DNA of 64,000 nucleotides from Cutibacterium avidum ATCC 25577 (GCF_000227295.1 NZ_JH165054.1:620693-684692), one strand, 5' to 3'. Shown: positions 1 to 64,000, numbered from the stretch's first letter. Notes: generated by a model not told the origin, from the letters alone. Translations and numbers: made by a program.

Positions 1-386
1 CACCCACACCCAGCCCTTCAGTTTCACCCAGTAGCGCCCGGGCCGCCATTGTCAACTACGCCAAGGCACAGGTGGGTAAGGCCTACATCTGGGGAGGCGA
101 GGGTCCAATCGGCTTCGATTGTTCCGGCCTGGTGTTGAAGGCGTACCAGCAGGCTGGAATCTATCTGCCTCACTACTCAGGGTCGCAGATCGCGCGTGGC
201 CATCGCATTTCCTTGGACGAGATCCAGCCAGGAGACCTCTTTGCCAAGCCAGGCGGCGGTCACGTCGCCATCTACGTCGGTAACGGGCAGATAGTGGAAG
301 CAGCGAACCCACGTGCTGGAGTACGCCTCACCTCCATCTACTCCTCGTTGTACCCACTTCGCATTAATTCGAACATCCTCGACTGA
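1..386 (+). CDS. NlpC/P60 family cell-wall peptidase, C-terminal part (5' end outside window)
   Basis: The reading frame is open from position 3 to a TGA at 384-386, so the gene begins before the window. The visible part has a Pro/Ser-rich linker (PTPSPSVSPSS) and then an NlpC/P60 domain: IVNYAKAQVGKAY, then WGGEGPIGFDCSGL with the catalytic Cys in FDCSGL, and GGGHVAIYVG with the catalytic His. The family consists of secreted gamma-D-Glu-diamino acid endopeptidases that cut peptidoglycan stem peptides. The linker suggests a repeat or coiled-coil N-terminal region upstream, but this cannot be seen. An intrinsic terminator follows directly. Confidence 0.9.
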   Translation, partial: PTPSPSVSPSSARAAIVNYAKAQVGKAYIWGGEGPIGFDCSGLVLKAYQQAGIYLPHYSGSQIARGHRISLDEIQPGDLFAKPGGGHVAIYVGNGQIVEAANPRAGVRLTSIYSSLYPLRINSNILD

Positions 387-395
387 ACCACCGCA

Positions 396-427
396 ACGCC
401 GGCAACCCTCAAAGGAGTTGCCGGCGT
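396..427 (+). terminator. Stem-loop after NlpC/P60 gene
   Basis: An 11-bp perfect inverted repeat (ACGCCGGCAAC / GTTGCCGGCGT) with a 10-nt loop lies 9 nt after the stop codon. There is no long T-run, as is common in high-GC actinobacteria. Confidence 0.7.
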
Positions 428-550
428 GTGTAATTTCTGGCTTGCCGGAGACCCCGGCGGTCAGAATTTCGAACCGCCGATTTCTCGCCTGTGATGTGAC
501 CTAGATATGATGGTCTAGTTCGGCGGTCGCCATTGGTCCGCATCCGCTGA

Positions 551-623
551 GTCCCGGTCGTCCAGAGGCCTAGGACACCGCCCTTTCAAGGCGGCAACGC
601 GGGTTCGAATCCCGTCCGGGATA
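551..623 (+). tRNA. tRNA-Glu (anticodon TTC)
   Basis: The 73-nt cloverleaf has acceptor arms GTCCCGG / CCGGGAT (first pair G-U), an anticodon stem CCGCC / GGCGG enclosing loop CTTTCAA (anticodon TTC) and a T-loop GTTCGAAT. The discriminator base is A. CCA is not encoded. Confidence 0.96.
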
Positions 624-631
624 CGTCCAGA

Positions 632-663
632 GCCCTGTACCGAATTCGGTACAGGGCCTTTTC
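632..663 (+). terminator. Terminator of tRNA-Glu
   Basis: A perfect palindrome (GCCCTGTACCGAA / TTCGGTACAGGGC, 632-657) is followed by CTTTTC. It starts 8 nt after the tRNA. Confidence 0.85.
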
Positions 664-985
664 ATGCTCTACGGACGCCTTCTCACGTGACCACACTCCC
701 CATCGCACCCCATCCCCCTCGTCTCCTAGAGTGTCGAAGTCCTCGACACCGTCTGGACACTCACTGTTCGAAGTCCATTCCGCACCATCTCCACCCCGAA
801 AGCATCTCGTTATGTTCACTCAGAGTGAACAAGACAGCATTGCGGACAGCGTCGCAGAGAGAAAGTAACACCCCTAGTCACAGCGTCTTTGAGCCTCAAT
901 TCCAGACTCGATTTCCCTTCCACCCCAAAACCTTGCTATATTTTTCGAGCTGCCTGAGGCAGCGGTCAGGACTCGAAAGAGCCAA
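664..985. other. Gap between tRNA-Glu and tRNA-Asp with no gene seen
   Basis: I see no convincing coding frame or RNA fold here. The stretch is less GC-rich than the flanks, and CTATATTTTTCG near 937 may contribute to a tRNA-Asp promoter, but no clear -35/-10 pair could be assigned. Confidence 0.4.
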
Positions 986-1059
986 GGCCCCGTAGCGCAG
1001 TTGGTTAGCGCGCCGCCCTGTCACGGCGGAGGTCGTGGGTTCAAGTCCCATCGGGGTCG
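986..1059 (+). tRNA. tRNA-Asp (anticodon GTC)
   Basis: The 74-nt cloverleaf has acceptor arms GGCCCCG / CGGGGTC, an anticodon stem CCGCC / GGCGG with loop CTGTCAC (anticodon GTC) and T-loop GTTCAAGT. The discriminator is G, as in bacterial tRNA-Asp. CCA is not encoded. Confidence 0.96.
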
Positions 1060-1062
1060 CTG

Positions 1063-1090
1063 AAGCGGTGATGAGTTCATCACCGCTTTC
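1063..1090 (+). terminator. Terminator of tRNA-Asp
   Basis: A 12-bp inverted repeat (AAGCGGTGATGA / TCATCACCGCTT) starts 3 nt after the tRNA. The right arm runs into CTTTCG. Confidence 0.8.
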
Positions 1091-1120
1091 GTGTTCATGA
1101 GACCTTTGCATGGACGCGAT

Positions 1121-1194
1121 GGCCGGGTAGCTCAGTTGGTAGCAGCGTTCGCCTGAAAAGTGAAAGGTCACCGGTTCGACCCCGGTCCCGGCCA
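1121..1194 (+). tRNA. tRNA-Phe (anticodon GAA)
   Basis: The cloverleaf has acceptor arms GGCCGGG / CCCGGCC, an anticodon stem TTCGC / GTGAA (one G-U pair) with loop CTGAAAA (anticodon GAA) and T-loop GTTCGACC. The discriminator is A. CCA is not encoded. Confidence 0.95.
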
Positions 1195-1657
1195 CCCCAA
1201 AGAACGTTCTGTAATGCTGCAGACCGCTCAGCTTCCGCCTGGTCTTTCATACAAGTCATATCTTGACTGACTCTGTGGCCTCACGGCTTCCCTGCCAGGA
1301 TCCTCGGCGCCAATCCCGTCGCGCATTGCGCCCAGCGGGTTCAATATCGTCCACGAAAGCGGCTCAGGAACCTCGACGACGGTGAATCTCATCGGTTCTG
1401 TGTAACTACTACGTCGCTCTTCCCCCAGCGTCGTCTCTGACCTCCAGCATTCGAAGTCCTCGGCAGGGTCCGATCCCGAACTCGTGGCCAAGAGCGTCTA
1501 CCGCTACCGCTTCAGAACCAGCGCTGATGGCCCCATTCAAGGTTCGACAGCCCGGAGAGACCGCGAGTCATGGAACGTGCACGTTCAACAACTCGAAAGG
1601 GGCAGGCGACAATCTCGCCTGCCCTTCGTCACATCCCCAGGAGGATGCGTCAGCGAA
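1195..1657. other. Gap between tRNA-Phe and the sugar ABC operon
   Basis: Apart from the stem-loop at 1600-1624 I see no supported gene. Open frames on both strands here have no recognisable motif and no plausible ribosome-binding site. Confidence 0.4.
1600..1624 (-). terminator. Terminator of the sugar ABC operon
   Basis: A 10-bp perfect stem (GGGCAGGCGA / TCGCCTGCCC) with a 5-nt loop lies about 35 nt beyond the stop of the last permease gene. Read on the minus strand the right arm is followed by CTTTC. Confidence 0.8.
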
Positions 1658-2590
1658 TCACTTCACCGATCCACTCATGAGACCGGACACGAAGTACTTG
1701 CCCAGAGCGATGTACACCAGCAGGGTCGGCAGGCAGGCGACGAGCACGCCAGCCATGATCTGCGGGTAGTTCGGGTTCTGCCCGGACGCCAGGGCGTTCA
1801 GACCGAAGGTGACCGGACCATTGTTCTGGTTCGTCAGGAACAGCGCGAAGAGGAAGTCATTCCATGCGCTGGTGAACTGCCAGATGAGGGTCACGACGAA
1901 GCCGGGAATCGACACCGGAAGGACGATCTTGGCGTAGGTCGAGATCGTGGCGGCACCGTCCACACGAGCCGCCTCAATGATCTCCGAGGGCACTGCGGTG
2001 GCGTAGTAGTTGCGGAAGATCAGCGTGCAGATCGGGATGCCGTAGACAATGTGACACAAGATCAGGGTGGGAATACCGGCGAACCACGGAGCTCCCTGCT
2101 GAATGTCCAGCATCATGCCCGACAACGGGATCATGATGGCCTGGTAGGGAATGAACATTCCGAACAGGAAGAGCACGAAGATGACGTGGGATCCAGGGAA
2201 CTTCCACTTCGCGAAGACGTAACCATTCAGGGATCCCAGAATGGCCGAGAGGATGGCTGCCAGCACAGCCATGACGAGGGACCGTCCCATGGCAGGAGCC
2301 AGGGCGTCCCAAGCGGCCTGCCAGCCGCCCACGGACCACACTCGAGGCAACTTCCACGCCGTTGACTGATCGTAGCCAGATGGCGTCTTGAAGCTCGTCA
2401 CGAGCAGGGCGTAGGCGGGAGTGAGAACAAGTACTGCGAAGAACACCAGAAGGACGTAGCGGACCGCACCCATGGTCTTCTGGGCAGGGGTGCGACGGCG
2501 ACGACGCTTCGGCATGTCGGTCAGGGCGTCACCGGGCAAGGTGGCATTGGGAGGCACGCTGGCCTCGCCCGGAAGCACTGTGGTGGTCAT
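1658..2590 (-). CDS. Sugar ABC transporter permease, MalG-like
   Basis: This 310-residue inner-membrane subunit belongs to the binding-protein-dependent permease family of carbohydrate (CUT1-type) importers. It has a basic N-terminus (KRRRRR near residue 28), about six hydrophobic segments and the cytoplasmic EAA loop EAARVDGAATISTYAKIVLP that docks the ATPase. It overlaps the stop of the upstream permease by one base (TGATG), so the two are probably translationally coupled and form a heterodimer. With the glucose/mannose-type binding lipoprotein upstream it probably imports a hexose; the substrate is inferred. Confidence 0.9.
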   Translation of the reverse strand: MTTTVLPGEASVPPNATLPGDALTDMPKRRRRRTPAQKTMGAVRYVLLVFFAVLVLTPAYALLVTSFKTPSGYDQSTAWKLPRVWSVGGWQAAWDALAPAMGRSLVMAVLAAILSAILGSLNGYVFAKWKFPGSHVIFVLFLFGMFIPYQAIMIPLSGMMLDIQQGAPWFAGIPTLILCHIVYGIPICTLIFRNYYATAVPSEIIEAARVDGAATISTYAKIVLPVSIPGFVVTLIWQFTSAWNDFLFALFLTNQNNGPVTFGLNALASGQNPNYPQIMAGVLVACLPTLLVYIALGKYFVSGLMSGSVK

Positions 2591-3486
2591 CAGCGTCCTC
2601 CCCTCTCAGTGCGGTTGGTGTAGATCAGGTAAGGCACGACGACCACAGCCACGATGACCAACAGGATCGTCGCGTTGGCGGCGGCTGCCGTCGGGTTGTT
2701 GAGCTGGAACATCTGGGTCCACATCAAGGTGGCAGGCACCTCAGCCGTGTAGGAGCTCTGGCCGGCAATGGCGTAGATGAGGTCGAACATCTTCATCGAC
2801 ATGTGCCCAACGATGATGAGGGCGCTCAGGGCGATCGGCGAGAGCTGCGGGAACAGCACATTCCAGTAGAGCTTGAACTCGGAGGCTCCGTCGACCCGTG
2901 CCGCCTCACGCTGGTCCTCGGAGATACCACGGAACCCAGCCAGGAAGAGAGCCATGATGTAGCCCGATAGCTGCCAGATCGCTGGGACGGCCATGGCAGC
3001 CATGTTGAACTTCCCGGATGAGTACCACGACGACTGCAAGCCGGGCATCCCCAGATGGACGAAGAGCTGGTTGAGACCGGTGGCTTGACCATCTTTGGCC
3101 GGGGAGAGCAACCACCGCCAGATGACGCCGGCAGCCACGAATGAGACGGCCATCGGGAACAGGAACACCGACCGGAAGAAGCCCTCACCGGTGACGCCCT
3201 TTTCCAACAGGAGAGCCCACAAGAGGCCGAAGACCATGGTTCCGGCAACGAAGACCACCGTCAGGACCAAGAGGTTCCACATGGCGTGCTGGTAGCGACC
3301 GTCGGCCAACAACTGGGAGTAGTTCTCCCAGCCACCGGGCGCCTTGATGCGTCCCGACTTGGTCTTGACCCGAACCAGCGAAGTGAAGACGGTCTTTCCG
3401 ATGAAGCCGTAGACGAAGATACCGACGAGGATGATTGACGGCAGTACGAGGAGAAAGCTCGGAAGCCAGCGTCTCACTCTTTTCAT
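2590..3486 (-). CDS. Sugar ABC transporter permease, MalF-like
   Basis: This 298-residue membrane protein starts MKRVRRWLPSFLLVLPS. The ATG at 3486 was preferred because GGGAG lies 8 nt upstream, whereas the 30 extra codons further up look non-coding. It has six to seven hydrophobic segments and an EAA-type loop (EAARVDGASEFKLYWNVLFP). It pairs with the following MalG-like permease to form the translocation pore. No ATP-binding subunit is encoded in the operon, so a shared ATPase (MsiK-type, as known in other actinobacteria) probably energises it. Confidence 0.9.
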   Translation of the reverse strand: MKRVRRWLPSFLLVLPSIILVGIFVYGFIGKTVFTSLVRVKTKSGRIKAPGGWENYSQLLADGRYQHAMWNLLVLTVVFVAGTMVFGLLWALLLEKGVTGEGFFRSVFLFPMAVSFVAAGVIWRWLLSPAKDGQATGLNQLFVHLGMPGLQSSWYSSGKFNMAAMAVPAIWQLSGYIMALFLAGFRGISEDQREAARVDGASEFKLYWNVLFPQLSPIALSALIIVGHMSMKMFDLIYAIAGQSSYTAEVPATLMWTQMFQLNNPTAAAANATILLVIVAVVVVPYLIYTNRTERGGR

Positions 3487-3607
3487 GATGAAATCTCCCG
3501 GATTCTGGGGGTGACAACTACGACAGAGTGCCCTGAAGGCGTGCACGAACTCCTGACGCCGTCTCACCACCAGCACGACGAGATGTCAGGAGCAGCGCCT
3601 CCGGCGT

Positions 3608-3639
3608 GGTGTGGGGCCGGCCAGCACGAGCCCCACACC
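3608..3639 (-). terminator. Intra-operon stem-loop after the binding-protein gene
   Basis: A 10-bp inverted repeat (GGTGTGGGGC / GCCCCACACC) with a 12-nt loop lies between the binding-protein stop and the first permease. There is no T-run on the minus strand. Such hairpins often attenuate or stabilise mRNA so that the binding protein is made in excess of the permeases; that role is inferred. Confidence 0.6.
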
Positions 3640-3660
3640 AGTCGCGCCGGAATCAGACGG

Positions 3661-4971
3661 TCACTTGCCGTACTTGTTGTGTGCGGCCGCCAGCGAGGAG
3701 GCCAGGTTGTCGGTGTTCTTGTCCTGGTAGAACTTGCTCATCGCGGTGTTGATCTCGGAGCTCCAGGCCAACGAGACAGCAGCACCGTGGGCGATCGAGG
3801 AGACGATCGGCAGGTCCTTGAAGTCCTTCATGGCGTCCTGCTGGTACTTGCTGAATCCGTCCGGCTTGACGTCGGTACGGGCCGGGATGGATCCCTTGAT
3901 CTTGTTGAAGGACTCCTGGGCCTCGGCGGAACCGACGAAGCGCAACCAGTCCTTGGTGGCCTCGGAGTTCTTGGTGCCGGTCGGCAGGGTGAAGGAGTCG
4001 GCCAGGAAGTCGTAGACGATCTCCTTGCCAGGCACCGCGAAGGCGGTGTAGTCGGTGCCGTACTTCTTGCCCTTCATGTCGAACTCGGCGACGGCCCAGT
4101 CACCCATGACGTTGTAGGCCGCCTTCCCAGAAGCAACCATGTCGGTCGCGGCCGGCCAGTCGTCACCGTCGGAGGCGGTGTTGGTGAAGGTGAGGACCTT
4201 CTTGTAATCCTCGATGGCGGTCTTGACCTCGGGGCTGTCCCACTTGCCGTCCGGGGTGAACAGCTTGTTGTAGCCGTCGGCACCCAGATCGGCAGCCAGG
4301 ATGGATTCGAAGAGCTCGGTCTGGGTCCAGGTGCCACCAACGGACAGCGGGGTGGCGACGCCGGAGGCCTTGACCTTCTCCATGTCGGCAATCCAGCCCT
4401 TGACGTCCGTCGGGGTCTTGGTGATGCCAGCCTTCTTGAGCAGAACTGAGTTGGCCCACACGACATTGGCGCGATGGATGTCGACCGGCACCGAATAGAT
4501 GTGGCCGTCAACGGTCAGACGATCGGTGAGGGTCTTCGGAAAGACCGACTCCCCACCGAGCTCCTTGATAATGCCGTCAACAGGCTCGATCTGCTCGTTG
4601 TCGATGTAGTCGGTCAGCTCAGCACCGGCGTGGCCCTGGAAGGAGCCCGGAGGGTTGCCGTTCTTGAGGTCGGAAGCCAGCTTGGCCTTGGCGTTCGAGC
4701 CAGATCCGCCCGCGACGGCCAGATTCTTGAACTTGTCGTTCGGATACTTCTCGGCGAACATCTTCTCGAGGGCGTCGAGACCCTTCGCCTCGGAGCCGTC
4801 GGCCCACCAGGTGAACACGCCGACCTCGCCGCCGGCTCCGCCTGCCTTCGGGGTTGACGAGGACGTCGTCGTCGACTCCTTGCTCCCGCTCTCGTCAGTC
4901 GTGGTCGAGCTGCAGCCGGCCAGGACGAGCATCGATGCCGTCGCAAGGGCTGCGATCTTCTTCGCGTACAT
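3661..4971 (-). CDS. Sugar ABC transporter substrate-binding lipoprotein, glucose/mannose type
   Basis: This 436-residue lipoprotein starts MYAKKIAALATASMLVLAGC; the lipobox LAGC puts the lipidated Cys at residue 20. The ATG at 4971 was chosen because GGAGG lies 6 nt upstream and gives a normal signal peptide. A Ser/Thr-rich tether (STTTDESGSKESTTTSSST) precedes the family 1 binding fold (FTWWADGSE, PPGSFQGHAGAEL, YSVPVDIHRANVVW), which resembles glucose/mannose-binding proteins. It delivers the sugar to the two permeases encoded downstream. Hexose specificity is inferred from motif resemblance only. Confidence 0.9.
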   Translation of the reverse strand: MYAKKIAALATASMLVLAGCSSTTTDESGSKESTTTSSSTPKAGGAGGEVGVFTWWADGSEAKGLDALEKMFAEKYPNDKFKNLAVAGGSGSNAKAKLASDLKNGNPPGSFQGHAGAELTDYIDNEQIEPVDGIIKELGGESVFPKTLTDRLTVDGHIYSVPVDIHRANVVWANSVLLKKAGITKTPTDVKGWIADMEKVKASGVATPLSVGGTWTQTELFESILAADLGADGYNKLFTPDGKWDSPEVKTAIEDYKKVLTFTNTASDGDDWPAATDMVASGKAAYNVMGDWAVAEFDMKGKKYGTDYTAFAVPGKEIVYDFLADSFTLPTGTKNSEATKDWLRFVGSAEAQESFNKIKGSIPARTDVKPDGFSKYQQDAMKDFKDLPIVSSIAHGAAVSLAWSSEINTAMSKFYQDKNTDNLASSLAAAHNKYGK

Positions 4972-5118
4972 TCCAAACCTCCGTGTGGTTCGGTCAGACC
5001 CCATCCCCCGGCCTCAGTGCCGCGGAGTTGATCTGCACCTGCTGGACGACGGTGCCCAGCAAGGGAAGTTTGACACAAAAATGTTAACGACGCTCAAGAA
5101 ACTGGTGGATGTGAGATT

Positions 5119-6075
5119 TCACGCTAAATATGCGCCCACCCACCGCTCCATCTCCGCAAAAACGTTGGCCCGCACTGACGGCGCGGAAAGCACCACGTCG
5201 TGCAGCCCACCCCGGACACGGACCAAGGTGAGATGGCGTCCCAGATTGACCGAGGCACGGGCCAACCTCTCGACGTCGAGAACGGTGTCGGCTGACCTCA
5301 TGGACGGCTTCCAGGTCGCGGACAGGTCGCTGCGATCCGAGATCAGCACCAACATCGGGACGTCTATGTGAAGCCCTTGGGCCACCGCCTGATGGCCGTC
5401 AAGAATGGCAGCCAACCAGCCGGCACGAATGACGAATGGCGCCCAGGACGGGTCCTTCACCTCGGGAACATCCCATTCACCGCCAAATTCACGACGGATG
5501 GTGCGGCCGAAGTTGTCTCGTGATGGAATGGGCAGCACAGTGGTGGGCTCCGCGATGCGCACTGACCGGGCCAGCGGTCCAGCCAGAGCCCTGGCGAGGA
5601 ATGACCCCTGCAGATCGATCCACGGGGAGTTGAGGATGACCCCGTCGACACGTCCCGGGTGGCGTGAGACCCACAAAGGTACGGTGAGCCCTCCGGTGGA
5701 GTGGCCCATCATCGTCACCGAGTCGTGGTCAGCGCGCAGCAATGACACCGCTGCGTTGATTTCCTCGTCGTACTCGGCGAGATCACGCACCCAACCAGCC
5801 ATCTGGCCAGGGACAAGATTCCGTCCATACCGACGCAAGTCGAGACCGAGGAAGTCATATCCCCAGCCCTCCACCGTCTTGGCAAGGTGGGCTTGGTAGA
5901 AGCAGTCTGACCAGCCGTGGACGTACAGCATTGCGCGGCCATGACGTGGCTCACGACGACGCACCACACAGGCAGTCAGGAGTCCGTCGGGGTCTCCGAC
6001 GGACTTGGCTGCGTGTGGGAGCCCGATCCGGGCATATTCAAACCCGTCGATCAGGGGGTCGTTGAGCCACCTCAT
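5119..6075 (-). CDS. Alpha/beta hydrolase, serine aminopeptidase S33/monoacylglycerol-lipase type
   Basis: The 318-residue product has the nucleophile elbow GHSTGG (around residue 126), the oxyanion-side motif YVHGWSD (near residue 52) and a C-terminal GGLHDVV carrying the likely catalytic His. There is no signal peptide, so it is cytoplasmic. It probably hydrolyses a lipid ester or a small ester, but no substrate can be assigned. It lies 15 bp after the DUF3073 gene on the same strand and may be cotranscribed with it and purFM. Confidence 0.85.
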   Translation of the reverse strand: MRWLNDPLIDGFEYARIGLPHAAKSVGDPDGLLTACVVRRREPRHGRAMLYVHGWSDCFYQAHLAKTVEGWGYDFLGLDLRRYGRNLVPGQMAGWVRDLAEYDEEINAAVSLLRADHDSVTMMGHSTGGLTVPLWVSRHPGRVDGVILNSPWIDLQGSFLARALAGPLARSVRIAEPTTVLPIPSRDNFGRTIRREFGGEWDVPEVKDPSWAPFVIRAGWLAAILDGHQAVAQGLHIDVPMLVLISDRSDLSATWKPSMRSADTVLDVERLARASVNLGRHLTLVRVRGGLHDVVLSAPSVRANVFAEMERWVGAYLA

Positions 6076-6090
6076 GGCCGCGTTACCGGC

Positions 6091-6294
6091 TCAGTCGTCC
6101 TCGCCGTAGTGGGCGTACTTCTCGGCAAGATCGGCATACTCGTCAGACAGGCCGTCCTCGTCATGAGGATCTTCCTGCTGACGATTGTCGCCTCTTAGCT
6201 CTCGCTCCAGTGACTCGAGATCCATGTTCACCGAGCGATACTTCAGATCGCGGGCAACCTTGGTCTGTTTCGCCTTTGCACGGCCGCGCCCCAT
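6091..6294 (-). CDS. DUF3073 family protein
   Basis: This 67-residue protein begins MGRGRAKAKQTKVARDLKYR and ends in a very acidic tail (YADLAEKYAHYGEDD). A basic head and acidic tail with this start are characteristic of the actinobacterial DUF3073 family, which is often encoded just after purM as it is here. The ATG at 6294 has GAGGGGG upstream on the minus strand; the longer frame lacks coding character. The function is unknown. Confidence 0.88.
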   Translation of the reverse strand: MGRGRAKAKQTKVARDLKYRSVNMDLESLERELRGDNRQQEDPHDEDGLSDEYADLAEKYAHYGEDD

Positions 6295-6429
6295 GTGGGT
6301 CGACCCCCTCGCTTCATCAATAGCGGCTTTGCCGCCCAAAATCATCAACTGTCGTGGGGCACAGGCTACCCGAGCGATGACCCCGGTACCAAAGTGGGCC
6401 ACCACAAGATTCATTTCCGGGCGAACGGC

Positions 6430-7497
6430 CTAACTGCGAGAATGGCTCGAAACCAGCACCGCCCCCGGTTCGTCGGGTCCGCCACGACGGGAAACATGAC
6501 CGCATTGCCATGCGGAAAGACCGCGACCGGCAAGCACCTCGATCGCTTCGGAGATGTTCGCCTCTGGCATGACGACGACCATTCCGACGCCCATGTTGAG
6601 AGTTGCCTCGATATCAGGTTGCGAGACGTCGCCCACCTGCTGGACGAGGGTGAAGATCGGAGCAGGAGTCCATGTCGACCGGTCAACAGTCGCGACGAGG
6701 TCGTCGGGAAGGACGCGGGCGAGGTTGTTGGCCAGTCCCCCACCTGTGACGTGGCTCATCGCGTGCACCTCGACCTGACGGACGAGGGCCAGCAGGTCGG
6801 ATGCATAGACGGTGGTGGGCTCCAGCAATTCCTCGCCGAGGGTGCGTCCCAGTTCGTCGACGTGACGATCAAGGGTCCAACCGGCGTCAGCCAGCAACAC
6901 CTTGCGGACCAGCGAGTAGCCGTTGGAGTGCAGCCCCGAGGAGGCCACCGCCAGCAGGGCGTCACCCTCCTGGACCCGCTGCGGGCCGAGGATCTCGTCG
7001 TACTCGACGGCCCCGGTGGTGGCACCTGCGACGTCGTACTCCTCGGGGGCCAGCAGGCCGGGATGCTCGGCCGTCTCGCCGCCGAGCAGTGAGCAGCCCG
7101 CCTTGGCGCAAGCAGCAGCGATGCCCTTGACGACATTCGCGATCCGGTTCGGATCGACGCGACCACAGGCGATGTAGTCGGTGACGAACCACGGCTCCGC
7201 GCCCACCACGACGAGATCGTCGACGAGCATGCCGACCAGGTCGAAGCCGATGGTGTCGTGGACGTCCATGGCCTGGGCGATGGCGACCTTGGTACCGACA
7301 CCGTCGGTGGAGGTGGCCAGCACCGGATGACGGTACTTCCCCAGCGCGGAGGCGTCGAAGAAACCAGCGAAGCCGCCCAGGCCGCCGAGAACCTCCGGAC
7401 GACGAGTGGCGGCCACGTGGGCCTTCATGAGGTCGACGGCACGCTCACCGGCCTCGATGTCGACGCCGGCACGGGCGTAGGCGGACTCGTTGCTCAC
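6430..7497 (-). CDS. purM: Phosphoribosylformylglycinamidine cyclo-ligase (AIR synthetase)
   Basis: PurM (355 residues) converts FGAM to aminoimidazole ribotide with ATP, the fifth step of purine synthesis. Family motifs include STDGVGTKVAIA, the GFDLVGMLVDDL segment, LLGGETAEHPG and GLHSNGYSLVRK. The GTG start has GAGGAG 5 nt upstream and overlaps the purF stop by 4 bases (GTGA), so the two are translationally coupled. Length is normal for the family. Confidence 0.97.
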   Translation of the reverse strand: MSNESAYARAGVDIEAGERAVDLMKAHVAATRRPEVLGGLGGFAGFFDASALGKYRHPVLATSTDGVGTKVAIAQAMDVHDTIGFDLVGMLVDDLVVVGAEPWFVTDYIACGRVDPNRIANVVKGIAAACAKAGCSLLGGETAEHPGLLAPEEYDVAGATTGAVEYDEILGPQRVQEGDALLAVASSGLHSNGYSLVRKVLLADAGWTLDRHVDELGRTLGEELLEPTTVYASDLLALVRQVEVHAMSHVTGGGLANNLARVLPDDLVATVDRSTWTPAPIFTLVQQVGDVSQPDIEATLNMGVGMVVVMPEANISEAIEVLAGRGLSAWQCGHVSRRGGPDEPGAVLVSSHSRS

Positions 7498-8999
7498 TGC
7501 TTCTCCTCATCGGGATCGGTATGGGTGGCATCGGCGACGACGTCTCGTGCGGATGCAGGCACCTGCACGGGGTAGACACCGTCGAAACAGGCCCGGCAAA
7601 GGTTGTCGGCATCGACGTGGGTGGCTCGGACGAGACCCTCCAGGCTGACATAGCCCAGCGAATCAGCGCCGATGGATCGGCAGATGTCCTCGACTTCCAG
7701 ACCAGGGGCGATGAGCTGGGCACGAGTGGCGAAGTCGATGCCGTAGAAGCAGGGCCATTCCACCGGTGGGGAGGAGATGCGCACGTGCACCTCGGCAGCT
7801 CCCGCCTCGCGCAACATCCGGACGAGCTGTCGCTGGGTGTTACCGCGCACGATGGAGTCGTCGACGACGACGATGCGGCGTCCCTCGATGACGTCACGCA
7901 GCGGGTTGAGCTTGAGACGGATGCCAAGGTTGCGCAGGGTCTGGGAGGGCTGGATGAAGGTTCTGCCGACATAGGAGTTCTTGACCAGACCCATGCCGTA
8001 GGGGATGCCGGACTCGTCGGCATAGCCGATGGCAGCCGGAGTGCCGGACTCGGGTACCGGGATGACGAGGTCGGCGTCGACGGGGTGTTCCTGGGCCAGG
8101 ATCTTGCCGATCTTGACGCGGACGTTGTGAATGCGTCGCCCGGCAATGACGGTGTCAGGACGGGCCAGGTAGACGTACTCGAAAATGCAGCCCTTGGGAC
8201 GGGCCTCGGCGAAGTGACTGGTGCGAAGACCGGCGGCATCGATGGCGATCATCTCGCCGGGCTCGATCTCGCGGACGAAGGTGCCGCCGACGATGTCAAT
8301 GGCAGCAGTTTCGGAGGCGACCACCCATCCGCTGGAGAGGCGGCCCAGCACGAGCGGCCTGATTCCCTGCGGGTCGCGGGCGGCACACAGGGTGTGGTCA
8401 TCCATGAAGACGAGGCTGAAGGCACCCTTGAGGTGAGGCAGCACCTGGGCGGCGACCTCTTCGAGGGTGCCGTCGTAGGTCGTCATGAGAGCGGTGACCA
8501 GCGAGGTGTCGTTGCTGGAGTCCATCCGGTCCTTGTGAGGAACATCGGTGTTCGGCGCGCGCTCGACGATGAGGGCCTCGAGGGCGTCGGTGTTGGTGAG
8601 GTTACCGTTGTGGGCCAGGGCGAGACCGCCACCACCCTGACGAGAGCGGAAGGTCGGCTGGGCGTTGTCCCAGACGCTCGCACCTGTCGTCGAGTATCGG
8701 GTGTGCCCGACGGCCATGTGGCCCCGGAGGGAGTTGAGGGTGGCCTCGTCAAAGACCTGGGAGACCAGTCCCATGTCCTTGAAGACCATCATTCGGCGAC
8801 CGTCCGACACCGCCATGCCAGCGGATTCCTGGCCTCGGTGTTGCAGGGCGTACATGCCGAAATAGGTGAGTTTGGACACCTCCTCACCAGGGGCATAGAT
8901 CCCGATGACGCCACAGGCGTCCTGGGGTCCATGGTCGTGGGGATCGAGGTCTGCGGTAAGCCTTCCGTCTGCGCGCGGCACGAGGCCACGGTATCGCAC
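7494..8999 (-). CDS. purF: Amidophosphoribosyltransferase
   Basis: PurF (501 residues) makes phosphoribosylamine from PRPP and glutamine, the committed step of purine synthesis. Cys29 in DACGVIG should be the N-terminal nucleophile after removal of a 28-residue propeptide. ALQHRGQESAG is the glutaminase loop and VVVDDSIVRGNT the PRPP-binding loop; CRACFDGVYP and other Cys residues fit the iron-sulfur form of the enzyme. The GTG start at 8999 is the furthest upstream choice, and a GTG at 8981 is possible. It is coupled to purM downstream. Confidence 0.96.
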   Translation of the reverse strand: MRYRGLVPRADGRLTADLDPHDHGPQDACGVIGIYAPGEEVSKLTYFGMYALQHRGQESAGMAVSDGRRMMVFKDMGLVSQVFDEATLNSLRGHMAVGHTRYSTTGASVWDNAQPTFRSRQGGGGLALAHNGNLTNTDALEALIVERAPNTDVPHKDRMDSSNDTSLVTALMTTYDGTLEEVAAQVLPHLKGAFSLVFMDDHTLCAARDPQGIRPLVLGRLSSGWVVASETAAIDIVGGTFVREIEPGEMIAIDAAGLRTSHFAEARPKGCIFEYVYLARPDTVIAGRRIHNVRVKIGKILAQEHPVDADLVIPVPESGTPAAIGYADESGIPYGMGLVKNSYVGRTFIQPSQTLRNLGIRLKLNPLRDVIEGRRIVVVDDSIVRGNTQRQLVRMLREAGAAEVHVRISSPPVEWPCFYGIDFATRAQLIAPGLEVEDICRSIGADSLGYVSLEGLVRATHVDADNLCRACFDGVYPVQVPASARDVVADATHTDPDEEKQ

Positions 9000-9062
9000 A
9001 CTGGCCGATGGTGACTGTGGAACAGGTTTCAGGAGCGTCGGGGCAACCCGTCAGAGCAGGAC

Positions 9063-10310
9063 TCAGCCCCTGACCGGGGTCACCCTCCTGGCCACCAGGA
9101 CGGCCAGCAGGGTCGCCGCGACACCGACACCGAAGGTCACCGCGTAAGCCTGGGTGCCACCTCCCCAGTCGGCGAGGCGTCCGGCCATCGTTGTCCCGAA
9201 GGCATAACCGAGGCTGTTCACGGCCGCCATGAGGGTCATGACGGTACCGATCCGTCCGGCGGACGCCGATCGCTCCGCGACGCTGTAGAGGGTGATCATG
9301 TACGGTGCCGCAGCCATGCCGAGGACGATCAGGGCCGGGACCAGCGGGCCGAGGTGATGGACGACGAGCAGCGGGGCTGCGAACACCGCCAGCCCCAGGG
9401 CGAAGAGCTTCCACCTTGCGACGAGGTCGAGGCGTCTGGCCAACCTCGGCAGGGCCAGACCGGCAGCCGCACTGCCGACCGACAACAGGGCGTGCAGCAG
9501 GCCCGCCAGACCAGGCCGCCCCGCCTCCGTGGCAAGACTGGTGGTTCCGGTCTGGACGGACCCGAAGACCATGCCCATGAAGATCATGCCGACGCAGGTG
9601 GCCAACACACCAGCAGTGAACAACGGGCCGGGAGCACGACGCTCCGACGGGGTCGAGACCCCCGAACGGTCGGTCCCGCCACGGTGCACCTCGACGAGCT
9701 TTGACGTCGGGTCCAGGGCGAACCAACTGCCCAGCACCAACAACATGGAACCGGCGACGAGGAGGCCAGGGACGGGGCCCGCAAGCACCGCGAGGATTCC
9801 GACCAAGGCCGGTCCGAGGGCGAAGGCGGCCTCGTCAACGGATCCCTCCCACGCGAAGGAGGTCTCCAGCACCCCCGCCTCGATGTTGGGATTCGCCGCT
9901 CCCATGGCCCGCCAGCGAACTCTCGCCATGGTGCCGATCTGAGGCATGAAGAATCCCGCGACGCCTCCGATGGTGGCCACGATCGGCCAGGTGGCTCCCA
10001 TCTCGGCAGCCATTCCTTCGGCGATCAGAGCGAATCCACCGACCACGGACTGCACCAGCAGCACTGTGCGCTGACCGTGACGGTCGGTCAGGGCGCCGAA
10101 GATGGGAGAGCCGACGGCGATGGCCAGGGCCACGATGCCCGCGGCCAGACCACCAGGGCCCAGTCGTCCCGCCACCTGCGGGCTGGAGACGAGCAACAGG
10201 GTGCCCAACTGGCTCATGGCCAGGGGCAGACGAGCCAGGGCGGAGACGGTGACGAAGGTGCCGCCTGGCAGGGAGAACAGAGTTCGGTAGCTCACGGAGC
10301 CGGACGACAT
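9063..10310 (-). CDS. MFS transporter, probable efflux type
   Basis: The 415-residue product has about 12 hydrophobic segments and the MFS signature loop GALTDRHGQRTVLL between helices 2 and 3. The start at 10310 (MSSGSVSYRTLF) follows AGAGAGG on the minus strand. Sequence style (SRP-like segments and a central linker near residue 200 rich in charged residues) suggests a drug or metabolite exporter, but no substrate can be assigned. A stem-loop separates it from the M20 peptidase gene upstream, so it is probably transcribed separately. Confidence 0.85.
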   Translation of the reverse strand: MSSGSVSYRTLFSLPGGTFVTVSALARLPLAMSQLGTLLLVSSPQVAGRLGPGGLAAGIVALAIAVGSPIFGALTDRHGQRTVLLVQSVVGGFALIAEGMAAEMGATWPIVATIGGVAGFFMPQIGTMARVRWRAMGAANPNIEAGVLETSFAWEGSVDEAAFALGPALVGILAVLAGPVPGLLVAGSMLLVLGSWFALDPTSKLVEVHRGGTDRSGVSTPSERRAPGPLFTAGVLATCVGMIFMGMVFGSVQTGTTSLATEAGRPGLAGLLHALLSVGSAAAGLALPRLARRLDLVARWKLFALGLAVFAAPLLVVHHLGPLVPALIVLGMAAAPYMITLYSVAERSASAGRIGTVMTLMAAVNSLGYAFGTTMAGRLADWGGGTQAYAVTFGVGVAATLLAVLVARRVTPVRG

Positions 10311-10421
10311 GGGCAGGCCTCTCTGTGACGGGAACAACTGGCTGTCCGCGTCTGCCCACCCTTCTGACGCGAGCCCCGGTGACCGTCACTCGGACAAGAG
10401 ATGGTTCCGTCGGACGCCCCA

Positions 10422-10455
10422 GGCCCTGCTGACCGGCACAGCCGACAGCAGGGCC
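10422..10455 (-). terminator. Stem-loop between the M20 dipeptidase and MFS genes
   Basis: A 10-bp perfect stem (GGCCCTGCTG / CAGCAGGGCC) with a 14-nt loop lies about 40 nt after the dipeptidase stop on the minus strand. There is no T-run. Confidence 0.6.
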
Positions 10456-10495
10456 ATTCTACGCGGGAACGCCTTTCGGTGGAACTCGCGCCAGC

Positions 10496-11845
10496 TCACT
10501 CCGCCAGGCCGGCGAGCATGAGTGCCTCGGTGAGGATGGCCTTGCGGAAGTCACCCAGGTGCAGGGACTCGTCGATGCCATGCATGCGCGACTCCGGATC
10601 GGTGACGGCCGTCACGAGGACGGTCGCCTGCGGGAACGCATTCTGCAGATCGGTCACAAGGGGAATGGCGCCGCCGGTACCCATCTCGACGGGTTCCTGA
10701 CCCCAGGCCAGCTTGAATGCCTCGTTGGCGATCTCGGCCCGCTTCCCGGTGAAAGGAACGATGCCCGGCTGACCGAGCTGACCACGGGTCACCTTGACGT
10801 GGGCGCCGAACTCGACGTGGGTCTCCAGATGCTTGACGAGAGCCTCCATGGCCTCGCCGGCGTCCTGGCCAGGGGCGACGCGCAGGCTGATCTTGGCGCG
10901 AGCGGTTGCCGGCAGGATATTGATGGCGTCCTTGACCGGGGTGGCGTCGATGGCGACGACGGTGACCGACGGCTTGGTCCACATCTTCTCTACGGCGCGT
11001 CCCCGACCGACCCACTGGACTCCGTCCAGCACACCGGTCTCCTCGCGCAGACGATCCTCCGGGTAGTCCAGCTCCGGCCCGGCGAATCCCTTGAGACCGT
11101 CGACGGTAACCTCACCAGTCTCGTCATGCATGGTCGCGATGAGACGGCACAGGGTCGTCAGGGCGTCGGGGACGATGCCACCGAACTGGCCGGAGTGCAG
11201 CGCGTGGTCGAGGGTGGAGACCTCCACGACGCAGTCGACGACGCCACGCAGGGTGGTCGTCAGGGAGGGCACGCCCTGAGTCCAGTTGACCGAGTCGGCG
11301 ATGACGATGACGTCGGCGGCCAGCTCCTCCTTGTGGCCGGCGATGATCGCCTCCATGGAGGGGGAGCCGATCTCCTCCTCACCCTCGACGAAGAGGATGA
11401 CGCCGACCGGCGGCTTGCCGTCGAAGGCACGGATGGCAGCCAGGTGGGCAGCGACGCCACCCTTGTCGTCAGCGGTGCCACGCCCGAAGAGACGCTCTCC
11501 CCTGGTGGTGGCGACGAAGGGGTCGGTGTGCCACTCGTCGAGGTTGCCGGTTGGCTGGACGTCACCGTGGGAGTACAGCAGAACGGTGGGCTTGCCCTCG
11601 GGGGCAGGCCAGTGAGCGATGACAGCCGGCAGCCCGTCATTCTCGGTGATGACGTTGACGTCGGCGGCACCAGCCTCCCTGGCGGCAGCTGCGACGAATT
11701 CGGCTCCGGACCTCACATCGTCGGGTTTCTGTGAACTGATCGACTGCACCGCGACGTGACGGGTGAGTTGCGCAACAGCATCGTCGAAACCGGAATCAAC
11801 CTTGGCAGACAGGTTCTTGAGAGCATGAGAAAGATCCATGATCAA
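10496..11845 (-). CDS. M20/M25/M40 family dipeptidase
   Basis: This 449-residue cytoplasmic metallopeptidase has the di-zinc site motifs LYSHGDVQP (His and catalytic Asp), GRGTADDKGG (bridging Asp), FVEGEEEIGSP (general-base Glu and metal Glu), and a C-terminal SRMHGIDES carrying the last metal His. It most likely cleaves dipeptides, as in related actinobacterial M20 dipeptidases. The start at 11845 gives MIMDLSHALKN; the ATG two codons later is equally possible. It has no operon partner. Confidence 0.92.
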   Translation of the reverse strand: MIMDLSHALKNLSAKVDSGFDDAVAQLTRHVAVQSISSQKPDDVRSGAEFVAAAAREAGAADVNVITENDGLPAVIAHWPAPEGKPTVLLYSHGDVQPTGNLDEWHTDPFVATTRGERLFGRGTADDKGGVAAHLAAIRAFDGKPPVGVILFVEGEEEIGSPSMEAIIAGHKEELAADVIVIADSVNWTQGVPSLTTTLRGVVDCVVEVSTLDHALHSGQFGGIVPDALTTLCRLIATMHDETGEVTVDGLKGFAGPELDYPEDRLREETGVLDGVQWVGRGRAVEKMWTKPSVTVVAIDATPVKDAINILPATARAKISLRVAPGQDAGEAMEALVKHLETHVEFGAHVKVTRGQLGQPGIVPFTGKRAEIANEAFKLAWGQEPVEMGTGGAIPLVTDLQNAFPQATVLVTAVTDPESRMHGIDESLHLGDFRKAILTEALMLAGLAE

Positions 11846-11878
11846 AGTGTAGGGTCGCCTCCGTGCCTCACCGTCGGA

Positions 11879-12541
11879 TTATGAGGCGGTTACATACCCG
11901 GCTGCTCCATACCTCGGGCAGTCAGGACCCCCATGGAGGCAGGTGGGACCCGACCGCCCCGAAGGCCGGAGCCCCCATCGGTCAGTTCCCGTGACCCTTG
12001 CGAAGGAGGGGGCGAGGATATCCATGGGCAATGGGAACACGACCGTCGAATTCTGATTGGCTCCCAGCTCAAGAGGCATCTGCAGATACCGCAACTGCAG
12101 TGAGGTCGGGCTCTTCGAGAGTTCGTCGGCTGCCTGCGGCACCTCGCCGGACGCCTGCATCTCGCCGCGTGCGTTGATGACTTTCGCCCGCCACTCCCTC
12201 TCTGCCTCCGCCTTACGGGCCATGGCCCGCTGCATCGCCTCCGGGATCTCCACGTCCTTGATCTCCACAATGGATACATCGACACCCCCACGAGTGCGTC
12301 TGCACCTCGATGATCTCACGGAGGTCCGTGTTGAGTTCCTCCCGATGGGCGAGGAAGGTGTCGAGATCCGCCCGGCCTAGGACGCTTCACAACGTCGTCT
12401 GAGCAATCTGGCTCCTCGCTATCGCGTAATTCTCCACATTCATGACAGCATCCATGAGGTCCCGTCACGTTGAACGGGACGACGGGGTTGACACAAGCCG
12501 GGACATTGTCGCGGGTGATGATCTCCTGAGGCGGGATCGTC
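11879..12541 (-). pseudogene. Decayed stomatin/SPFH-domain protein remnant
   Basis: Two minus-strand frames together resemble the second half of a bacterial stomatin. One frame (12541 to about 12400) reads TIPPQEIITRDNVPACVN and then loses phase. A second frame (about 12280 to 11990) reads VSIVEIKDVEIPEAMQRAM, followed by an AEREWRAKVINARGEM stretch and a QLRYLQMPLELGANQNSTVV stretch. The membrane anchor and first SPFH strands are missing, and at least two frameshifts are needed to join the pieces. It abuts the norB remnant at a deletion junction near 12541. Confidence 0.82.
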
Positions 12542-13413
12542 AAGGAACATCACCGTCCAGCGAGGCAGGAACGGCGTCGACGACCGCGACTCACGCCGGG
12601 CTCCAAGCTGCATGAATCCCCACGCCTCGACCGTGAGGAACGTCAGTGGGATGGCCTTCGCGGCCGAGAAGAAGGTGCCGATGGCCATGTGCGCGCTCGG
12701 GGGCACGAGAAGTACAGGTGGTGCATGGTACCGAGCACCCCACCGGCTGAGTAGAGGATGAGGTCCATGTAAGTGACACCCAACGCCACCTCCTCGCGGA
12801 CGACACCGACCAGACGACCATGTCGGCCGTTGGACGGTTCACCACGATCGGGTCTGCCGGCCAGTTGTTTGTGTACGAATAGCTGTAGCCAGGTCGATCC
12901 ACGGCCGTCCCAGGCGGTCCACGCGAAAAAGTCGGTCAAGTGCCTAGCTTGTGCCGGGTCCTTGATATTGGCCTGGTGCGGTTGATTCTCTCTAGCTTTG
13001 ATTCGAGCGTCCAGGGCCAACGTCGCGGAACGACGCAGATAGTCAGCGGTGAGGTCGGGGTCAAGGTACCCACCGTGGCGGATGATGGACCCGTACTCCA
13101 TGAGGCCTCGGTTATTGAAGGCTTCCTGCCCGGCAACGATGTCGTCATGGGTAAACAGCACCTCTCCGGTGGTGGAGACAACCTTGTTGGGTATGGGTAT
13201 GGAGTCGTTATAGGTGTGACAGGCGAGGATGCCCATCACCGTGAATCCCAGGATCATCACGAGGGCGATCCCTTGCACCCACCCTTCACTGACGACCATC
13301 CGTCGGCGACGAGGCTCTTCTGGTTGCTTGCCTTTATCGCCCGGGGCGTAAGCCGATCGTATATTGACGATACAGTCATCATAAATTATGAGCGTGTCCT
13401 CCTCCCCCACCAC
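12542..13413 (-). pseudogene. norB: Decayed quinol-dependent nitric oxide reductase (norB) remnant
   Basis: Pieces of a qNorB-type nitric oxide reductase appear in three minus-strand frames. The N-terminal part is readable (VVSEGWVQGIALVMILGF, then a periplasmic segment with GQEAFNNRGLMEYGS and a DYLRRSATLALDARIK run up to DFFAWTAW). A second frame gives YSYTNNWPADPI and NRPTADMVVWSV. The first frame then resumes with VREEVALGVTYMDLILYSAG and GTMHHLYFS, and a third frame reads AIGTFFSAAKAIPLTFLTVE. Compared with the usual length of about 750 residues, a large central block and the C-terminus are gone. The original start may be near 13299 (MVVSEGW). Confidence 0.88.
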
Positions 13414-13500
13414 GCCACGATGCCAAGCACGTCTCGGGAAGCGGCCCCTATCCTTGTGCTATTGCTCTTGCACTGCAGCGGATGTCACCGAGGAGGGCCC

Positions 13501-15579
13501 GTGATCCTGCTGGTCGACAACCACGATTCCTTCACCTTCAACCTGGCACACCTGTTGGCCGAAGTCAGCGGGATCGAGCCAGTGGTGGTCCGCACTGAGG
13601 AGGTCGAGCGTGAAGGGATCCTCCGCCGACTGGCTGACGGCGAATTCGACCACGTGGTCATCGGGCCAGGACCTGGCACCCCGCACAACGACAAGGATTT
13701 CAAGATCGCCGGCCAGGTGATCGACGCCTCCAACAAACTCCCCCTGCTCGGAGTGTGCCTGGGCCACCAAGGCCTCGGGTTACGTCACGGTGCCCAGTTG
13801 CAGACCATTCGGCCCCATCACGGCATCGTCAGCCGAATTCATCACTCCAGGCGCGGAATCTTCGCCGGGTTACCGCAAGATTTCGAGGCGACTCGGTACC
13901 ACTCACTGTGCTTGACCACGTTGGGTGACCAGATCGTCGAACATGCTCGCGCCGAGGATGGCGCCATCATGGCGTTCAAGGTTGCCGACCGGCCACATTG
14001 GGGCGTGCAATTCCACCCAGAGTCAGTCATGACGCAGGTCGGATGTCAGTTAATGACGAACTTCCTGGCGATCGGCAGCCAGCCACGACACAGCGAAGTA
14101 CGCGACAAACGCGAACCGCGCAACATCCAGTCACGAAAGTGTCCCCGGACTACGGCACGGTGGACAATCCACCACCAAGCGGTGGACATCGATCTCGACG
14201 AAGAAGCCACCTTCAGCCGCCTCGCTGCCGACGGTGACGCCTTTTGGTTGGACTCGGCCACCACGCGTGGCGACACCGGCCGTTGGAGTGTCATGGGCAC
14301 GGTGTCGGGGGCGGCGTCCGAACTGGTCAGTTACGACGTCGCCACGAACACGTTAACGGTCAACGGGCGAACCCAGTCTGGTAATGTACTGGACTTCTTG
14401 GAACGCCGTCTTGCAGATGGAGTACCACGGAGGGACCCGGAACTGGATAACATCCCGTTCGCAGGTGGTTATGTCGGTTTCCTGGGCTATGAGTGCAAAG
14501 CGCTGACCTTGGGCCCGAATGCGCACTGCAGCGAACTGCCCGATGCCATGTGGATGCGTCCGGCCAGCTGGATTGCGTATGACCACTACCGACATCACGC
14601 TCACCTCCTAGCCTTGGACGACCGTAACACGCCCGGCTGCAATGAGGCCGCTGATCTGTTGGACGCACTGGCTGCGACGCTGGTGGAGCGACCAGGTAGC
14701 AGCGAAGGGCCCGCACCGCTAACCGTGCCTGTGGAAGGGTCGTGGCGGCTCAGCCGAGGGGGCTACCAGGACCGTGTTGCCGCAATCCAGCAGGCGCTAA
14801 CACGCGGTGACTCGTACGAGGCCTGTCTCACCGACACGTGGACCTCCCAGTGCGACGTGGACGGCTGGCAGTTGTACCGCGCACTACGGCGTCGAAACCC
14901 AGCCCCCTATGGGGCGTATCTTCGGTTTACCGACCCGCATGTAGAGGTGTGCTCTTCATCCCCGGAACGGTTCCTGCGAGTACGCGACGGCATCGCTGAA
15001 TCCAAGCCGATCAAGGGGACGATGGCCCGCTGTGATGATCCGGTGGAGGATGCCCGGGGAATTGTCGATTTACACACTGACGCGAAAAACCGCGCCGAGA
15101 ATCTCATGATCGCTGATCTGGTGCGCAACGACCTGTCGCGCGTGTGCCAACCAGGCACGGTGGAGGTACCACGTCTGATGGCGATCGAGTCATATGCGAC
15201 GGTGCACCAGATGGTGACCACGGTGCGCGGACGATTGCGTGAGGACGTCGGATTGGTCGACGTACTGCGAGCGACCTTCCCTGGTGGATCGATGACCGGG
15301 GCACCGAAGGAACGGTCCGTGGAGATCTTAGACGGTCTAGAGGTCGGCGCCCGGGGAATCTACTCGGGAATCCTGGGATATCTCGGCTTCGATCGCACCG
15401 CCGACCTCAGCATCGTGATACGGACGGTGGTCCGAACGGGGTCGCGAGTAACGGTCGGTGCCGGCGGCGCAATCGTCGCAGCTTCCCAGCCCGACGAGGA
15501 GTGGCGCGAGAAGAACCTCAAAGCGGCTGCACCGTTGGCTGCGCTGATGGAGGCAGTGCACAACGTTCCACGAGTCTGA
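13501..15579 (+). CDS. pabAB: Aminodeoxychorismate synthase, fused PabA-PabB
   Basis: This 692-residue enzyme makes 4-amino-4-deoxychorismate from chorismate and glutamine for folate synthesis. Residues 1-190 are a class I glutamine amidotransferase (VDNHDSFTFNL, GPGPGTP, nucleophile Cys in GVCLGHQG, and HPES). After a linker, residues 230-692 are the chorismate-binding PabB part (SKPIKGT, RAENLMIADLVRNDL, ESYATVHQMV, FPGGSMTGAPK). No PabC lyase domain is attached. The GTG at 13501 has AGGAGG 5 nt upstream; the frame stays open further upstream but is not coding. It lies next to the pseudogene block on the opposite strand and looks intact. Confidence 0.93.
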   Translation: MILLVDNHDSFTFNLAHLLAEVSGIEPVVVRTEEVEREGILRRLADGEFDHVVIGPGPGTPHNDKDFKIAGQVIDASNKLPLLGVCLGHQGLGLRHGAQLQTIRPHHGIVSRIHHSRRGIFAGLPQDFEATRYHSLCLTTLGDQIVEHARAEDGAIMAFKVADRPHWGVQFHPESVMTQVGCQLMTNFLAIGSQPRHSEVRDKREPRNIQSRKCPRTTARWTIHHQAVDIDLDEEATFSRLAADGDAFWLDSATTRGDTGRWSVMGTVSGAASELVSYDVATNTLTVNGRTQSGNVLDFLERRLADGVPRRDPELDNIPFAGGYVGFLGYECKALTLGPNAHCSELPDAMWMRPASWIAYDHYRHHAHLLALDDRNTPGCNEAADLLDALAATLVERPGSSEGPAPLTVPVEGSWRLSRGGYQDRVAAIQQALTRGDSYEACLTDTWTSQCDVDGWQLYRALRRRNPAPYGAYLRFTDPHVEVCSSSPERFLRVRDGIAESKPIKGTMARCDDPVEDARGIVDLHTDAKNRAENLMIADLVRNDLSRVCQPGTVEVPRLMAIESYATVHQMVTTVRGRLREDVGLVDVLRATFPGGSMTGAPKERSVEILDGLEVGARGIYSGILGYLGFDRTADLSIVIRTVVRTGSRVTVGAGGAIVAASQPDEEWREKNLKAAAPLAALMEAVHNVPRV

Positions 15580-15685
15580 AGGCGATCCAGCAAGGCGCGC
15601 TTTTTCGCACGGGAAGTGCGCCATGACAACGAGGGAACCGTCAAACCTGCTCAATCACAGAGTCAGCCGGGCCAGGAAACTCCTG

Positions 15686-17944
15686 TCACTCCCCCATGGC
15701 AGTCGGAATCGGCTTGCGCCAGGCTCGTTCGATCTCGCCAAGGAGGAGGCTGAACAGACCGTTAACCTCGATCTCACCGTGATCAATGACCTCGCCAATA
15801 CGGGCAGTCGGCACACCGTGCTCCTGGCACAGCTCCTTGAACTCACGGTAGTCGGCACCGGACAACGAGACGACGGCGCGAGCTGGGGACTCCGAGAAGA
15901 GCAGCACCGAGGGCTCCCCCTCGGGCAGGGTGACCGAGGCACCGAGGCCGCTGAGCAGACAGCTCTCCACGAGAGCCTGGGCCAGGCCGCCGTCGGACAG
16001 GTCGTGAGCGCTGGAGAGCAGACCGCGCCTGGCAGCCTCCACCATGACCGCGGCCAGGGCCTTCTCGGCGTTCAGATCGGGCATCGGGGGCATGCCGCCG
16101 AGGTGACCGGCGTGAATGACGTCGTCGTAGACCGATCCACCGAACTCGCACTTCGTGGTGCCGAGCAGCAGGACAGCGTCACCGTCATGGGCGAAGGCGG
16201 AGGGGATGCGGGTGCGAACGTCGTCAATGACACCGAGGACACCGACGAGCGGGGTGGGCCGGATGGACTCGTCACCGGTACGGTTGTGCAAGGAGACGTT
16301 GCCACCGGTGACCGGCACACCGAGCTCGCGGCAGCCGTCGACCAGACCGAGGATGGTCTCGTCGAACTGCCACATGATGTCGGGATCGTACGGGGATCCG
16401 TAGTTGAGGCAGTCGGTGACGGCCACCGGGGTCGCGCCGCTGACGGCGACGTTGCGGTAGGCCTCGCACAGAGCCAGCTGGGCACCCAGGTATGGGTTGA
16501 GGGTGGTCTGACGACCATTGGCGTCCAAGGACAGCGCGATGCCGAGGTTGGTCTCCTCGTCGACGCGGATCATGCCGGCGTCGTTGGGCTGGGCCAACAC
16601 CGTGTTGCCACGCACGAAGCGGTCGTACTGGTCGGTGATCCAGGAGCGGTCACACAGGTGAGGAGAACCAACCAGAGCCAGCAGAGCACCTGCCAGGCCC
16701 TCTCCAGAGTTGTCGCGCGGAAGGTTGTTGGCGTCATTCCCGTTGAGCTCGTCGATCCACCACGGACGAGCTGCGGGCATGTCGAGGACCGGACCGTCGT
16801 GAGCGACGGTGCGCGGATCGACGTCGACGATCCGCTCGCCGTGCCAGTCGATGTGAAGACGGCCGGTGTCAGTGACCTCGCCAATGACGGTGGCGGCCAC
16901 TCCCCAGTGCTCGCAGATCTCCATGAACTCGTCGAGCTGGTCCGGACGCACGACGGCGGCCATCCGCTCCTGGGACTCGCTCATGAGGATCTCCTCGGGG
17001 GCGAGGCTGGGGTCGCGCAACGGGACGCGGTCGAGCTCGACGTGCATGCCACCATCGCCGGCACTGGCCAGCTCCGAGGTGGCGCACGAGATACCGGCCG
17101 CACCGAAGTCCTGCAGGGCCTCGACGACGCCGGCATTGAACAGGTCGAGGGTGCACTCGATGAGCAACTTCTCCATGAAGGGGTCGCCCACCTGGACGCT
17201 GGGCCGCTTGGACTCCCCCTCGGCGGCGAAGGACTCGGAGGCCAGGATCGACGCACCACCGATGCCGTCACCACCCGTCGCAGCACCGAAGAGGATGACG
17301 AGGTTTCCCACACCGGAGGCCTTGGCGAACTGTAGGTCCTCGTGACGCAGCACTCCGACGCACAGCGCGTTGACCAGCGGGTTGCCGTAGTAGGTGGGGT
17401 CGAAGAGGGTCTGGCCGCCGATCGTCGGCAGACCGAGGCAGTTTCCGTAGTCGGCGATGCCGGAGACGACGCCGGGCAGTACTCGGGCGGTGTCGGGACG
17501 GTCGAGGGGCCCGAAGGCCAGGGCATTCATGACGCCGACCGGGCGAGCGCCCATGGCCATGATGTCGCGAACGATGCCGCCGACTCCGGTGGCTGCTCCC
17601 TGATGGGGCTCGACATAGGACGGATGGTTGTGGGACTCCGCCTTGAACGTGACGGCCAGCCCATTGCCGATGTCGACGACGCCGGCGTTGTCACCGATGC
17701 CTGCCAGCAGCGGGCCGAGCGGCGTGCGCTGGGGCAGGTTGCCGAAGCGTCGTAGGTACTTCTTGGACGACTTGTACGAGCAGTGCTCCGACCACATCAC
17801 CGAGTACATGGCGAGCTCGCCGCCGGTCGGGCGGCGTCCCAGGATCTCCCGGATGCGCTGGTACTCGTCGGCGGACAACCCCAACTCGGCCCAGGGCTGT
17901 TCGACGTCGGGGGTGCTGACGGCGTTCTCAACTGTGTCTGCCAC
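15686..17944 (-). CDS. purL: Phosphoribosylformylglycinamidine synthase, large subunit
   Basis: PurL (752 residues, the small-PurL type) converts FGAR to FGAM using ammonia channelled from PurQ, and needs PurS as bridging subunit. Motifs include [23 protein letters not shown], and two ATP-binding segments ([12 protein letters not shown] and [13 protein letters not shown]). The GTG start gives [12 protein letters not shown]. The partner genes purQ and purC-purS lie 11 kb away on the same strand rather than adjacent, as they are in many bacteria. Confidence 0.97.
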
Positions 17945-18035
17945 AGGACAAATCTAGCCGTTGGATGGCGTCATTGCCGCCCCGACCACGTATTGCCGGC
18001 TCACTCAGCGCATGGGGAGGGCGGAACGTCTTACC

Positions 18036-19382
18036 ATGAGCCACGTGAGTACCGCCCCATCGAACCCTCGTCACCGCGGTGCCATGACATGGGTGGTGTG
18101 GATCACCGCGGTCATCGCCTACGGGTTTGCCGTCATGCAGCGAACCTCTCTGGGCGTCATGGGGCTGACGGCCGCAGACCATTTCAACGCCCCGGCGTCC
18201 GTCGTCGCCACTTTCATGGTGCTCCAGCTCGCGGTGTACGCCGTTCTGCAGATTCCGGCCGGTGTGGCCGTCGATCGGTTGGGGTCAAGAGTCGTCATCA
18301 CTGCTGGATCAGTCCTCATGGCCGTCGGCCAGGTCGTCATGGCCCTGGCAGGGAGTGTGGGAGGTGCCATGCTCGCCCGCATCCTGGTGGGATGTGGCGA
18401 CGCCTTCATCTTCGGTGCTGCGGTGCGTCTGGTGCCTGCTTGGTTCCCGACTCGTCAGATCCCGCTGATGACTCAACTCACTGGTCTGTTGGGCCAGTTC
18501 GGACAGGTTGTCTCGGCCGTCGGCCTGGTGGCGATAGTGGAGACCAGCGGGTGGCGTTCGAGCTACTTCCTCGCTGCGGCCGGGGCGGCACTGGCCGCAG
18601 TGCTGGCCGTCCTTCTCATCCGTGACGCCCCGCCCGGAGTCGAGCCGGAACGCACCGACGCCAATCTCAAGCAACTCCCCCACCAAGTTGTCGAGGTCGT
18701 CAAGCATCCCTCGACGAGGCTGGCCTTCTGGGCCCACATGTCGTCGAACTTCGCCGGCATCGTCTTCTCGCTGATGTGGGGGATGCCCTACCTCACCCAC
18801 GCCGAGGGCCGATCGACGGCCACTGCCTCGACACTCATGACGGTGTACGTCATTGCCAATGCCATCGCCGGACCAACGGCGGGCATCCTGACCAGCCGAC
18901 ACCCCATTCGTCGTGGCACCCTCGTCGAGGCCATGATCGCCGCCTCCACGGTGGCGTGGCTGATCGTCCTGGTGTGGCCAGGGCCCGCTCCGCTGTGGAT
19001 GCTCTACGTCCTCGTCACCTGCCTGGGCATCTCACTGCCCGGTGGGGGCGTTGGGTTCGACGTGGCTCGCACCTTCCAGCCCGGCAACCGGCTGGCCACC
19101 GCGACCGGTGTGGCCATCACGGGCGGATTCTTCTTCGGCCTGCTGGAGATCGAGATCATCGGTCTGCTTCTCGAGGTACTGTGTCCCGGCGGGCACTACA
19201 CCCTCAGTGGCTTCCGCTGGGCCATGTCCACCCAGCTCATCATCTTCGCCATCGGTCTCATCGGCCTGGAGGTCAACCAGCGCCGTCTGTACCGGATCAT
19301 GATCGATAACGGCGTGACGGTGCCGACGTGGCGGGAGGCACTGGCACGCCAGTGGCGGGTCGTCAAGCAGCGTCGCCGCTGA
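18036..19382 (+). CDS. MFS transporter, nitrate/oxalate-type or organic-anion family
   Basis: The 448-residue membrane protein has about 12 hydrophobic segments, the first at WVVWITAVIAYGFAVMQRTS and a loop DRLGSRVVITAG after helix 2. The ATG at 18036 (MSHVSTAPSNP) is chosen by protein alignment sense; GGGGAGG lies about 15 nt upstream, and ATG at 18012 or GTG at 18045 are alternatives. The Arg in MQRTSLGV of helix 1 resembles MFS carriers of anionic solutes. No substrate is assigned. It converges with pepN. Confidence 0.85.
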   Translation: MSHVSTAPSNPRHRGAMTWVVWITAVIAYGFAVMQRTSLGVMGLTAADHFNAPASVVATFMVLQLAVYAVLQIPAGVAVDRLGSRVVITAGSVLMAVGQVVMALAGSVGGAMLARILVGCGDAFIFGAAVRLVPAWFPTRQIPLMTQLTGLLGQFGQVVSAVGLVAIVETSGWRSSYFLAAAGAALAAVLAVLLIRDAPPGVEPERTDANLKQLPHQVVEVVKHPSTRLAFWAHMSSNFAGIVFSLMWGMPYLTHAEGRSTATASTLMTVYVIANAIAGPTAGILTSRHPIRRGTLVEAMIAASTVAWLIVLVWPGPAPLWMLYVLVTCLGISLPGGGVGFDVARTFQPGNRLATATGVAITGGFFFGLLEIEIIGLLLEVLCPGGHYTLSGFRWAMSTQLIIFAIGLIGLEVNQRRLYRIMIDNGVTVPTWREALARQWRVVKQRRR

Positions 19383-19415
19383 ACAACCCGCCACTGTCAG
19401 GCGCGATGGGGCTCG

Positions 19416-21959
19416 TCAGCTGTTGTAGTCGCGGGCCGTCTCCGCACGAGAGGCCGCGTCACGAAGCTCCTTGACCGTCCGCGTCAGGCCACCCGTGGCC
19501 GAGGGGTGGTGCGCCAACCAATGATCGGCATCCTCGGCGACGTCACCATCCGGGAAGAGTCCGATGACCAGACGCTGGGCCATCTCGATCGGGAACTCCT
19601 GCCAGATCTGTTCGAGGTCGTCGAAGTAGGAGCTGTTGAGGCCCGCAAAGGTCTCGGCTCCCAGCGGGGTGCGCAGACCGTCGAGGAGGGCCAGGCAGTG
19701 CTCGTTGGACAGCTCGCCGGGGGTGCGCAGGCGTCGGTAGGCGTCCTGTTTGGCAGCATCGTCGGGACAGGCCGTCATGGCGGCCATGTGATGGGCGACG
19801 CCGGTCTTGGTGCGATCACGCTCCAGCTCGGCGTCGAGGTCCTCGACGCTGGCCTGGCCCAGGGCGGCCAAGGCCGTCCAGGCCTGCCACCTCAGCTCAG
19901 GATCGACAACCAGATCCGTGACGTTGCCGTCGAGAAGTCCGCGGACCTGACCAGCCGACTCGTGGTCGGCTGCCGACAGAGCCAGGGCGTGGCGGGCCCA
20001 GATGCGCTGCAAGTCGCTGCCGGGCTCGGACTCGTCAAGTCCCTGCCATGCTCGAGCGGCCTCGGCTCGACGCGCGTTGTCGCGAGCCGAATCAGGCAGG
20101 TAGTTCTCGACCGCCATCCGCAGCTGCTGCAGCACTGTGGTGAGGATGGCCGGTTCAGTCTCCTTGGGGCCGTGCAAGGCGACAGCGTCGAGGTAGTCCT
20201 GAACCTTGAGCTTGGCGTCGCGAACCGCATTCCACAGCATCGACCAGACCAGCGCGCGGGCCAGTGGTTTCGACAGGCCGGACAGGTGGGTCAGCACAGT
20301 TTTCGTCCCGGTGGCCCCCAGACGCACCTTGGCGTAGGTGAGGTCGTCGTCGTTGATGAGGATGAGATCTGGGGCAGGCTTGCCGACGGCCTCGCGCACC
20401 GGAGTACGCGGCGAGGACAAGGTCACATCGATGAGGTCAGTGCGCACCAGATCGTTTCCCTGCAGAGAGTACAGGCCGACGCGCAGGGTGTGCGGACGAC
20501 TGACGTCTCGGCCGGTACGCACGTCGATGGAGTCACGCACCACGGCGAGCTCCTGGACGACCCCGTCACGAACGGTGAGTTCCGGCAGCAGAACGTCAGG
20601 TCCGGTGGTCTTGAGCCAGGCGTTCACCCAGGAGCTCAGGTCTCGACCGCATGCCTTCTCGAGGTGACGGATGAGATCGTCGAGAGTGGCTGAGGAGAAG
20701 GCCAGTTCGCGGAAGTAGTGGCGTGCCGCGCTGAAGAACTTCTCGACGCCGACGTGGGCGACGAGCTGCTTGAGCACCGACGCACCCTTGGCGTAGGTGA
20801 TGCCATCGAAGTTCTGACGGGCGGCCTCCAGATCGACGATGTCGGCGACGATCGGGTGCGTCGTCGACTGCTGGTCGGCGGTGTAGGCCCAGGCCTTGCG
20901 ACCGACGGCGAAGTTCGTCCAGGCCTCGCGGTACTCGGTGGCGTTGACCGAGGCATGGGCTCCCATGTACTCGGCGAAGGACTCCTTGAGCCACAGGTCG
21001 TCCCACCACTTGGGGGTGACGAGGTCTCCGAACCACATGTGAGCCATCTCGTGGAGGATGGTGTTCGTCCGACCGGCAAGCTCGGAGCGAGTGGCCGGGC
21101 CGCGGTGGATGTAGTTCTCGGTGAAGGTCACGAGGCCCGGATTCTCCATGGCGCCGAGGTTGTACTCGGGCACGAAGATCTGGTCGTACTTGCCCCACGG
21201 GTAGGGGTAACCGAAGGCGTCGTGGTAGAAGGCCAGGCCCTGCTTGGTGATCTTGAAGATCTCCTCATGATCCACGTACTCGGCCAAGGATGCGCGAGCG
21301 AGAATGCCCAGCGGGATGGACTCCGAGCCGTCGCGGGAGTGCCATTCGTCCTCGAATCGGACGTACGGGCCAGCGGCGATGGCGGTGAGGTAGGTCGACA
21401 TCCTCGGGGTGAGGGCGAAGTCGTGCAGGATGCCGCCTTCCTCCTCGCGGGTGTCCTCATGGACCTGGTTGGAGATGACGCGCCATCCCTGCGGTGCGAG
21501 GACATCGAAGTCGACGTGGGCCTTGAGGTCGGGCTGCTCGAAGACCGTGTACATACGTCGGGAATCAGCGGCCTCGAAGTGGGTGTAGAGGTACACCTTG
21601 CCGTCAGCCGGGTCAACGAAGCGGTGCAGACCCTGGCCGGTGTGTTGATAGGGCAGCTTGGCGGTCACGACGACGAGATTCTTACGATGAGTATGGAGTC
21701 CGTGAAGCTGGATACGAGAGCCGTCATACTCCGGCTCGACCTCCTCATCGTTGACGATGACCGACTCAATCTCGCCGTCGAGCAAGTCCAGGAAGGTGTC
21801 GGGCTCCTTGGTCGAGAATCGCACCCTGGTGCTGGAGGTGAAGTGGGTGGCCCCATCAGCGTCAGCACCACGCACGTCGATGCGGACGTGGTATCTCTCG
21901 ACAGTGATGATCTCGGAGCGGCGGCGGGCTTCCTCGCGGGTCAGATTCTTCGTACTCAC
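19416..21959 (-). CDS. pepN: Aminopeptidase N (M1 family)
   Basis: This 847-residue cytoplasmic zinc aminopeptidase has the M1 substrate motif GAMENPGLVTF and the zinc site HEMAHMWFGD followed by the downstream Glu ligand in LWLKESFAEY. The long C-terminal helical domain (ERAP1-like) fits the actinobacterial PepN family. It starts at a GTG (MSTKNLTREEARRRSEII). It degrades oligopeptides from their N-terminus and stands alone, converging with the MFS gene. Confidence 0.96.
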   Translation of the reverse strand: MSTKNLTREEARRRSEIITVERYHVRIDVRGADADGATHFTSSTRVRFSTKEPDTFLDLLDGEIESVIVNDEEVEPEYDGSRIQLHGLHTHRKNLVVVTAKLPYQHTGQGLHRFVDPADGKVYLYTHFEAADSRRMYTVFEQPDLKAHVDFDVLAPQGWRVISNQVHEDTREEEGGILHDFALTPRMSTYLTAIAAGPYVRFEDEWHSRDGSESIPLGILARASLAEYVDHEEIFKITKQGLAFYHDAFGYPYPWGKYDQIFVPEYNLGAMENPGLVTFTENYIHRGPATRSELAGRTNTILHEMAHMWFGDLVTPKWWDDLWLKESFAEYMGAHASVNATEYREAWTNFAVGRKAWAYTADQQSTTHPIVADIVDLEAARQNFDGITYAKGASVLKQLVAHVGVEKFFSAARHYFRELAFSSATLDDLIRHLEKACGRDLSSWVNAWLKTTGPDVLLPELTVRDGVVQELAVVRDSIDVRTGRDVSRPHTLRVGLYSLQGNDLVRTDLIDVTLSSPRTPVREAVGKPAPDLILINDDDLTYAKVRLGATGTKTVLTHLSGLSKPLARALVWSMLWNAVRDAKLKVQDYLDAVALHGPKETEPAILTTVLQQLRMAVENYLPDSARDNARRAEAARAWQGLDESEPGSDLQRIWARHALALSAADHESAGQVRGLLDGNVTDLVVDPELRWQAWTALAALGQASVEDLDAELERDRTKTGVAHHMAAMTACPDDAAKQDAYRRLRTPGELSNEHCLALLDGLRTPLGAETFAGLNSSYFDDLEQIWQEFPIEMAQRLVIGLFPDGDVAEDADHWLAHHPSATGGLTRTVKELRDAASRAETARDYNS

Positions 21960-22098
21960 ACCACCAGAGTATGGCAGTGGCGCGTGCCATGGGCGTCTAG
22001 ACCGAGCAGTTCCTCTGGATGAAGCTGGACCTCGAACCGATCAGGGTGTCTCATGTCCGCTGTTGACGGGTACGAGCCGGCGGGCAAGGGCAGCCGTG

Positions 22099-22536
22099 TC
22101 AGGGTAGGTCATCCAGCGATTCCTTTGGACAATCGACCTGCTGGACCGTCACCCCATGGGCCACGTCGTACACCCGACACGCGACCGAGGATGCCGATTT
22201 GCCCCCGTCAGGTGGCAACAGAGAGCCTGACTCCATATGCCTGTATAAGTCGACACGAAACCGGGTCCCCTCACGACTACGCACAACCCACCAGTCGACG
22301 ACGTTAACATCCGGCGGGTTGGTCTCGTTGAACCATGTCTGCGCGGCGTCCGCACGTTCAGCCGGGGAGGTGAGCCCATGCGAGTCCAACTCCTTGCGCA
22401 ACGCGTCGGGCAGGTCGTAGTCAGCTCGCCCAGCAACATCCTCATCCGTCTCAGACTGGATCGTGCTACAACCCGCCAAGCCGAAGCAGAACAGCACACA
22501 CGCAGTCATGACGGCCCCGGACCGAAGACCCCTCAT
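22099..22536 (-). CDS. Small lipoprotein of unknown function, last gene of the DUF1906 operon
   Basis: The 145-residue product has a signal peptide ending in the lipobox GLAGC (lipidated Cys at residue 23), so it should be anchored outside the membrane. The mature part contains a short YDLPDALRKELDSHGL helix, a strand-rich DWWVVRSREGTRFRVDLYRH stretch and two Cys residues that could pair. I do not recognise the family. The ATG has GAGGAGG 6 nt upstream and overlaps the preceding stop by 4 bases (ATGA), so it is translationally coupled to the M15-like protein. Confidence 0.8.
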   Translation of the reverse strand: MRGLRSGAVMTACVLFCFGLAGCSTIQSETDEDVAGRADYDLPDALRKELDSHGLTSPAERADAAQTWFNETNPPDVNVVDWWVVRSREGTRFRVDLYRHMESGSLLPPDGGKSASSVACRVYDVAHGVTVQQVDCPKESLDDLP

Positions 22537-23222
22537 CGACGCCTCCTCAGTTCTCGTCGAGCAACCGCACGCCGCTCCGGCAGATACGCATCTATGGTAC
22601 CAGCACCCCCTGACGCATCCACGTGATCGACCATGTCGAAATGACTCTGCAACCGTCCCACCTCGGGTGAAGTCGGACCTTTCGCGAGGTAGATCAAGGA
22701 CTGGTCAGGCACCCTGAGATGCCCACCCCAAGCCAGGACTCCTCGCGACTCAGCAACGATATCCTCCAGCACAACAACCTCATCGGGGAAAAGATTACCC
22801 GTTGACCCGTACGGGAGAAAACTCTCACGAAAAAGGAAGGCCGTCCCGGATAGAAGGTTGGACCGTTGCGGTGAGGCAACATTCCGGTCATGCTGGAGCC
22901 CTGCCACGTCACCGGGACGCAATGAGACAAGTTCGTAGTTGATGCGCCTCAAAGCGTGCAGTAACACGACCGACGGTGCACCGGTCGTCAGAGTCACGTC
23001 GATCCCTGCACCCTCGACCGTCTGCGCAGCAGCAGCGGCACCGATCGGCCAGTCGTTAGCGCTGCGCATCCCAGACCATCGTTGCACGCGAGAAGGCTGG
23101 ATGGGCGACAACGGAACCGGGGGCAGGGCGGCGGCCTCAGAAGCCAGAACGGCCGTCAGCCCGCTTGCGGCCATACCGCTCAGCAAGGCACGACGGGGGA
23201 TCTTGTGGGAACTGCGTGTCAT
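22533..23222 (-). CDS. Tat-type exported protein with an M15 (D-Ala-D-Ala carboxypeptidase-like) fold lacking its zinc ligands
   Basis: The 229-residue product starts MTRSSHKIPRRALLSGMAAS, a twin-arginine-like signal (RR at 10-11), with likely cleavage near ASEAAALP. The body resembles actinobacterial M15-type peptidases (NDWPIGAAA, VEGAGIDVTL, LFPDEVVVLEDIVAE, GVLAWGGHLRVPD). In the motif S-x-H-x-x-G-x-A-x-D the zinc His and Asp are both Leu (L123, L130; SNLLSGTAFL), and the distal His is L176 (PDQSL). It is therefore probably a catalytically dead, binding-only homologue. The ATG at 23222 follows AGAGG; an upstream GTG at 23240 is possible. Middle gene of a coupled operon. Confidence 0.78.
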   Translation of the reverse strand: MTRSSHKIPRRALLSGMAASGLTAVLASEAAALPPVPLSPIQPSRVQRWSGMRSANDWPIGAAAAAQTVEGAGIDVTLTTGAPSVVLLHALRRINYELVSLRPGDVAGLQHDRNVASPQRSNLLSGTAFLFRESFLPYGSTGNLFPDEVVVLEDIVAESRGVLAWGGHLRVPDQSLIYLAKGPTSPEVGRLQSHFDMVDHVDASGGAGTIDAYLPERRAVARRELRRRR

Positions 23223-23236
23223 CGCCGCATAACCTC

Positions 23237-25615
23237 TCACGCGCTTGCCGCCAGCTGGCCGACGACCTTGGCGAAACCTGCAAAGAACGGGGATAGCTTG
23301 CTGGATGGCAGTACTCCCGGAAGCAGAGCTTTCTCGTTGATCTGTTCCTCTACCGCCGCTACTTGCAATTTGTGCAGGACCGGATCGGATGAATCGAAAA
23401 ACATAGCCCGAGCCGATTTCTCAACAGAATCGGACGACGAGTTGAACCGCAGCTGGTAGAAGTCGCGGAAGCGGGTCGTGATTGCCTGGCCAGTCACGTA
23501 TTCTCTCAGCACTGTCTTGAAGGGCCTACCGGCCCGGATTGCCCGACCCAGAAGATATCCATCCACATCTTCGATCATGTCCGAGAAACCGAAGGACGAC
23601 TCGACACCGCGATGAGCAAGCCGATCCATACAGAACGCATAGCCCGATGCATAACTCCTCTCATTGTTCATCCAATCGGCGTAGAAGGTCGAGAGGTCAC
23701 CACCCCAGCCCCCGAAATCGCCTCGGTTCGCATTTTTCTCGTCGCCCCAGCCCATAAGCATGACGGCGTTGGCAGTCGCGGCGAGATGATCCATTGATAC
23801 GGTCTCATTGTAAATAGGATCCGTGAACGTGATCAGACGCCAGTGGAATTCGCTCGTAGCTGCCGCAAGCCAGTCCTCATCGGGAGCCCCGAGCAAGACT
23901 CTCCAACCTCTGTAGAGACGGGTGTACTTCGGGTGTCGAAGAAACTCCAGCACCCGTTTGTTGATAAGATTGACGTCGCTGGTGCCCCCACCGTATTTCG
24001 CCGCCATCTCGTGGAGTTGATCGACTTTAGCCAGCACCTCCTCCAGTTTTGACGGTGTATGCCCACCCACTCCCTCCGGGCCAATTCCCGGATCGATATG
24101 TGCGCGGTGCACATCGCGGTCCAAATCAATTTCCTTGCCAGAATCAGCAGAGTAACGAACCTCCTGAATCTGGTTGAACGACCAATTATACGGAAGAGGG
24201 AACCCGAGATTGCCGGAGAAGCCCCACGACATTCCTGAGACAAATGAACTTACCGTGTAAGTCTGCTCTGAGACGCGCGAGCAGACATTACGACAACCGT
24301 AGACGCCAGCGCGATAGGCATGACCTCGGCTAGCCAAGGCCGCCTGAACTCCCCGAAAATAAGGAATAATATTGCTGTCAATTTCAGGATCGGTTGCGTC
24401 ATAGTCCACCGAGAAGTAGACAATGGCGCCTGGATTGAAACCGTAATAGACCATGCGGTCATGTGCCTTATTTCCGTGTTCCCATCCAGATTCAAAGGAG
24501 AAATCAATCAGGTCACGTGCATTGTACTGCCAAATGGGGAACACTCTCATGTTGCCAGCAAAAATAGCATGGAGTTCACCATCTTTGAGTTTTTTATCCA
24601 GCTTGCCGCCGGGAGGTTCATCAAGATACCTACCTACGACCCTATAACCCGATCTGACCAGCGAATGCGCAAGCGACTCCGTGATCGTGAAACGAGTATC
24701 ACACGCATGCGCCGCGCGATTTGGGTCACCTGTGGATACCAATAATTGACACCACGTTGCGTAGTCCACACGATTGGTAACTGGTAGCAAACTGAATGCT
24801 TGAAATGCCTGAATATACTTGGCCAACTTGTCATCAAACGTAGACTTGAACATTGTATGAACCATGCCTTTACCTCTTGGAACAGCACCGTTGAAGACAC
24901 AAGCCGCAGACAGCAACTCGACAAGAACACCACTATCACCAGGCTTCAAAATATGGGCTGCCAGCTGCTGTCGGGTGGCCGGCCCAAAATTCCCGTTCAC
25001 CGAGGAATCTGCTATTCCAAACTCAGATTGAAGTGCCTTCATTAGTAGTTTTTGAACATCACGCGAATAATGTCCCTCCGTAGGGATAAGCGTTGCAAAA
25101 CTACGCCGCCAATAACGGCCATTCAACCACTGCTGGATCTTACGAACTTCCGGATCACCTCCGGCGACTAGGACGTAAGCATCCATCGTGAGCAAGGCCT
25201 TGAACAGTTTAGCATTCAGTCTATCCTGCTTCCCAATACCCATGTTGTCGGTCATGGCGTACAAGGAACCCGCCACTGCATCCTGCTGCGGCCCAAAAGG
25301 AGGTGAACTTCTCCAGATCCCGTCGAGATCCCCACCGGGATAACCTTTACAGTAAAAGGCGCACTTAATGATGTTGACAATATTCTTGTTCTGTTCGCCC
25401 GGCCCGACACCACCACGGGCGTCCACCTTGGACATTGTGGTCGGACCGAACGCATGCGACAGTTCCTGGATCCCCAACTCGTGCTGCAAGCCTTGCGTGA
25501 GCGAGTACATCGTCGCCCAATTCGTTTTGCCATTCTCCGGGCAACGGTCATAGCCAGCAATGCCCGAATACGTCGCGTTGACCCACCTCTGGGCATCCAG
25601 CACCCGCTCATCCAT
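23237..25615 (-). CDS. DUF1906 (Rv2525c-like, glycoside-hydrolase-like) protein with N-terminal peptidoglycan-binding-like repeats
   Basis: The 792-residue product starts MDERVLDAQRWVN at ATG 25615 (AGGGG upstream); a GTG at 25645 is less likely. Residues 1-300 hold two or three repeats resembling peptidoglycan-binding modules (GLQHELGIQ, ALQSEFGIADSSVNGNFGPA). Residues about 305-515 are a DUF1906 TIM-barrel-like domain (GYRVVGRYLDEPPGG, AIVYFSVDYDATDPEI, YRAGVYG, EIDLDRDV). Residues 530-792 form an unassigned domain with DHLAATANAV and GDFGGWGGDLSTFYADW. There is no signal peptide, which is odd for a wall-directed protein. Codon use is AT-richer than its neighbours, suggesting transfer; similar layouts are known in Firmicutes. 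Confidence 0.82.
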   Translation of the reverse strand: MDERVLDAQRWVNATYSGIAGYDRCPENGKTNWATMYSLTQGLQHELGIQELSHAFGPTTMSKVDARGGVGPGEQNKNIVNIIKCAFYCKGYPGGDLDGIWRSSPPFGPQQDAVAGSLYAMTDNMGIGKQDRLNAKLFKALLTMDAYVLVAGGDPEVRKIQQWLNGRYWRRSFATLIPTEGHYSRDVQKLLMKALQSEFGIADSSVNGNFGPATRQQLAAHILKPGDSGVLVELLSAACVFNGAVPRGKGMVHTMFKSTFDDKLAKYIQAFQAFSLLPVTNRVDYATWCQLLVSTGDPNRAAHACDTRFTITESLAHSLVRSGYRVVGRYLDEPPGGKLDKKLKDGELHAIFAGNMRVFPIWQYNARDLIDFSFESGWEHGNKAHDRMVYYGFNPGAIVYFSVDYDATDPEIDSNIIPYFRGVQAALASRGHAYRAGVYGCRNVCSRVSEQTYTVSSFVSGMSWGFSGNLGFPLPYNWSFNQIQEVRYSADSGKEIDLDRDVHRAHIDPGIGPEGVGGHTPSKLEEVLAKVDQLHEMAAKYGGGTSDVNLINKRVLEFLRHPKYTRLYRGWRVLLGAPDEDWLAAATSEFHWRLITFTDPIYNETVSMDHLAATANAVMLMGWGDEKNANRGDFGGWGGDLSTFYADWMNNERSYASGYAFCMDRLAHRGVESSFGFSDMIEDVDGYLLGRAIRAGRPFKTVLREYVTGQAITTRFRDFYQLRFNSSSDSVEKSARAMFFDSSDPVLHKLQVAAVEEQINEKALLPGVLPSSKLSPFFAGFAKVVGQLAASA

Positions 25616-25659
25616 GAATAAACCCCTATCTGCGCTGCAAGCCACATGCTTTTAGTTAT

Positions 25660-25672
25660 CACGATTATCGTG
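25660..25672. promoter_or_regulatory. Palindromic operator candidate upstream of the DUF1906 operon
   Basis: CACGAT-T-ATCGTG is a perfect 13-bp palindrome 45 bp before the operon's start codon. It overlaps a possible -10 (GATAAT on the minus strand). A repressor or activator binding here would control the whole operon. No regulator gene is adjacent. Confidence 0.45.
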
Positions 25673-25681
25673 TTTCTGTAT

Positions 25682-25701
25682 TATCCGCACGAACGCGGAT
25701 A
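25682..25701. promoter_or_regulatory. Inverted repeat in the DUF1906 operon promoter region
   Basis: TATCCGC-N6-GCGGATA lies 67 bp before the start codon. On the minus strand it is part of TTGTGT, an 18-bp spacer and GATAAT, which could be a sigma-70 type promoter. Assignment is tentative. Confidence 0.35.
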
Positions 25702-26159
25702 GTACACAAAACACTCGGCTCCAAAGCTAGAGGATAGCATCCGTGCCTAGCCCGCAGGCAGCCACCCCCAACCTTCCCTCGTCCAAAACTTACGCACAAC
25801 GATTCTCCGAGGCCAAAGGCCGCTCTGATTGCTGGAAGCCCAAAGGTCATCTGGAGTCCAAATCACTCGCGGTTGCAAAACACATCACCATCGCCACGGC
25901 ACAAACCCAGATGGGCACTTCTCCGATCGATTTCCCAATTCGAGGGAGCAAAGATCATCCGCGTCATTTCTATTACCTGAGAAAACACGTCACCATGGCC
26001 ATCAGAAAAAGAAGCCGATATTCATACCAGCACGCATCGGTATCCATGCGCGCTACGCGAAAAGCGGCTGACCGGGCCGAGCACCGTGACATGATGGCAT
26101 TAGTCGGCGATGCGATGGGCCACCGACCACCAATCGCGTACACACCGTAAAGAGTACCA
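25702..26159. other. Non-coding, AT-richer gap before the rclA-like gene
   Basis: The stretch sits between two divergent units and must hold the promoter of the rclA-like gene. An open frame of 135 codons on the plus strand here shows no family resemblance, no ribosome-binding site and unusual composition, so I do not call it a gene. Confidence 0.4.
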
Positions 26160-27521
26160 GTGTCGAACACAGAGCTCACGGTCGATGTTCTGGTCATCGG
26201 ATGGGGCAAGGCAGGTAAGACCATCGCCGGACGCCTCGCCGGGGAGGGACGCAACGTCGCCCTCGTCGAAAGATCAGCACAGATGTACGGGGGCAGCTGC
26301 ATCAACGTCGCATGCGTACCTACCAAGGACCTCATCGACTCGGCATCCAAGCGGGACGGTCGCGACCCCGTCTCCTACTTCACCTCAGCCGTCGCCGATC
26401 GAGACGCCCTCATCGCCAAGCTGAATCACGCCAACCACGCCATGCTGGAGGGCAAAGTGCTTCTCCTCGACGGGGAAGCCAGCTTCACCGGACCCCACAA
26501 CGTCAAGGTGGTTGGGGGAGCCGATGAGATCGCGGTACACGCCGAAACGATCATCGTCAACACCGGATCTCACCCAGCCACCCTCCCGATTCCCGGTGCC
26601 GACGGCCCGCGCGTCCATGACTCCACCACGATCCGGCACGTCGATCCCCTGCCGTCGCGGCTCGTCGTCGTGGGTGGCGGATTCATCGGCCTGGAGTTTG
26701 CCCAGATGTTCACCCGATTCGGTTCCCAGGTCACCCTGCTCGAGGCTGGTGACACCTTCGCCCCGGCTCTCGATTCCGACGTCGCCGAGCGTGTGCGCAG
26801 CATGTTGGAGAGCGAAGGGGTCACGATTGTCACGGATGCCCGCGCGACCTCCTTTCATGACACAGGCCACCACATTGACGTCGCCACTGGCGATCGCACC
26901 TTCACTGCCGATGCGGTGTTGGTGGCAGCGGGCAGGCTCCCCGCCACTGAGAACCTTCATCTTGAGGCCGCCGGAGTGGCCACGGATGAACGAGGCCACA
27001 TCACCGTTGACACTCAGCTGCGCACCAGTGTCGACGGGATCTACGCGGTCGGTGACGTCAATGGCGGCCCGCAGTTCACTTATATCTCCCTCGATGACAA
27101 CCGAGTACTGTGGGACACCCTTCACGACGGGCCGCGTCGTCGCGACGATCGAGTGGCCGTCCCGACGACGACCTTCCTCGACCCGCCGCTGTCCCAGGTC
27201 GGCATGACGATGCGCCAAGCCCGGGAGTCCGACCGCTCCGTGCTCGTGGCGTCCAAGAACGTCTCCACGATCGCTGCCATGCCGCGACCCAAGATCGTCG
27301 GACAAACCGAAGGCCTCATTCGAGTTCTCGTCGATGCCGACGACCACACCGTCCTGGGAGCGACCCTGTGGTGCATTGATTCGCAGGAACTGGTCAACCT
27401 CGTCGGTCTGGCCATGCGGCTGGGAGCCCGCGACGAGACGCTGCGTGACGGCATCTGGACCCACCCGTCGTCAACCGAGGCCTTCAACGAAGTGCTCGGG
27501 GCACTCGCGCCTCTCGACTGA
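26160..27521 (+). CDS. rclA: RclA-like flavin disulfide reductase (probable hypothiocyanous acid reductase)
   Basis: This 453-residue FAD/NADPH enzyme of the class I disulfide oxidoreductase family starts at a GTG. It shows the FAD motif VIGWGKAGKTIAGRLAG and the redox-active Cys pair GGSCINVACVPTK. It also has GDVNGGPQFTYISLDDNRV and the C-terminal THPSSTEAFNEVLG. GKAGKT, AQMYGG and the FTYISLDD stretch match E. coli RclA rather than lipoamide or mercuric reductases. RclA-type enzymes reduce hypothiocyanous acid made by host peroxidases. No RclR-like regulator is seen nearby. Confidence 0.85.
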   Translation: MSNTELTVDVLVIGWGKAGKTIAGRLAGEGRNVALVERSAQMYGGSCINVACVPTKDLIDSASKRDGRDPVSYFTSAVADRDALIAKLNHANHAMLEGKVLLLDGEASFTGPHNVKVVGGADEIAVHAETIIVNTGSHPATLPIPGADGPRVHDSTTIRHVDPLPSRLVVVGGGFIGLEFAQMFTRFGSQVTLLEAGDTFAPALDSDVAERVRSMLESEGVTIVTDARATSFHDTGHHIDVATGDRTFTADAVLVAAGRLPATENLHLEAAGVATDERGHITVDTQLRTSVDGIYAVGDVNGGPQFTYISLDDNRVLWDTLHDGPRRRDDRVAVPTTTFLDPPLSQVGMTMRQARESDRSVLVASKNVSTIAAMPRPKIVGQTEGLIRVLVDADDHTVLGATLWCIDSQELVNLVGLAMRLGARDETLRDGIWTHPSSTEAFNEVLGALAPLD

Positions 27522-27656
27522 GACACCGGCGACGTTCGCTCCCCCCTGGGCCGTGAACTCCCTGTTCGCCCCCCGTTCGCCGTATTCGGTCGGACATCGT
27601 GATCATCCCAGGTGCTCTGATGGGCACGCGGCGCCGTGTGCCCATACCCTGATGAC

Positions 27657-28610
27657 ATGAGTGATGCCGTGCGCAGTGAGTCCTGTCCCGTCCTCGCCGT
27701 GGACGCCGGACAGTCCAGTACCCGTGTCCGCTGCGAGCCTGGCCCCTGGGGGCCAGGGTGGATGGTCACCTCGTCCGGTGTCCGTACTGCCCTGCCCCTC
27801 GCCCCGCAGTTCGCGACCGTCATGGCTGACGTCGTGACAGCCCACCCGGAGGTCATCGGGTCAGACTGCACGGTGGCCATCGGGTCGTCGGGAGCCCGCG
27901 ACGACGAAGACCCCGCTCCCGTCCTGGAAGCTCTCAAACCCTACGGCGTCGCTCGGGTGCTGCTGGCCCATGACTCCATCACCTCCTACCTGGGCGCCCT
28001 GGGCGACCAGCTGGGGGTCGTCACGGCAGCGGGAACCGGGGTCATCACGCTGGCCGTCGGCCACCACGATGTCGCCCGCGTCGACGGCTGGGGTTACGTC
28101 ATCGGCGATGCCGGATCGGCGTTCTGGCTGGGCCGCCATGCCCTCGACGCCGTCATGCGCGCCCACGACGGTCGTGGCGAACAGACGGTCCTCAGCGAGA
28201 CCATCGGCGGAGATTTCGACGACATCGAGGCCGCCTACCTCGAACTCCACGCCGATCCCCTCATGGTCTCGCACATCGCCGCCTACTCCACCAAGGTCAC
28301 TGCCGCTGCGGAAGAGGGCGATCACGTCGCCCGTGACATCTGCGTGCGCGCGGCCCACGAGTTGGCTCACTCATCCATCACGGGACTACGTCAGACCCAT
28401 CTGACCGACGAGGACAGCCCTGCCGTCGGCCTGCTGGGAGGCGTCATGAGGTCCCGCCTCATCCATGCGGCGATCGTCGAGAAGATCTCCGTGGCCATGC
28501 CGGGAGCGCGCATCGTCGAACCCCTCGGAGAGGGCCTCGACGGGGCCGCAGCCCTGACGGCCGTCAGCCCTGATTCCCCGCTCGGCCAGCGCATCCACGT
28601 CGCTCGGTGA
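27657..28610 (+). CDS. BadF/BadG/BcrA-type ATPase, N-acetylglucosamine-kinase-like
   Basis: The 317-residue product has the ASKHA-fold signature: phosphate-1 loop LAVDAGQSSTRVR, phosphate-2 region VVTAAGTGVITLAVG, and DGWGYVIGDAGSAFWLG as in NAGK-type kinases. It probably phosphorylates an amino sugar such as GlcNAc in the cytoplasm. The ATG at 27657 (MSDAVRSESCP) is preferred over an upstream codon at 27636. Because the nan operon at 40-44.5 kb lacks a ManNAc kinase, this enzyme is a conceivable supplier of ManNAc-6-phosphate; this is speculation. Confidence 0.85.
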   Translation: MSDAVRSESCPVLAVDAGQSSTRVRCEPGPWGPGWMVTSSGVRTALPLAPQFATVMADVVTAHPEVIGSDCTVAIGSSGARDDEDPAPVLEALKPYGVARVLLAHDSITSYLGALGDQLGVVTAAGTGVITLAVGHHDVARVDGWGYVIGDAGSAFWLGRHALDAVMRAHDGRGEQTVLSETIGGDFDDIEAAYLELHADPLMVSHIAAYSTKVTAAAEEGDHVARDICVRAAHELAHSSITGLRQTHLTDEDSPAVGLLGGVMRSRLIHAAIVEKISVAMPGARIVEPLGEGLDGAAALTAVSPDSPLGQRIHVAR

Positions 28611-28648
28611 CGACAGCGTCCAGGACTGCACAGTTCTGACGACACGAC

Positions 28649-28679
28649 GACGGGGTGACCTCATGAGGACCACCCCGTC
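28649..28679. terminator. Bidirectional terminator between the kinase gene and purQ
   Basis: A 9-bp stem (GACGGGGTG / CACCCCGTC) encloses a second palindrome (CCTCATGAGG). It lies between two convergent genes. Confidence 0.8.
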
Positions 28680-28709
28680 ACACATATCCGGGAAACCCGG
28701 ACACCCCGC

Positions 28710-29384
28710 TTACAGCTGGGCTGACAAGAAGGTCAGCAGGGACCGGAAGAATCCCAGCCCATCGGTGCCGGCACCGGTGAGCTCCTCCACGGAATGCTCC
28801 GGGTGAGGCATCAGACCGACGACGTTTCCCGCCTCATTGGTGACACCGGCAATGTCGTGGACCGAGCCGTTCGGGTTGGCGGTGTAGCGGAAGACGACCT
28901 GGTTGTTGGCCTCCAGAGCTGCCAAGGTCGCATTGTCGGCAACATAGTTGCCCTCGCCATGCTTGGCGGCGACGCGAATGCGCTGGCTGGGACGGAAGGC
29001 GCAGGTCCACACAGTGTCAACGCTGGCGACCTGAAGCTGCTGCACTGAGCAGTGGAAACGCCGCTTCTCGTTGCGCATCAGGGTGCCAGGCAGCAGGTGA
29101 GACTCGCAGAGCACCTGGAATCCGTTGCAGATGCCGAGCACAGGAAGACCAGCGTCCACCGCTTCACGAATGGAGGACATCACCGGCGAGGCTGCAGCCA
29201 GGGCGCCCGAGCGCAGATAGTCGCCGTAGGAGAACCCTCCCGGAAGGACGACGGCGTCAACCCCGGCCAGATCCGTCGAGGCGTACCACAGCGGCACGGG
29301 CTCAGCCCCAGCCAGGCGAACAGCCCTTGCGGCATCCTGGTCGTCAAGGGTTCCGGGGAAGGTGACGACTCCGATACGTGTCAT
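28710..29384 (-). CDS. purQ: Phosphoribosylformylglycinamidine synthase, glutaminase subunit
   Basis: PurQ (224 residues) hydrolyses glutamine and passes ammonia to PurL. The class I amidotransferase triad is visible: nucleophile Cys in [10 protein letters not shown], His in [10 protein letters not shown] and the following Glu. [15 protein letters not shown] is typical of PurQ. Its start lies 2 nt after the stop of the purC-purS frame, so it is coupled to the PurS module, its known complex partner. Confidence 0.97.
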
Positions 29385-29386
29385 CG

Positions 29387-30676
29387 TCAGTCCTCCACGC
29401 GCACGTCGAAGGACTCGATGACGGTGTTGGCCAGCAGCTCGGAGGCGACCTGACGGATCTCGTCGAGACGATCCTCCAGCCCCTCACCGGTGATTTCGAA
29501 ACGCTTGCCCTGGCGCACCGTCAGGCTGTCATGGCCGAGCCGGGCGAGCACCGACGTGATGGCCTTGCCCTGGGGATCGAGAATCTCGGGCTTGGGCATG
29601 ACCTCCACCACTACACGTGACATGCCACCAATCTTATCGGCACTACGGGGATCCGGCTCGTTGGGGACATCGACTGCGCCAGGAACACTGGCATCGGGAG
29701 CAACGACGGGAATCGACATCGCACCCTGGACAGGCCCCACACCACCTTCCGGCGGAAGCACGGAATCAGACGACTGTTCAGCATTCGAGACGGCGACGGT
29801 CTCATCCTGGGGCATCTGCCCGCCGGTCAGACGCGCCCACGCCTCCTCATAGCGACGGCTGGTGGCCTCGACGACCTCCTCGGGCAGAGCCGGGGGCTCC
29901 TCATCGCTGGACCGATCCCATCCCGACTCCTTGGTGAGCCAGTCACGCACGTACTGCTTGTCGAAAGAGTCGGCACCCTTACCGGGCTGCCAGGTCTCCG
30001 CGTCCCAAAACCGCGAGGAGTCAGGGGTGAGAACCTCGTCAGCGAGGACGATGGTGCCATCGGCGCGACGGCCGAATTCGAACTTGGTGTCGGCGAGGAT
30101 GATGCCGCGCTCACGGGCGATCTCCTCGGCTCGCTGGTAGATCCGCAGCGAGAGGTCGTGCAGTTGGGCGGCGACCTCAGGACCAACGAGTTTCACCAGG
30201 TGCAGGTAGTCGATGTTCTCGTCATGCTCGCCCTGGGGAGCCTTGGCCGCCGGGGTGAAGATGGGCTCCTCGAGCCGGGAACCATCTTGCAGCCCCTCAG
30301 GCAGTCGGATTCCACACACCGCGCGATTGCGCTGATATTCGGCCCAGCCGGAACCCGTCAGGTAACCACGCACCACGCATTCAACGGGGAACATCTCCAA
30401 TTCCTCGACGATCATGGCTCGTCCGGCGACCTCAGTGGGAACATCCAGACTGACGAGATGGTTGTCGACGATGTCGGCCAGTTGGTCGAACCACCACAAC
30501 GACACGTTCGTCAGGATGGCTCCCTTCCCGGGAACCCCCGGGGTCAGGACGTGGTCGTAAGCGCTGATCCGGTCAGTGGCAACCATGAGGAGGTGGCCCG
30601 GCTGATCGGGGAGGCGATAGAGGCGACGGACCTTGCCCTCAGCCAGCAACGGGAGTTCGAGGTGCGGAGTGACCAT
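29387..30676 (-). CDS. purC: SAICAR synthetase fused to the FGAM synthase bridging subunit PurS
   Basis: One uninterrupted 429-codon frame joins two enzymes. Residues 1-295 are PurC ([55 protein letters not shown]). Residues 296-350 are a Pro/Ala/Val-rich linker, and residues 352-429 are a complete PurS ([35 protein letters not shown]). PurC makes SAICAR; PurS is an 80-residue scaffold for PurL and PurQ. Separate genes are usual. An internal ATG at 29623 could start free PurS, but only GGTGG one base upstream would serve it. Sequencing error as cause of the fusion seems unlikely because the linker is long and in frame. Confidence 0.92.
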
Positions 30677-30746
30677 GGGGGCATCATGCCACGGTTGTGG
30701 GCCCTGACGACACAGAGAGAGCCCTGATTCGTCTCCAACATAGGCA

Positions 30747-30775
30747 TTGACTATGGCGAGCCTTTCAGTGATAGC
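30747..30775 (+). promoter_or_regulatory. Probable ahpC promoter
   Basis: TTGACT (30747-30752), a 17-bp spacer and GATAGC (30770-30775) resemble a sigma-70 promoter. The -10 is inside the OxyR box. The start codon lies 38 bp downstream. Confidence 0.5.
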
Positions 30776-30788
30776 GTTGAACTATCAC
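30768..30788. promoter_or_regulatory. OxyR operator upstream of ahpC
   Basis: GTGATAG-N7-CTATCAC is a perfect inverted repeat containing the ATAG-N7-CTAT core known for OxyR boxes. It is centred 35 bp before the ahpC start, and oxyR is the third gene of the same unit. Confidence 0.8.
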
Positions 30789-30812
30789 TTCGTCGACCAG
30801 AGAGGACTCATC

Positions 30813-31376
30813 ATGAGTCTCATCAACACCAAGATCGTCCCCTTCAAGTCCAACGCTTTTCGCAATGGGGACTTCATTGAGGTCTCCGACGCCGACATCA
30901 GTGGCAAGTGGGCCATCTTCTTCTTCTACCCCGGTGACTTCACCTTCGTCTGCCCGACCGAGCTGGGTGACCTCGCCGACCACTACGAGGAGCTGCAGGC
31001 AATGGACGTCGAGGTGTTCTCGGTGTCCACCGACTCGCACTTCGTCCACAAGGCCTGGCACTCCGACTCCGACACCGTCGGCAAGGTCAACTACACGATG
31101 ATCGGCGACCCGAACCTCCAGCTGACCCGCAACTTCGACGTCGAGCGCGAGGGAGCCGGGCAGGCCGACCGCGCCACCTTCCTCGTCGATCCCGACGGCG
31201 TCATCCAGTTCTACGAGCTGACCGCTGAGGGCATCGGCCGCAACGCCACCGAGCTGGTCCGCAAGGTCAAGGCCGCCCAGTACGTCTACACCCACCCAGG
31301 CGAGGTCTGCCCCGCCAAGTGGGAAGAGGGAGCTGACACCCTCGCCCCGTCGATCGACCTCGTCGGCAAGATCTGA
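30813..31376 (+). CDS. ahpC: Peroxiredoxin AhpC
   Basis: AhpC (187 residues) reduces H2O2, organic peroxides and peroxynitrite. The peroxidatic Cys47 lies in FVCPTE and the resolving Cys166 in GEVCPAKW, so it is a typical 2-Cys (AhpC/Prx1) enzyme. The ATG at 30813 follows AGAGAGG; the longer frame upstream covers the promoter and OxyR box. It is recycled by AhpF encoded 97 bp downstream. Confidence 0.97.
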
Positions 31377-31473
31377 GCTCCGACCCGAGCACCTGCCGCA
31401 GGGGCGATCGTCCCTGCGACGGATCCCCGGGCCGGCACGTCCATATCCCCCTACTTCCCCACCCAGGAGAATC

Positions 31474-33048
31474 ATGCTTGACAACGCCCTGACCACCCAG
31501 CTCAAGACCTACCTCGAGATGGTGCGTGAGCCCATCGTCCTGGTGCCCTCCCCCTACCGGGGAGACGACGCCACCAAGGCATCGAAGTCGGCCCAGATGG
31601 ACGAATTGCTCGCCGAGATCGCTGCCCTGTCGGACAAGGTGAGCGTCGGTGACCCCGTCGACAACGAGCGGACCCCGTCTTTCGCCATCACCTCTCCAAG
31701 CTCCCAGAGCGACATCCGCTTCGCCGGTCTGCCGATGGGCCACGAGTTCACCTCCTTGGTGCTGGCCCTGCTCCAGGTCGGTGGCCACCCGGTCAAAGAG
31801 GAGCAGTCCCTCATCGACGCGGTGCGGGCAGTCAAGGAGGAGCACCACTTCGTCACCTACATGTCGCTGACCTGCCAGAACTGCCCGACGGTGGTTCAGG
31901 CCCTCAACGCGATGGCCGTCCTCAACCCGAACATCCATCACACCGCCGTCGAGGGTGGCACCCACACCGACGAGGTGGAGGCCAAGGGCATCGCCTCGGT
32001 GCCGGCCATCTACCTGGATGGCGAGGACTGGGGCTCGGGCCGCATGGACATGGCCGAGATCCTCGAACGTCTCGACGCCAACGCCGCTCAGGGAGCCAAG
32101 GAGAACCTGTCCGAGCGCGATCCGTACGACGTGCTCGTCGTTGGCGCTGGCCCTGCTGGTGCCGCAGCTGCCGTCTACGCCGCCCGCAAGGGTATTCGCA
32201 CGGCGATGGTGGGGTCTCGAGTCGGCGGCCAGGTACTCGACACCGAGGCCATCGACAACCTCATCTCTGTGCCTCACACCACTGGTCCGAAGCTGGCCGA
32301 CGCCCTGCGGGCCCACGTCAATGACTACGACATCGACGTCATCGAGCGTCAGACCGCCAGCACCCTGGAGACTGACGACGGCATGACGACGGTGCGTCTG
32401 ACTGACGGCGACCTGCGTGCCCGCTCGGTCGTCATCGCGACTGGTGCCCGCTGGCGCAACCTCGGCGTTCCCGGTGAGGAGGAGTACCGCACCAAGGGTG
32501 TCACCTACTGCCCACACTGCGACGGCCCCCTGTTCAAGGGCAAGAAGGTCGCCGTCATCGGTGGTGGAAACTCCGGAATCGAGGCGGCGATCGACCTGGC
32601 CGGCGTCGTCGACCACGTCACCGTCGTCGAGTTCCTCGACGTTCTCAAGGCCGACGACGTGCTGCTGCGCACCCTCAAGTCGCTGCCGAACGTCGACGTC
32701 ATCACATCGGCCCGCACCACTCAGATTCTGGGCGACGGCTCCAAGGTGACGGGACTGGAGTACGAGGACCGCACCAGCGGCGAGGTCAAGACCATCGAAC
32801 TGGCTGGCGTCTTCGTTCAGATCGGCCTGCTGCCCAACACCGAGTGGCTGGAAGGCGCCGTGGAGCGCACTGGCCGTGGAGAGGTCGTCATCGACGAGCG
32901 CGGTGGCACCTCGGTGCCCGGCGTCTTCGCTGCCGGTGACTGCACCACCCAGCCCTACAAGCAGATCATCATCTCGATGGGTGCTGGCGCGACGGCAGCT
33001 CTCGGGGCCTTCGACCACCTCATTCGTCAGAACCCCGCGCAGAACTGA
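31474..33048 (+). CDS. ahpF: Alkyl hydroperoxide reductase subunit F
   Basis: AhpF (524 residues) is the NADH-dependent flavoprotein that reduces AhpC. It has the N-terminal tandem thioredoxin-like domain with redox pair C134-Q-N-C137. The thioredoxin-reductase part has FAD motif [19 protein letters not shown], the second redox pair C346-P-H-C349, NAD motif [12 protein letters not shown] and [15 protein letters not shown]. The ATG follows AGGAGA. It is encoded between ahpC and oxyR. Confidence 0.97.
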
Positions 33049-33054
33049 GTCCGC

Positions 33055-34005
33055 GTGAACCTTCGTGATCTGGGATACCTCGTCGCCCTGGCCGAAGAAC
33101 ACCACTTCGGCCGGGCGGCGGCGTCGTGCGGCGTCAGCCAACCGACCTTGTCGACCCAGATCCACCGGCTCGAGAATGAGCTCGGTGTGCCGCTGGCCGT
33201 CAGGGCGGGACGACGCATCGAGATCACCCCAGTGGGCGAGCGTATCGCCCAGACCGCCCGGGAAATGCTGGTGTTGGCTGACGACATCCGGACCCTGGCC
33301 CTGGAGGAGTCCGAGCGGACGACCCGCCAGCTCAAGGTCGGGGTCTTCCCCACCCTGGGGCCGTTCCTGCTGCCACGCGTCATCGCTCGGTTCGACCAGT
33401 ACGAACCGGGGGTCAACATCCATGTGGTGGAGAAACGCACTGCCAGACTGCTGGAGGCCGTCAATCAGGGGGATCTCGACGTCGCCGTGGTGGCTGCCCC
33501 GGTCGAGGACAAGACCCTGACGGCAATCCCGGTCTTCCGGGAGGAGTTCCTGCTGGTGACGGGGGTTGACGACGAGCTGGCCCACGAAAAGGGGCCGATC
33601 GACCCCCACGACGTCTCGACCGATGGGCTCATCCTGATGTCCGAGGGACACTGTTTGCGTGACCAGGTGCTCGAGGTGTGCAGCCCATCTGGCCCGATGC
33701 CACCGAATGGCTTGTCGGCAGGGTCCCTCGCGACCATCCGCGAGCTGGTGTCAGTGGGGGCAGGACGAACGTTGATGCCACGCAGCGCGGTGTCGGCACC
33801 CAAGCCGAAGGACCCCCGCATCGTCGTCCGAGAGTTCACCCGACCCCGACCTCACCGAGACATCGTGGTGTGTGGCAGGCCTGCAGCCATGACACGTCCA
33901 TCAGTCCTGACCCTGATCAACATCCTTCGGGATCTCCCCGGCGACATCGTCGAGCCGCTGGGCGTCGATGGGGCGACGTTATGCTCCCATGGTCTGGGGA
34001 ACTGA
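33055..34005 (+). CDS. oxyR: LysR-type peroxide sensor OxyR
   Basis: The 316-residue regulator starts at a GTG 6 nt after ahpF, giving MNLRDLGYLVALAEEHHFGR with the LysR helix-turn-helix (FGRAAASCGVSQPTLSTQIH). The peroxide-sensing Cys pair is C200 in GHCLRDQ and C209, matching C199/C208 of the E. coli protein. It should bind the box before ahpC. Location inside the ahpCF transcript, rather than divergent, implies feedback on its own expression. Confidence 0.94.
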   Translation: MNLRDLGYLVALAEEHHFGRAAASCGVSQPTLSTQIHRLENELGVPLAVRAGRRIEITPVGERIAQTAREMLVLADDIRTLALEESERTTRQLKVGVFPTLGPFLLPRVIARFDQYEPGVNIHVVEKRTARLLEAVNQGDLDVAVVAAPVEDKTLTAIPVFREEFLLVTGVDDELAHEKGPIDPHDVSTDGLILMSEGHCLRDQVLEVCSPSGPMPPNGLSAGSLATIRELVSVGAGRTLMPRSAVSAPKPKDPRIVVREFTRPRPHRDIVVCGRPAAMTRPSVLTLINILRDLPGDIVEPLGVDGATLCSHGLGN

Positions 34006-34097
34006 GGGTCCGAACCCAACCCACTCCCCCATTGCCGCTCGTCAACTGCGCCAGATTTTATGGCGTAGGTGAGGCACAACTGGCGCAGATGTGGAAA

Positions 34098-34126
34098 GGA
34101 GGGCCGACTCAGCGAGCCGGCCCTCC
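34098..34126. terminator. Bidirectional terminator between oxyR and purB
   Basis: A 9-bp perfect stem (GGAGGGCCG / CGGCCCTCC) with an 11-nt loop lies between two convergent genes. Confidence 0.78.
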
Positions 34127-34147
34127 CGTAGTACTCAGATCACCGCG

Positions 34148-35581
34148 TCACAGCACCAGACCAGGCAGGTAGCTGGCAGCCTCGGGGTATTCCCGGACGA
34201 TGTCCTCGACCTTGGCGCACAGCGCCTCGACCTGGTCCTGAGCCCCACCAGTGAGATCCAGCGGCGATGAGACCAGGCCGCGCAACTGCTCCTTGGTCAG
34301 CGGGATCCGCGGGTCGGCAGCCAGACGGGCGAAGAGATCGTTCTCGGTCGTGCCGGTCTCACGCATCTCCAGGGCGACGGCCACGGCGTGCTCCTTGATG
34401 GCCTCGTGAGCGTCCTCGCGACCGACGCCAGCGCGGACGCAAGCCATCAGGACCTTCGTCGTCGTCAGGAAGGGCAGGTAACGCTCCAACTCGGCCTCGA
34501 TGACGGCCGGGAAGGCGCCGAAGTCGCCGAGGATCGTCAGGAAGGTCTCGAAGGCCCCGTCAATGGCGTAGAAGGAATCCGACAGAGCGACGCGACGCAC
34601 CACGGAGCAGGAGACGTCGCCCTCGTTCCACTGCACACCGGCCAGACCGGTGACCATGGTGAGGTATCCGCGCAGGACGACGAGGAAACCGTTGACGCGC
34701 TCGCAGGAGCGGGCATTCATCTTGTGCGGCATCGCCGAGGACCCAACCTGGCCAGGCTTGAACCCCTCGGTGACGAGCTCGTTGCCGGCCATCAGGCGGA
34801 TTGACGTCGCCAGGTTCGACGGCCCCGACAGCACCTGCACCAGCGTCGAGATGACCTCGAAGTCCAGGGATCTCGGGTAGATCTGGCCGGTCGAGGTCAG
34901 CACCTGGTTGAAGCCGAGGTGATCGGCGACCCGATGCTCGAGATCATCAAGCTTGGAGTCATCCCCACCGAGCAGGTCGAGCATGTCCTGGGAAGTTCCC
35001 ATCGGCCCCTTGATTCCGCGAGCCGGATACCGCTCGATGAGTTCGTTGACGTGCTCCCACGCCACCAACATCTCGTCGATGGTGGTCGCGAACCTCTTGC
35101 CCAGGGTCGTCACCTGGGCAGCAACGTTGTGGGACCGACCAGCGATCGGCTGATCCGAGTACTGGGCAGCCAGTCGGGACAGCTGGTTCAGGGTGGCGAC
35201 CATCTTGTCGCGCACCAACTTCAGCGACTCCAGCACCTGCATCTGCTCGATGTTCTCGGTGAGGTCGCGGCTCGTCATGCCCTTGTGGATGTGCTCATGA
35301 CCGGCCAGGGCGTTGAACTCCTCGATCCGAGCCTTGACGTCGTGTCGTGTGACGGCCTCACGCTCGGCGATCGAGTCCAGATCGACGTTGTCGAGAACAG
35401 CCTGGTAGTCAGCCAACACCTGCTCGGGATCGTCGCCCCCAAAGCTGACGCCGAGGTCCGCCTGGGCCTCGAGGACGGCCAGCCATAGCCTGCGCTCGGC
35501 ACGGATCTTGTTCTCCGGCGTCCAGATGGAGCGCATCGCCGAAGAGGCGTAACGGGTGGCAAGGATGTTGGGAACGCTCAT
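34148..35581 (-). CDS. purB: Adenylosuccinate lyase
   Basis: PurB (477 residues) cleaves SAICAR to AICAR and adenylosuccinate to AMP. The fumarase/aspartase signature is GSSAMPHKMNAR, and the catalytic-loop region HKGMTSRDLTENIEQ and GRSHNVAAQVTTLGKR are present. The start overlaps the purD stop by 4 bases (ATGA), giving coupled translation with purD. Confidence 0.96.
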   Translation of the reverse strand: MSVPNILATRYASSAMRSIWTPENKIRAERRLWLAVLEAQADLGVSFGGDDPEQVLADYQAVLDNVDLDSIAEREAVTRHDVKARIEEFNALAGHEHIHKGMTSRDLTENIEQMQVLESLKLVRDKMVATLNQLSRLAAQYSDQPIAGRSHNVAAQVTTLGKRFATTIDEMLVAWEHVNELIERYPARGIKGPMGTSQDMLDLLGGDDSKLDDLEHRVADHLGFNQVLTSTGQIYPRSLDFEVISTLVQVLSGPSNLATSIRLMAGNELVTEGFKPGQVGSSAMPHKMNARSCERVNGFLVVLRGYLTMVTGLAGVQWNEGDVSCSVVRRVALSDSFYAIDGAFETFLTILGDFGAFPAVIEAELERYLPFLTTTKVLMACVRAGVGREDAHEAIKEHAVAVALEMRETGTTENDLFARLAADPRIPLTKEQLRGLVSSPLDLTGGAQDQVEALCAKVEDIVREYPEAASYLPGLVL

Positions 35582-36900
35582 GAATTCTCCCCGTCTGTCG
35601 GGTTGCTGGGATTGTTCTCGGATTGGGGCGCGAGTTCGTCGGCCATCTCGTCGACGGCCTCGAGCTCAGCTGCGTGAAGGGCAATGTCAGTGCGGTGGAA
35701 CCCGCCACTCACCTCGAGCTGGTTAACCCTGCTGTAGGCATCAGTACGGGCCCCGGCAAGGGTCTCACCATGGCCAAGCACCACGAGGACGCGGCCACCG
35801 CTGGTGACCAGCCCATCCCCCTCGATACGAGTTCCGGCGTGCAGGACGTCCTCGTCATCGACCGGAGCGACAACTCGGCGTCCCTTCACCGGAGATGCAG
35901 GATACCCCTCGCTCGCCATGACGACACCGACGGCAGCTCCGCGGCGGAACCGCAAGCCATCTGTTCCGGACACGTCTCCGCGGGCGGCGGCCTGCATGAT
36001 CTGTGCCAACGGGGACTCCAGCATGCTGAGCAGTGGCTCGGTTTCCGGGTCGCCGAAGCGAACGTTGAACTCGACGACCTTCGGACCGTCAGAGGTCAAG
36101 GCCAGCCCCACGTACAGCAGACCGATGAACGGGGTGCCGCGATCTCGCATGGCTGACAGTGTCGGGGAGATCACCGTGTTCGACACTGTCTCGACAAGGT
36201 TGTCAGACGCCCATGGCAATGGCGTGTACGCGCCCATTCCGCCAGTGTTGGGACCGACCCCGCCATCACCAACCCGCTTGAAGTCCTGGGCCGGCTGCAT
36301 GGGGAGAGCACGCTCGCCGTCACAGATCGCGAAAAGGCTCACCTCGGGGCCGTCGAGGTACTCCTCGATGACCACCTGGTGGCCAGAATTGAGGCACTGC
36401 TCGGCATGGGCCAGGGCCTCGTCACGGTCCTCGGTGACGACAACTCCCTTGCCACCTGCGAGCCCATCATCCTTGACGACGTGGGGAGCCCCGAATTCGT
36501 CGAGGGCTGCACCCACCGAATCGAGGTCACCGCAGGATCGAGATGCGGCGGTGGGAACACCGGCAGAAGCCATGACCTCCTTGGCGAAGGCCTTCGAGCC
36601 TTCCAGCCGAGCAGCCTCGGCACTCGGACCGAAGCAATCGATCCCTGCGTCGCGCAGGGCGTCTGCCACCCCCGCGACCAACGGGGCCTCCGGGCCGACG
36701 ACGACAAGGTCGGCCGCAACCTCGCGGGCAAGGGCGACGACGGCGTCCTTGTCGCACGGGTCGATGGGATGGTTCGTGGCGAAGGATGCCGTTCCGGGGT
36801 TACCGGGGGCGGCATGGACGGCAGCGACCTGTGGGTCTCGGTGGCATGCCAGAGCGAGGGCATGCTCGCGACCACCAGATCCGAGGACGATAACAGTCAT
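35578..36900 (-). CDS. purD: Phosphoribosylamine-glycine ligase (GAR synthetase)
   Basis: PurD (440 residues) joins glycine to phosphoribosylamine with ATP. ATP-grasp features are visible: VLGSGGREHALA at the start, KDDGLAGGKGVVV, IEEYLDGPEVSL and EFNVRFGDPETE. ATG 36900 was preferred to a GTG three codons upstream because GAGG sits at a better distance. The C-terminus carries an extra acidic/Asn-rich tail of about 15 residues. It precedes and overlaps purB. Confidence 0.95.
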   Translation of the reverse strand: MTVIVLGSGGREHALALACHRDPQVAAVHAAPGNPGTASFATNHPIDPCDKDAVVALAREVAADLVVVGPEAPLVAGVADALRDAGIDCFGPSAEAARLEGSKAFAKEVMASAGVPTAASRSCGDLDSVGAALDEFGAPHVVKDDGLAGGKGVVVTEDRDEALAHAEQCLNSGHQVVIEEYLDGPEVSLFAICDGERALPMQPAQDFKRVGDGGVGPNTGGMGAYTPLPWASDNLVETVSNTVISPTLSAMRDRGTPFIGLLYVGLALTSDGPKVVEFNVRFGDPETEPLLSMLESPLAQIMQAAARGDVSGTDGLRFRRGAAVGVVMASEGYPASPVKGRRVVAPVDDEDVLHAGTRIEGDGLVTSGGRVLVVLGHGETLAGARTDAYSRVNQLEVSGGFHRTDIALHAAELEAVDEMADELAPQSENNPSNPTDGENS

Positions 36901-36997
36901 GCTGGACACGACCTCAAGAGTAGAGGGTGCTCCCGACCGTTTCCCGATCGGTCTTGTTCCTCCCCGGCATCGGAGCGGAACACTGCATCGTCAGCTC

Positions 36998-38383
<1,386 letters not shown>

Positions 38384-38460
38384 TCAACGGCGTCAGACCG
38401 GGGAGCGAAGGGGTTTTCTCCGCTCCACGTGGCCCTTCGTCGTCAATACGTCACGGTCGA

Positions 38461-39372
38461 TCAGGCGACGGTCGCACCGCCCTCACCAATGGCCCCCTCG
38501 CCGTCATCCGGCAGGACCGGGATCTCCAACAGATCGAGGCTTGCCCCCTCAAGAGGCAGACGCGACGCCAGCGGGCCGAAGTGCGGATCACCACGGTGTC
38601 CATCAAAGTTGACGCGCTTGTAACCAGCGTCCTCGGCCCAGCTGATAACCGACGACATCGCCGAGGCGACGGCGGCATCGCCTTCAGGTGTGTCGGCCTG
38701 CACGGTCTCTGCCACAACCGTCGGGTTCTCGTCGACGAAGACGAAGGCGACGGCTGCCGGCTGACCGTCGATGAGGGCGACCCGGGTTGCGCCCGCGTCG
38801 AGGTCCTCGAGCTCCTGCCGCAGCGCCTCGTGAGCGGCCTCGCTGTCATCAACCGGCGACCATGACTCGTGCATCCACACGTAGATCTGTTCCCAGAGCG
38901 TCTCGAGCACACCAGGGGCCAGGGTGGAGCCCGAAATGGCACCTCCCGGACCGACGCTGACCTCTGCGAGGGATTCAATGGCCCGGCCGAAGTGGCGACG
39001 CGGCAACTCGAATGGCGGGCAGGAAGCGTAAACCTCACCGCCCAGGGAAAGGATGAAATTCTCGGCGTCCGAGCCGACAATGGCCTTGGTGGCCAGGGGC
39101 CGCTTCACCCGCTGCTGAATCTGGCGCACCAGGCGGGTGCCGATACGACGCCCACGGGAATCAGGATGGATCTCCACATCAATGAAACGACGGGTACGAT
39201 GCACCACGGCGAGCCAGGAAACCGCGTACCCGACGATGCGGTCCTCGTGGAGGGCGACCCGGGCGACGACGTCGGGACGATCAATGCGATCGATCAGTGA
39301 TCCTGGTTCCCCGAAGGTGATCACCTTGACGTCTTCAGGCCGCATGTCGCGGAAAACAACGTGCTCACTCAT
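38461..39372 (-). CDS. GNAT-family acetyltransferase, two-domain type
   Basis: The 303-residue cytoplasmic protein starts MSEHVVFRDMRPEDV at ATG 39372 (AGGAG 5 nt upstream). The N-terminal half has an acetyl-CoA loop HPDSRGRRIGTRLV, the R/Q-x-x-G-x-G/A-like motif of GNAT enzymes. The second half (ALIDGQPAAVAFVFVDENP to the end) looks like a degenerate second GNAT fold. The acceptor substrate is unknown. It is divergent from the FadR-type regulator. Confidence 0.8.
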   Translation of the reverse strand: MSEHVVFRDMRPEDVKVITFGEPGSLIDRIDRPDVVARVALHEDRIVGYAVSWLAVVHRTRRFIDVEIHPDSRGRRIGTRLVRQIQQRVKRPLATKAIVGSDAENFILSLGGEVYASCPPFELPRRHFGRAIESLAEVSVGPGGAISGSTLAPGVLETLWEQIYVWMHESWSPVDDSEAAHEALRQELEDLDAGATRVALIDGQPAAVAFVFVDENPTVVAETVQADTPEGDAAVASAMSSVISWAEDAGYKRVNFDGHRGDPHFGPLASRLPLEGASLDLLEIPVLPDDGEGAIGEGGATVA

Positions 39373-39472
39373 GTCGCGCTCCTGACTCTGACGACGACTT
39401 TGACGTCGCTGTGTCCCCATTCTGTCGCCTTTTGCGAGCCCGCGTCGACCAGGGAGGTTATCCGGTGCCAAG

Positions 39473-39494
39473 ATCATGCAGGTCATGACATGAT
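39473..39494. promoter_or_regulatory. Inverted repeat at the start of the FadR-type regulator gene
   Basis: ATCATG-N10-CATGAT overlaps the probable start codon at 39490 and encloses GTCATGAC. It could be an autoregulatory site, but it could also be chance. Confidence 0.3.
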
Positions 39495-40224
39495 TAGCGG
39501 CATGTCAGACCCGAAGGATGTCGTCCACCTGGCCGATAACCTCAACCCTGCGGCGCAGCGGATGTTTGAGTGGATTCTCTCCTCGGACCTGACCCCCGGA
39601 GATCCCATTCCGATCGAGCAGGATTTGGCGACTCAGTTCGGTATGGCGCGCGGCACTGTTCGTGAGGCGGTGCGGGAATTGCGGGCGCTGGGAATCCTCG
39701 AGGTCCGACGTGGCTTGGGCACCTACCTGTCGACAGCCTCCGCGTCGACGATTCGTCCGGGGCTCGTGTATCGCGGCGTCAAGCAGGTCGGCGCCGACAC
39801 CGCCGGGAACAGGGACCTCACGGGGTTGCGAGAGATGGTGGAGGTCCGCGCATTGCTGGAGTGCTCGTTGGCAGCCGAGGTGACCGGCTCCATCAGCGCA
39901 GCGATCGGTCGCGAACTGCACGCTCTGGCAGCACGCATGGACGACCCCAGGGACTCCGCGTCGGCAGATCGCCAATTCCACCGGACGCTCTACGCCGGTG
40001 TGGACAATCAGCTGGCTCGCGAGCTCATTGATGTGTTCTGGGACTCCCTCAACCTCGCCGATCTCCGACTGCCGCCAACCAACACCGTCAAGGCCACCCG
40101 TGACGCCCACGACCGCATCGCGGACTGCGTCGTCGGCAACGATCCTGAGGTCAGCCGTGACGCCATGTGGCATCACTTCGATGCCATCCGGGAGCGGCTT
40201 GGCGGGGCGCCCACCCAGCGGTAA
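39490..40224 (+). CDS. nanR: GntR/FadR-family regulator, probable regulator of the sialic acid operon
   Basis: The 244-residue product has a winged helix-turn-helix (PIPIEQDLATQFGMARGTVR, then GILEVRRGLGTYL) and a C-terminal all-helical FCD ligand-binding domain with metal-ligand-like His/Asp residues (DRQFHRTLY, DAMWHHFDAI). It converges with the nan operon, from which it is separated by a terminator. In other actinobacteria (for example Corynebacterium) FadR-type NanR represses sialic acid genes; the same role is inferred here. ATG 39502 is an alternative start. Confidence 0.85.
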   Translation: MISGMSDPKDVVHLADNLNPAAQRMFEWILSSDLTPGDPIPIEQDLATQFGMARGTVREAVRELRALGILEVRRGLGTYLSTASASTIRPGLVYRGVKQVGADTAGNRDLTGLREMVEVRALLECSLAAEVTGSISAAIGRELHALAARMDDPRDSASADRQFHRTLYAGVDNQLARELIDVFWDSLNLADLRLPPTNTVKATRDAHDRIADCVVGNDPEVSRDAMWHHFDAIRERLGGAPTQR

Positions 40225-40256
40225 CGCCCACGCACCGCCTTGCCCGGAGCGTGACG

Positions 40257-40284
40257 AGGGGGCCTGCCTACTGGCAAGCCCCCT
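40257..40284. terminator. Bidirectional terminator between nanR and nanE
   Basis: A 7-bp stem (AGGGGGC / GCCCCCT) extended by CTGCC/GGCAA pairing lies between the convergent genes. Confidence 0.75.
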
Positions 40285-40295
40285 GTGACGGCCCA

Positions 40296-40985
40296 TTACT
40301 TCAGAGCCTCGCGGAACCAGCCCGTGATCGAGGTCGGGTGGGTGATCGCTGTTCCCACGACGACGGCATGGGCGCCCAGATCCATTGCCCGTCGCGCCTG
40401 CTCAGGGGTGTGGATGCGTCCTTCAGCAATGACCGGACGACTACCGTCGAGCCCCGTGACGAGAGTCTCGATGACCTCGTAATCAGGACCGTCCGTCCTG
40501 GGGCGTTCACCGGTGTAGCCGGACAGCGTCGTACCGATGAGGTCGGCCCCCGCCTCGGCCGCCGCGAAACCGTCGTCAGCCGATCCACAGTCAGCCATGA
40601 CGACGACGTCGTACTCATCCTTGAGACCTGCGATGGTCTGGGCCAGGCTCAGGCCGTCGGCGCGCTCCCGCCGGGTGCCGTCGAGGGCGACGATGTCAGC
40701 CCCGGCAGCGGCCACGCAGCGCGCGTGACGAAGGGTCGGGGTGATGTAGATGCCCTCGTCACCCTCCTTCCAGATGCCGACCACCGGGACGCTGACGCGC
40801 CCCTTGACTGCGGCGACGTCAGAGAGCCCCTGGGCTCGCACAGCGACTGCTCCCCCGAGCTCGACAGCAGCGGCCATCTGCGCCATGGTCTCCGGGTGCC
40901 GGAGAGGTTCTCCTGGGTAGGCTTGGCACGAGACGACGAGGCCTCCCGCCATCGACGCAATGATCCTGTCGGTGAATGCGCTCAT
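40296..40985 (-). CDS. nanE: N-acetylmannosamine-6-phosphate 2-epimerase
   Basis: NanE (229 residues, TIM barrel) converts ManNAc-6-P to GlcNAc-6-P. Family motifs are GGLVVSCQAYPGEPL at the start, IVALDGTRRERADG, VMADCGSADDGFAA and IAEGRIHTPEQARRA. The ATG at 40985 has GAGGAGG 8 nt upstream. Last gene of the nan operon. Confidence 0.95.
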   Translation of the reverse strand: MSAFTDRIIASMAGGLVVSCQAYPGEPLRHPETMAQMAAAVELGGAVAVRAQGLSDVAAVKGRVSVPVVGIWKEGDEGIYITPTLRHARCVAAAGADIVALDGTRRERADGLSLAQTIAGLKDEYDVVVMADCGSADDGFAAAEAGADLIGTTLSGYTGERPRTDGPDYEVIETLVTGLDGSRPVIAEGRIHTPEQARRAMDLGAHAVVVGTAITHPTSITGWFREALK

Positions 40986-41025
40986 GATCGAGTCCTCCTC
41001 GGATTGATACTTGTCCTGGACATGA

Positions 41026-41946
41026 TCACGCGAGCTGGCCGACTCGACGCAGCACTTCCGCGACCCTCTCGACATTCTCACCCGTGAGGGTAGGCAGCGG
41101 CACGCACATGGTGTTGGTCTCGATCGTTCCCAACAGCTGCATGGCCGTCTTGAAGGCTCCCACACCAGCAGCCGGACCGACGACTCCCTGCGGAACGAAC
41201 GCGATCTCCATAAGCTCGGTGGCCTTGTCCTGCTCGGTTCGGACCGTCTCCCAGTCGCCCTCACGATAGGCCTTGTACATCTTCACGTAGTTGGTCGCGT
41301 CGACGTTCGCCAAACCCGGGACGACACCGTCGGCACCGGACATGAAAGCTCCGTCGACGACGACCTCGTGGCCGGTGAACAGGGCCAGCGGAGAACCTGC
41401 GACACGGTTGGCCAGGGCCAGGCGACGGAAGGAGACATCGTCGGCAGAGGAGTCCTTGCATCCAGCGATGACACCCTCACGACCCAGTTTGATCATGAGA
41501 TCGACGGGCACCTTGACGTGCACGCACACCGGGATGTCGTAGACGAAGAGCGGCAGTTCGGTGGCCTCGTGCAGGGCGCGGAAGTGGTTCTCGATCTCGG
41601 TCGGACCGGTGATCGCGTAGAACGGCGCGGTGGCGACGACGGCGTCGACCCCGATCTCCTCGGCCTGACGAATATGACGGATGACGCGCAGGGTCTCGGT
41701 GTCGATGACCCCGGCGAGCAGCGGTACCCGTCCGTCGATGATCCGTTTGGCCTCTCCCAGGACCCGTCCGCGCATCTCGTCGTCGAAGAAGGCGACCTCG
41801 GAGGTGGAACCGAGGATGAACAGGCCGTCAACCCCTTGCTCGATGAGGCGATTGATGAGCTTCTCGTAGGAGACGACGTCGAGATCACCGTCGGTGGTCA
41901 ACGGGGTGACGACGGGGGGAATGACTCCATGGAAGTGAGTGGTCAT
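41026..41946 (-). CDS. nanA: N-acetylneuraminate lyase (DHDPS/NAL family)
   Basis: The 306-residue TIM-barrel aldolase should split sialic acid into ManNAc and pyruvate through a Schiff base. GSTSEVAFF is the GxxGE-like pyruvate-binding loop, FVYDIPV contains the catalytic Tyr, and GCKDSS carries the Schiff-base Lys. The motif loop lacks the GE of classical NanA (it reads GSTSE), so a related 2-keto-3-deoxy-sugar aldolase is possible. The operon context (nanE, nanT-like) supports sialic acid. ATG 41946 follows AAGGA. Confidence 0.88.
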   Translation of the reverse strand: MTTHFHGVIPPVVTPLTTDGDLDVVSYEKLINRLIEQGVDGLFILGSTSEVAFFDDEMRGRVLGEAKRIIDGRVPLLAGVIDTETLRVIRHIRQAEEIGVDAVVATAPFYAITGPTEIENHFRALHEATELPLFVYDIPVCVHVKVPVDLMIKLGREGVIAGCKDSSADDVSFRRLALANRVAGSPLALFTGHEVVVDGAFMSGADGVVPGLANVDATNYVKMYKAYREGDWETVRTEQDKATELMEIAFVPQGVVGPAAGVGAFKTAMQLLGTIETNTMCVPLPTLTGENVERVAEVLRRVGQLA

Positions 41947-41987
41947 GGTGGTGTCCTTCGTGGTGTTCGCGATTGTTGTGGTGAGTG

Positions 41988-42890
41988 TCATGCCGACGCC
42001 ATGGCGTCATGGATGGAGGTGATCATGGCCAGTCGCTGCTCGACGGTGGCATCGACGGGGGTCTGGACCTTGATGCCCTGGTAGGACTGCACCCCTCGGG
42101 CAGCGGTCATGAAGGAGCCGATGAGATCAGTCGTCAACAGGCTGGTCGGCTCGTCATCTCGAAGGGGAAGATGCGCGTCTCCCCAGGCCGGCCCGTACTG
42201 GGTGACTTCCGGACCGGCACCAGAGACCATCACTCCACCGAGCAGGCCGGCATCGGCAAGTCGATCGACCTGGCGAGCCGGCAGATCTGGATCATGGGAC
42301 TCGACAACGCTTCGTCCCCAGTTGACCGTCAGCCGAACTCCGATACCGGAGAGCGCGGTGATCTCGTCATCCAGGCCGAGAAATTCCTTCTCCCCCGGGC
42401 CAACTCCGTCCGAAGCATCGCAGTGCTCAATGACGGGAATGAGCTCGGCATCTGCGAAGAGACCGGAAAGCTCCACCAGGGAAGCCTTGAGCGCGGTTGG
42501 CTCGGCGTGGTTGCTGGGTGCCGAATGGAGCTCGACGAAGCGGACAACCGGGTGGCCGACCATCTCGTGCAGGGAACGCACATCGTCGACCAAACCAGCG
42601 ATCCACGTCATTGCTCGCTGACGACCCTCCTCATCGGATGAGGCGAGCCCGAAGTAAGGATCGTTGGCCAGGTGCCCCATCGTCCCGGGAATAGCCGTGA
42701 CGACGCACTGGGTGAACCGGCCGCGCAGCTGGTCTGCCAGCCAGCGCGGGTCGGCGTCGACGCCATCACGATACGGGATCTCGATCCCGTCGACCCAGCC
42801 ACCTGCGGCTAGGCCGCGGTACAGGGCCTCCTGATCCAGAACCTCCTGCGGCATGGCTGCGTAGGCGCCCACGATCGTTGGAATGTTCAT
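41988..42890 (-). CDS. DUF4862 family protein in the sialic acid operon
   Basis: The 300-residue product has a TIM-barrel-like pattern with motifs GWVDGIEIPYRD, VTAIPGTMGHLANDP, FVELHSAPSN, IPVIEHCDASD and RLTVNWGRSVVE, resembling DUF4862, an uncharacterised sugar-isomerase-like family. Conserved Glu, His and Asp residues at strand ends suggest a metal-dependent isomerase or epimerase. It lies 15 bp after nanT and 41 bp before nanA, so it is likely cotranscribed and acts on a sialic acid derivative or downstream amino sugar. The activity is unknown. Confidence 0.82.
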   Translation of the reverse strand: MNIPTIVGAYAAMPQEVLDQEALYRGLAAGGWVDGIEIPYRDGVDADPRWLADQLRGRFTQCVVTAIPGTMGHLANDPYFGLASSDEEGRQRAMTWIAGLVDDVRSLHEMVGHPVVRFVELHSAPSNHAEPTALKASLVELSGLFADAELIPVIEHCDASDGVGPGEKEFLGLDDEITALSGIGVRLTVNWGRSVVESHDPDLPARQVDRLADAGLLGGVMVSGAGPEVTQYGPAWGDAHLPLRDDEPTSLLTTDLIGSFMTAARGVQSYQGIKVQTPVDATVEQRLAMITSIHDAMASA

Positions 42891-42904
42891 GACATGCCTC
42901 CATA

Positions 42905-44509
42905 TCAGGATGCCACGACGGCATCGGGGTTATTGGATGCGGCGAACTCCTCGTCCACGTGATCCATCCGGTCAGCGGAACGGACATGATCAGGGCGGAA
43001 CAACTTCTGCATCCGGTATGGGAAGTTGATGGCAATAAGGATGATGATCACTGCGGTGAAGGCGAAGGACAGGATGAACAGCGTCCACCCCAGACCCCAG
43101 CTGGACGGCAGAGCGCCGCCGATGCCGGTCGCCGGATCACCCGCCAGCGCTATACCGAGAACCGGGGCAATGGCACCGCCGAGGGCACCCACGTTGTACG
43201 AGAAGCCCAGACCAGCGGCCCGCTTCTCAACCGGGAAGTAGTTGGAGATGAACTTCGGCAGCAACCCGGAGATGCCCTGTCCGAACATCTGCTGGACGAA
43301 GATGAAGACCCCCAGCAGGACGACCCACACCGTCGAGGAGTGCACCATGTCACGGCTGACGAGGAAGACCGGCAGCACAAGGAACTCCGAGATGAGCAAA
43401 GACGTCCAGTAGGCCTTCCGGGTACCGAACTTGTCACCGATGAACCCTGCCATGATGCAGCCAGCAGCGGCGCCGAAAGAGGTTGCGGTCACGAGGTTCG
43501 ACGCAGTGTCACTGCCCAGCCCCAGAGTCTGACGGTAGTAGGTCGGCAGCAGGGCCTGCAGCGGCCACGAGTAGAGGAAGGCGACAAACACCGTGATCAT
43601 CACTGCGACGCCGGTCGGCCAGCGCGGCCCCTCGAACTGCACCATGAAGCTCACCATGACGACTGCAACAATGACCCACAGCAGGGCCAGGACAAACCCC
43701 GGAACTCCGCTCTTGAACAGGTAGATCACGATGAGGCATCCGAAGGCGACCAGAGCCAGCACGATGTTGATGATGCTGCGCTTCAGGTTACGGGCGAAGA
43801 GCATCGTGAACATGTCCGTCTTCTCGACGACTTCACCAGCCGCAGCTCGGGCAGCCTGCTCCTCTCGCATCTTCGCGAAGTCGGCGGCCTCCGGCAGAGC
43901 ACGCCGCAGCCATAGCGCCAACACGATCGGAATGATTCCCAGTGCGAAGAGGATTCGCCAGGTGTATGGCTCTGCTGATGTGCCCCGCGTGAGGTGCTCG
44001 ATCAGGGCGTACACCTGAGCCGTCACACCAGCACCGACCGAGAACCCGGAGATGAGGAATCCTGAAGCCTTGTTGCGCAGGCGGACAGGCCACGACTCAA
44101 TGACATAAGTGGCCGAGGATCCGTACTCGCCAGCCATGCCCATGCCGATGCAGACACGGGCGACGAAGATAACCCAGAACGCCGGGGCGATGGCACAGAC
44201 GACCGATCCGCCCGCGTACAGCAGGATCGATATGACCATGGCCTCCTTACGACCCACTCGGTCACCGATGGCTCCCAGCAGCAAACCACCGAACCACCGA
44301 GCGATGAAGGCGGCCGAAACCAATGTGGCCGTCGCTGCCGCGCCGACATTGAAGGTGCGCCCAATTTCAGTGAGGACCAGAGTGATCATGACGAAGTCGA
44401 ATCCGTCCAGCAAATATCCGATCCATGCTGCCCAGAAAGACTTCCACTGCGTGCCGGTCAGCTCGTCACGCCATGATTTCTTGGCCGCCGTGGCCTCGAC
44501 GTTGCTCAT
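42905..44509 (-). CDS. nanT: MFS sialic acid transporter, NanT-like
   Basis: The 534-residue membrane protein has two blocks of six helices plus extra hydrophobic segments in the middle, as in E. coli NanT. Motifs: WIGYLLDGFDFVMITLVLTE, GDRVGRKEAM and GMGMAGEYGSSATYVIESWP. It is a proton-linked symporter family importing N-acetylneuraminate. First gene of the operon nanT-DUF4862-nanA-nanE. Confidence 0.9.
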   Translation of the reverse strand: MSNVEATAAKKSWRDELTGTQWKSFWAAWIGYLLDGFDFVMITLVLTEIGRTFNVGAAATATLVSAAFIARWFGGLLLGAIGDRVGRKEAMVISILLYAGGSVVCAIAPAFWVIFVARVCIGMGMAGEYGSSATYVIESWPVRLRNKASGFLISGFSVGAGVTAQVYALIEHLTRGTSAEPYTWRILFALGIIPIVLALWLRRALPEAADFAKMREEQAARAAAGEVVEKTDMFTMLFARNLKRSIINIVLALVAFGCLIVIYLFKSGVPGFVLALLWVIVAVVMVSFMVQFEGPRWPTGVAVMITVFVAFLYSWPLQALLPTYYRQTLGLGSDTASNLVTATSFGAAAGCIMAGFIGDKFGTRKAYWTSLLISEFLVLPVFLVSRDMVHSSTVWVVLLGVFIFVQQMFGQGISGLLPKFISNYFPVEKRAAGLGFSYNVGALGGAIAPVLGIALAGDPATGIGGALPSSWGLGWTLFILSFAFTAVIIILIAINFPYRMQKLFRPDHVRSADRMDHVDEEFAASNNPDAVVAS

Positions 44510-44555
44510 ACGCCCATCTCCATTGATTGGTCGGGACAGCCCCGCGCGTTACATT

Positions 44556-44570
44556 GGACATTGGATGTCC
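44556..44570. promoter_or_regulatory. Candidate NanR operator before nanT
   Basis: GGACAT-TGG-ATGTCC is a perfect 6-bp inverted repeat with 3-bp spacer, 47 bp before the nanT start. Upstream of it on the minus strand is TTGACA (44606-44601), a likely -35, so a bound repressor would cover the transcription start region. Confidence 0.55.
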
Positions 44571-44635
44571 TACATCAAGGATGAATGCGGCAGATCACAA
44601 TGTCAATCTCATGACCTCACCTTGACGGCGAAAGG

Positions 44636-45166
44636 TCACTCCTGGTGATCGTTCTCCTGATCGCCGTCGGACTCGTCCTCGCCGACCTCGACGTCGATAG
44701 CGCCATCGGTGGGCACCTCGTCGCCACGCAGCGCTCGCCAGGCCTCGTCGCTCAACTCGCGCAGCAATGTGTCGGCGTCATCGGACTCGTCACCAAATCC
44801 CAGCCTCTCAGCCGCCATTGCGAGGGCGTGGAGACAGCGGAACACCCCCTGGTTCGGCAGGTAGCCCCAGTCAACAACGCCGTCGCCGTCCCAGCCGGCA
44901 TCTCGCAGCTGCTCCAGGCCGAGATCACGCCCGGTACGTGCATAGGCATAGGCCGCGACATCAGCAGCATCGGTGCCGCACAGCAGGGACCCCTCAGCCA
45001 GGAGAGCCCAACACAACGTCGAGGACGGATGTTCCTTGACGACCGACATGAACTCACCGCGTCCCCGCTTGGCAAGCTTGCGGATGGCCGGGTCAGGCGG
45101 CAAGTGGACGCCGTGGTCCTGTTCCTCGATCTCTGCGGTCGGATCGGTGTTCTGCTCCTCAGCCAT
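44636..45166 (-). CDS. DUF3151 family protein
   Basis: The 176-residue product starts MAEEQNTDPTAEIEEQD at ATG 45166. Core motifs (EHPSSTLCWALLAEGSLL, AAYAYARTGRDLGLEQLRDA, NQGVFRCLHALAMAAERLG) match the actinobacterial DUF3151 family. The C-terminal 35 residues are a strongly acidic tail (EVGEDESDGDQENDHQE). The open frame continues 59 codons upstream, but across the promoter side of the divergent small gene. Function unknown. Confidence 0.85.
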   Translation of the reverse strand: MAEEQNTDPTAEIEEQDHGVHLPPDPAIRKLAKRGRGEFMSVVKEHPSSTLCWALLAEGSLLCGTDAADVAAYAYARTGRDLGLEQLRDAGWDGDGVVDWGYLPNQGVFRCLHALAMAAERLGFGDESDDADTLLRELSDEAWRALRGDEVPTDGAIDVEVGEDESDGDQENDHQE

Positions 45167-45266
45167 ACTCCCAAGCCTAGGGCGAAACGCGCCGAAGCGC
45201 TCGCTCAGGCCGCCTGCAAGGGCATGTGACATAAACTTGTTCCAGCCAAATGGAAGGATCACCACC

Positions 45267-45443
45267 ATGTGCCGACCCGTCAGATGTGACGTCTGTGGTA
45301 GGACGACCTGGGCCGGATGTGGCCAACACATCGACCAGGTCAAGGCACAGGTGCCACCTTCTCAATGGTGTGACGGCAATCACACTGCCGCCGAGAAATC
45401 AGCACACCAGCCACCGCGTCAGCGCTTCGAACTGTGGCGCTGA
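45267..45443 (+). CDS. Small Cys-rich protein (58 residues), conserved actinobacterial type
   Basis: The frame starts MCRPVRCDVCGRTTWAGCGQ and is preceded by GGAAGGA. Five Cys and several His residues (CRPVRCDVC, WAGCGQH, WCDGNH) look like a small zinc-binding knuckle. Similar short proteins starting MCRPV-C-x-x-C-G-TTWAGCG are widespread in actinobacteria as I remember the family. Function unknown. It is divergent from the DUF3151 gene. Confidence 0.8.
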   Translation: MCRPVRCDVCGRTTWAGCGQHIDQVKAQVPPSQWCDGNHTAAEKSAHQPPRQRFELWR

Positions 45444-45563
45444 CTCGCTCATTCGTAGCTCAACCCTGCACTGACCTACACTTCACGGTGGCGCGTTTTC
45501 GCCCGCCGAAGCCCCGCGGCCTCGTCGCGGTGTCCACATCCTCGATCTGAACCGGAGTTCTGC

Positions 45564-47426
45564 ATGCCCGTACGCAAGGATCTGCGCAACATCGCCATCG
45601 TGGCCCACGTTGACCATGGAAAGACCACGTTGGTCGACGCGATGCTGTGGCAGTCGGGAGCCTTCCGTGAGGGCGCCGAGGTCGAGAAACGCGTCATGGA
45701 CTCGATGGACCTTGAGCGTGAGAAGGGCATCACCATTCTCGCCAAGAACACCGCTGTCAAGCACGTCATGAGCGACGGCGAGGAGATCATCCTCAACATC
45801 ATCGACACCCCCGGACACGCTGACTTCGGCGGTGAGGTCGAGCGTGGCCTCGAGATGGTCGACGGCGTCATCCTCCTCGTCGACGCCTCCGAGGGCCCCC
45901 TCCCCCAGACCCGCTTCGTGCTGCGCAAGGCCTTGGCCAAGAAACTCCCACTCATCCTCGTCCTCAACAAGGTCGACCGCTCCGACGCTCGCATCGACGA
46001 GGTCGTCGAGGAGACCTACGACCTCTTCATGGATCTTTCCGAGGACGATGACGTCTCCCTGCTCGACGTCCCGGTCGTCTACGCCTCTGCCAAGGCCGGA
46101 CGGGCCTCCCTCAACAAGCCCGAGGACGGCGGGATGCCCGATTCCCCCGACCTGCAGCCGCTGTTCGACTGCATCCTCCAGAACATTCCTGCTCCCACCT
46201 ACGAGGAGGACGGGGTGCTGCGCGCCCACGTCACCAACCTCGACGCCTCCCCCTACCTCGGTCGTCTGGCCCTGTGCCGCGTCGTCTCCGGTGAGATCTC
46301 CAAGGGACAGACGGTGGCCTGGTGCAAGCGCGACGGCTCGGTCCAGAACGTCAAGCTGTCCGAGCTGCTCATGACCGAGGCCCTCGAGCGCGTCCCCGCC
46401 GAGAAGGCCGGCCCCGGTGACATCGTCGCCATCGCCGGCATTCCTGACATCACCATTGGTGAGACCCTCTCGGATCCTGAGAACCCCGATCCGCTGCCCC
46501 TTATCCACGTCGACGAGCCGTCGATGTCGATGACCATCGGCATCAACACCTCGCCGCTGTCTGGCCGTTCCGGTGACAAGCTCACTGCTCGTCTTCTCAA
46601 GGCTCGCCTCGACCAGGAACTCATTGGAAATGTGTCCATCAAGGTGACCGACACCGACCGTCCGGACATGTGGGAGGTCCAGGGCCGCGGCGAGCTGCAG
46701 CTGGCCGTCCTCGTCGAGCAGATGCGTCGTGAGGGATTCGAGCTCACCGTCGGCAAGCCGCAGGTCGTCACGAAGACCATCGACGGCAAGCTGCACGAGC
46801 CCTTCGAGCGCGTCACCATCGATGCCCCCGAGGAATTCATGGGAGCCGTCACACAGATGATGGGCCTGCGGAAGGGCCAGATGATGCACATGGTCAATCA
46901 CGGCTCCGGCTGGGTGCGCATGGAGTTCGTCGTGCCGGCTCGTGGCCTCATCGGCTTCCGCACCGAGTTCCTGACCCAGACCCGGGGTCAGGGCATCATG
47001 AACCAGATCTTCGAGAACTTCCAGCCCTGGGTGGGCGAGTTGCGCACCCGTCAGAGTGGCTCGATGGTCGCCGACCGGCAGGGAGTCGTCACCTCCTACG
47101 CCCTGTTCAACCTGCAGGAGCGCGGCACGATGTTCGTCTCCCCCGGTGACGACACCTACGAGGGCATGGTCGTCGGCGAGAATTCCCGCCCCGACGACAT
47201 GGACGTCAACCCCACCAAGGAGAAGCACCTCACCAACGTGCGTTCCTCCACCGGCGACGAACTGGAGCGCCTCATCCCGGCCACCAAGCTCTCCATGGAA
47301 CAGCAGCTCGAGTTCTGCCGTGAGGATGAGTGTCTCGAAGTCACCCCGGACGTCGTCCGTATTCGCAAAACCGAGCTGAACGCCCACGAGCGGGCCAAGG
47401 CTCGCACCCGCGCGAAGAACAGTTGA
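45564..47426 (+). CDS. typA: Ribosome-associated translational GTPase TypA/BipA
   Basis: TypA (620 residues) is an EF-G-like GTPase involved in ribosome assembly and stress adaptation. G1 is AHVDHGKTTL, G3 DTPGHADFGGEVE, G4 NKVDR; domains II, III and the TypA-specific C-terminal domain (RGLIGFRTEFLTQTRG, GMVVGENSRPDDMDVN) follow. The ATG has GGAG upstream. Length is usual. Confidence 0.97.
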   Translation: MPVRKDLRNIAIVAHVDHGKTTLVDAMLWQSGAFREGAEVEKRVMDSMDLEREKGITILAKNTAVKHVMSDGEEIILNIIDTPGHADFGGEVERGLEMVDGVILLVDASEGPLPQTRFVLRKALAKKLPLILVLNKVDRSDARIDEVVEETYDLFMDLSEDDDVSLLDVPVVYASAKAGRASLNKPEDGGMPDSPDLQPLFDCILQNIPAPTYEEDGVLRAHVTNLDASPYLGRLALCRVVSGEISKGQTVAWCKRDGSVQNVKLSELLMTEALERVPAEKAGPGDIVAIAGIPDITIGETLSDPENPDPLPLIHVDEPSMSMTIGINTSPLSGRSGDKLTARLLKARLDQELIGNVSIKVTDTDRPDMWEVQGRGELQLAVLVEQMRREGFELTVGKPQVVTKTIDGKLHEPFERVTIDAPEEFMGAVTQMMGLRKGQMMHMVNHGSGWVRMEFVVPARGLIGFRTEFLTQTRGQGIMNQIFENFQPWVGELRTRQSGSMVADRQGVVTSYALFNLQERGTMFVSPGDDTYEGMVVGENSRPDDMDVNPTKEKHLTNVRSSTGDELERLIPATKLSMEQQLEFCREDECLEVTPDVVRIRKTELNAHERAKARTRAKNS

Positions 47427-47446
47427 CGAAAGCCTGACCACATTTC

Positions 47447-47492
47447 GATGGCGCCCCAGTTTCCCCTTGACTAGGGAAGTTGCGGCGCCATC
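47447..47492 (+). terminator. Stem-loop after typA
   Basis: GATGGCGCC / GGCGCCATC form a 9-bp outer stem, with an inner partial repeat (TTTCCCC / GGGAA). It starts 20 nt after the typA stop. Confidence 0.65.
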
Positions 47493-47610
47493 GTCATGTC
47501 ATGGCGAAAAACACCGCCGAAGGGGCGACAAAGCGAACAGAAAGCAGTCAGAGTCATCGGTGATATGGCGTACGATCTTCTCGTCCACATCCCCGAAAGG
47601 TGTTCGATCC

Positions 47611-49116
47611 ATGCAGTCCTCCCGCGCTGCCGGTCTGGCAGCCGCACTGGCCTTGTCCTTGTCCGCCGGGATCGTCGGTACTGCTCACGCGGAACCCACT
47701 GCCCCGCCCACCGCCACGGATTCCTCTCCGCAGTCTGCGTCCTCCACTAACGCATCTGAGACCCCTATTACCCCAGCGACGACTTCCGCTCCTGAGGAGA
47801 CCTCCTCGACCGAGGCAACTCCCTCTTCCGATGCGACCCCCTCGGCGGCCGTATCGGAAACCCCGAGCTCACCGGCCACCCCGGAGTCCTCCATCGAGTC
47901 GACCCCGTACGCGGCGGTCTCCACGGCTGTGCGGGCGGTCCAGATCGAGAAGACAGCATGGATCTACATCGCGACCGATCTGCGCACCGGCGCCAGTAGC
48001 AAGTTCCGCTCCATGGGCAAGATCCGGGCCACCACTCAGGTCGTCATCCACGGCGAGGAGCGCAACGGCTGGACCCCGATACGCCATGGAAGCACCAACG
48101 CATGGGTCCCCACCAATACCCTGACCACCAACAAGCCACAGACCTTGTGGACCTACATCTCCGCAGACCTGCGCACCGGGGCCTCGTCCAGCTTCCGCTC
48201 CATGGGACGCACTGCCCCCACCCACGCCCTGATTCGTCGTGGCCCCAACTACAACGGCTGGGCCCCGGTTCTGTACAAGAACACGCAGGGCTGGGTCCCC
48301 GCCAACACGGTGACGACCTGGCATCCCCAGACTCAATGGATCTACGTCGAGACCGAGCTGCGTACTGGCGCGTCGAACTCCTTCCGATCCATGGGACGCA
48401 CCCATGCCACGACCGTCATGGTCCGCCGTGGGCCGAACCACCATGGCTGGGCCCCGGTCTTCTACAAGGGCAAGCAGGGCTGGCTGCCAGGCAACACCGT
48501 CACCTCCACCCGTCCGCAAACCTTCTGGATGAAGAAGGACCAGACGATGCGCGCTGGCGCCTCGACCTCGTTCCGCTCGATGGGTACGGCCCACCAGGGC
48601 ACTCGCGTCGTCCGGCGCGGCCCGAATCGCAACGGTTGGATGCCGGTCGTGTTCAACAACATGCAGAGCTGGATCCCGGCCACTGCCGTGTCCTCCCGCC
48701 CCGTCGCGGCACCTGTCAGCGTCCCGATCAACAACTCGGGTGCTCATCTCGACCGTCGCTGCATGACGGGAACCGTCATCTGCGCCTCGAAGAAGCAGCG
48801 GAAGTTGTGGATGGTCCAGAACGGACGCATCCTCATCACCCTTGACGCTCGTTTCGGACGCTCCAGCGAGCCCACTGCTGAGGGCGTCAACACCGTGTAC
48901 TGGAAGGACAAGAACCACGTGTCGGGTGTCTACGGGACCCCGATGCCGTACTCGATGTTCTTCCACGGTGGTCAGGCCATCCACTACTCGTCGGACTTCT
49001 CCCGTCGTGGGTGGAATGGTGCCTCGCACGGCTGCATCAACATCCGCAACATGTCCGGCCTGAAGTGGCTGTGGAACCACACCCCCACCGGCCGTAAGAT
49101 GATCGTCTTCAAGTGA
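47611..49116 (+). CDS. Secreted L,D-transpeptidase (YkuD) with four SH3-like repeats
   Basis: The 501-residue precursor has a Sec signal (MQSSRAAGLAAALALSLSAG, cleavage near AHAEP) and a Ser/Thr/Pro/Glu-rich low-complexity tether (residues 30-110). Four SH3-like repeats of about 63 residues follow (near 115, 178, 242, 305), each with LRTGAS-x-x-FRSMG (last copy MRAGAS) and NGW-x-P-V. The YkuD domain (375-501) has FFHGGQAIHYS and the catalytic SHGCINIRN. Such enzymes make 3-3 peptidoglycan cross-links or anchor proteins. The ATG at 47611 follows GAAAGG. Confidence 0.93.
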   Translation: MQSSRAAGLAAALALSLSAGIVGTAHAEPTAPPTATDSSPQSASSTNASETPITPATTSAPEETSSTEATPSSDATPSAAVSETPSSPATPESSIESTPYAAVSTAVRAVQIEKTAWIYIATDLRTGASSKFRSMGKIRATTQVVIHGEERNGWTPIRHGSTNAWVPTNTLTTNKPQTLWTYISADLRTGASSSFRSMGRTAPTHALIRRGPNYNGWAPVLYKNTQGWVPANTVTTWHPQTQWIYVETELRTGASNSFRSMGRTHATTVMVRRGPNHHGWAPVFYKGKQGWLPGNTVTSTRPQTFWMKKDQTMRAGASTSFRSMGTAHQGTRVVRRGPNRNGWMPVVFNNMQSWIPATAVSSRPVAAPVSVPINNSGAHLDRRCMTGTVICASKKQRKLWMVQNGRILITLDARFGRSSEPTAEGVNTVYWKDKNHVSGVYGTPMPYSMFFHGGQAIHYSSDFSRRGWNGASHGCINIRNMSGLKWLWNHTPTGRKMIVFK

Positions 49117-49126
49117 TCTGAGTCAC

Positions 49127-49160
49127 GGACGGCCTGCCTCCTCCTGGAGGCAGGCCGTCC
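49127..49160 (+). terminator. Terminator of the L,D-transpeptidase gene
   Basis: A 15-bp perfect stem (GGACGGCCTGCCTCC / GGAGGCAGGCCGTCC) with a 4-nt loop starts 10 nt after the stop. Confidence 0.88.
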
Positions 49161-49210
49161 TCGTGCCCTCGGCCAATGACAACCACGAGAACATGGCGGC
49201 CACGGAAACA

Positions 49211-49246
49211 TGACAGTGGCGCCGCACCTGAAGGTGCGGCGCCACT
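49211..49246 (-). terminator. Terminator of the transcarboxylase operon
   Basis: A 16-bp perfect stem (ACAGTGGCGCCGCACC / GGTGCGGCGCCACTGT) with a TGAA loop lies 17 nt after the 1.3S stop. It has no T-run on the minus strand. Confidence 0.85.
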
Positions 49247-49263
49247 GTGGTCTGTGCGGGGGA

Positions 49264-49626
49264 TCAGCCCAGAGCCACCAGGCCCTGGCCACCCTGGACG
49301 GCGTCACCGACAGCCACCAGGATGCCCTTGACGGTTCCATCCGCCGGGGCATTGATCTCGGTCTCCATCTTCATGGCCTCGAGGGTCAGGAGAACCTGAC
49401 CAGCCTTGACGGCGTCACCCTCGGCCACGAGGATCTTGGCAACGGTGCCAGCCAACGGAGCGGGAACCTCGCCCTCTCCAGCCTTGCCGGCGCCGCCACC
49501 GGACGCCTTCATCGGGCCACCGGAGCCGCCTCCGAAGAGGATCGGCGCCATCGGCGTATTAGGGGTCTTGTCAACGTCAACGTCAACGTCGTAAGCGACG
49601 CCATTGACGGTCACCTTGAGCTTCAT
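49264..49626 (-). CDS. Methylmalonyl-CoA carboxyltransferase 1.3S subunit (biotin carrier)
   Basis: The 120-residue biotin carrier shuttles CO2 between the 12S and 5S subunits. [20 protein letters not shown] at the N-terminus is the assembly segment known from the Propionibacterium 1.3S protein; a Gly/Ala/Lys linker ([14 protein letters not shown]) leads to the biotinyl domain with [10 protein letters not shown], where the Lys between the two Met residues is biotinylated. It is the last gene of the 5S-12S-small-1.3S operon. Confidence 0.97.
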
Positions 49627-49641
49627 GTCAGTTTCTCCAGG

Positions 49642-49884
49642 TCAACGAATCGAATGGTTCTGCTGAGCCCTGCGTCCTTGACGGACCCAGGTCTCACTCG
49701 GGGCGAAACGGACGGCCTGAACCTTTCCGTCGTTGCCCAGGTAAGCCGAAACGGCGGCGCAGATGACGGCGAGCACGTCCTCAGGAACGTCCTTGCTCGT
49801 CTTCTTGAGCCGGGAAACCTCGGCCTCCAGCGCTGCGAGTCGCTTGTTCAGCGTCTCGATGACGAGTTCATTGTTCTCACTCAT
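49642..49884 (-). CDS. Small transcarboxylase-operon protein (80 residues)
   Basis: The product has an N-terminal coiled-coil-like helix (LVIETLNKRLAALEAEVSRL) and then EDVLAVICAAVSAYLGNDGK, a pattern shared with small accessory subunits of biotin-dependent decarboxylases. It lies between 12S and 1.3S, the position known in other propionibacteria. It may help assembly of the carrier or the 12S hexamer; this is inferred. Confidence 0.85.
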   Translation of the reverse strand: MSENNELVIETLNKRLAALEAEVSRLKKTSKDVPEDVLAVICAAVSAYLGNDGKVQAVRFAPSETWVRQGRRAQQNHSIR

Positions 49885-49910
49885 CTTGTCCTCCCATCAG
49901 CCTTCTTCAC

Positions 49911-51485
49911 TCAGCACGGCATGACGCCGTGCTTCTTGGCCGGACGGGACTGACGCTTGGTGGCGTAGGTCTCCAGAGCGGCGATGATCTTGCGACGGGT
50001 GTCGGCGGGATCGATCACGTCATCAACCTGTCCACGAGCAGCAGCCACGTAAGGCGTGTTGAAGGCGTTGCGGTACTCCTCGATCTTCGCGGCGCGAGTG
50101 GCTGCGGGATCCTCAGATTCCTTGATCTGGCGACGGAAGATGACGTTGGCTGCGCCATCAGCACCCATCACTGCGATCTCCGCGCTCGGCCAGGCGTAGA
50201 CGGCGTCGGCACCCAGGTCACGGTTACACATGGCCAGGTAGGAACCGCCGTATGCCTTGCGCAGCACCACGGTGATCTTCGGGACGGTGGCCTCGGAGTA
50301 GGCGTACAGCATCTTCGCGCCATGGCGAATGATGCCGCCGTACTCCTGCTGGACACCAGGCAGGAAACCAGGAACGTCAACCAACTGCACCAACGGAATG
50401 TTGAAGGAGTCGCAGAAGGTGATGAACTCGGCAGCCTTGTCGGAGGCATTGATGTCGAGGCAGCCCGACATGACCTTCGGCTGGTTGGCCACGATGCCGA
50501 CGGTACGACCGTTGACACGAGCAAAGGCGGTGACGATGTTGGTCGCCCAGCCAGCCTTCACCTCGAGATAATCGCCCCAGTCGACGATCTTGGCGATGAC
50601 GTCGCGGACGTCGTAGCCCTTCTTGCCATCCAACGGAACGATCTCGCGCAGCTCGGGCTGCGGGGAGACGTCGTTGTTGGGATTGGAGATCTGGGCGTCC
50701 TCGGTGTTGTTCTGCGGCAGGAAGCTCAGCAGCTTCTGCGCGATGAGCACCGCGGCGTCGTCGTCCTCGGCCACGAAGTGGATGTTGCCCGAGGTGGACA
50801 TGTGCGCGTCGGCACCACCCAGGTCGTCAGCGGTGACCTCCTCGCCAGTGACCGACTTGATGACTCCGGGGCCCGTGATGAACATGTGGGCCTTCTTCGT
50901 CATGATGATGAAGTCGGTGAGAGCCGGGGAGTAGGAGGCGCCACCGGCGCAGGGGCCGGCGATGATGGCAATCTGCGGCACGACGCCCGACAGCTTGACG
51001 TTCGCGTAGAACATCTTGCCGTAGCCGGACAGCGAGTCAATGCCCTCCTGGATTCGGGCGCCGCCCGAGTCGTAGAAGAACAGGAACGGGGTGCCGGTCA
51101 GCAGGGACTGCTCCATCGTCTCGACGACCTTGGTCGACTGGGTCTCACCAGCGGAACCACCCATGACGGTGAAGTCCTGGGAGGCGACGTGCACCGGGCG
51201 ACCGTGAATGGTCGCGCGACCGGTGACGACACCGTCGGCGGGAACCTCGGCCTTGTCCATGCCGAAGAGGGTGGTGCGGTGCTTGCGGAACGCACCCACC
51301 TCGTCGAAGGAGTAGGCGTCGACGAGGTTGTCGATGCGCTCGCGGGCAGTTTGCTTGCCCTTATCACGCTGCTTCTCGAGTCGAGCTTCGCCGCCTCCGA
51401 GCTCCACATTGTGGCGCTCGTCGGCAAGCTGCTCGATTCGGCCGGCCATGGTGTCGGCCAGCTTGATTGGTTTCTTCTCAGCCAT
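49911..51485 (-). CDS. Methylmalonyl-CoA carboxyltransferase 12S subunit
   Basis: The 524-residue subunit transfers the carboxyl group from methylmalonyl-CoA to biotin, yielding propionyl-CoA. The two crotonase-like halves are visible: FLFFYDSGGARIQEGIDS and AGPCAGGASYSPALTDFI in the first, FVEDPGF-type DVPGFLPGVQQEYGGIIRHG and RKAYGGSYLAMCNRDLGAD in the second. The C-terminus RPAKKHG is nearly identical to the P. freudenreichii protein as I remember it. It follows 5S by 15 bp. Confidence 0.97.
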   Translation of the reverse strand: MAEKKPIKLADTMAGRIEQLADERHNVELGGGEARLEKQRDKGKQTARERIDNLVDAYSFDEVGAFRKHRTTLFGMDKAEVPADGVVTGRATIHGRPVHVASQDFTVMGGSAGETQSTKVVETMEQSLLTGTPFLFFYDSGGARIQEGIDSLSGYGKMFYANVKLSGVVPQIAIIAGPCAGGASYSPALTDFIIMTKKAHMFITGPGVIKSVTGEEVTADDLGGADAHMSTSGNIHFVAEDDDAAVLIAQKLLSFLPQNNTEDAQISNPNNDVSPQPELREIVPLDGKKGYDVRDVIAKIVDWGDYLEVKAGWATNIVTAFARVNGRTVGIVANQPKVMSGCLDINASDKAAEFITFCDSFNIPLVQLVDVPGFLPGVQQEYGGIIRHGAKMLYAYSEATVPKITVVLRKAYGGSYLAMCNRDLGADAVYAWPSAEIAVMGADGAANVIFRRQIKESEDPAATRAAKIEEYRNAFNTPYVAAARGQVDDVIDPADTRRKIIAALETYATKRQSRPAKKHGVMPC

Positions 51486-51500
51486 GGTTGGCGATCATCC

Positions 51501-52994
51501 TCACGCAGGCTCGACGGTCACCTGGTGGCTGTTGCCACCGACCGTCACGTTGTAGTTGACCGGTCCGGCGATGCCGGCAGCGCCGGTGCCTTCCTTCTCG
51601 GCCTTCAGCTGTGCCTCGGTCATCGCGACGCTCTTCGGGCCCTCCGGACGCTCCTTGAGGAACTTCGGGGCGACTCCCGGGAACAGGGCGTTGGTGAGAA
51701 CGTCCTCGTCGGTGCCGTCGAAGCCCTCGAGGCCCTTGGCCTGCTCAACCAGCTCATCCCACTCGGGCTCGAGCAGGTCGGCGGGACGGCAGTCGATCGA
51801 CTCCTTGCCGGTCTGCTTCTTGGCCATCTCGACGATGTCGGGGTTGAGCTCACCAATCGGCTTGCCGTAGTAGCCGAGCATCAGGTCGGCGAACTCGGCG
51901 GTGAGGTTCTTGTACTCGCCATTGCCCATGAGGACGTTGAACACGGCCTGGGTTCCGACGATCTGGGAGGACGGGGTGACCAGCGGCGGGTAACCGGCAT
52001 CCTTGCGGACGCGCGGCACCTCCTTCATGACCTCGTCCATGCGGTCGCCAGCCCCCTGCGCCTCGAGCTGGGACTCCATGTTGGAGAGCATTCCGCCCGG
52101 GATCTGGGACTGGAAGATGTTGGTGTTGACCAGCGTCTTCGACTCGAACTTCTTGTACTTCGGACGAACCTTCTTGAAGTGGTCACGGATCTTGAGGAGG
52201 CGATCCATGTCGAGGTCAGTGGTGTACTCGGTGCCCTCGAGCATTTCGACGAGGGACTCGGTCGGGTTGTGGCCCGGACCGAGCGACATCGAGGAAATGG
52301 CGGTGTCGACGACGTCGACGCCAGCCTCGATGGCCTTCTGCAGGGTAACCAGGGTGACACCCGTGGTGGAGTGGCAGTGCAGGTTGATCTGCACGTCGGG
52401 GTGGTTCTCCTTGATGCCCTTGATGATGTCAAAGGCGGGCTGCGGCTTGAGGAGGGCCGCCATGTCCTTGAAGGCGATCGAATCGGCACCCATGTCGATC
52501 AGGCGATCGGCCTGCTTGATGAAGCTCTCCGGGGTGTGAATCGGGGAGGTGGTGTAGCAGATGGTGCCCTGAGCATGCTTGCCGGTCTTCTTGACGGCAG
52601 ACATGGCGTGCTCGAGGTTACGCGGGTCGTTGAGGGCGTCGAAGACACGGAAGACGTCCATGCCGTTCTCGGCGGACTTCTCGACGAATTTGTCGACGAC
52701 CTCGTCGTTGTAGTGACGGTAACCCAGCAGGTTCTGCCCACGCAGCAGCATCTGCAGGCGTGAGTTGGGCATCAGCTTGCGGAAGGTCCGCAGCCTCTCC
52801 CACGGGTCTTCGTTGAGGAAACGGATGCAGGAATCGAAGGTAGCTCCGCCCCAGCACTCTACGGACCAGTAGCCGGCAGCATCGATGTCGGCGCAAGCGT
52901 CGACCATGTCCTCCATGGACATACGGGTGGCAAGCAGGCTCTGATGCGCGTCGCGGAGCACGAGCTCGGTAACGCCAATCTTTCGCGGACTCAT
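51501..52994 (-). CDS. Methylmalonyl-CoA carboxyltransferase 5S subunit
   Basis: The 497-residue subunit carboxylates pyruvate to oxaloacetate using carboxybiotin and cobalt or zinc. DAHQSLLATRM and the metal site INLHCHSTTG (two His) are present; FKDMAALLKP holds the carbamylated-Lys position. The start MSPRKIGVTELV at 52994 agrees with known 5S proteins, though GGAG sits only 2 nt before it; the frame stays open far upstream without coding character. First gene of the operon. Confidence 0.97.
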   Translation of the reverse strand: MSPRKIGVTELVLRDAHQSLLATRMSMEDMVDACADIDAAGYWSVECWGGATFDSCIRFLNEDPWERLRTFRKLMPNSRLQMLLRGQNLLGYRHYNDEVVDKFVEKSAENGMDVFRVFDALNDPRNLEHAMSAVKKTGKHAQGTICYTTSPIHTPESFIKQADRLIDMGADSIAFKDMAALLKPQPAFDIIKGIKENHPDVQINLHCHSTTGVTLVTLQKAIEAGVDVVDTAISSMSLGPGHNPTESLVEMLEGTEYTTDLDMDRLLKIRDHFKKVRPKYKKFESKTLVNTNIFQSQIPGGMLSNMESQLEAQGAGDRMDEVMKEVPRVRKDAGYPPLVTPSSQIVGTQAVFNVLMGNGEYKNLTAEFADLMLGYYGKPIGELNPDIVEMAKKQTGKESIDCRPADLLEPEWDELVEQAKGLEGFDGTDEDVLTNALFPGVAPKFLKERPEGPKSVAMTEAQLKAEKEGTGAAGIAGPVNYNVTVGGNSHQVTVEPA

Positions 52995-53124
52995 AGCTCC
53001 ATGATTCCACTTGCCGAGTGCGTTAGGGGCAGGTGGGTCCCTTTTCCACACTTGAACCATGTTCAACTGACCAAATGCCCGCCATGGTGTTACTGGGTGG
53101 AATCGGCGGTGACATAATGCAACC

Positions 53125-53595
53125 ATGGCCGAGACCTTGTGCCCCACTCCCGTGGTCAGCCCGAACGCCCTCGCCCAACTGCTTGAAGGCCCCGACGCCG
53201 ACCGCATCATCGTCGTCGACGTGTCCCCCTGCCGACCCGGGGTGCCACACATCCCGGGCGCCCTTCCCTTCGACCTGGACGGCTCGATGAGCGACCAGTC
53301 GACCGGGCTGCCCCACACCATGCTGCCCGCGGACCAGTTCCAGGCACGGCTGCGCGAACTGGGGGTTAACGAGGACTCCCACGTCATGTGGCACGGAAAC
53401 GTCGTCCAATACGGATACAATGGTGCGTGGTCTCATAGCATGATCGTCACAGGAAGAAGCGGAAAACAGCCGCTCCTGACCTATCACAGCACCAACACCC
53501 ACAACATACCATTTTTTGCGCTTCAAAAGAGAGTTAATTCAACTGGGAAAAAGAACCACCTGGGACGGACAATATGGGCACTTCACTTGACATGA
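53125..53595 (+). pseudogene. Chimeric remnant: rhodanese N-terminus joined to an Amidase_6-type C-terminus
   Basis: Residues 1 to about 90 match the start of a two-domain sulfurtransferase (VVDVSPCRPGVPHIPGALPF, then SDQSTGLPHTM, RELGVNEDSHV). From about residue 92 the frame becomes AT-richer and reads GNVVQYGYNGAWSHSMIVTG, YHSTNTHNIPF, which is the tail of a putative amidase (Amidase_6) domain. The catalytic Cys of neither parent is present. A -10-like TGACATAAT sits 5 bp before the ATG, so the transcript could be leaderless. It is probably non-functional, although the frame is intact. Confidence 0.72.
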
Positions 53596-53620
53596 ATTCA
53601 GCTACTGACCGGAGAGATCA

Positions 53621-54091
53621 ATGAACATCAAAGCTGTTCTAACGTATCTGATATGTGCTATCGTGTCCGCTGCTGCCGGGATTGGAGGCACACTTCTGGT
53701 GCAGCATCACGATGACGAACTTCAGCCAAGTGATGTCGCCATAGCGGCCTACTTCGCCGAGGCCATATCAACCCCTGACGCTATTGACAACGGCCGCGTT
53801 CAGGACCTCGTCGCACCCAATACCGGCTGGGATGGTCATTCCAAGAAAGCCAAAGAGTGGGGCCAAGCTATTTTCAAGGCCTACCACGATGACAAAGCCG
53901 CACCAAACGAAGGAATCCTTATTTCTGATGGGCCTCTTCCAACAAGGTCAGCGGACATCTATGCACGTTCGACAGCAGAACCAATCATGACCGTTATCAT
54001 GACCCCCGTTGATGGAAAGTGGCTCGTCGACTGGAACGCAACAGTGCGGGCCAACGACACTCCACCTCCACCACTGCCATCGCACCGATGA
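53621..54091 (+). CDS. Membrane-anchored protein of unknown function
   Basis: The 156-residue product has one N-terminal hydrophobic segment (VLTYLICAIVSAAAGIGGTL) as signal anchor, followed by an extracytoplasmic domain with an NTF2-like flavour (DVAIAAYFAEAISTPDAIDN, TVIMTPVDGKWLVDWNATV). GGAGAG sits 4 nt before the ATG. Base composition is AT-richer than in neighbouring genes and continuous with the amidase tail before it, so both probably arrived or survived together. Family not recognised. Confidence 0.72.
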   Translation: MNIKAVLTYLICAIVSAAAGIGGTLLVQHHDDELQPSDVAIAAYFAEAISTPDAIDNGRVQDLVAPNTGWDGHSKKAKEWGQAIFKAYHDDKAAPNEGILISDGPLPTRSADIYARSTAEPIMTVIMTPVDGKWLVDWNATVRANDTPPPPLPSHR

Positions 54092-54096
54092 GCCCA

Positions 54097-54138
54097 AGAA
54101 TCCCGGCCAATCCTCACCATAGGACTGGCCGGGATTCT
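54097..54138. terminator. Bidirectional terminator before fba
   Basis: A 13-bp perfect stem (AGAATCCCGGCCA / TGGCCGGGATTCT) with a further inner TCCT/AGGA pairing lies between convergent genes. Confidence 0.85.
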
Positions 54139-54150
54139 GCACAGGCATAC

Positions 54151-55176
54151 TCAGGCGCTCAGCGAGGTTCCCTTCGAACCGAGCTGTTCGCAGGCCTCGA
54201 CGATCCGGGCAGCCATCCCGGCCTCGGCCTTCTTGCCCCACGCACGGGGGTCGTACATCTTCTTGTTACCGACCTCCCCGTCGATCTTCAGCATGCCGTC
54301 GTAGTTCTTGAACATGTGCTCAACGACAGGACGGGAGAACGCGTACTGGGTGTCGGTGTCGACATTCATCTTGATGACTCCGTACGACACCGCATCAGCG
54401 ATCTCCTGGGCGGTCGATCCCGATCCGCCGTGGAACACCAGGTCGAAGGGCTTGTCCTGGCCATACTTCTTGCCGCACTCGTCCTGGATCTCCTTGAGGA
54501 TCTCGGGACGCAGCTTGACGAAGCCCGGCTTGTAGGCGCCGTGGACGTTGCCGAAAGTCAGCGCGGTGATATAACGCCCCTTCTCCCCGGTGCCCAACAC
54601 CTCGAGGGTACGCATGCCGTCGGCGACGGTGGTGTAGAGCTTCTCGTTGATCTCCCCGGTGACGCCGTCCTCCTCGCCACCGACGGCACCGACCTCGATC
54701 TCCAGGATGATCTTGGCCTTCGAGGTGCGGGTGAGCAGCTCCTCGGCGATCTGGAGGTTCTCCTCGACCTCGATGGCCGAGCCGTCCCACATGTGGGAGT
54801 TGAACAGCGGGTCCTCGCCGCGGTCCACCCGCTCCTGAGAGATGGCGATGAGCGGATTGACGTACTTGTCGAGCTTCTCCTTCTGGCAGTGGTCAGTGTG
54901 GAGAGCGATGTTCACCGGGTAGTCCTTGGCCACGACTCGGGCGTACTCGGCCAGTGCCACGGCACCGGTCACCATCTCCTTGACCTTCTGCCCGGAGGCG
55001 TACTCGGCGCCACCGGTGGAGATCTGGACGATGCCGTCGGAGCCGGCCTCGGTGAAGCCCTGCAGGGCCGCATTGAGGGTCTGCGAGGAGGTCACGTTGA
55101 TGGCCGGGTAGGCGAAGCCCTTCTGCTTCGCACGGTCCAGCATCTCGCCATAGACCTCGGGTGTTGCGATGGGCAT
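54151..55176 (-). CDS. fbaA: Class II fructose-bisphosphate aldolase
   Basis: The 341-residue zinc aldolase interconverts fructose-1,6-bisphosphate with DHAP and glyceraldehyde-3-phosphate. [13 protein letters not shown] carries the metal His and catalytic Asp; [24 protein letters not shown] and [13 protein letters not shown] hold further ligands. ATG 55176 ([13 protein letters not shown]) follows GGAAGG. Closest to the type A enzymes of actinobacteria. Confidence 0.96.
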
Positions 55177-55286
55177 ATTGCGCCTTCCTGTATGAACTCG
55201 CGATGACGAGAGTTCATTCTTCCGCATCCACCCGGGTGATGTCAGCCCGGAACTCCAGCACGCTCAAAGGTGCTGCGCAACGCACA

Positions 55287-55877
55287 TCAGTCGGCGGTGT
55301 CAACCCCTGCTTGCTCGACGCACACCCGGCCGCCCGACGCTGTTGAGACTGCGGCGTCGATGTCTGTTGGCGGACAATCCAGCCAGGACAGCGGGACTTC
55401 CCACTGACGGCCATCGTCAGCATGGACGACGAGCCCGGGGCCCGATCCGATGGACGACCCACCCACCTTGATGGACGCCATGTCCTTCCAGCTGATCTCG
55501 TCCATGGTCGGTGCGGCGAAGTCCTCCTCCCCGGTGCGCAGTATCCGTCGCACGCTCAAACCGTCGGAGTCGACGATGAGGGCTGGCCCTTCCCCCACGT
55601 CAAGGAGATCCTTGCGCGCGGCATGCAGGCGCAGATTCTGAATGACGAAGAGCACCAGGAACAGCACCACCCAGGCACCGAACATCCACATCACGGTGGA
55701 CAGTTCAAAGGCGTCAGCCGTCAACGCCCACAGCAGGCCACCGATGATGACGACGACGAGGGCTTGCACGGCAAGGCGGAATCTCGTCGCGTGATGGTGG
55801 GCAACCCGGGAGGCACTCGGCACTGGATTGAACGCCACCACCAGTCGTCCTGGGTCCTCGGCGGGTTGTGTGCTCAT
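55287..55877 (-). CDS. Membrane protein of unknown function with PH-like C-terminal domain
   Basis: The 196-residue product has two adjacent transmembrane helices (LAVQALVVVIIGGLLWALTA and VMWMFGAWVVLFLVLFVIQN) and a cytoplasmic strand-rich C-terminal part (ALIVDSDGLSVRRIL, ISWKDMASIKVG, WEVPLSWL) that resembles bacterial PH-like domains. Function unknown. It is a single gene between fba and the methyltransferase. Confidence 0.75.
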   Translation of the reverse strand: MSTQPAEDPGRLVVAFNPVPSASRVAHHHATRFRLAVQALVVVIIGGLLWALTADAFELSTVMWMFGAWVVLFLVLFVIQNLRLHAARKDLLDVGEGPALIVDSDGLSVRRILRTGEEDFAAPTMDEISWKDMASIKVGGSSIGSGPGLVVHADDGRQWEVPLSWLDCPPTDIDAAVSTASGGRVCVEQAGVDTAD

Positions 55878-55909
55878 GGCACGAGCCTAGGGGGTCGCGG
55901 TTTCCCTGT

Positions 55910-56620
55910 TCAGTCGGTGGGTGGGTTTGGGGCCTCGCACCACTGGGTCGTCCAGGCGTACATGGCGATCGCGGCAGCGGCTCCGGCATTCATCGAACGA
56001 GTTGACCCGTACTGGGTGATGGCCACCAACTGGTCGCAGCCTGCGACGACCTCGTCGGTCAGTCCAGAGCCTTCGGAGCCGAAGAGCAGGCAACAGTCCT
56101 GCGGGAGTCTTGCCGTTTCCAGCGGCACCGATCCGGGCAGGTTGTCCACGCCGACAGGGGTGATGCCGTGCTCGTCAAGCCACTCCAGGAAGGTGGGGAC
56201 GTCCGGGTGGTGATAGACGTGCAAGTACCGATCGGTCACCATCGCACCGCGTCGGTTCCAGCGTCGTCGTCCCAGAATGTGCACAGCCGCGACGTTGAAG
56301 GCGTTTGCGGTGCGCACCACGGAACCGATGTTGAAGTCGTGCTCCCAGTTCTGGATGGCCACGTGCAACCGGGACCGTCGGGTGTCGAGGTCAGCGACGA
56401 TGGCCTCCATCGTCCAGTATCGATAACGATCGACGACATTGCGTCGATCCCCCGATGCCAACAGTTCAGGATCGAGTCTTGGGTCGTCAGGCCATGGTTC
56501 GGGCATCGGCCCGACACCTACGACTGTGGTCGTCTTCTGACCGGGAATCTGCAGTGAGGGGGCCTCTGCGAGGCCGCCATCGGTCGGGGCACACACGAAC
56601 CAAAGATAGTCTTGGCCCAT
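55910..56620 (-). CDS. TrmH/SpoU-family RNA 2'-O-methyltransferase
   Basis: The 236-residue product has the SPOUT knot motifs: NWEHDFNIGSVVRTANAFNV (motif 1), LFGSEGSGLTDEV (motif 2) and QYGSTRSMNAGAAAAIAMY (motif 3). It methylates a ribose in tRNA or rRNA; the target is unknown. An N-terminal extension of about 70 residues precedes the fold. ATG 56620 has GAGGAG 7 nt upstream and overlaps the divergent dedA start by two bases. Confidence 0.9.
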   Translation of the reverse strand: MGQDYLWFVCAPTDGGLAEAPSLQIPGQKTTTVVGVGPMPEPWPDDPRLDPELLASGDRRNVVDRYRYWTMEAIVADLDTRRSRLHVAIQNWEHDFNIGSVVRTANAFNVAAVHILGRRRWNRRGAMVTDRYLHVYHHPDVPTFLEWLDEHGITPVGVDNLPGSVPLETARLPQDCCLLFGSEGSGLTDEVVAGCDQLVAITQYGSTRSMNAGAAAAIAMYAWTTQWCEAPNPPTD

Positions 56621-57347
56621 GCCGAGTCTCCTCATGACCCTCCCTGCCCTGCTCACCCCCGCCTGGATGGACCCACAGGCCATCATCCAGGGCGCCGGTG
56701 CTGCAGCCCTGTGGATCGTCGCGCTGATCGTCCTCGTGGAATGCGGCCTGGCCGTGTTCTTCATGCCCGGAGACTCTCTGCTTTTCGCCCTCGGAATGTT
56801 TGCTGCCGTGGGCGTCAACTCCTCCGTCCCACTGGTCCATTACGGGTCCCCGGCAACGACCCTCGTCGTCGTCAACCTCGTCCTCATCATCTGCGCCATT
56901 TCCGGAAACATCTGCGGTTACTGGATCGGTTACGTGGTCGGCCCCAAGCTCTTCCGGGAGCGAGAGGGGTTCATGGGCAAGGTGTTCTCACCCAAGCACG
57001 TCGACACCACCCACGACTTCTTCCGCAAGCACGGGTCGGTGGCCCTCATCCTCGCCCGATTCGTGCCGATCGTCCGTACTTTCGTCACGATGATCGCTGG
57101 CGTGGGCCGGATGAACTTCCGCAAATTCATCACCTACACCGCCATCGGCGGCGTCCTCTGGGTGCTCATCGCCGTGCAGGCCGGTTACTTCCTGGGACAG
57201 ATCCCCGTCATCCGCAACAACTTCGAGGCGGCTCTGCTCCTCATCATCGTGGTATCGGTGCTGCCGATGGTCTTCGAGTGGCTCAAGGCCCGCCGCAAGG
57301 GCCAGGCCAGCCGACCTCAGTCGGCGGAACGTTCCCGCGTCGAGTGA
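56619..57347 (+). CDS. DedA-family membrane protein
   Basis: The 242-residue integral membrane protein shows DedA motifs: FMPGDSLLFALGMFAA, GNICGYWIGYVVGPKLF and the Arg-rich FVPIVRTFVTMIAGVGRMNF. DedA proteins act in lipid-carrier recycling and membrane homeostasis. The start is uncertain: ATG 56619 has no ribosome-binding site and overlaps the divergent start; ATG 56634 or 56670 are alternatives. Confidence 0.9.
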   Translation: MPSLLMTLPALLTPAWMDPQAIIQGAGAAALWIVALIVLVECGLAVFFMPGDSLLFALGMFAAVGVNSSVPLVHYGSPATTLVVVNLVLIICAISGNICGYWIGYVVGPKLFREREGFMGKVFSPKHVDTTHDFFRKHGSVALILARFVPIVRTFVTMIAGVGRMNFRKFITYTAIGGVLWVLIAVQAGYFLGQIPVIRNNFEAALLLIIVVSVLPMVFEWLKARRKGQASRPQSAERSRVE

Positions 57348-57369
57348 CGCTCGGCTCACAATGTGACGC

Positions 57370-57400
57370 GGGGCTGGCCAGCATCATGCTGACCAGCCCC
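57370..57400. terminator. Bidirectional terminator after dedA
   Basis: GGGGCTGG / CCAGCCCC form an 8-bp outer stem with inner CAGCAT/ATGCTG pairing between convergent genes. Confidence 0.78.
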
Positions 57401-57410
57401 TCTCTCGCGC

Positions 57411-57965
57411 TCATCGAACTCGTCTGCCACCCACCGCGGTCTGCCATGGCTGGCCCTGCCCTGGTTCGAGCCACCCTTCCTCCGGCGGGTTGGCAATGAC
57501 CTTGTCACGTTCCGCGACGGCCTTGATCCACGCGTTGACGGGACCACTCCAGACCGTCGCCAGGACGGCAGCCACCGTCATGACTCCGATGACGTCAAAA
57601 CCTCTCATGAACTCGTTGCCTCGCGAGAGTCTCCACATCCACACCAAGGACAGCACGGTGAACAGATAACGGTCGATGGCATGGCCACGACCCATAGTCA
57701 CAGTCAGAACACAACCCGCCAGGGGGATGAGCAGGTACTGCACCCAACCTCCCGAATCCATGCCCAGGGCGAACGACGTCAGGACCGGACCAAGTGTCGT
57801 CTGACTCTCGCTGCGCCCGGCTGCCCACATGCCACAGACGACGAGGGCCCACAACACCGAGAAGCCGATGACGATGACCCGTGCCACGACGATGGCTGAT
57901 GGCATGTCTGGCAACGAGGGCACATGGCCGTACTTAGGCTTGCTGTCAGGGGCGGAATTGGCCAT
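57411..57965 (-). CDS. Membrane protein of unknown function
   Basis: The 184-residue product has four hydrophobic segments (AIVVARVIVIGFSVLWALVV, WVQYLLIPLAGCVLTVTM, LFTVLSLVWMW, VIGVMTVAAVLATVW) and a hydrophilic C-terminus with NPPEEGWLEPGQGQPW. I do not recognise the family. Confidence 0.7.
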   Translation of the reverse strand: MANSAPDSKPKYGHVPSLPDMPSAIVVARVIVIGFSVLWALVVCGMWAAGRSESQTTLGPVLTSFALGMDSGGWVQYLLIPLAGCVLTVTMGRGHAIDRYLFTVLSLVWMWRLSRGNEFMRGFDVIGVMTVAAVLATVWSGPVNAWIKAVAERDKVIANPPEEGWLEPGQGQPWQTAVGGRRVR

Positions 57966-58016
57966 GCCGCCATCATGTCACCCGAAACCGACGCGGGGGA
58001 GAGCCGTCCGGGTGTC

Positions 58017-58820
58017 TCAGGAGAAGAAGGTCGCCCCTCGGGGTGGCCCTGGAGAGGGCTCGACGTCGTCGTCACGGAACGGTGCGGCGTCTGCGAGAAG
58101 CTTCGTCAGGGCTTCCCCGCTGATGAGCCGGAAGGGGAAGGCGGCCCCGCTGCAACGTCGCACCAGTTCCTGCTCGTGCAGCGGTCCGTTCGAGCCCGCC
58201 AGGATGATGTTGCCGTAGCGACGTCCCTTGAGGGTCGACGACTCTGCGGCCAGACAGACATTGGAGAACACGTCGCCAGCGGCCCTGACGACCCTCTTAG
58301 TCCAGGTCAGAGGGGCCGAGTCGGCCAGGTTCGCCACGACGATGCCGTCAGCGTGCAGGATGCGCAGGACGTCGGTGAAGAACTCGACGGTGACCAGGTC
58401 AGCGGGCACTCTCGCACCGTCAAAGGCATCCAGGATGACGACGTCAGCGAAGTCCTCGCGCATGGCGGCGATCCCAGAGCGTCCGTCGACGGGCCGCACC
58501 TTGATCCCGGAACGAGGCGGAAGCGGGGCCTTGAGCCGCACTTCCTCGGTGAGCTCGGTATCCGGCTCACAGACGATCTGCGGGCTCGTCGGACGGGTGA
58601 ACGCCACGTACCGTGCCAGACACATTCCCGCCCCACCGACGTGAATGACGCGCATCCTCTCCCCCGCTGGACGGTGGACGTCAAGGTGATCAGCGATACG
58701 TCCCATGTAGTCGAACTCGAGCCGAGTGGGATCGTCAGGGTCGATCCATGACTGATCAGCCCCACCGACGCGGACGATCCACGCTCCTGGGGTGTCCCGA
58801 TCCGGGACGAGACAGCTCAC
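58017..58820 (-). CDS. Spermidine-synthase-like methyltransferase-fold protein
   Basis: The 267-residue product has a Rossmann fold like spermidine synthases: QSWIDPDDPTRLEFDYMG, VIHVGGAGMCLARYVAFTRP (SAM-type loop), EPDTELTEEV and ADVVILDAFDGARVP. It lacks the polyamine-binding Tyr/Asp set as far as I can judge, and such orphan actinobacterial homologues have no proven reaction. The GTG start overlaps the stop of the binding-protein gene by 4 bases (GTGA). Confidence 0.82.
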   Translation of the reverse strand: MSCLVPDRDTPGAWIVRVGGADQSWIDPDDPTRLEFDYMGRIADHLDVHRPAGERMRVIHVGGAGMCLARYVAFTRPTSPQIVCEPDTELTEEVRLKAPLPPRSGIKVRPVDGRSGIAAMREDFADVVILDAFDGARVPADLVTVEFFTDVLRILHADGIVVANLADSAPLTWTKRVVRAAGDVFSNVCLAAESSTLKGRRYGNIILAGSNGPLHEQELVRRCSGAAFPFRLISGEALTKLLADAAPFRDDDVEPSPGPPRGATFFS

Positions 58821-59860
58821 CGATCCCCCAGTCTTCCGGCCTGCCAGTCATCCACCCAGTCGGTGTTGTTCTTCATCCATGCCGCGATGGCGGTGCCCTG
58901 TTGTCCGCCCCTGTCCGTGGTCTCGACCATGAGGTGTTCCAAGCTGGACAGGTGAGCGTCATCGATCGCGAGGTTTCGGACGAGCTGGGCGGCCTTGGGA
59001 TGGTCCTTCTCGAACCCGGGTCGACCGAAACTGTAGATGAGCTCGGCGTTGGAGATGGCGTTCTTGGGATCGTCGAGATCGCGCACCGGATAGGCGTCGT
59101 AGGCCCAGTGCGGTCGCCACAGCGTCACGGCGACGTCGTTACCAGCCTTGGTGGCCTTCTTGAGTTGGGCCAGCATGGCCGGGGTCGAGGAGGTCTTGAG
59201 GGTGATGTTCGACAGCCCGTACATCGGCAGCGTCTGGTTCGCAATGGTCTTGGTCATCTCGGCTCCCGGCTCGATGCTGTAGATGACGTTGCCGTAGGAG
59301 TTGCCCATCGTCTTCAGATCGGCGATCGAGTGCGCTGGCGAGTTCTTGTTGACGGCGATCGTGAGTTTCGCGTTGTCGTACCAGCATCCAAGGTTCTCCA
59401 GCTTCGGGCCGTACTTGCGGATGTATCCGGCCTGGGTCACCGGCAGCCAGGAATCGGTGATGAGGTCGATGCCCCCACCGGCAGTGGCCTGGTATCCGAC
59501 GCCGGCATCAAATCCCTTGATGGTGACGGTGTAGCCGTCCTTCTCGAGCACCTGCTTGATGAGGCCGGAGGTCGCCCAGGACTCATCCCAGCCGTTGAAG
59601 GCCCCGATCGTCAGATGAGTGTTCGTGTCGGGCTTCATCGAGGCGATGTCCGCCGAACGTGATCCGGGCGCGCAATGGGTCCACTTCTGGTCCGGGGTTG
59701 CACCGGAGTGGGCCTCAGGGGTGCCCTCACCGCCTGAGGACCGCGATCCGTTGGTGGCATCCTCACTGTTGTTGTAGACACCGGCTGTGCCGGAGCATCC
59801 TGCGGCGCCCAGCCCGATGAGAGCAGCCAAGAGCGCCCCGGCCATCATCCTGTGCGACAT
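58817..59860 (-). CDS. Glycine betaine/choline-type ABC substrate-binding lipoprotein (orphan)
   Basis: The 347-residue lipoprotein starts MSHRMMAGALLAALIGLGAA with lipobox GAAGC (Cys22). ATG 59860 has AGGAG 7 nt upstream. The mature part has the OpuAC-type fold (LTIGAFNGWDESWATSGLIK, DLITDSWLPVTQAGYI, VTLWRPHWAYDAYP); the Trp residues in these motifs fit the aromatic box that binds quaternary amines. No permease or ATPase is next to it, so partner components must be elsewhere. It is coupled to the spermidine-synthase-like gene, an odd pairing. Confidence 0.88.
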   Translation of the reverse strand: MSHRMMAGALLAALIGLGAAGCSGTAGVYNNSEDATNGSRSSGGEGTPEAHSGATPDQKWTHCAPGSRSADIASMKPDTNTHLTIGAFNGWDESWATSGLIKQVLEKDGYTVTIKGFDAGVGYQATAGGGIDLITDSWLPVTQAGYIRKYGPKLENLGCWYDNAKLTIAVNKNSPAHSIADLKTMGNSYGNVIYSIEPGAEMTKTIANQTLPMYGLSNITLKTSSTPAMLAQLKKATKAGNDVAVTLWRPHWAYDAYPVRDLDDPKNAISNAELIYSFGRPGFEKDHPKAAQLVRNLAIDDAHLSSLEHLMVETTDRGGQQGTAIAAWMKNNTDWVDDWQAGRLGDR

Positions 59861-59968
59861 TATTCTCCTTTCGCGCGCCCACGACGCGTACCTGCCCCGC
59901 ATGAGGGGACGCCATGACTGTAGTCGGTCGGCTCCTGGCGTCTCGCAGGACGGTGGGATGCTTGGGGC

Positions 59969-60346
59969 ATGGCCCCATCATGTCCCTGCGGATCAGGACT
60001 CCCTCTCGACCAGTGCTGCCGCCCGGCGCTCGACGACCCCCGTCGCGCCGAGACGGCCGTGGCCCTCATGAGATCGCGGTACACCGCCAATGTCCTGGGT
60101 CAGTGGAACCACCTGTGGGCGACGTGGCATCCGCGCACCAGACCGAACGTCGTCGATTCCACCGGTATCGAATGGACTGGTCTGACCATCCTCGCGACCG
60201 AGAACGGCCATCCAGGCGACACCACAGGGGTCGTGGAGTTCCGGGCAACCTACCGCTCCGGCGGACATGATGACGTCCTCCACGAGGTCTCACGCTTTCA
60301 GCGTCGCGCTGGTCGCTGGATGTACGTCGATGGGGACGTCGACTGA
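59969..60346 (+). CDS. SEC-C motif YchJ-family protein
   Basis: The 125-residue product has an N-terminal zinc-binding SEC-C motif (CPCGSGLPLDQCC) and a YchJ-type NTF2-like domain (ALMRSRYTANVLGQWNHLWATW, VVEFRATYRSGG, FQRRAGRWMYVDGD). Cytoplasmic, function unknown. Divergent from the betaine-type lipoprotein gene. Confidence 0.9.
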   Translation: MAPSCPCGSGLPLDQCCRPALDDPRRAETAVALMRSRYTANVLGQWNHLWATWHPRTRPNVVDSTGIEWTGLTILATENGHPGDTTGVVEFRATYRSGGHDDVLHEVSRFQRRAGRWMYVDGDVD

Positions 60347-60556
60347 GACTCAGGGCGCTTCCGGAGCGGCAGCAGAATCGTAGCACGGTCCCGGTTGAGT
60401 GAATCGCGGAGTACCCACCACCGATGCCTGCTCCGGCGATGAACCGGCACAGGCCGGGGGCCCGATCGAGAAGGAGGATCCAGCGACATCGGACCCGAGC
60501 AGGTTGAGGTCTGAACCTTGACCCGTCACGACGCGGTCACATTGTCACGCTCACCT

Positions 60557-63130
<2,574 letters not shown>

Positions 63131-63146
63131 TACCTGCCTCGCTGAA

Positions 63147-63167
63147 GTTGAGTTGCTATGACTCAAG
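63147..63167. promoter_or_regulatory. HAIR element 1 (HspR operator) before clpB
   Basis: GTTGAGT-N7-ACTCAAG matches the HAIR consensus CTTGAGT-N7-ACTCAAG at 13 of 14 positions. It lies 17 bp before the clpB start. Confidence 0.9.
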
Positions 63168-63187
63168 TATGGACCTTCATTCGGCGC

Positions 63188-63193
63188 AGTCAA
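63188..63193 (-). promoter_or_regulatory. Probable -35 of the clpB promoter
   Basis: TTGACT on the minus strand lies between the two HAIR boxes; a -10 (ATACTT) at a 17-bp spacing would overlap HAIR element 1, as expected for repression. Confidence 0.5.
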
Positions 63194-63198
63194 GTAGG

Positions 63199-63219
63199 GT
63201 TGAGCTCCATCGACTCAAC
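63199..63219. promoter_or_regulatory. HAIR element 2 (HspR operator) before clpB
   Basis: GTTGAGC-N7-ACTCAAC is a second, less perfect HAIR box 52 bp from the first (start to start). Confidence 0.85.
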
Positions 63220-63284
63220 TATGCCGACAGCAGAGGAACGCACCTCGTCACAACCACCAAATCCCCTTGTCACCGACAAAATAC

Positions 63285-63316
63285 GGCGACGCCGCACCTC
63301 ACAGCACGGCGTCGCC
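63285..63316 (-). terminator. Terminator of the partial binding-protein gene
   Basis: A 9-bp stem (GGCGACGCC / GGCGTCGCC) with a 14-nt loop is followed on the minus strand by GTATTTTGT. It lies 50 nt beyond the stop. Confidence 0.82.
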
Positions 63317-63365
63317 AATTGTCATCGCTGCGACAGCGGCGGCCTCAGAAGCCGTCGAGACGCGA

Positions 63366-64000
63366 TCACAGGTGGGGTTTCACCTGAGTGTTGTAGATGT
63401 TCTCGAGGGTGGAACGCAGCTTGGTCATGGCCGGCTTCAGCTCAGCACCCTGCTGGATGACCGAGGCGATGGCCTTGGCGATCTCCTGATCGCCACCGGG
63501 CAGGAAGACGCGCGCGTAATCCTGCGGACGGGTGGCGTCGAGCTGCTTGATGGCCTCACCGATGAGCGGGTTCTCCTTGAGCAGCTTGGAGGTGTCGGAA
63601 TCGTTGCAGACCGGCATGTAACCGGTGGCAGCGGAGAAATCGACGGTGTTCTCGGCATTGGTGAGGAAGCCGATGAACTTGGCGGCGGCCAGCTGCTTCT
63701 CCTTGCTGGAGCGAGAGCAGATGGCCACACCGGCACCACCGGTCGGGCAGACCGGCTTCTCGACGGCAGGTCCACCGGGCAGGAACCCGACGCCGACCTC
63801 GAACTTGTTGCCGACGGCCTTCTGGACGCCGACGAGCGAGCCGGTGGAACCGATGGTGGCCGAGCAGGCGCCGGCAGCCATGTCGTCGGTGGACTCGTTG
63901 GAGGAGACTCCGGCCCACTTCTCCTTGAGGACCGCGTCACGAACGACCGTCAGGGCCTTGATGGACTCGTCGGAGTCACAGATGATGTCGAAGGAGTCCT
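63366..64000 (-). CDS. ABC transporter substrate-binding protein, sugar/glycerol-3-phosphate type, C-terminal part
   Basis: The frame runs from the window edge to a stop at 63366, so only the last 211 residues are visible. They show the extracellular solute-binding family 1 pattern: EKWAGVSSNESTDDMAAG, GFLPGGPAVEKPVCPTGGAG, AAAKFIGFLTNAENTVDFSA and ATGYMPVCND, most like UgpB-type proteins. Four Cys residues in the visible part are unusual for this family and might form disulfides. Permease genes would be expected downstream but are not: clpB follows, so this is the last gene of its operon. Confidence 0.85.
   Translation of the reverse strand, partial: DSFDIICDSDESIKALTVVRDAVLKEKWAGVSSNESTDDMAAGACSATIGSTGSLVGVQKAVGNKFEVGVGFLPGGPAVEKPVCPTGGAGVAICSRSSKEKQLAAAKFIGFLTNAENTVDFSAATGYMPVCNDSDTSKLLKENPLIGEAIKQLDATRPQDYARVFLPGGDQEIAKAIASVIQQGAELKPAMTKLRSTLENIYNTQVKPHL

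What the first reader, a model, noticed from the sequence alone, without database searches (positions are those of the whole stretch)
22099..25701. Coupled three-gene envelope operon: DUF1906 protein, zinc-less M15-like Tat protein, lipoprotein
Three genes on the minus strand are packed with a 14-nt gap and a 4-nt overlap (ATGA at 22533-22536), have AT-richer composition than the flanks, and share a palindromic promoter region. All three point at the cell wall: peptidoglycan-binding-like repeats plus a glycosidase-like DUF1906 domain, an exported D-Ala-D-Ala-carboxypeptidase-like fold, and a lipoprotein. I know of no described system with this composition. A wall-sensing or wall-tethering complex is a reasonable guess.
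Basis: partly seen in the sequence, partly recalled or inferred. Interest (0 to 1): 0.75.

Follow-up and report, generated by a model that had tools for sequence, protein, structure and literature searches.

The report
Skin-bacterium wall-precursor toxin and immunity operon
Three coupled genes in a Cutibacterium (skin-bacterium) genome most likely make a toxin that destroys the cell-wall building block (lipid II) of rival bacteria, an inactive peptidase-like helper exported by the Tat pathway, and a membrane-anchored lipoprotein that protects the producer; the general kind was predicted in 2025, but this version with a lipoprotein that is duplicated, swapped and kept alone between species is new.

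Summary
The operon is real: 25615-22099, minus strand, in a Cutibacterium relative of C. namnetense and C. modestum. It is not a wall-sensing complex. That domain folds like TelC, the lipid II phosphatase toxin (VIA Z 9.1, next hit 2.1; motif residues invariant). eLife 2025 (PMC12419801) already predicted this architecture, with a secreted VanY-like protein and a 3TM protein, as a conflict system. New here: (1) the VanY-like protein has lost at least two of three zinc ligands in all nine relatives aligned; (2) the 3TM gene is absent and a lipoprotein stands in its stead; (3) the lipoprotein behaves like an immunity gene: two divergent copies in two species, retained without the toxin in another, exchanged between species; (4) the PGBD-Rv2525c module is shared (37% over 505 aa, ending at the barrel) with the inferred BacA of enterococcal bacteriocin 41 and carries at least three different C-terminal domains: a delivery module. 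The toxin has no signal peptide; its export is unsolved, and the Tat-signal pseudo-peptidase is the candidate escort. Best reading: antibacterial toxin-immunity operon, new variant of a known kind.

The parts
23237..25615 (-). Gene 1: 792-aa toxin protein without signal peptide (PGBD repeats + Rv2525c-like barrel + TelC-fold C-terminal domain)
   Evidence: ORF and Pfam; homologues; fold
24662..25615 (-). aa 1-318: peptidoglycan-binding-like repeats
   Evidence: PG_binding_1, E 5e-7, 2 stretches
24113..24661 (-). aa 319-501: Rv2525c-like glycoside-hydrolase-like domain (DUF1906)
   Evidence: PF08924 E 1.6e-43
23240..24046 (-). aa 524-792: TelC-fold domain; invariant H610, D633, W637, D640, D679, D683, D685, R715, R723
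   Evidence: Alignment A1; AF2 pLDDT 82.9; VIA-align to 5ukh TelC Z 9.1, 190 aligned
22533..23222 (-). Gene 2: Tat-signal, M15/VanY-like protein lacking the zinc ligands (alternative GTG start at 23240)
22099..22536 (-). Gene 3: 145-aa lipoprotein (lipobox LAGC, C23), candidate immunity protein
25673..25710 (.). Upstream inverted repeat (16-nt arms, 6-nt spacer), symmetry not conserved

Best explanation
The locus is an antibacterial toxin-immunity operon. Gene 1 makes a large toxin whose PGBD and Rv2525c modules bind (perhaps locally open) the peptidoglycan of a target cell and whose C-terminal TelC-fold domain then hydrolyses lipid II at the outer membrane face, stopping wall synthesis. Gene 3 is a lipoprotein held on the outer face of the producer's own membrane, where it inhibits incoming toxin, as membrane-anchored TipC does for TelC. 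Gene 2 is a catalytically dead VanY-fold protein with a Tat signal that travels with the delivery module, not with one toxin domain; it most likely serves export or wall-docking of the signal-less toxin, possibly as a Tat 'hitchhiker' escort. Shown: gene order, domains, TelC fold, loss of zinc ligands, C-terminal domain swapping, gene-3 duplication, orphaning and exchange. Inferred: enzymatic activity, immunity, escort role.
For: TelC fold: model pLDDT 82.9, pTM 0.85; 5ukh TelC is the only strong match, Z 9.1 against 2.1 for the next. The H...D...D pattern and the D+6 aspartate that PMC12419801 calls unique to TelC families (D679/D685) are invariant in 13 homologues. The same architecture is predicted as a conflict system. 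Delivery module shared with inferred BacA of bacteriocin 41, 37% over 505 aa, ending at the Rv2525c boundary; other C-terminal domains in S. clavuligerus and G031. Gene 3: toxin full-length in own, G003, G004, G005 only but gene 3 also in G001 (intact, no toxin), G002 (frameshifted), G006 (remnant), and two divergent copies in G003 and G005; alleles shared between species (G005a/G003b dS 0.056 while pepN dS is 1.11); dN/dS mostly 0.25-0.58. TipC precedent: membrane-anchored, several paralogues per operon. Gene 2: present in 3 of 396 phylum genomes, all with gene 1 (p about 4e-5 without own genome), and kept beside swapped toxin domains.
Against: No experiment. Foldseek itself gave no significant TelC match and PDB sequence profiles found none; all-helical domains give middling Z by chance; only one of the five AF2 models was good. 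Gene 3 has no recognisable fold and only a very weak match outside Cutibacterium. Export route unknown: Tat escort is untested, and Firmicute relatives manage without gene 2. The orphan pattern rests on nine genomes.
Confidence: 0.72

Rival explanations
1. Gene 2, not gene 3, is the self-protection factor: the dead VanY fold binds the D-Ala-D-Ala end of lipid II and shields it; gene 3 anchors or helps it.
For: Zinc ligands lost while the fold core (SGTA, WGG) is kept, as expected of a binder; exported like an immunity factor for an extracytoplasmic toxin.
Against: Gene 2 stays beside the delivery module when the TelC domain is replaced (S. clavuligerus L033, G031), and G001 kept gene 3 but only the tail of gene 2. 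Gene 2 is not membrane-anchored.
Confidence: 0.15
2. A housekeeping wall-remodelling, sensing or tethering complex of the producer.
For: All three parts point to the wall; Rv2525c of M. tuberculosis is proposed to be a peptidoglycan hydrolase (reference title).
Against: Full-length in only 4 of 9 congeneric genomes, decayed in others, recombined between species, plasmid-borne relatives in Enterococcus, Lactiplantibacillus and Streptomyces, and a TelC-type toxin domain.
Confidence: 0.07
3. A phage endolysin or prophage remnant.
For: PGBD + DUF1906 occur in some phage lysins; an Alicyclobacillus phage endolysin matches the Rv2525c part at E 5e-6. A broken paralogue lies beside phage-like genes elsewhere in the genome.
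Against: No phage genes at the locus, fixed place between pepN and a pyridine-nucleotide oxidoreductase gene in six genomes; only 2 of 50,697 phage records match; no IMG/VR relative of the TelC domain or of gene 2.
Confidence: 0.04

Closest known systems
PGBD-Rv2525c-prok-TelC conflict systems of Actinomycetota (eLife 2025, PMC12419801)
   Same: Same three-part toxin protein; operon with a secreted VanY-superfamily gene; read as targeting rival walls.
   Different: There with a 3TM-CCDN protein (or an Ig protein); here no 3TM gene but a lipoprotein downstream. The paper calls the VanY-like partner a peptidase; here its zinc ligands are absent. No Cutibacterium, bacteriocin or BacA mention in its main text.
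TelC-TipC of Streptococcus intermedius (T7SS LXG toxin; PMC5555719, PMC6193138)
   Same: C-terminal domain fold and signature residues; membrane-anchored candidate immunity protein with paralogues.
   Different: No LXG domain; PGBD-Rv2525c delivery module instead; a Tat-signal partner; the candidate immunity protein is a lipoprotein, not a TM protein.
BacA-BacI of enterococcal bacteriocin 41
   Same: The PGBD-Rv2525c module of the inferred BacA is 37% identical over 505 aa; a small membrane protein follows; Bac41 subtypes differ in immunity specificity (PMC8532689).
   Different: C-terminal domain unrelated (Ybfg_C + hydrophobic end); works with the lysin BacL1 beside a holin-like gene; no Tat partner. 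The name BacA for this gene is inferred from operon order beside bacL2 and its 726-aa length (length from memory).
Rv2525c of Mycobacterium tuberculosis
   Same: Homologous TIM-barrel domain.
   Different: Tat-secreted itself; no PGBD or TelC domain.

Membership tests
prok-TelC (lipocone) toxin domain | TelC fold | tested here: met
   VIA-align Z 9.1 to 5ukh, 190 of 269 residues, rmsd 4.2; next hit Z 2.1. Foldseek alone not significant.
prok-TelC (lipocone) toxin domain | Active-site H and D residues, with an extra D six positions after the H4 aspartate and a C-terminal R | tested here: met
   H610, D633, D640, D679, D685, R715, R723 invariant in 13 sequences; criterion from PMC12419801. The pairing of R with D685 in space was not measured.
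prok-TelC (lipocone) toxin domain | Lipid II phosphatase activity | not testable with these tools
   -
PGBD-Rv2525c-TelC conflict system of Actinomycetota | PGBD + Rv2525c + TelC in one protein | tested here: met
PGBD-Rv2525c-TelC conflict system of Actinomycetota | 3TM-CCDN partner gene | tested here: not met
   No such gene between or after the three genes here or in C. namnetense and C. modestum; present in Streptomyces and Geodermatophilus loci
PGBD-Rv2525c-TelC conflict system of Actinomycetota | Secreted VanY-superfamily partner | tested here: met
   Homologous to the Streptomyces partner (30-46% id), Tat signal in members
M15/VanY peptidase | Zinc ligands H and D of SxHxxGxAxD and the final H | tested here: not met
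   All nine rows read S-N-x-x-S-G-[TS]-A-x-x; final H present in some genera only, L in Cutibacterium
M15/VanY fold | Overall fold | tested here: inconclusive
   Pfam M15_4 at E 7e-4, below cut-off, in one relative; hhalign E 0.034; AF2 model too poor (pLDDT 42)
T7SS LXG effector | N-terminal LXG domain | tested here: not met
   N-terminus is PGBD repeats; no LXG hit in Pfam
TipC immunity family | Sequence or fold similarity to TipC | not tested

The most novel reading that the evidence does not exclude
The PGBD-Rv2525c module is the delivery half of a polymorphic-toxin family spanning Actinomycetota and Bacillota (TelC toxins, bacteriocin 41 BacA, and others), and in actinobacteria a catalytically dead VanY-fold protein carries the folded, signal-less toxin out through Tat as a hitchhiker: a new export route for large antibacterial proteins in Gram-positives.
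Probability: 0.22. Interest if true: 0.8.

Novelty: new variant of a known kind. Interest (0 to 1): 0.52.

Why it matters
It gives a purely computational prediction (PGBD-Rv2525c-TelC conflict systems) a compact, testable three-gene case in human-skin commensals, with natural immunity alleles, orphan copies and toxin-free sister species as ready-made controls. It ties those systems to an experimentally studied bacteriocin (Bac41), whose BacA protein is known only as a co-factor of the lysin BacL1, and it asks a concrete open question: how a large folded toxin with no signal peptide leaves the cell.

Tried and rejected
Sequence searches of the PDB with the C-terminal profile and with gene 2 gave chance or signal-peptide matches only (one weak ChiX, M15-type, match at E 0.039). 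Foldseek alone did not find TelC. AF2 of gene 2 was too poor to use, and its fold search listed only unrelated regulators. IMG/VR scans with both profiles: no relatives. Gene 3 in plasmids: none. T7SS as the export route: an EccC-like gene lies in own, G002, G003, G005 and G006, with a partial match in G004, below the family cut-off, but the toxin has no T7SS-type N-terminus; left open. The palindromic upstream region as a conserved operator: rejected, symmetry lost in G003 and G004. Promoter-like hits are at chance level. Two Bac41 primary papers are not held, so Bac41 facts come from secondary sources.

Full report
What is there. The three minus-strand genes are as described: gap, ATGA overlap, twin-arginine signal, lipobox and AT-rich first gene are confirmed. 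The genome is a Cutibacterium species; named relatives with the locus are C. modestum (92% identity for gene 1) and C. namnetense (95%).

Gene 1 is more than DUF1906 plus PGBD. Pfam covers only the PGBD and Rv2525c parts, up to aa 501. The last 270 residues hold invariant H610, D633, W637, G639, D640, D679, D683, D685, R715, F716 and R723 across Cutibacterium, Kutzneria, Geodermatophilus, Streptomyces, Curtobacterium and Enterococcus. An AlphaFold2 model from seven sequences reached pLDDT 82.9 and pTM 0.85 in its best version; the other four models were poor. Aligned to PDB chains, the one clear match is 5ukh, TelC of Streptococcus intermedius (Z 9.1, 190 aligned, rmsd 4.2; next Z 2.1). TelC cleaves lipid II between undecaprenol and the diphosphate, and is toxic only from outside the cell (PMC5555719, PMC12419801). 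The second aspartate six residues after the H4 aspartate, given as unique to TelC families, is D679/D685 here.

The kind is known on paper. PMC12419801 (section 31) describes TelC fused to PGBD and an Rv2525c barrel in Bacillota, Actinomycetota and fungi; in Actinomycetota with either an Ig protein, or a 3TM-CCDN protein plus a secreted VanY-superfamily gene, read as a conflict system. I find that arrangement in several Streptomyces loci and Geodermatophilus. Kutzneria has toxin plus VanY-like gene only. Cutibacterium has toxin, VanY-like gene, then a lipoprotein, and no 3TM gene.

Gene 2. Its family is found only beside the toxin: 3 of 396 phylum genomes, all toxin carriers (hypergeometric p 3.9e-5 leaving out the own genome). 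Of 18 actinobacterial loci with the toxin that I read, 14 have gene 2; L012, L014, L017 and L026 do not. True M15_4 peptidases read SxHxxGxAxD ... Gene 2 also accompanies toxins whose C-terminal domain is not TelC (S. clavuligerus plasmid L033, genome G031). That ties it to the delivery module rather than to immunity against TelC. Because gene 1 lacks a signal peptide, and the Rv2525c protein of M. tuberculosis is a Tat substrate, I propose a Tat escort; this is inference. TatC is present in all nine genus genomes.

Gene 3 behaves like an immunity gene. All loci lie between pepN and an oxidoreductase gene. Among nine congeneric genomes the toxin is full-length in own, G003, G004 and G005. Gene 3 is also intact in G001 with only the tail of gene 2 before it, frameshifted in G002, and a 34-residue remnant in G006. 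G005 has two tandem copies and G003 has one on each side of the toxin; the copies within a genome differ in the middle third and nearly agree in the last third. dN/dS is mostly 0.25-0.58 for gene 3 against about 0.07 for pepN among the close species and 0.09-0.23 for gene 1. TipC is likewise membrane-anchored, outward-facing, and found as several paralogues beside telC, only one of which protects.

Interspecies exchange. Own and G005 differ at dS 0.66 in pepN but 0.008 in the Rv2525c segment; G005 and G003 differ at dS 1.11 in pepN but 0 over aa 502-560 of gene 1; gene-3 copies G005a and G003b differ at dS 0.056. In G003 the flanking pepN is 64% identical to the own copy while gene 1 is 93%. 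Toxin and candidate immunity alleles therefore move between Cutibacterium species.

Wider family. 541 plasmid records, mostly Enterococcus and Lactiplantibacillus, encode relatives. Many E. faecalis hits stop at aa 485: the one opened lies in an operon with bacL2 and a holin-like gene, the Bac41 locus, and the 726-aa protein there (BacA by position and length; my inference) matches over 505 aa at 37%, up to the end of the barrel, then carries Ybfg_C and a hydrophobic end. Membrane proteins follow the toxin in each lineage: 131 aa with one TM in E. faecium, 196 aa multi-TM in L. plantarum, three TM-anchored proteins in Curtobacterium of which two are clearly paralogous (32.6% identical, E 1e-15). 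One delivery module, changing toxin ends and changing membrane partners is the signature of a polymorphic toxin family.

Limits. Nothing here measures activity, immunity or secretion. The TelC assignment rests on one good model plus signature residues plus a published prediction. Gene 3's fold is unknown. The orphan and duplication pattern comes from nine genomes.

Noticed in passing
L011 5440-7886 (own genome C1:65439-67885): A second, frameshifted copy of the toxin (three reading-frame pieces, TelC-like HWAGWAGDL end) next to phage- or plasmid-like replication genes.
   Followed up: partly
L033 3121-5343 and L015 (genome G031): Same PGBD-Rv2525c module with a different, unnamed C-terminal domain (about 240 aa, no TelC motif), still beside the dead VanY-like gene.
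   Followed up: partly
L014 10496-12241 (Curtobacterium plasmid): Three tandem TM-anchored exported proteins directly after a TelC-type toxin, two of them clear paralogues: a likely immunity array.
   Followed up: partly
L083 7402-7989 (L. plantarum plasmid Lp16B): Multi-TM 196-aa ORF after the toxin on a tiny 8.6-kb plasmid, a likely immunity gene missing from the plasmid gene table.
   Followed up: partly
L056 9530-9994 (genome G003): Broken pieces of the flanking oxidoreductase gene, 74-86% identical to the own copy, between toxin and a second gene-3 copy, as if dragged in with the operon from the other clade.
   Followed up: no
L077 6874-11304 (own genome C1:804873-809303): A large EccC-like ATPase gene with an FHA-type start, near a Ser/Thr kinase gene, so a T7SS-like apparatus may exist in some Cutibacterium.
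   Followed up: partly
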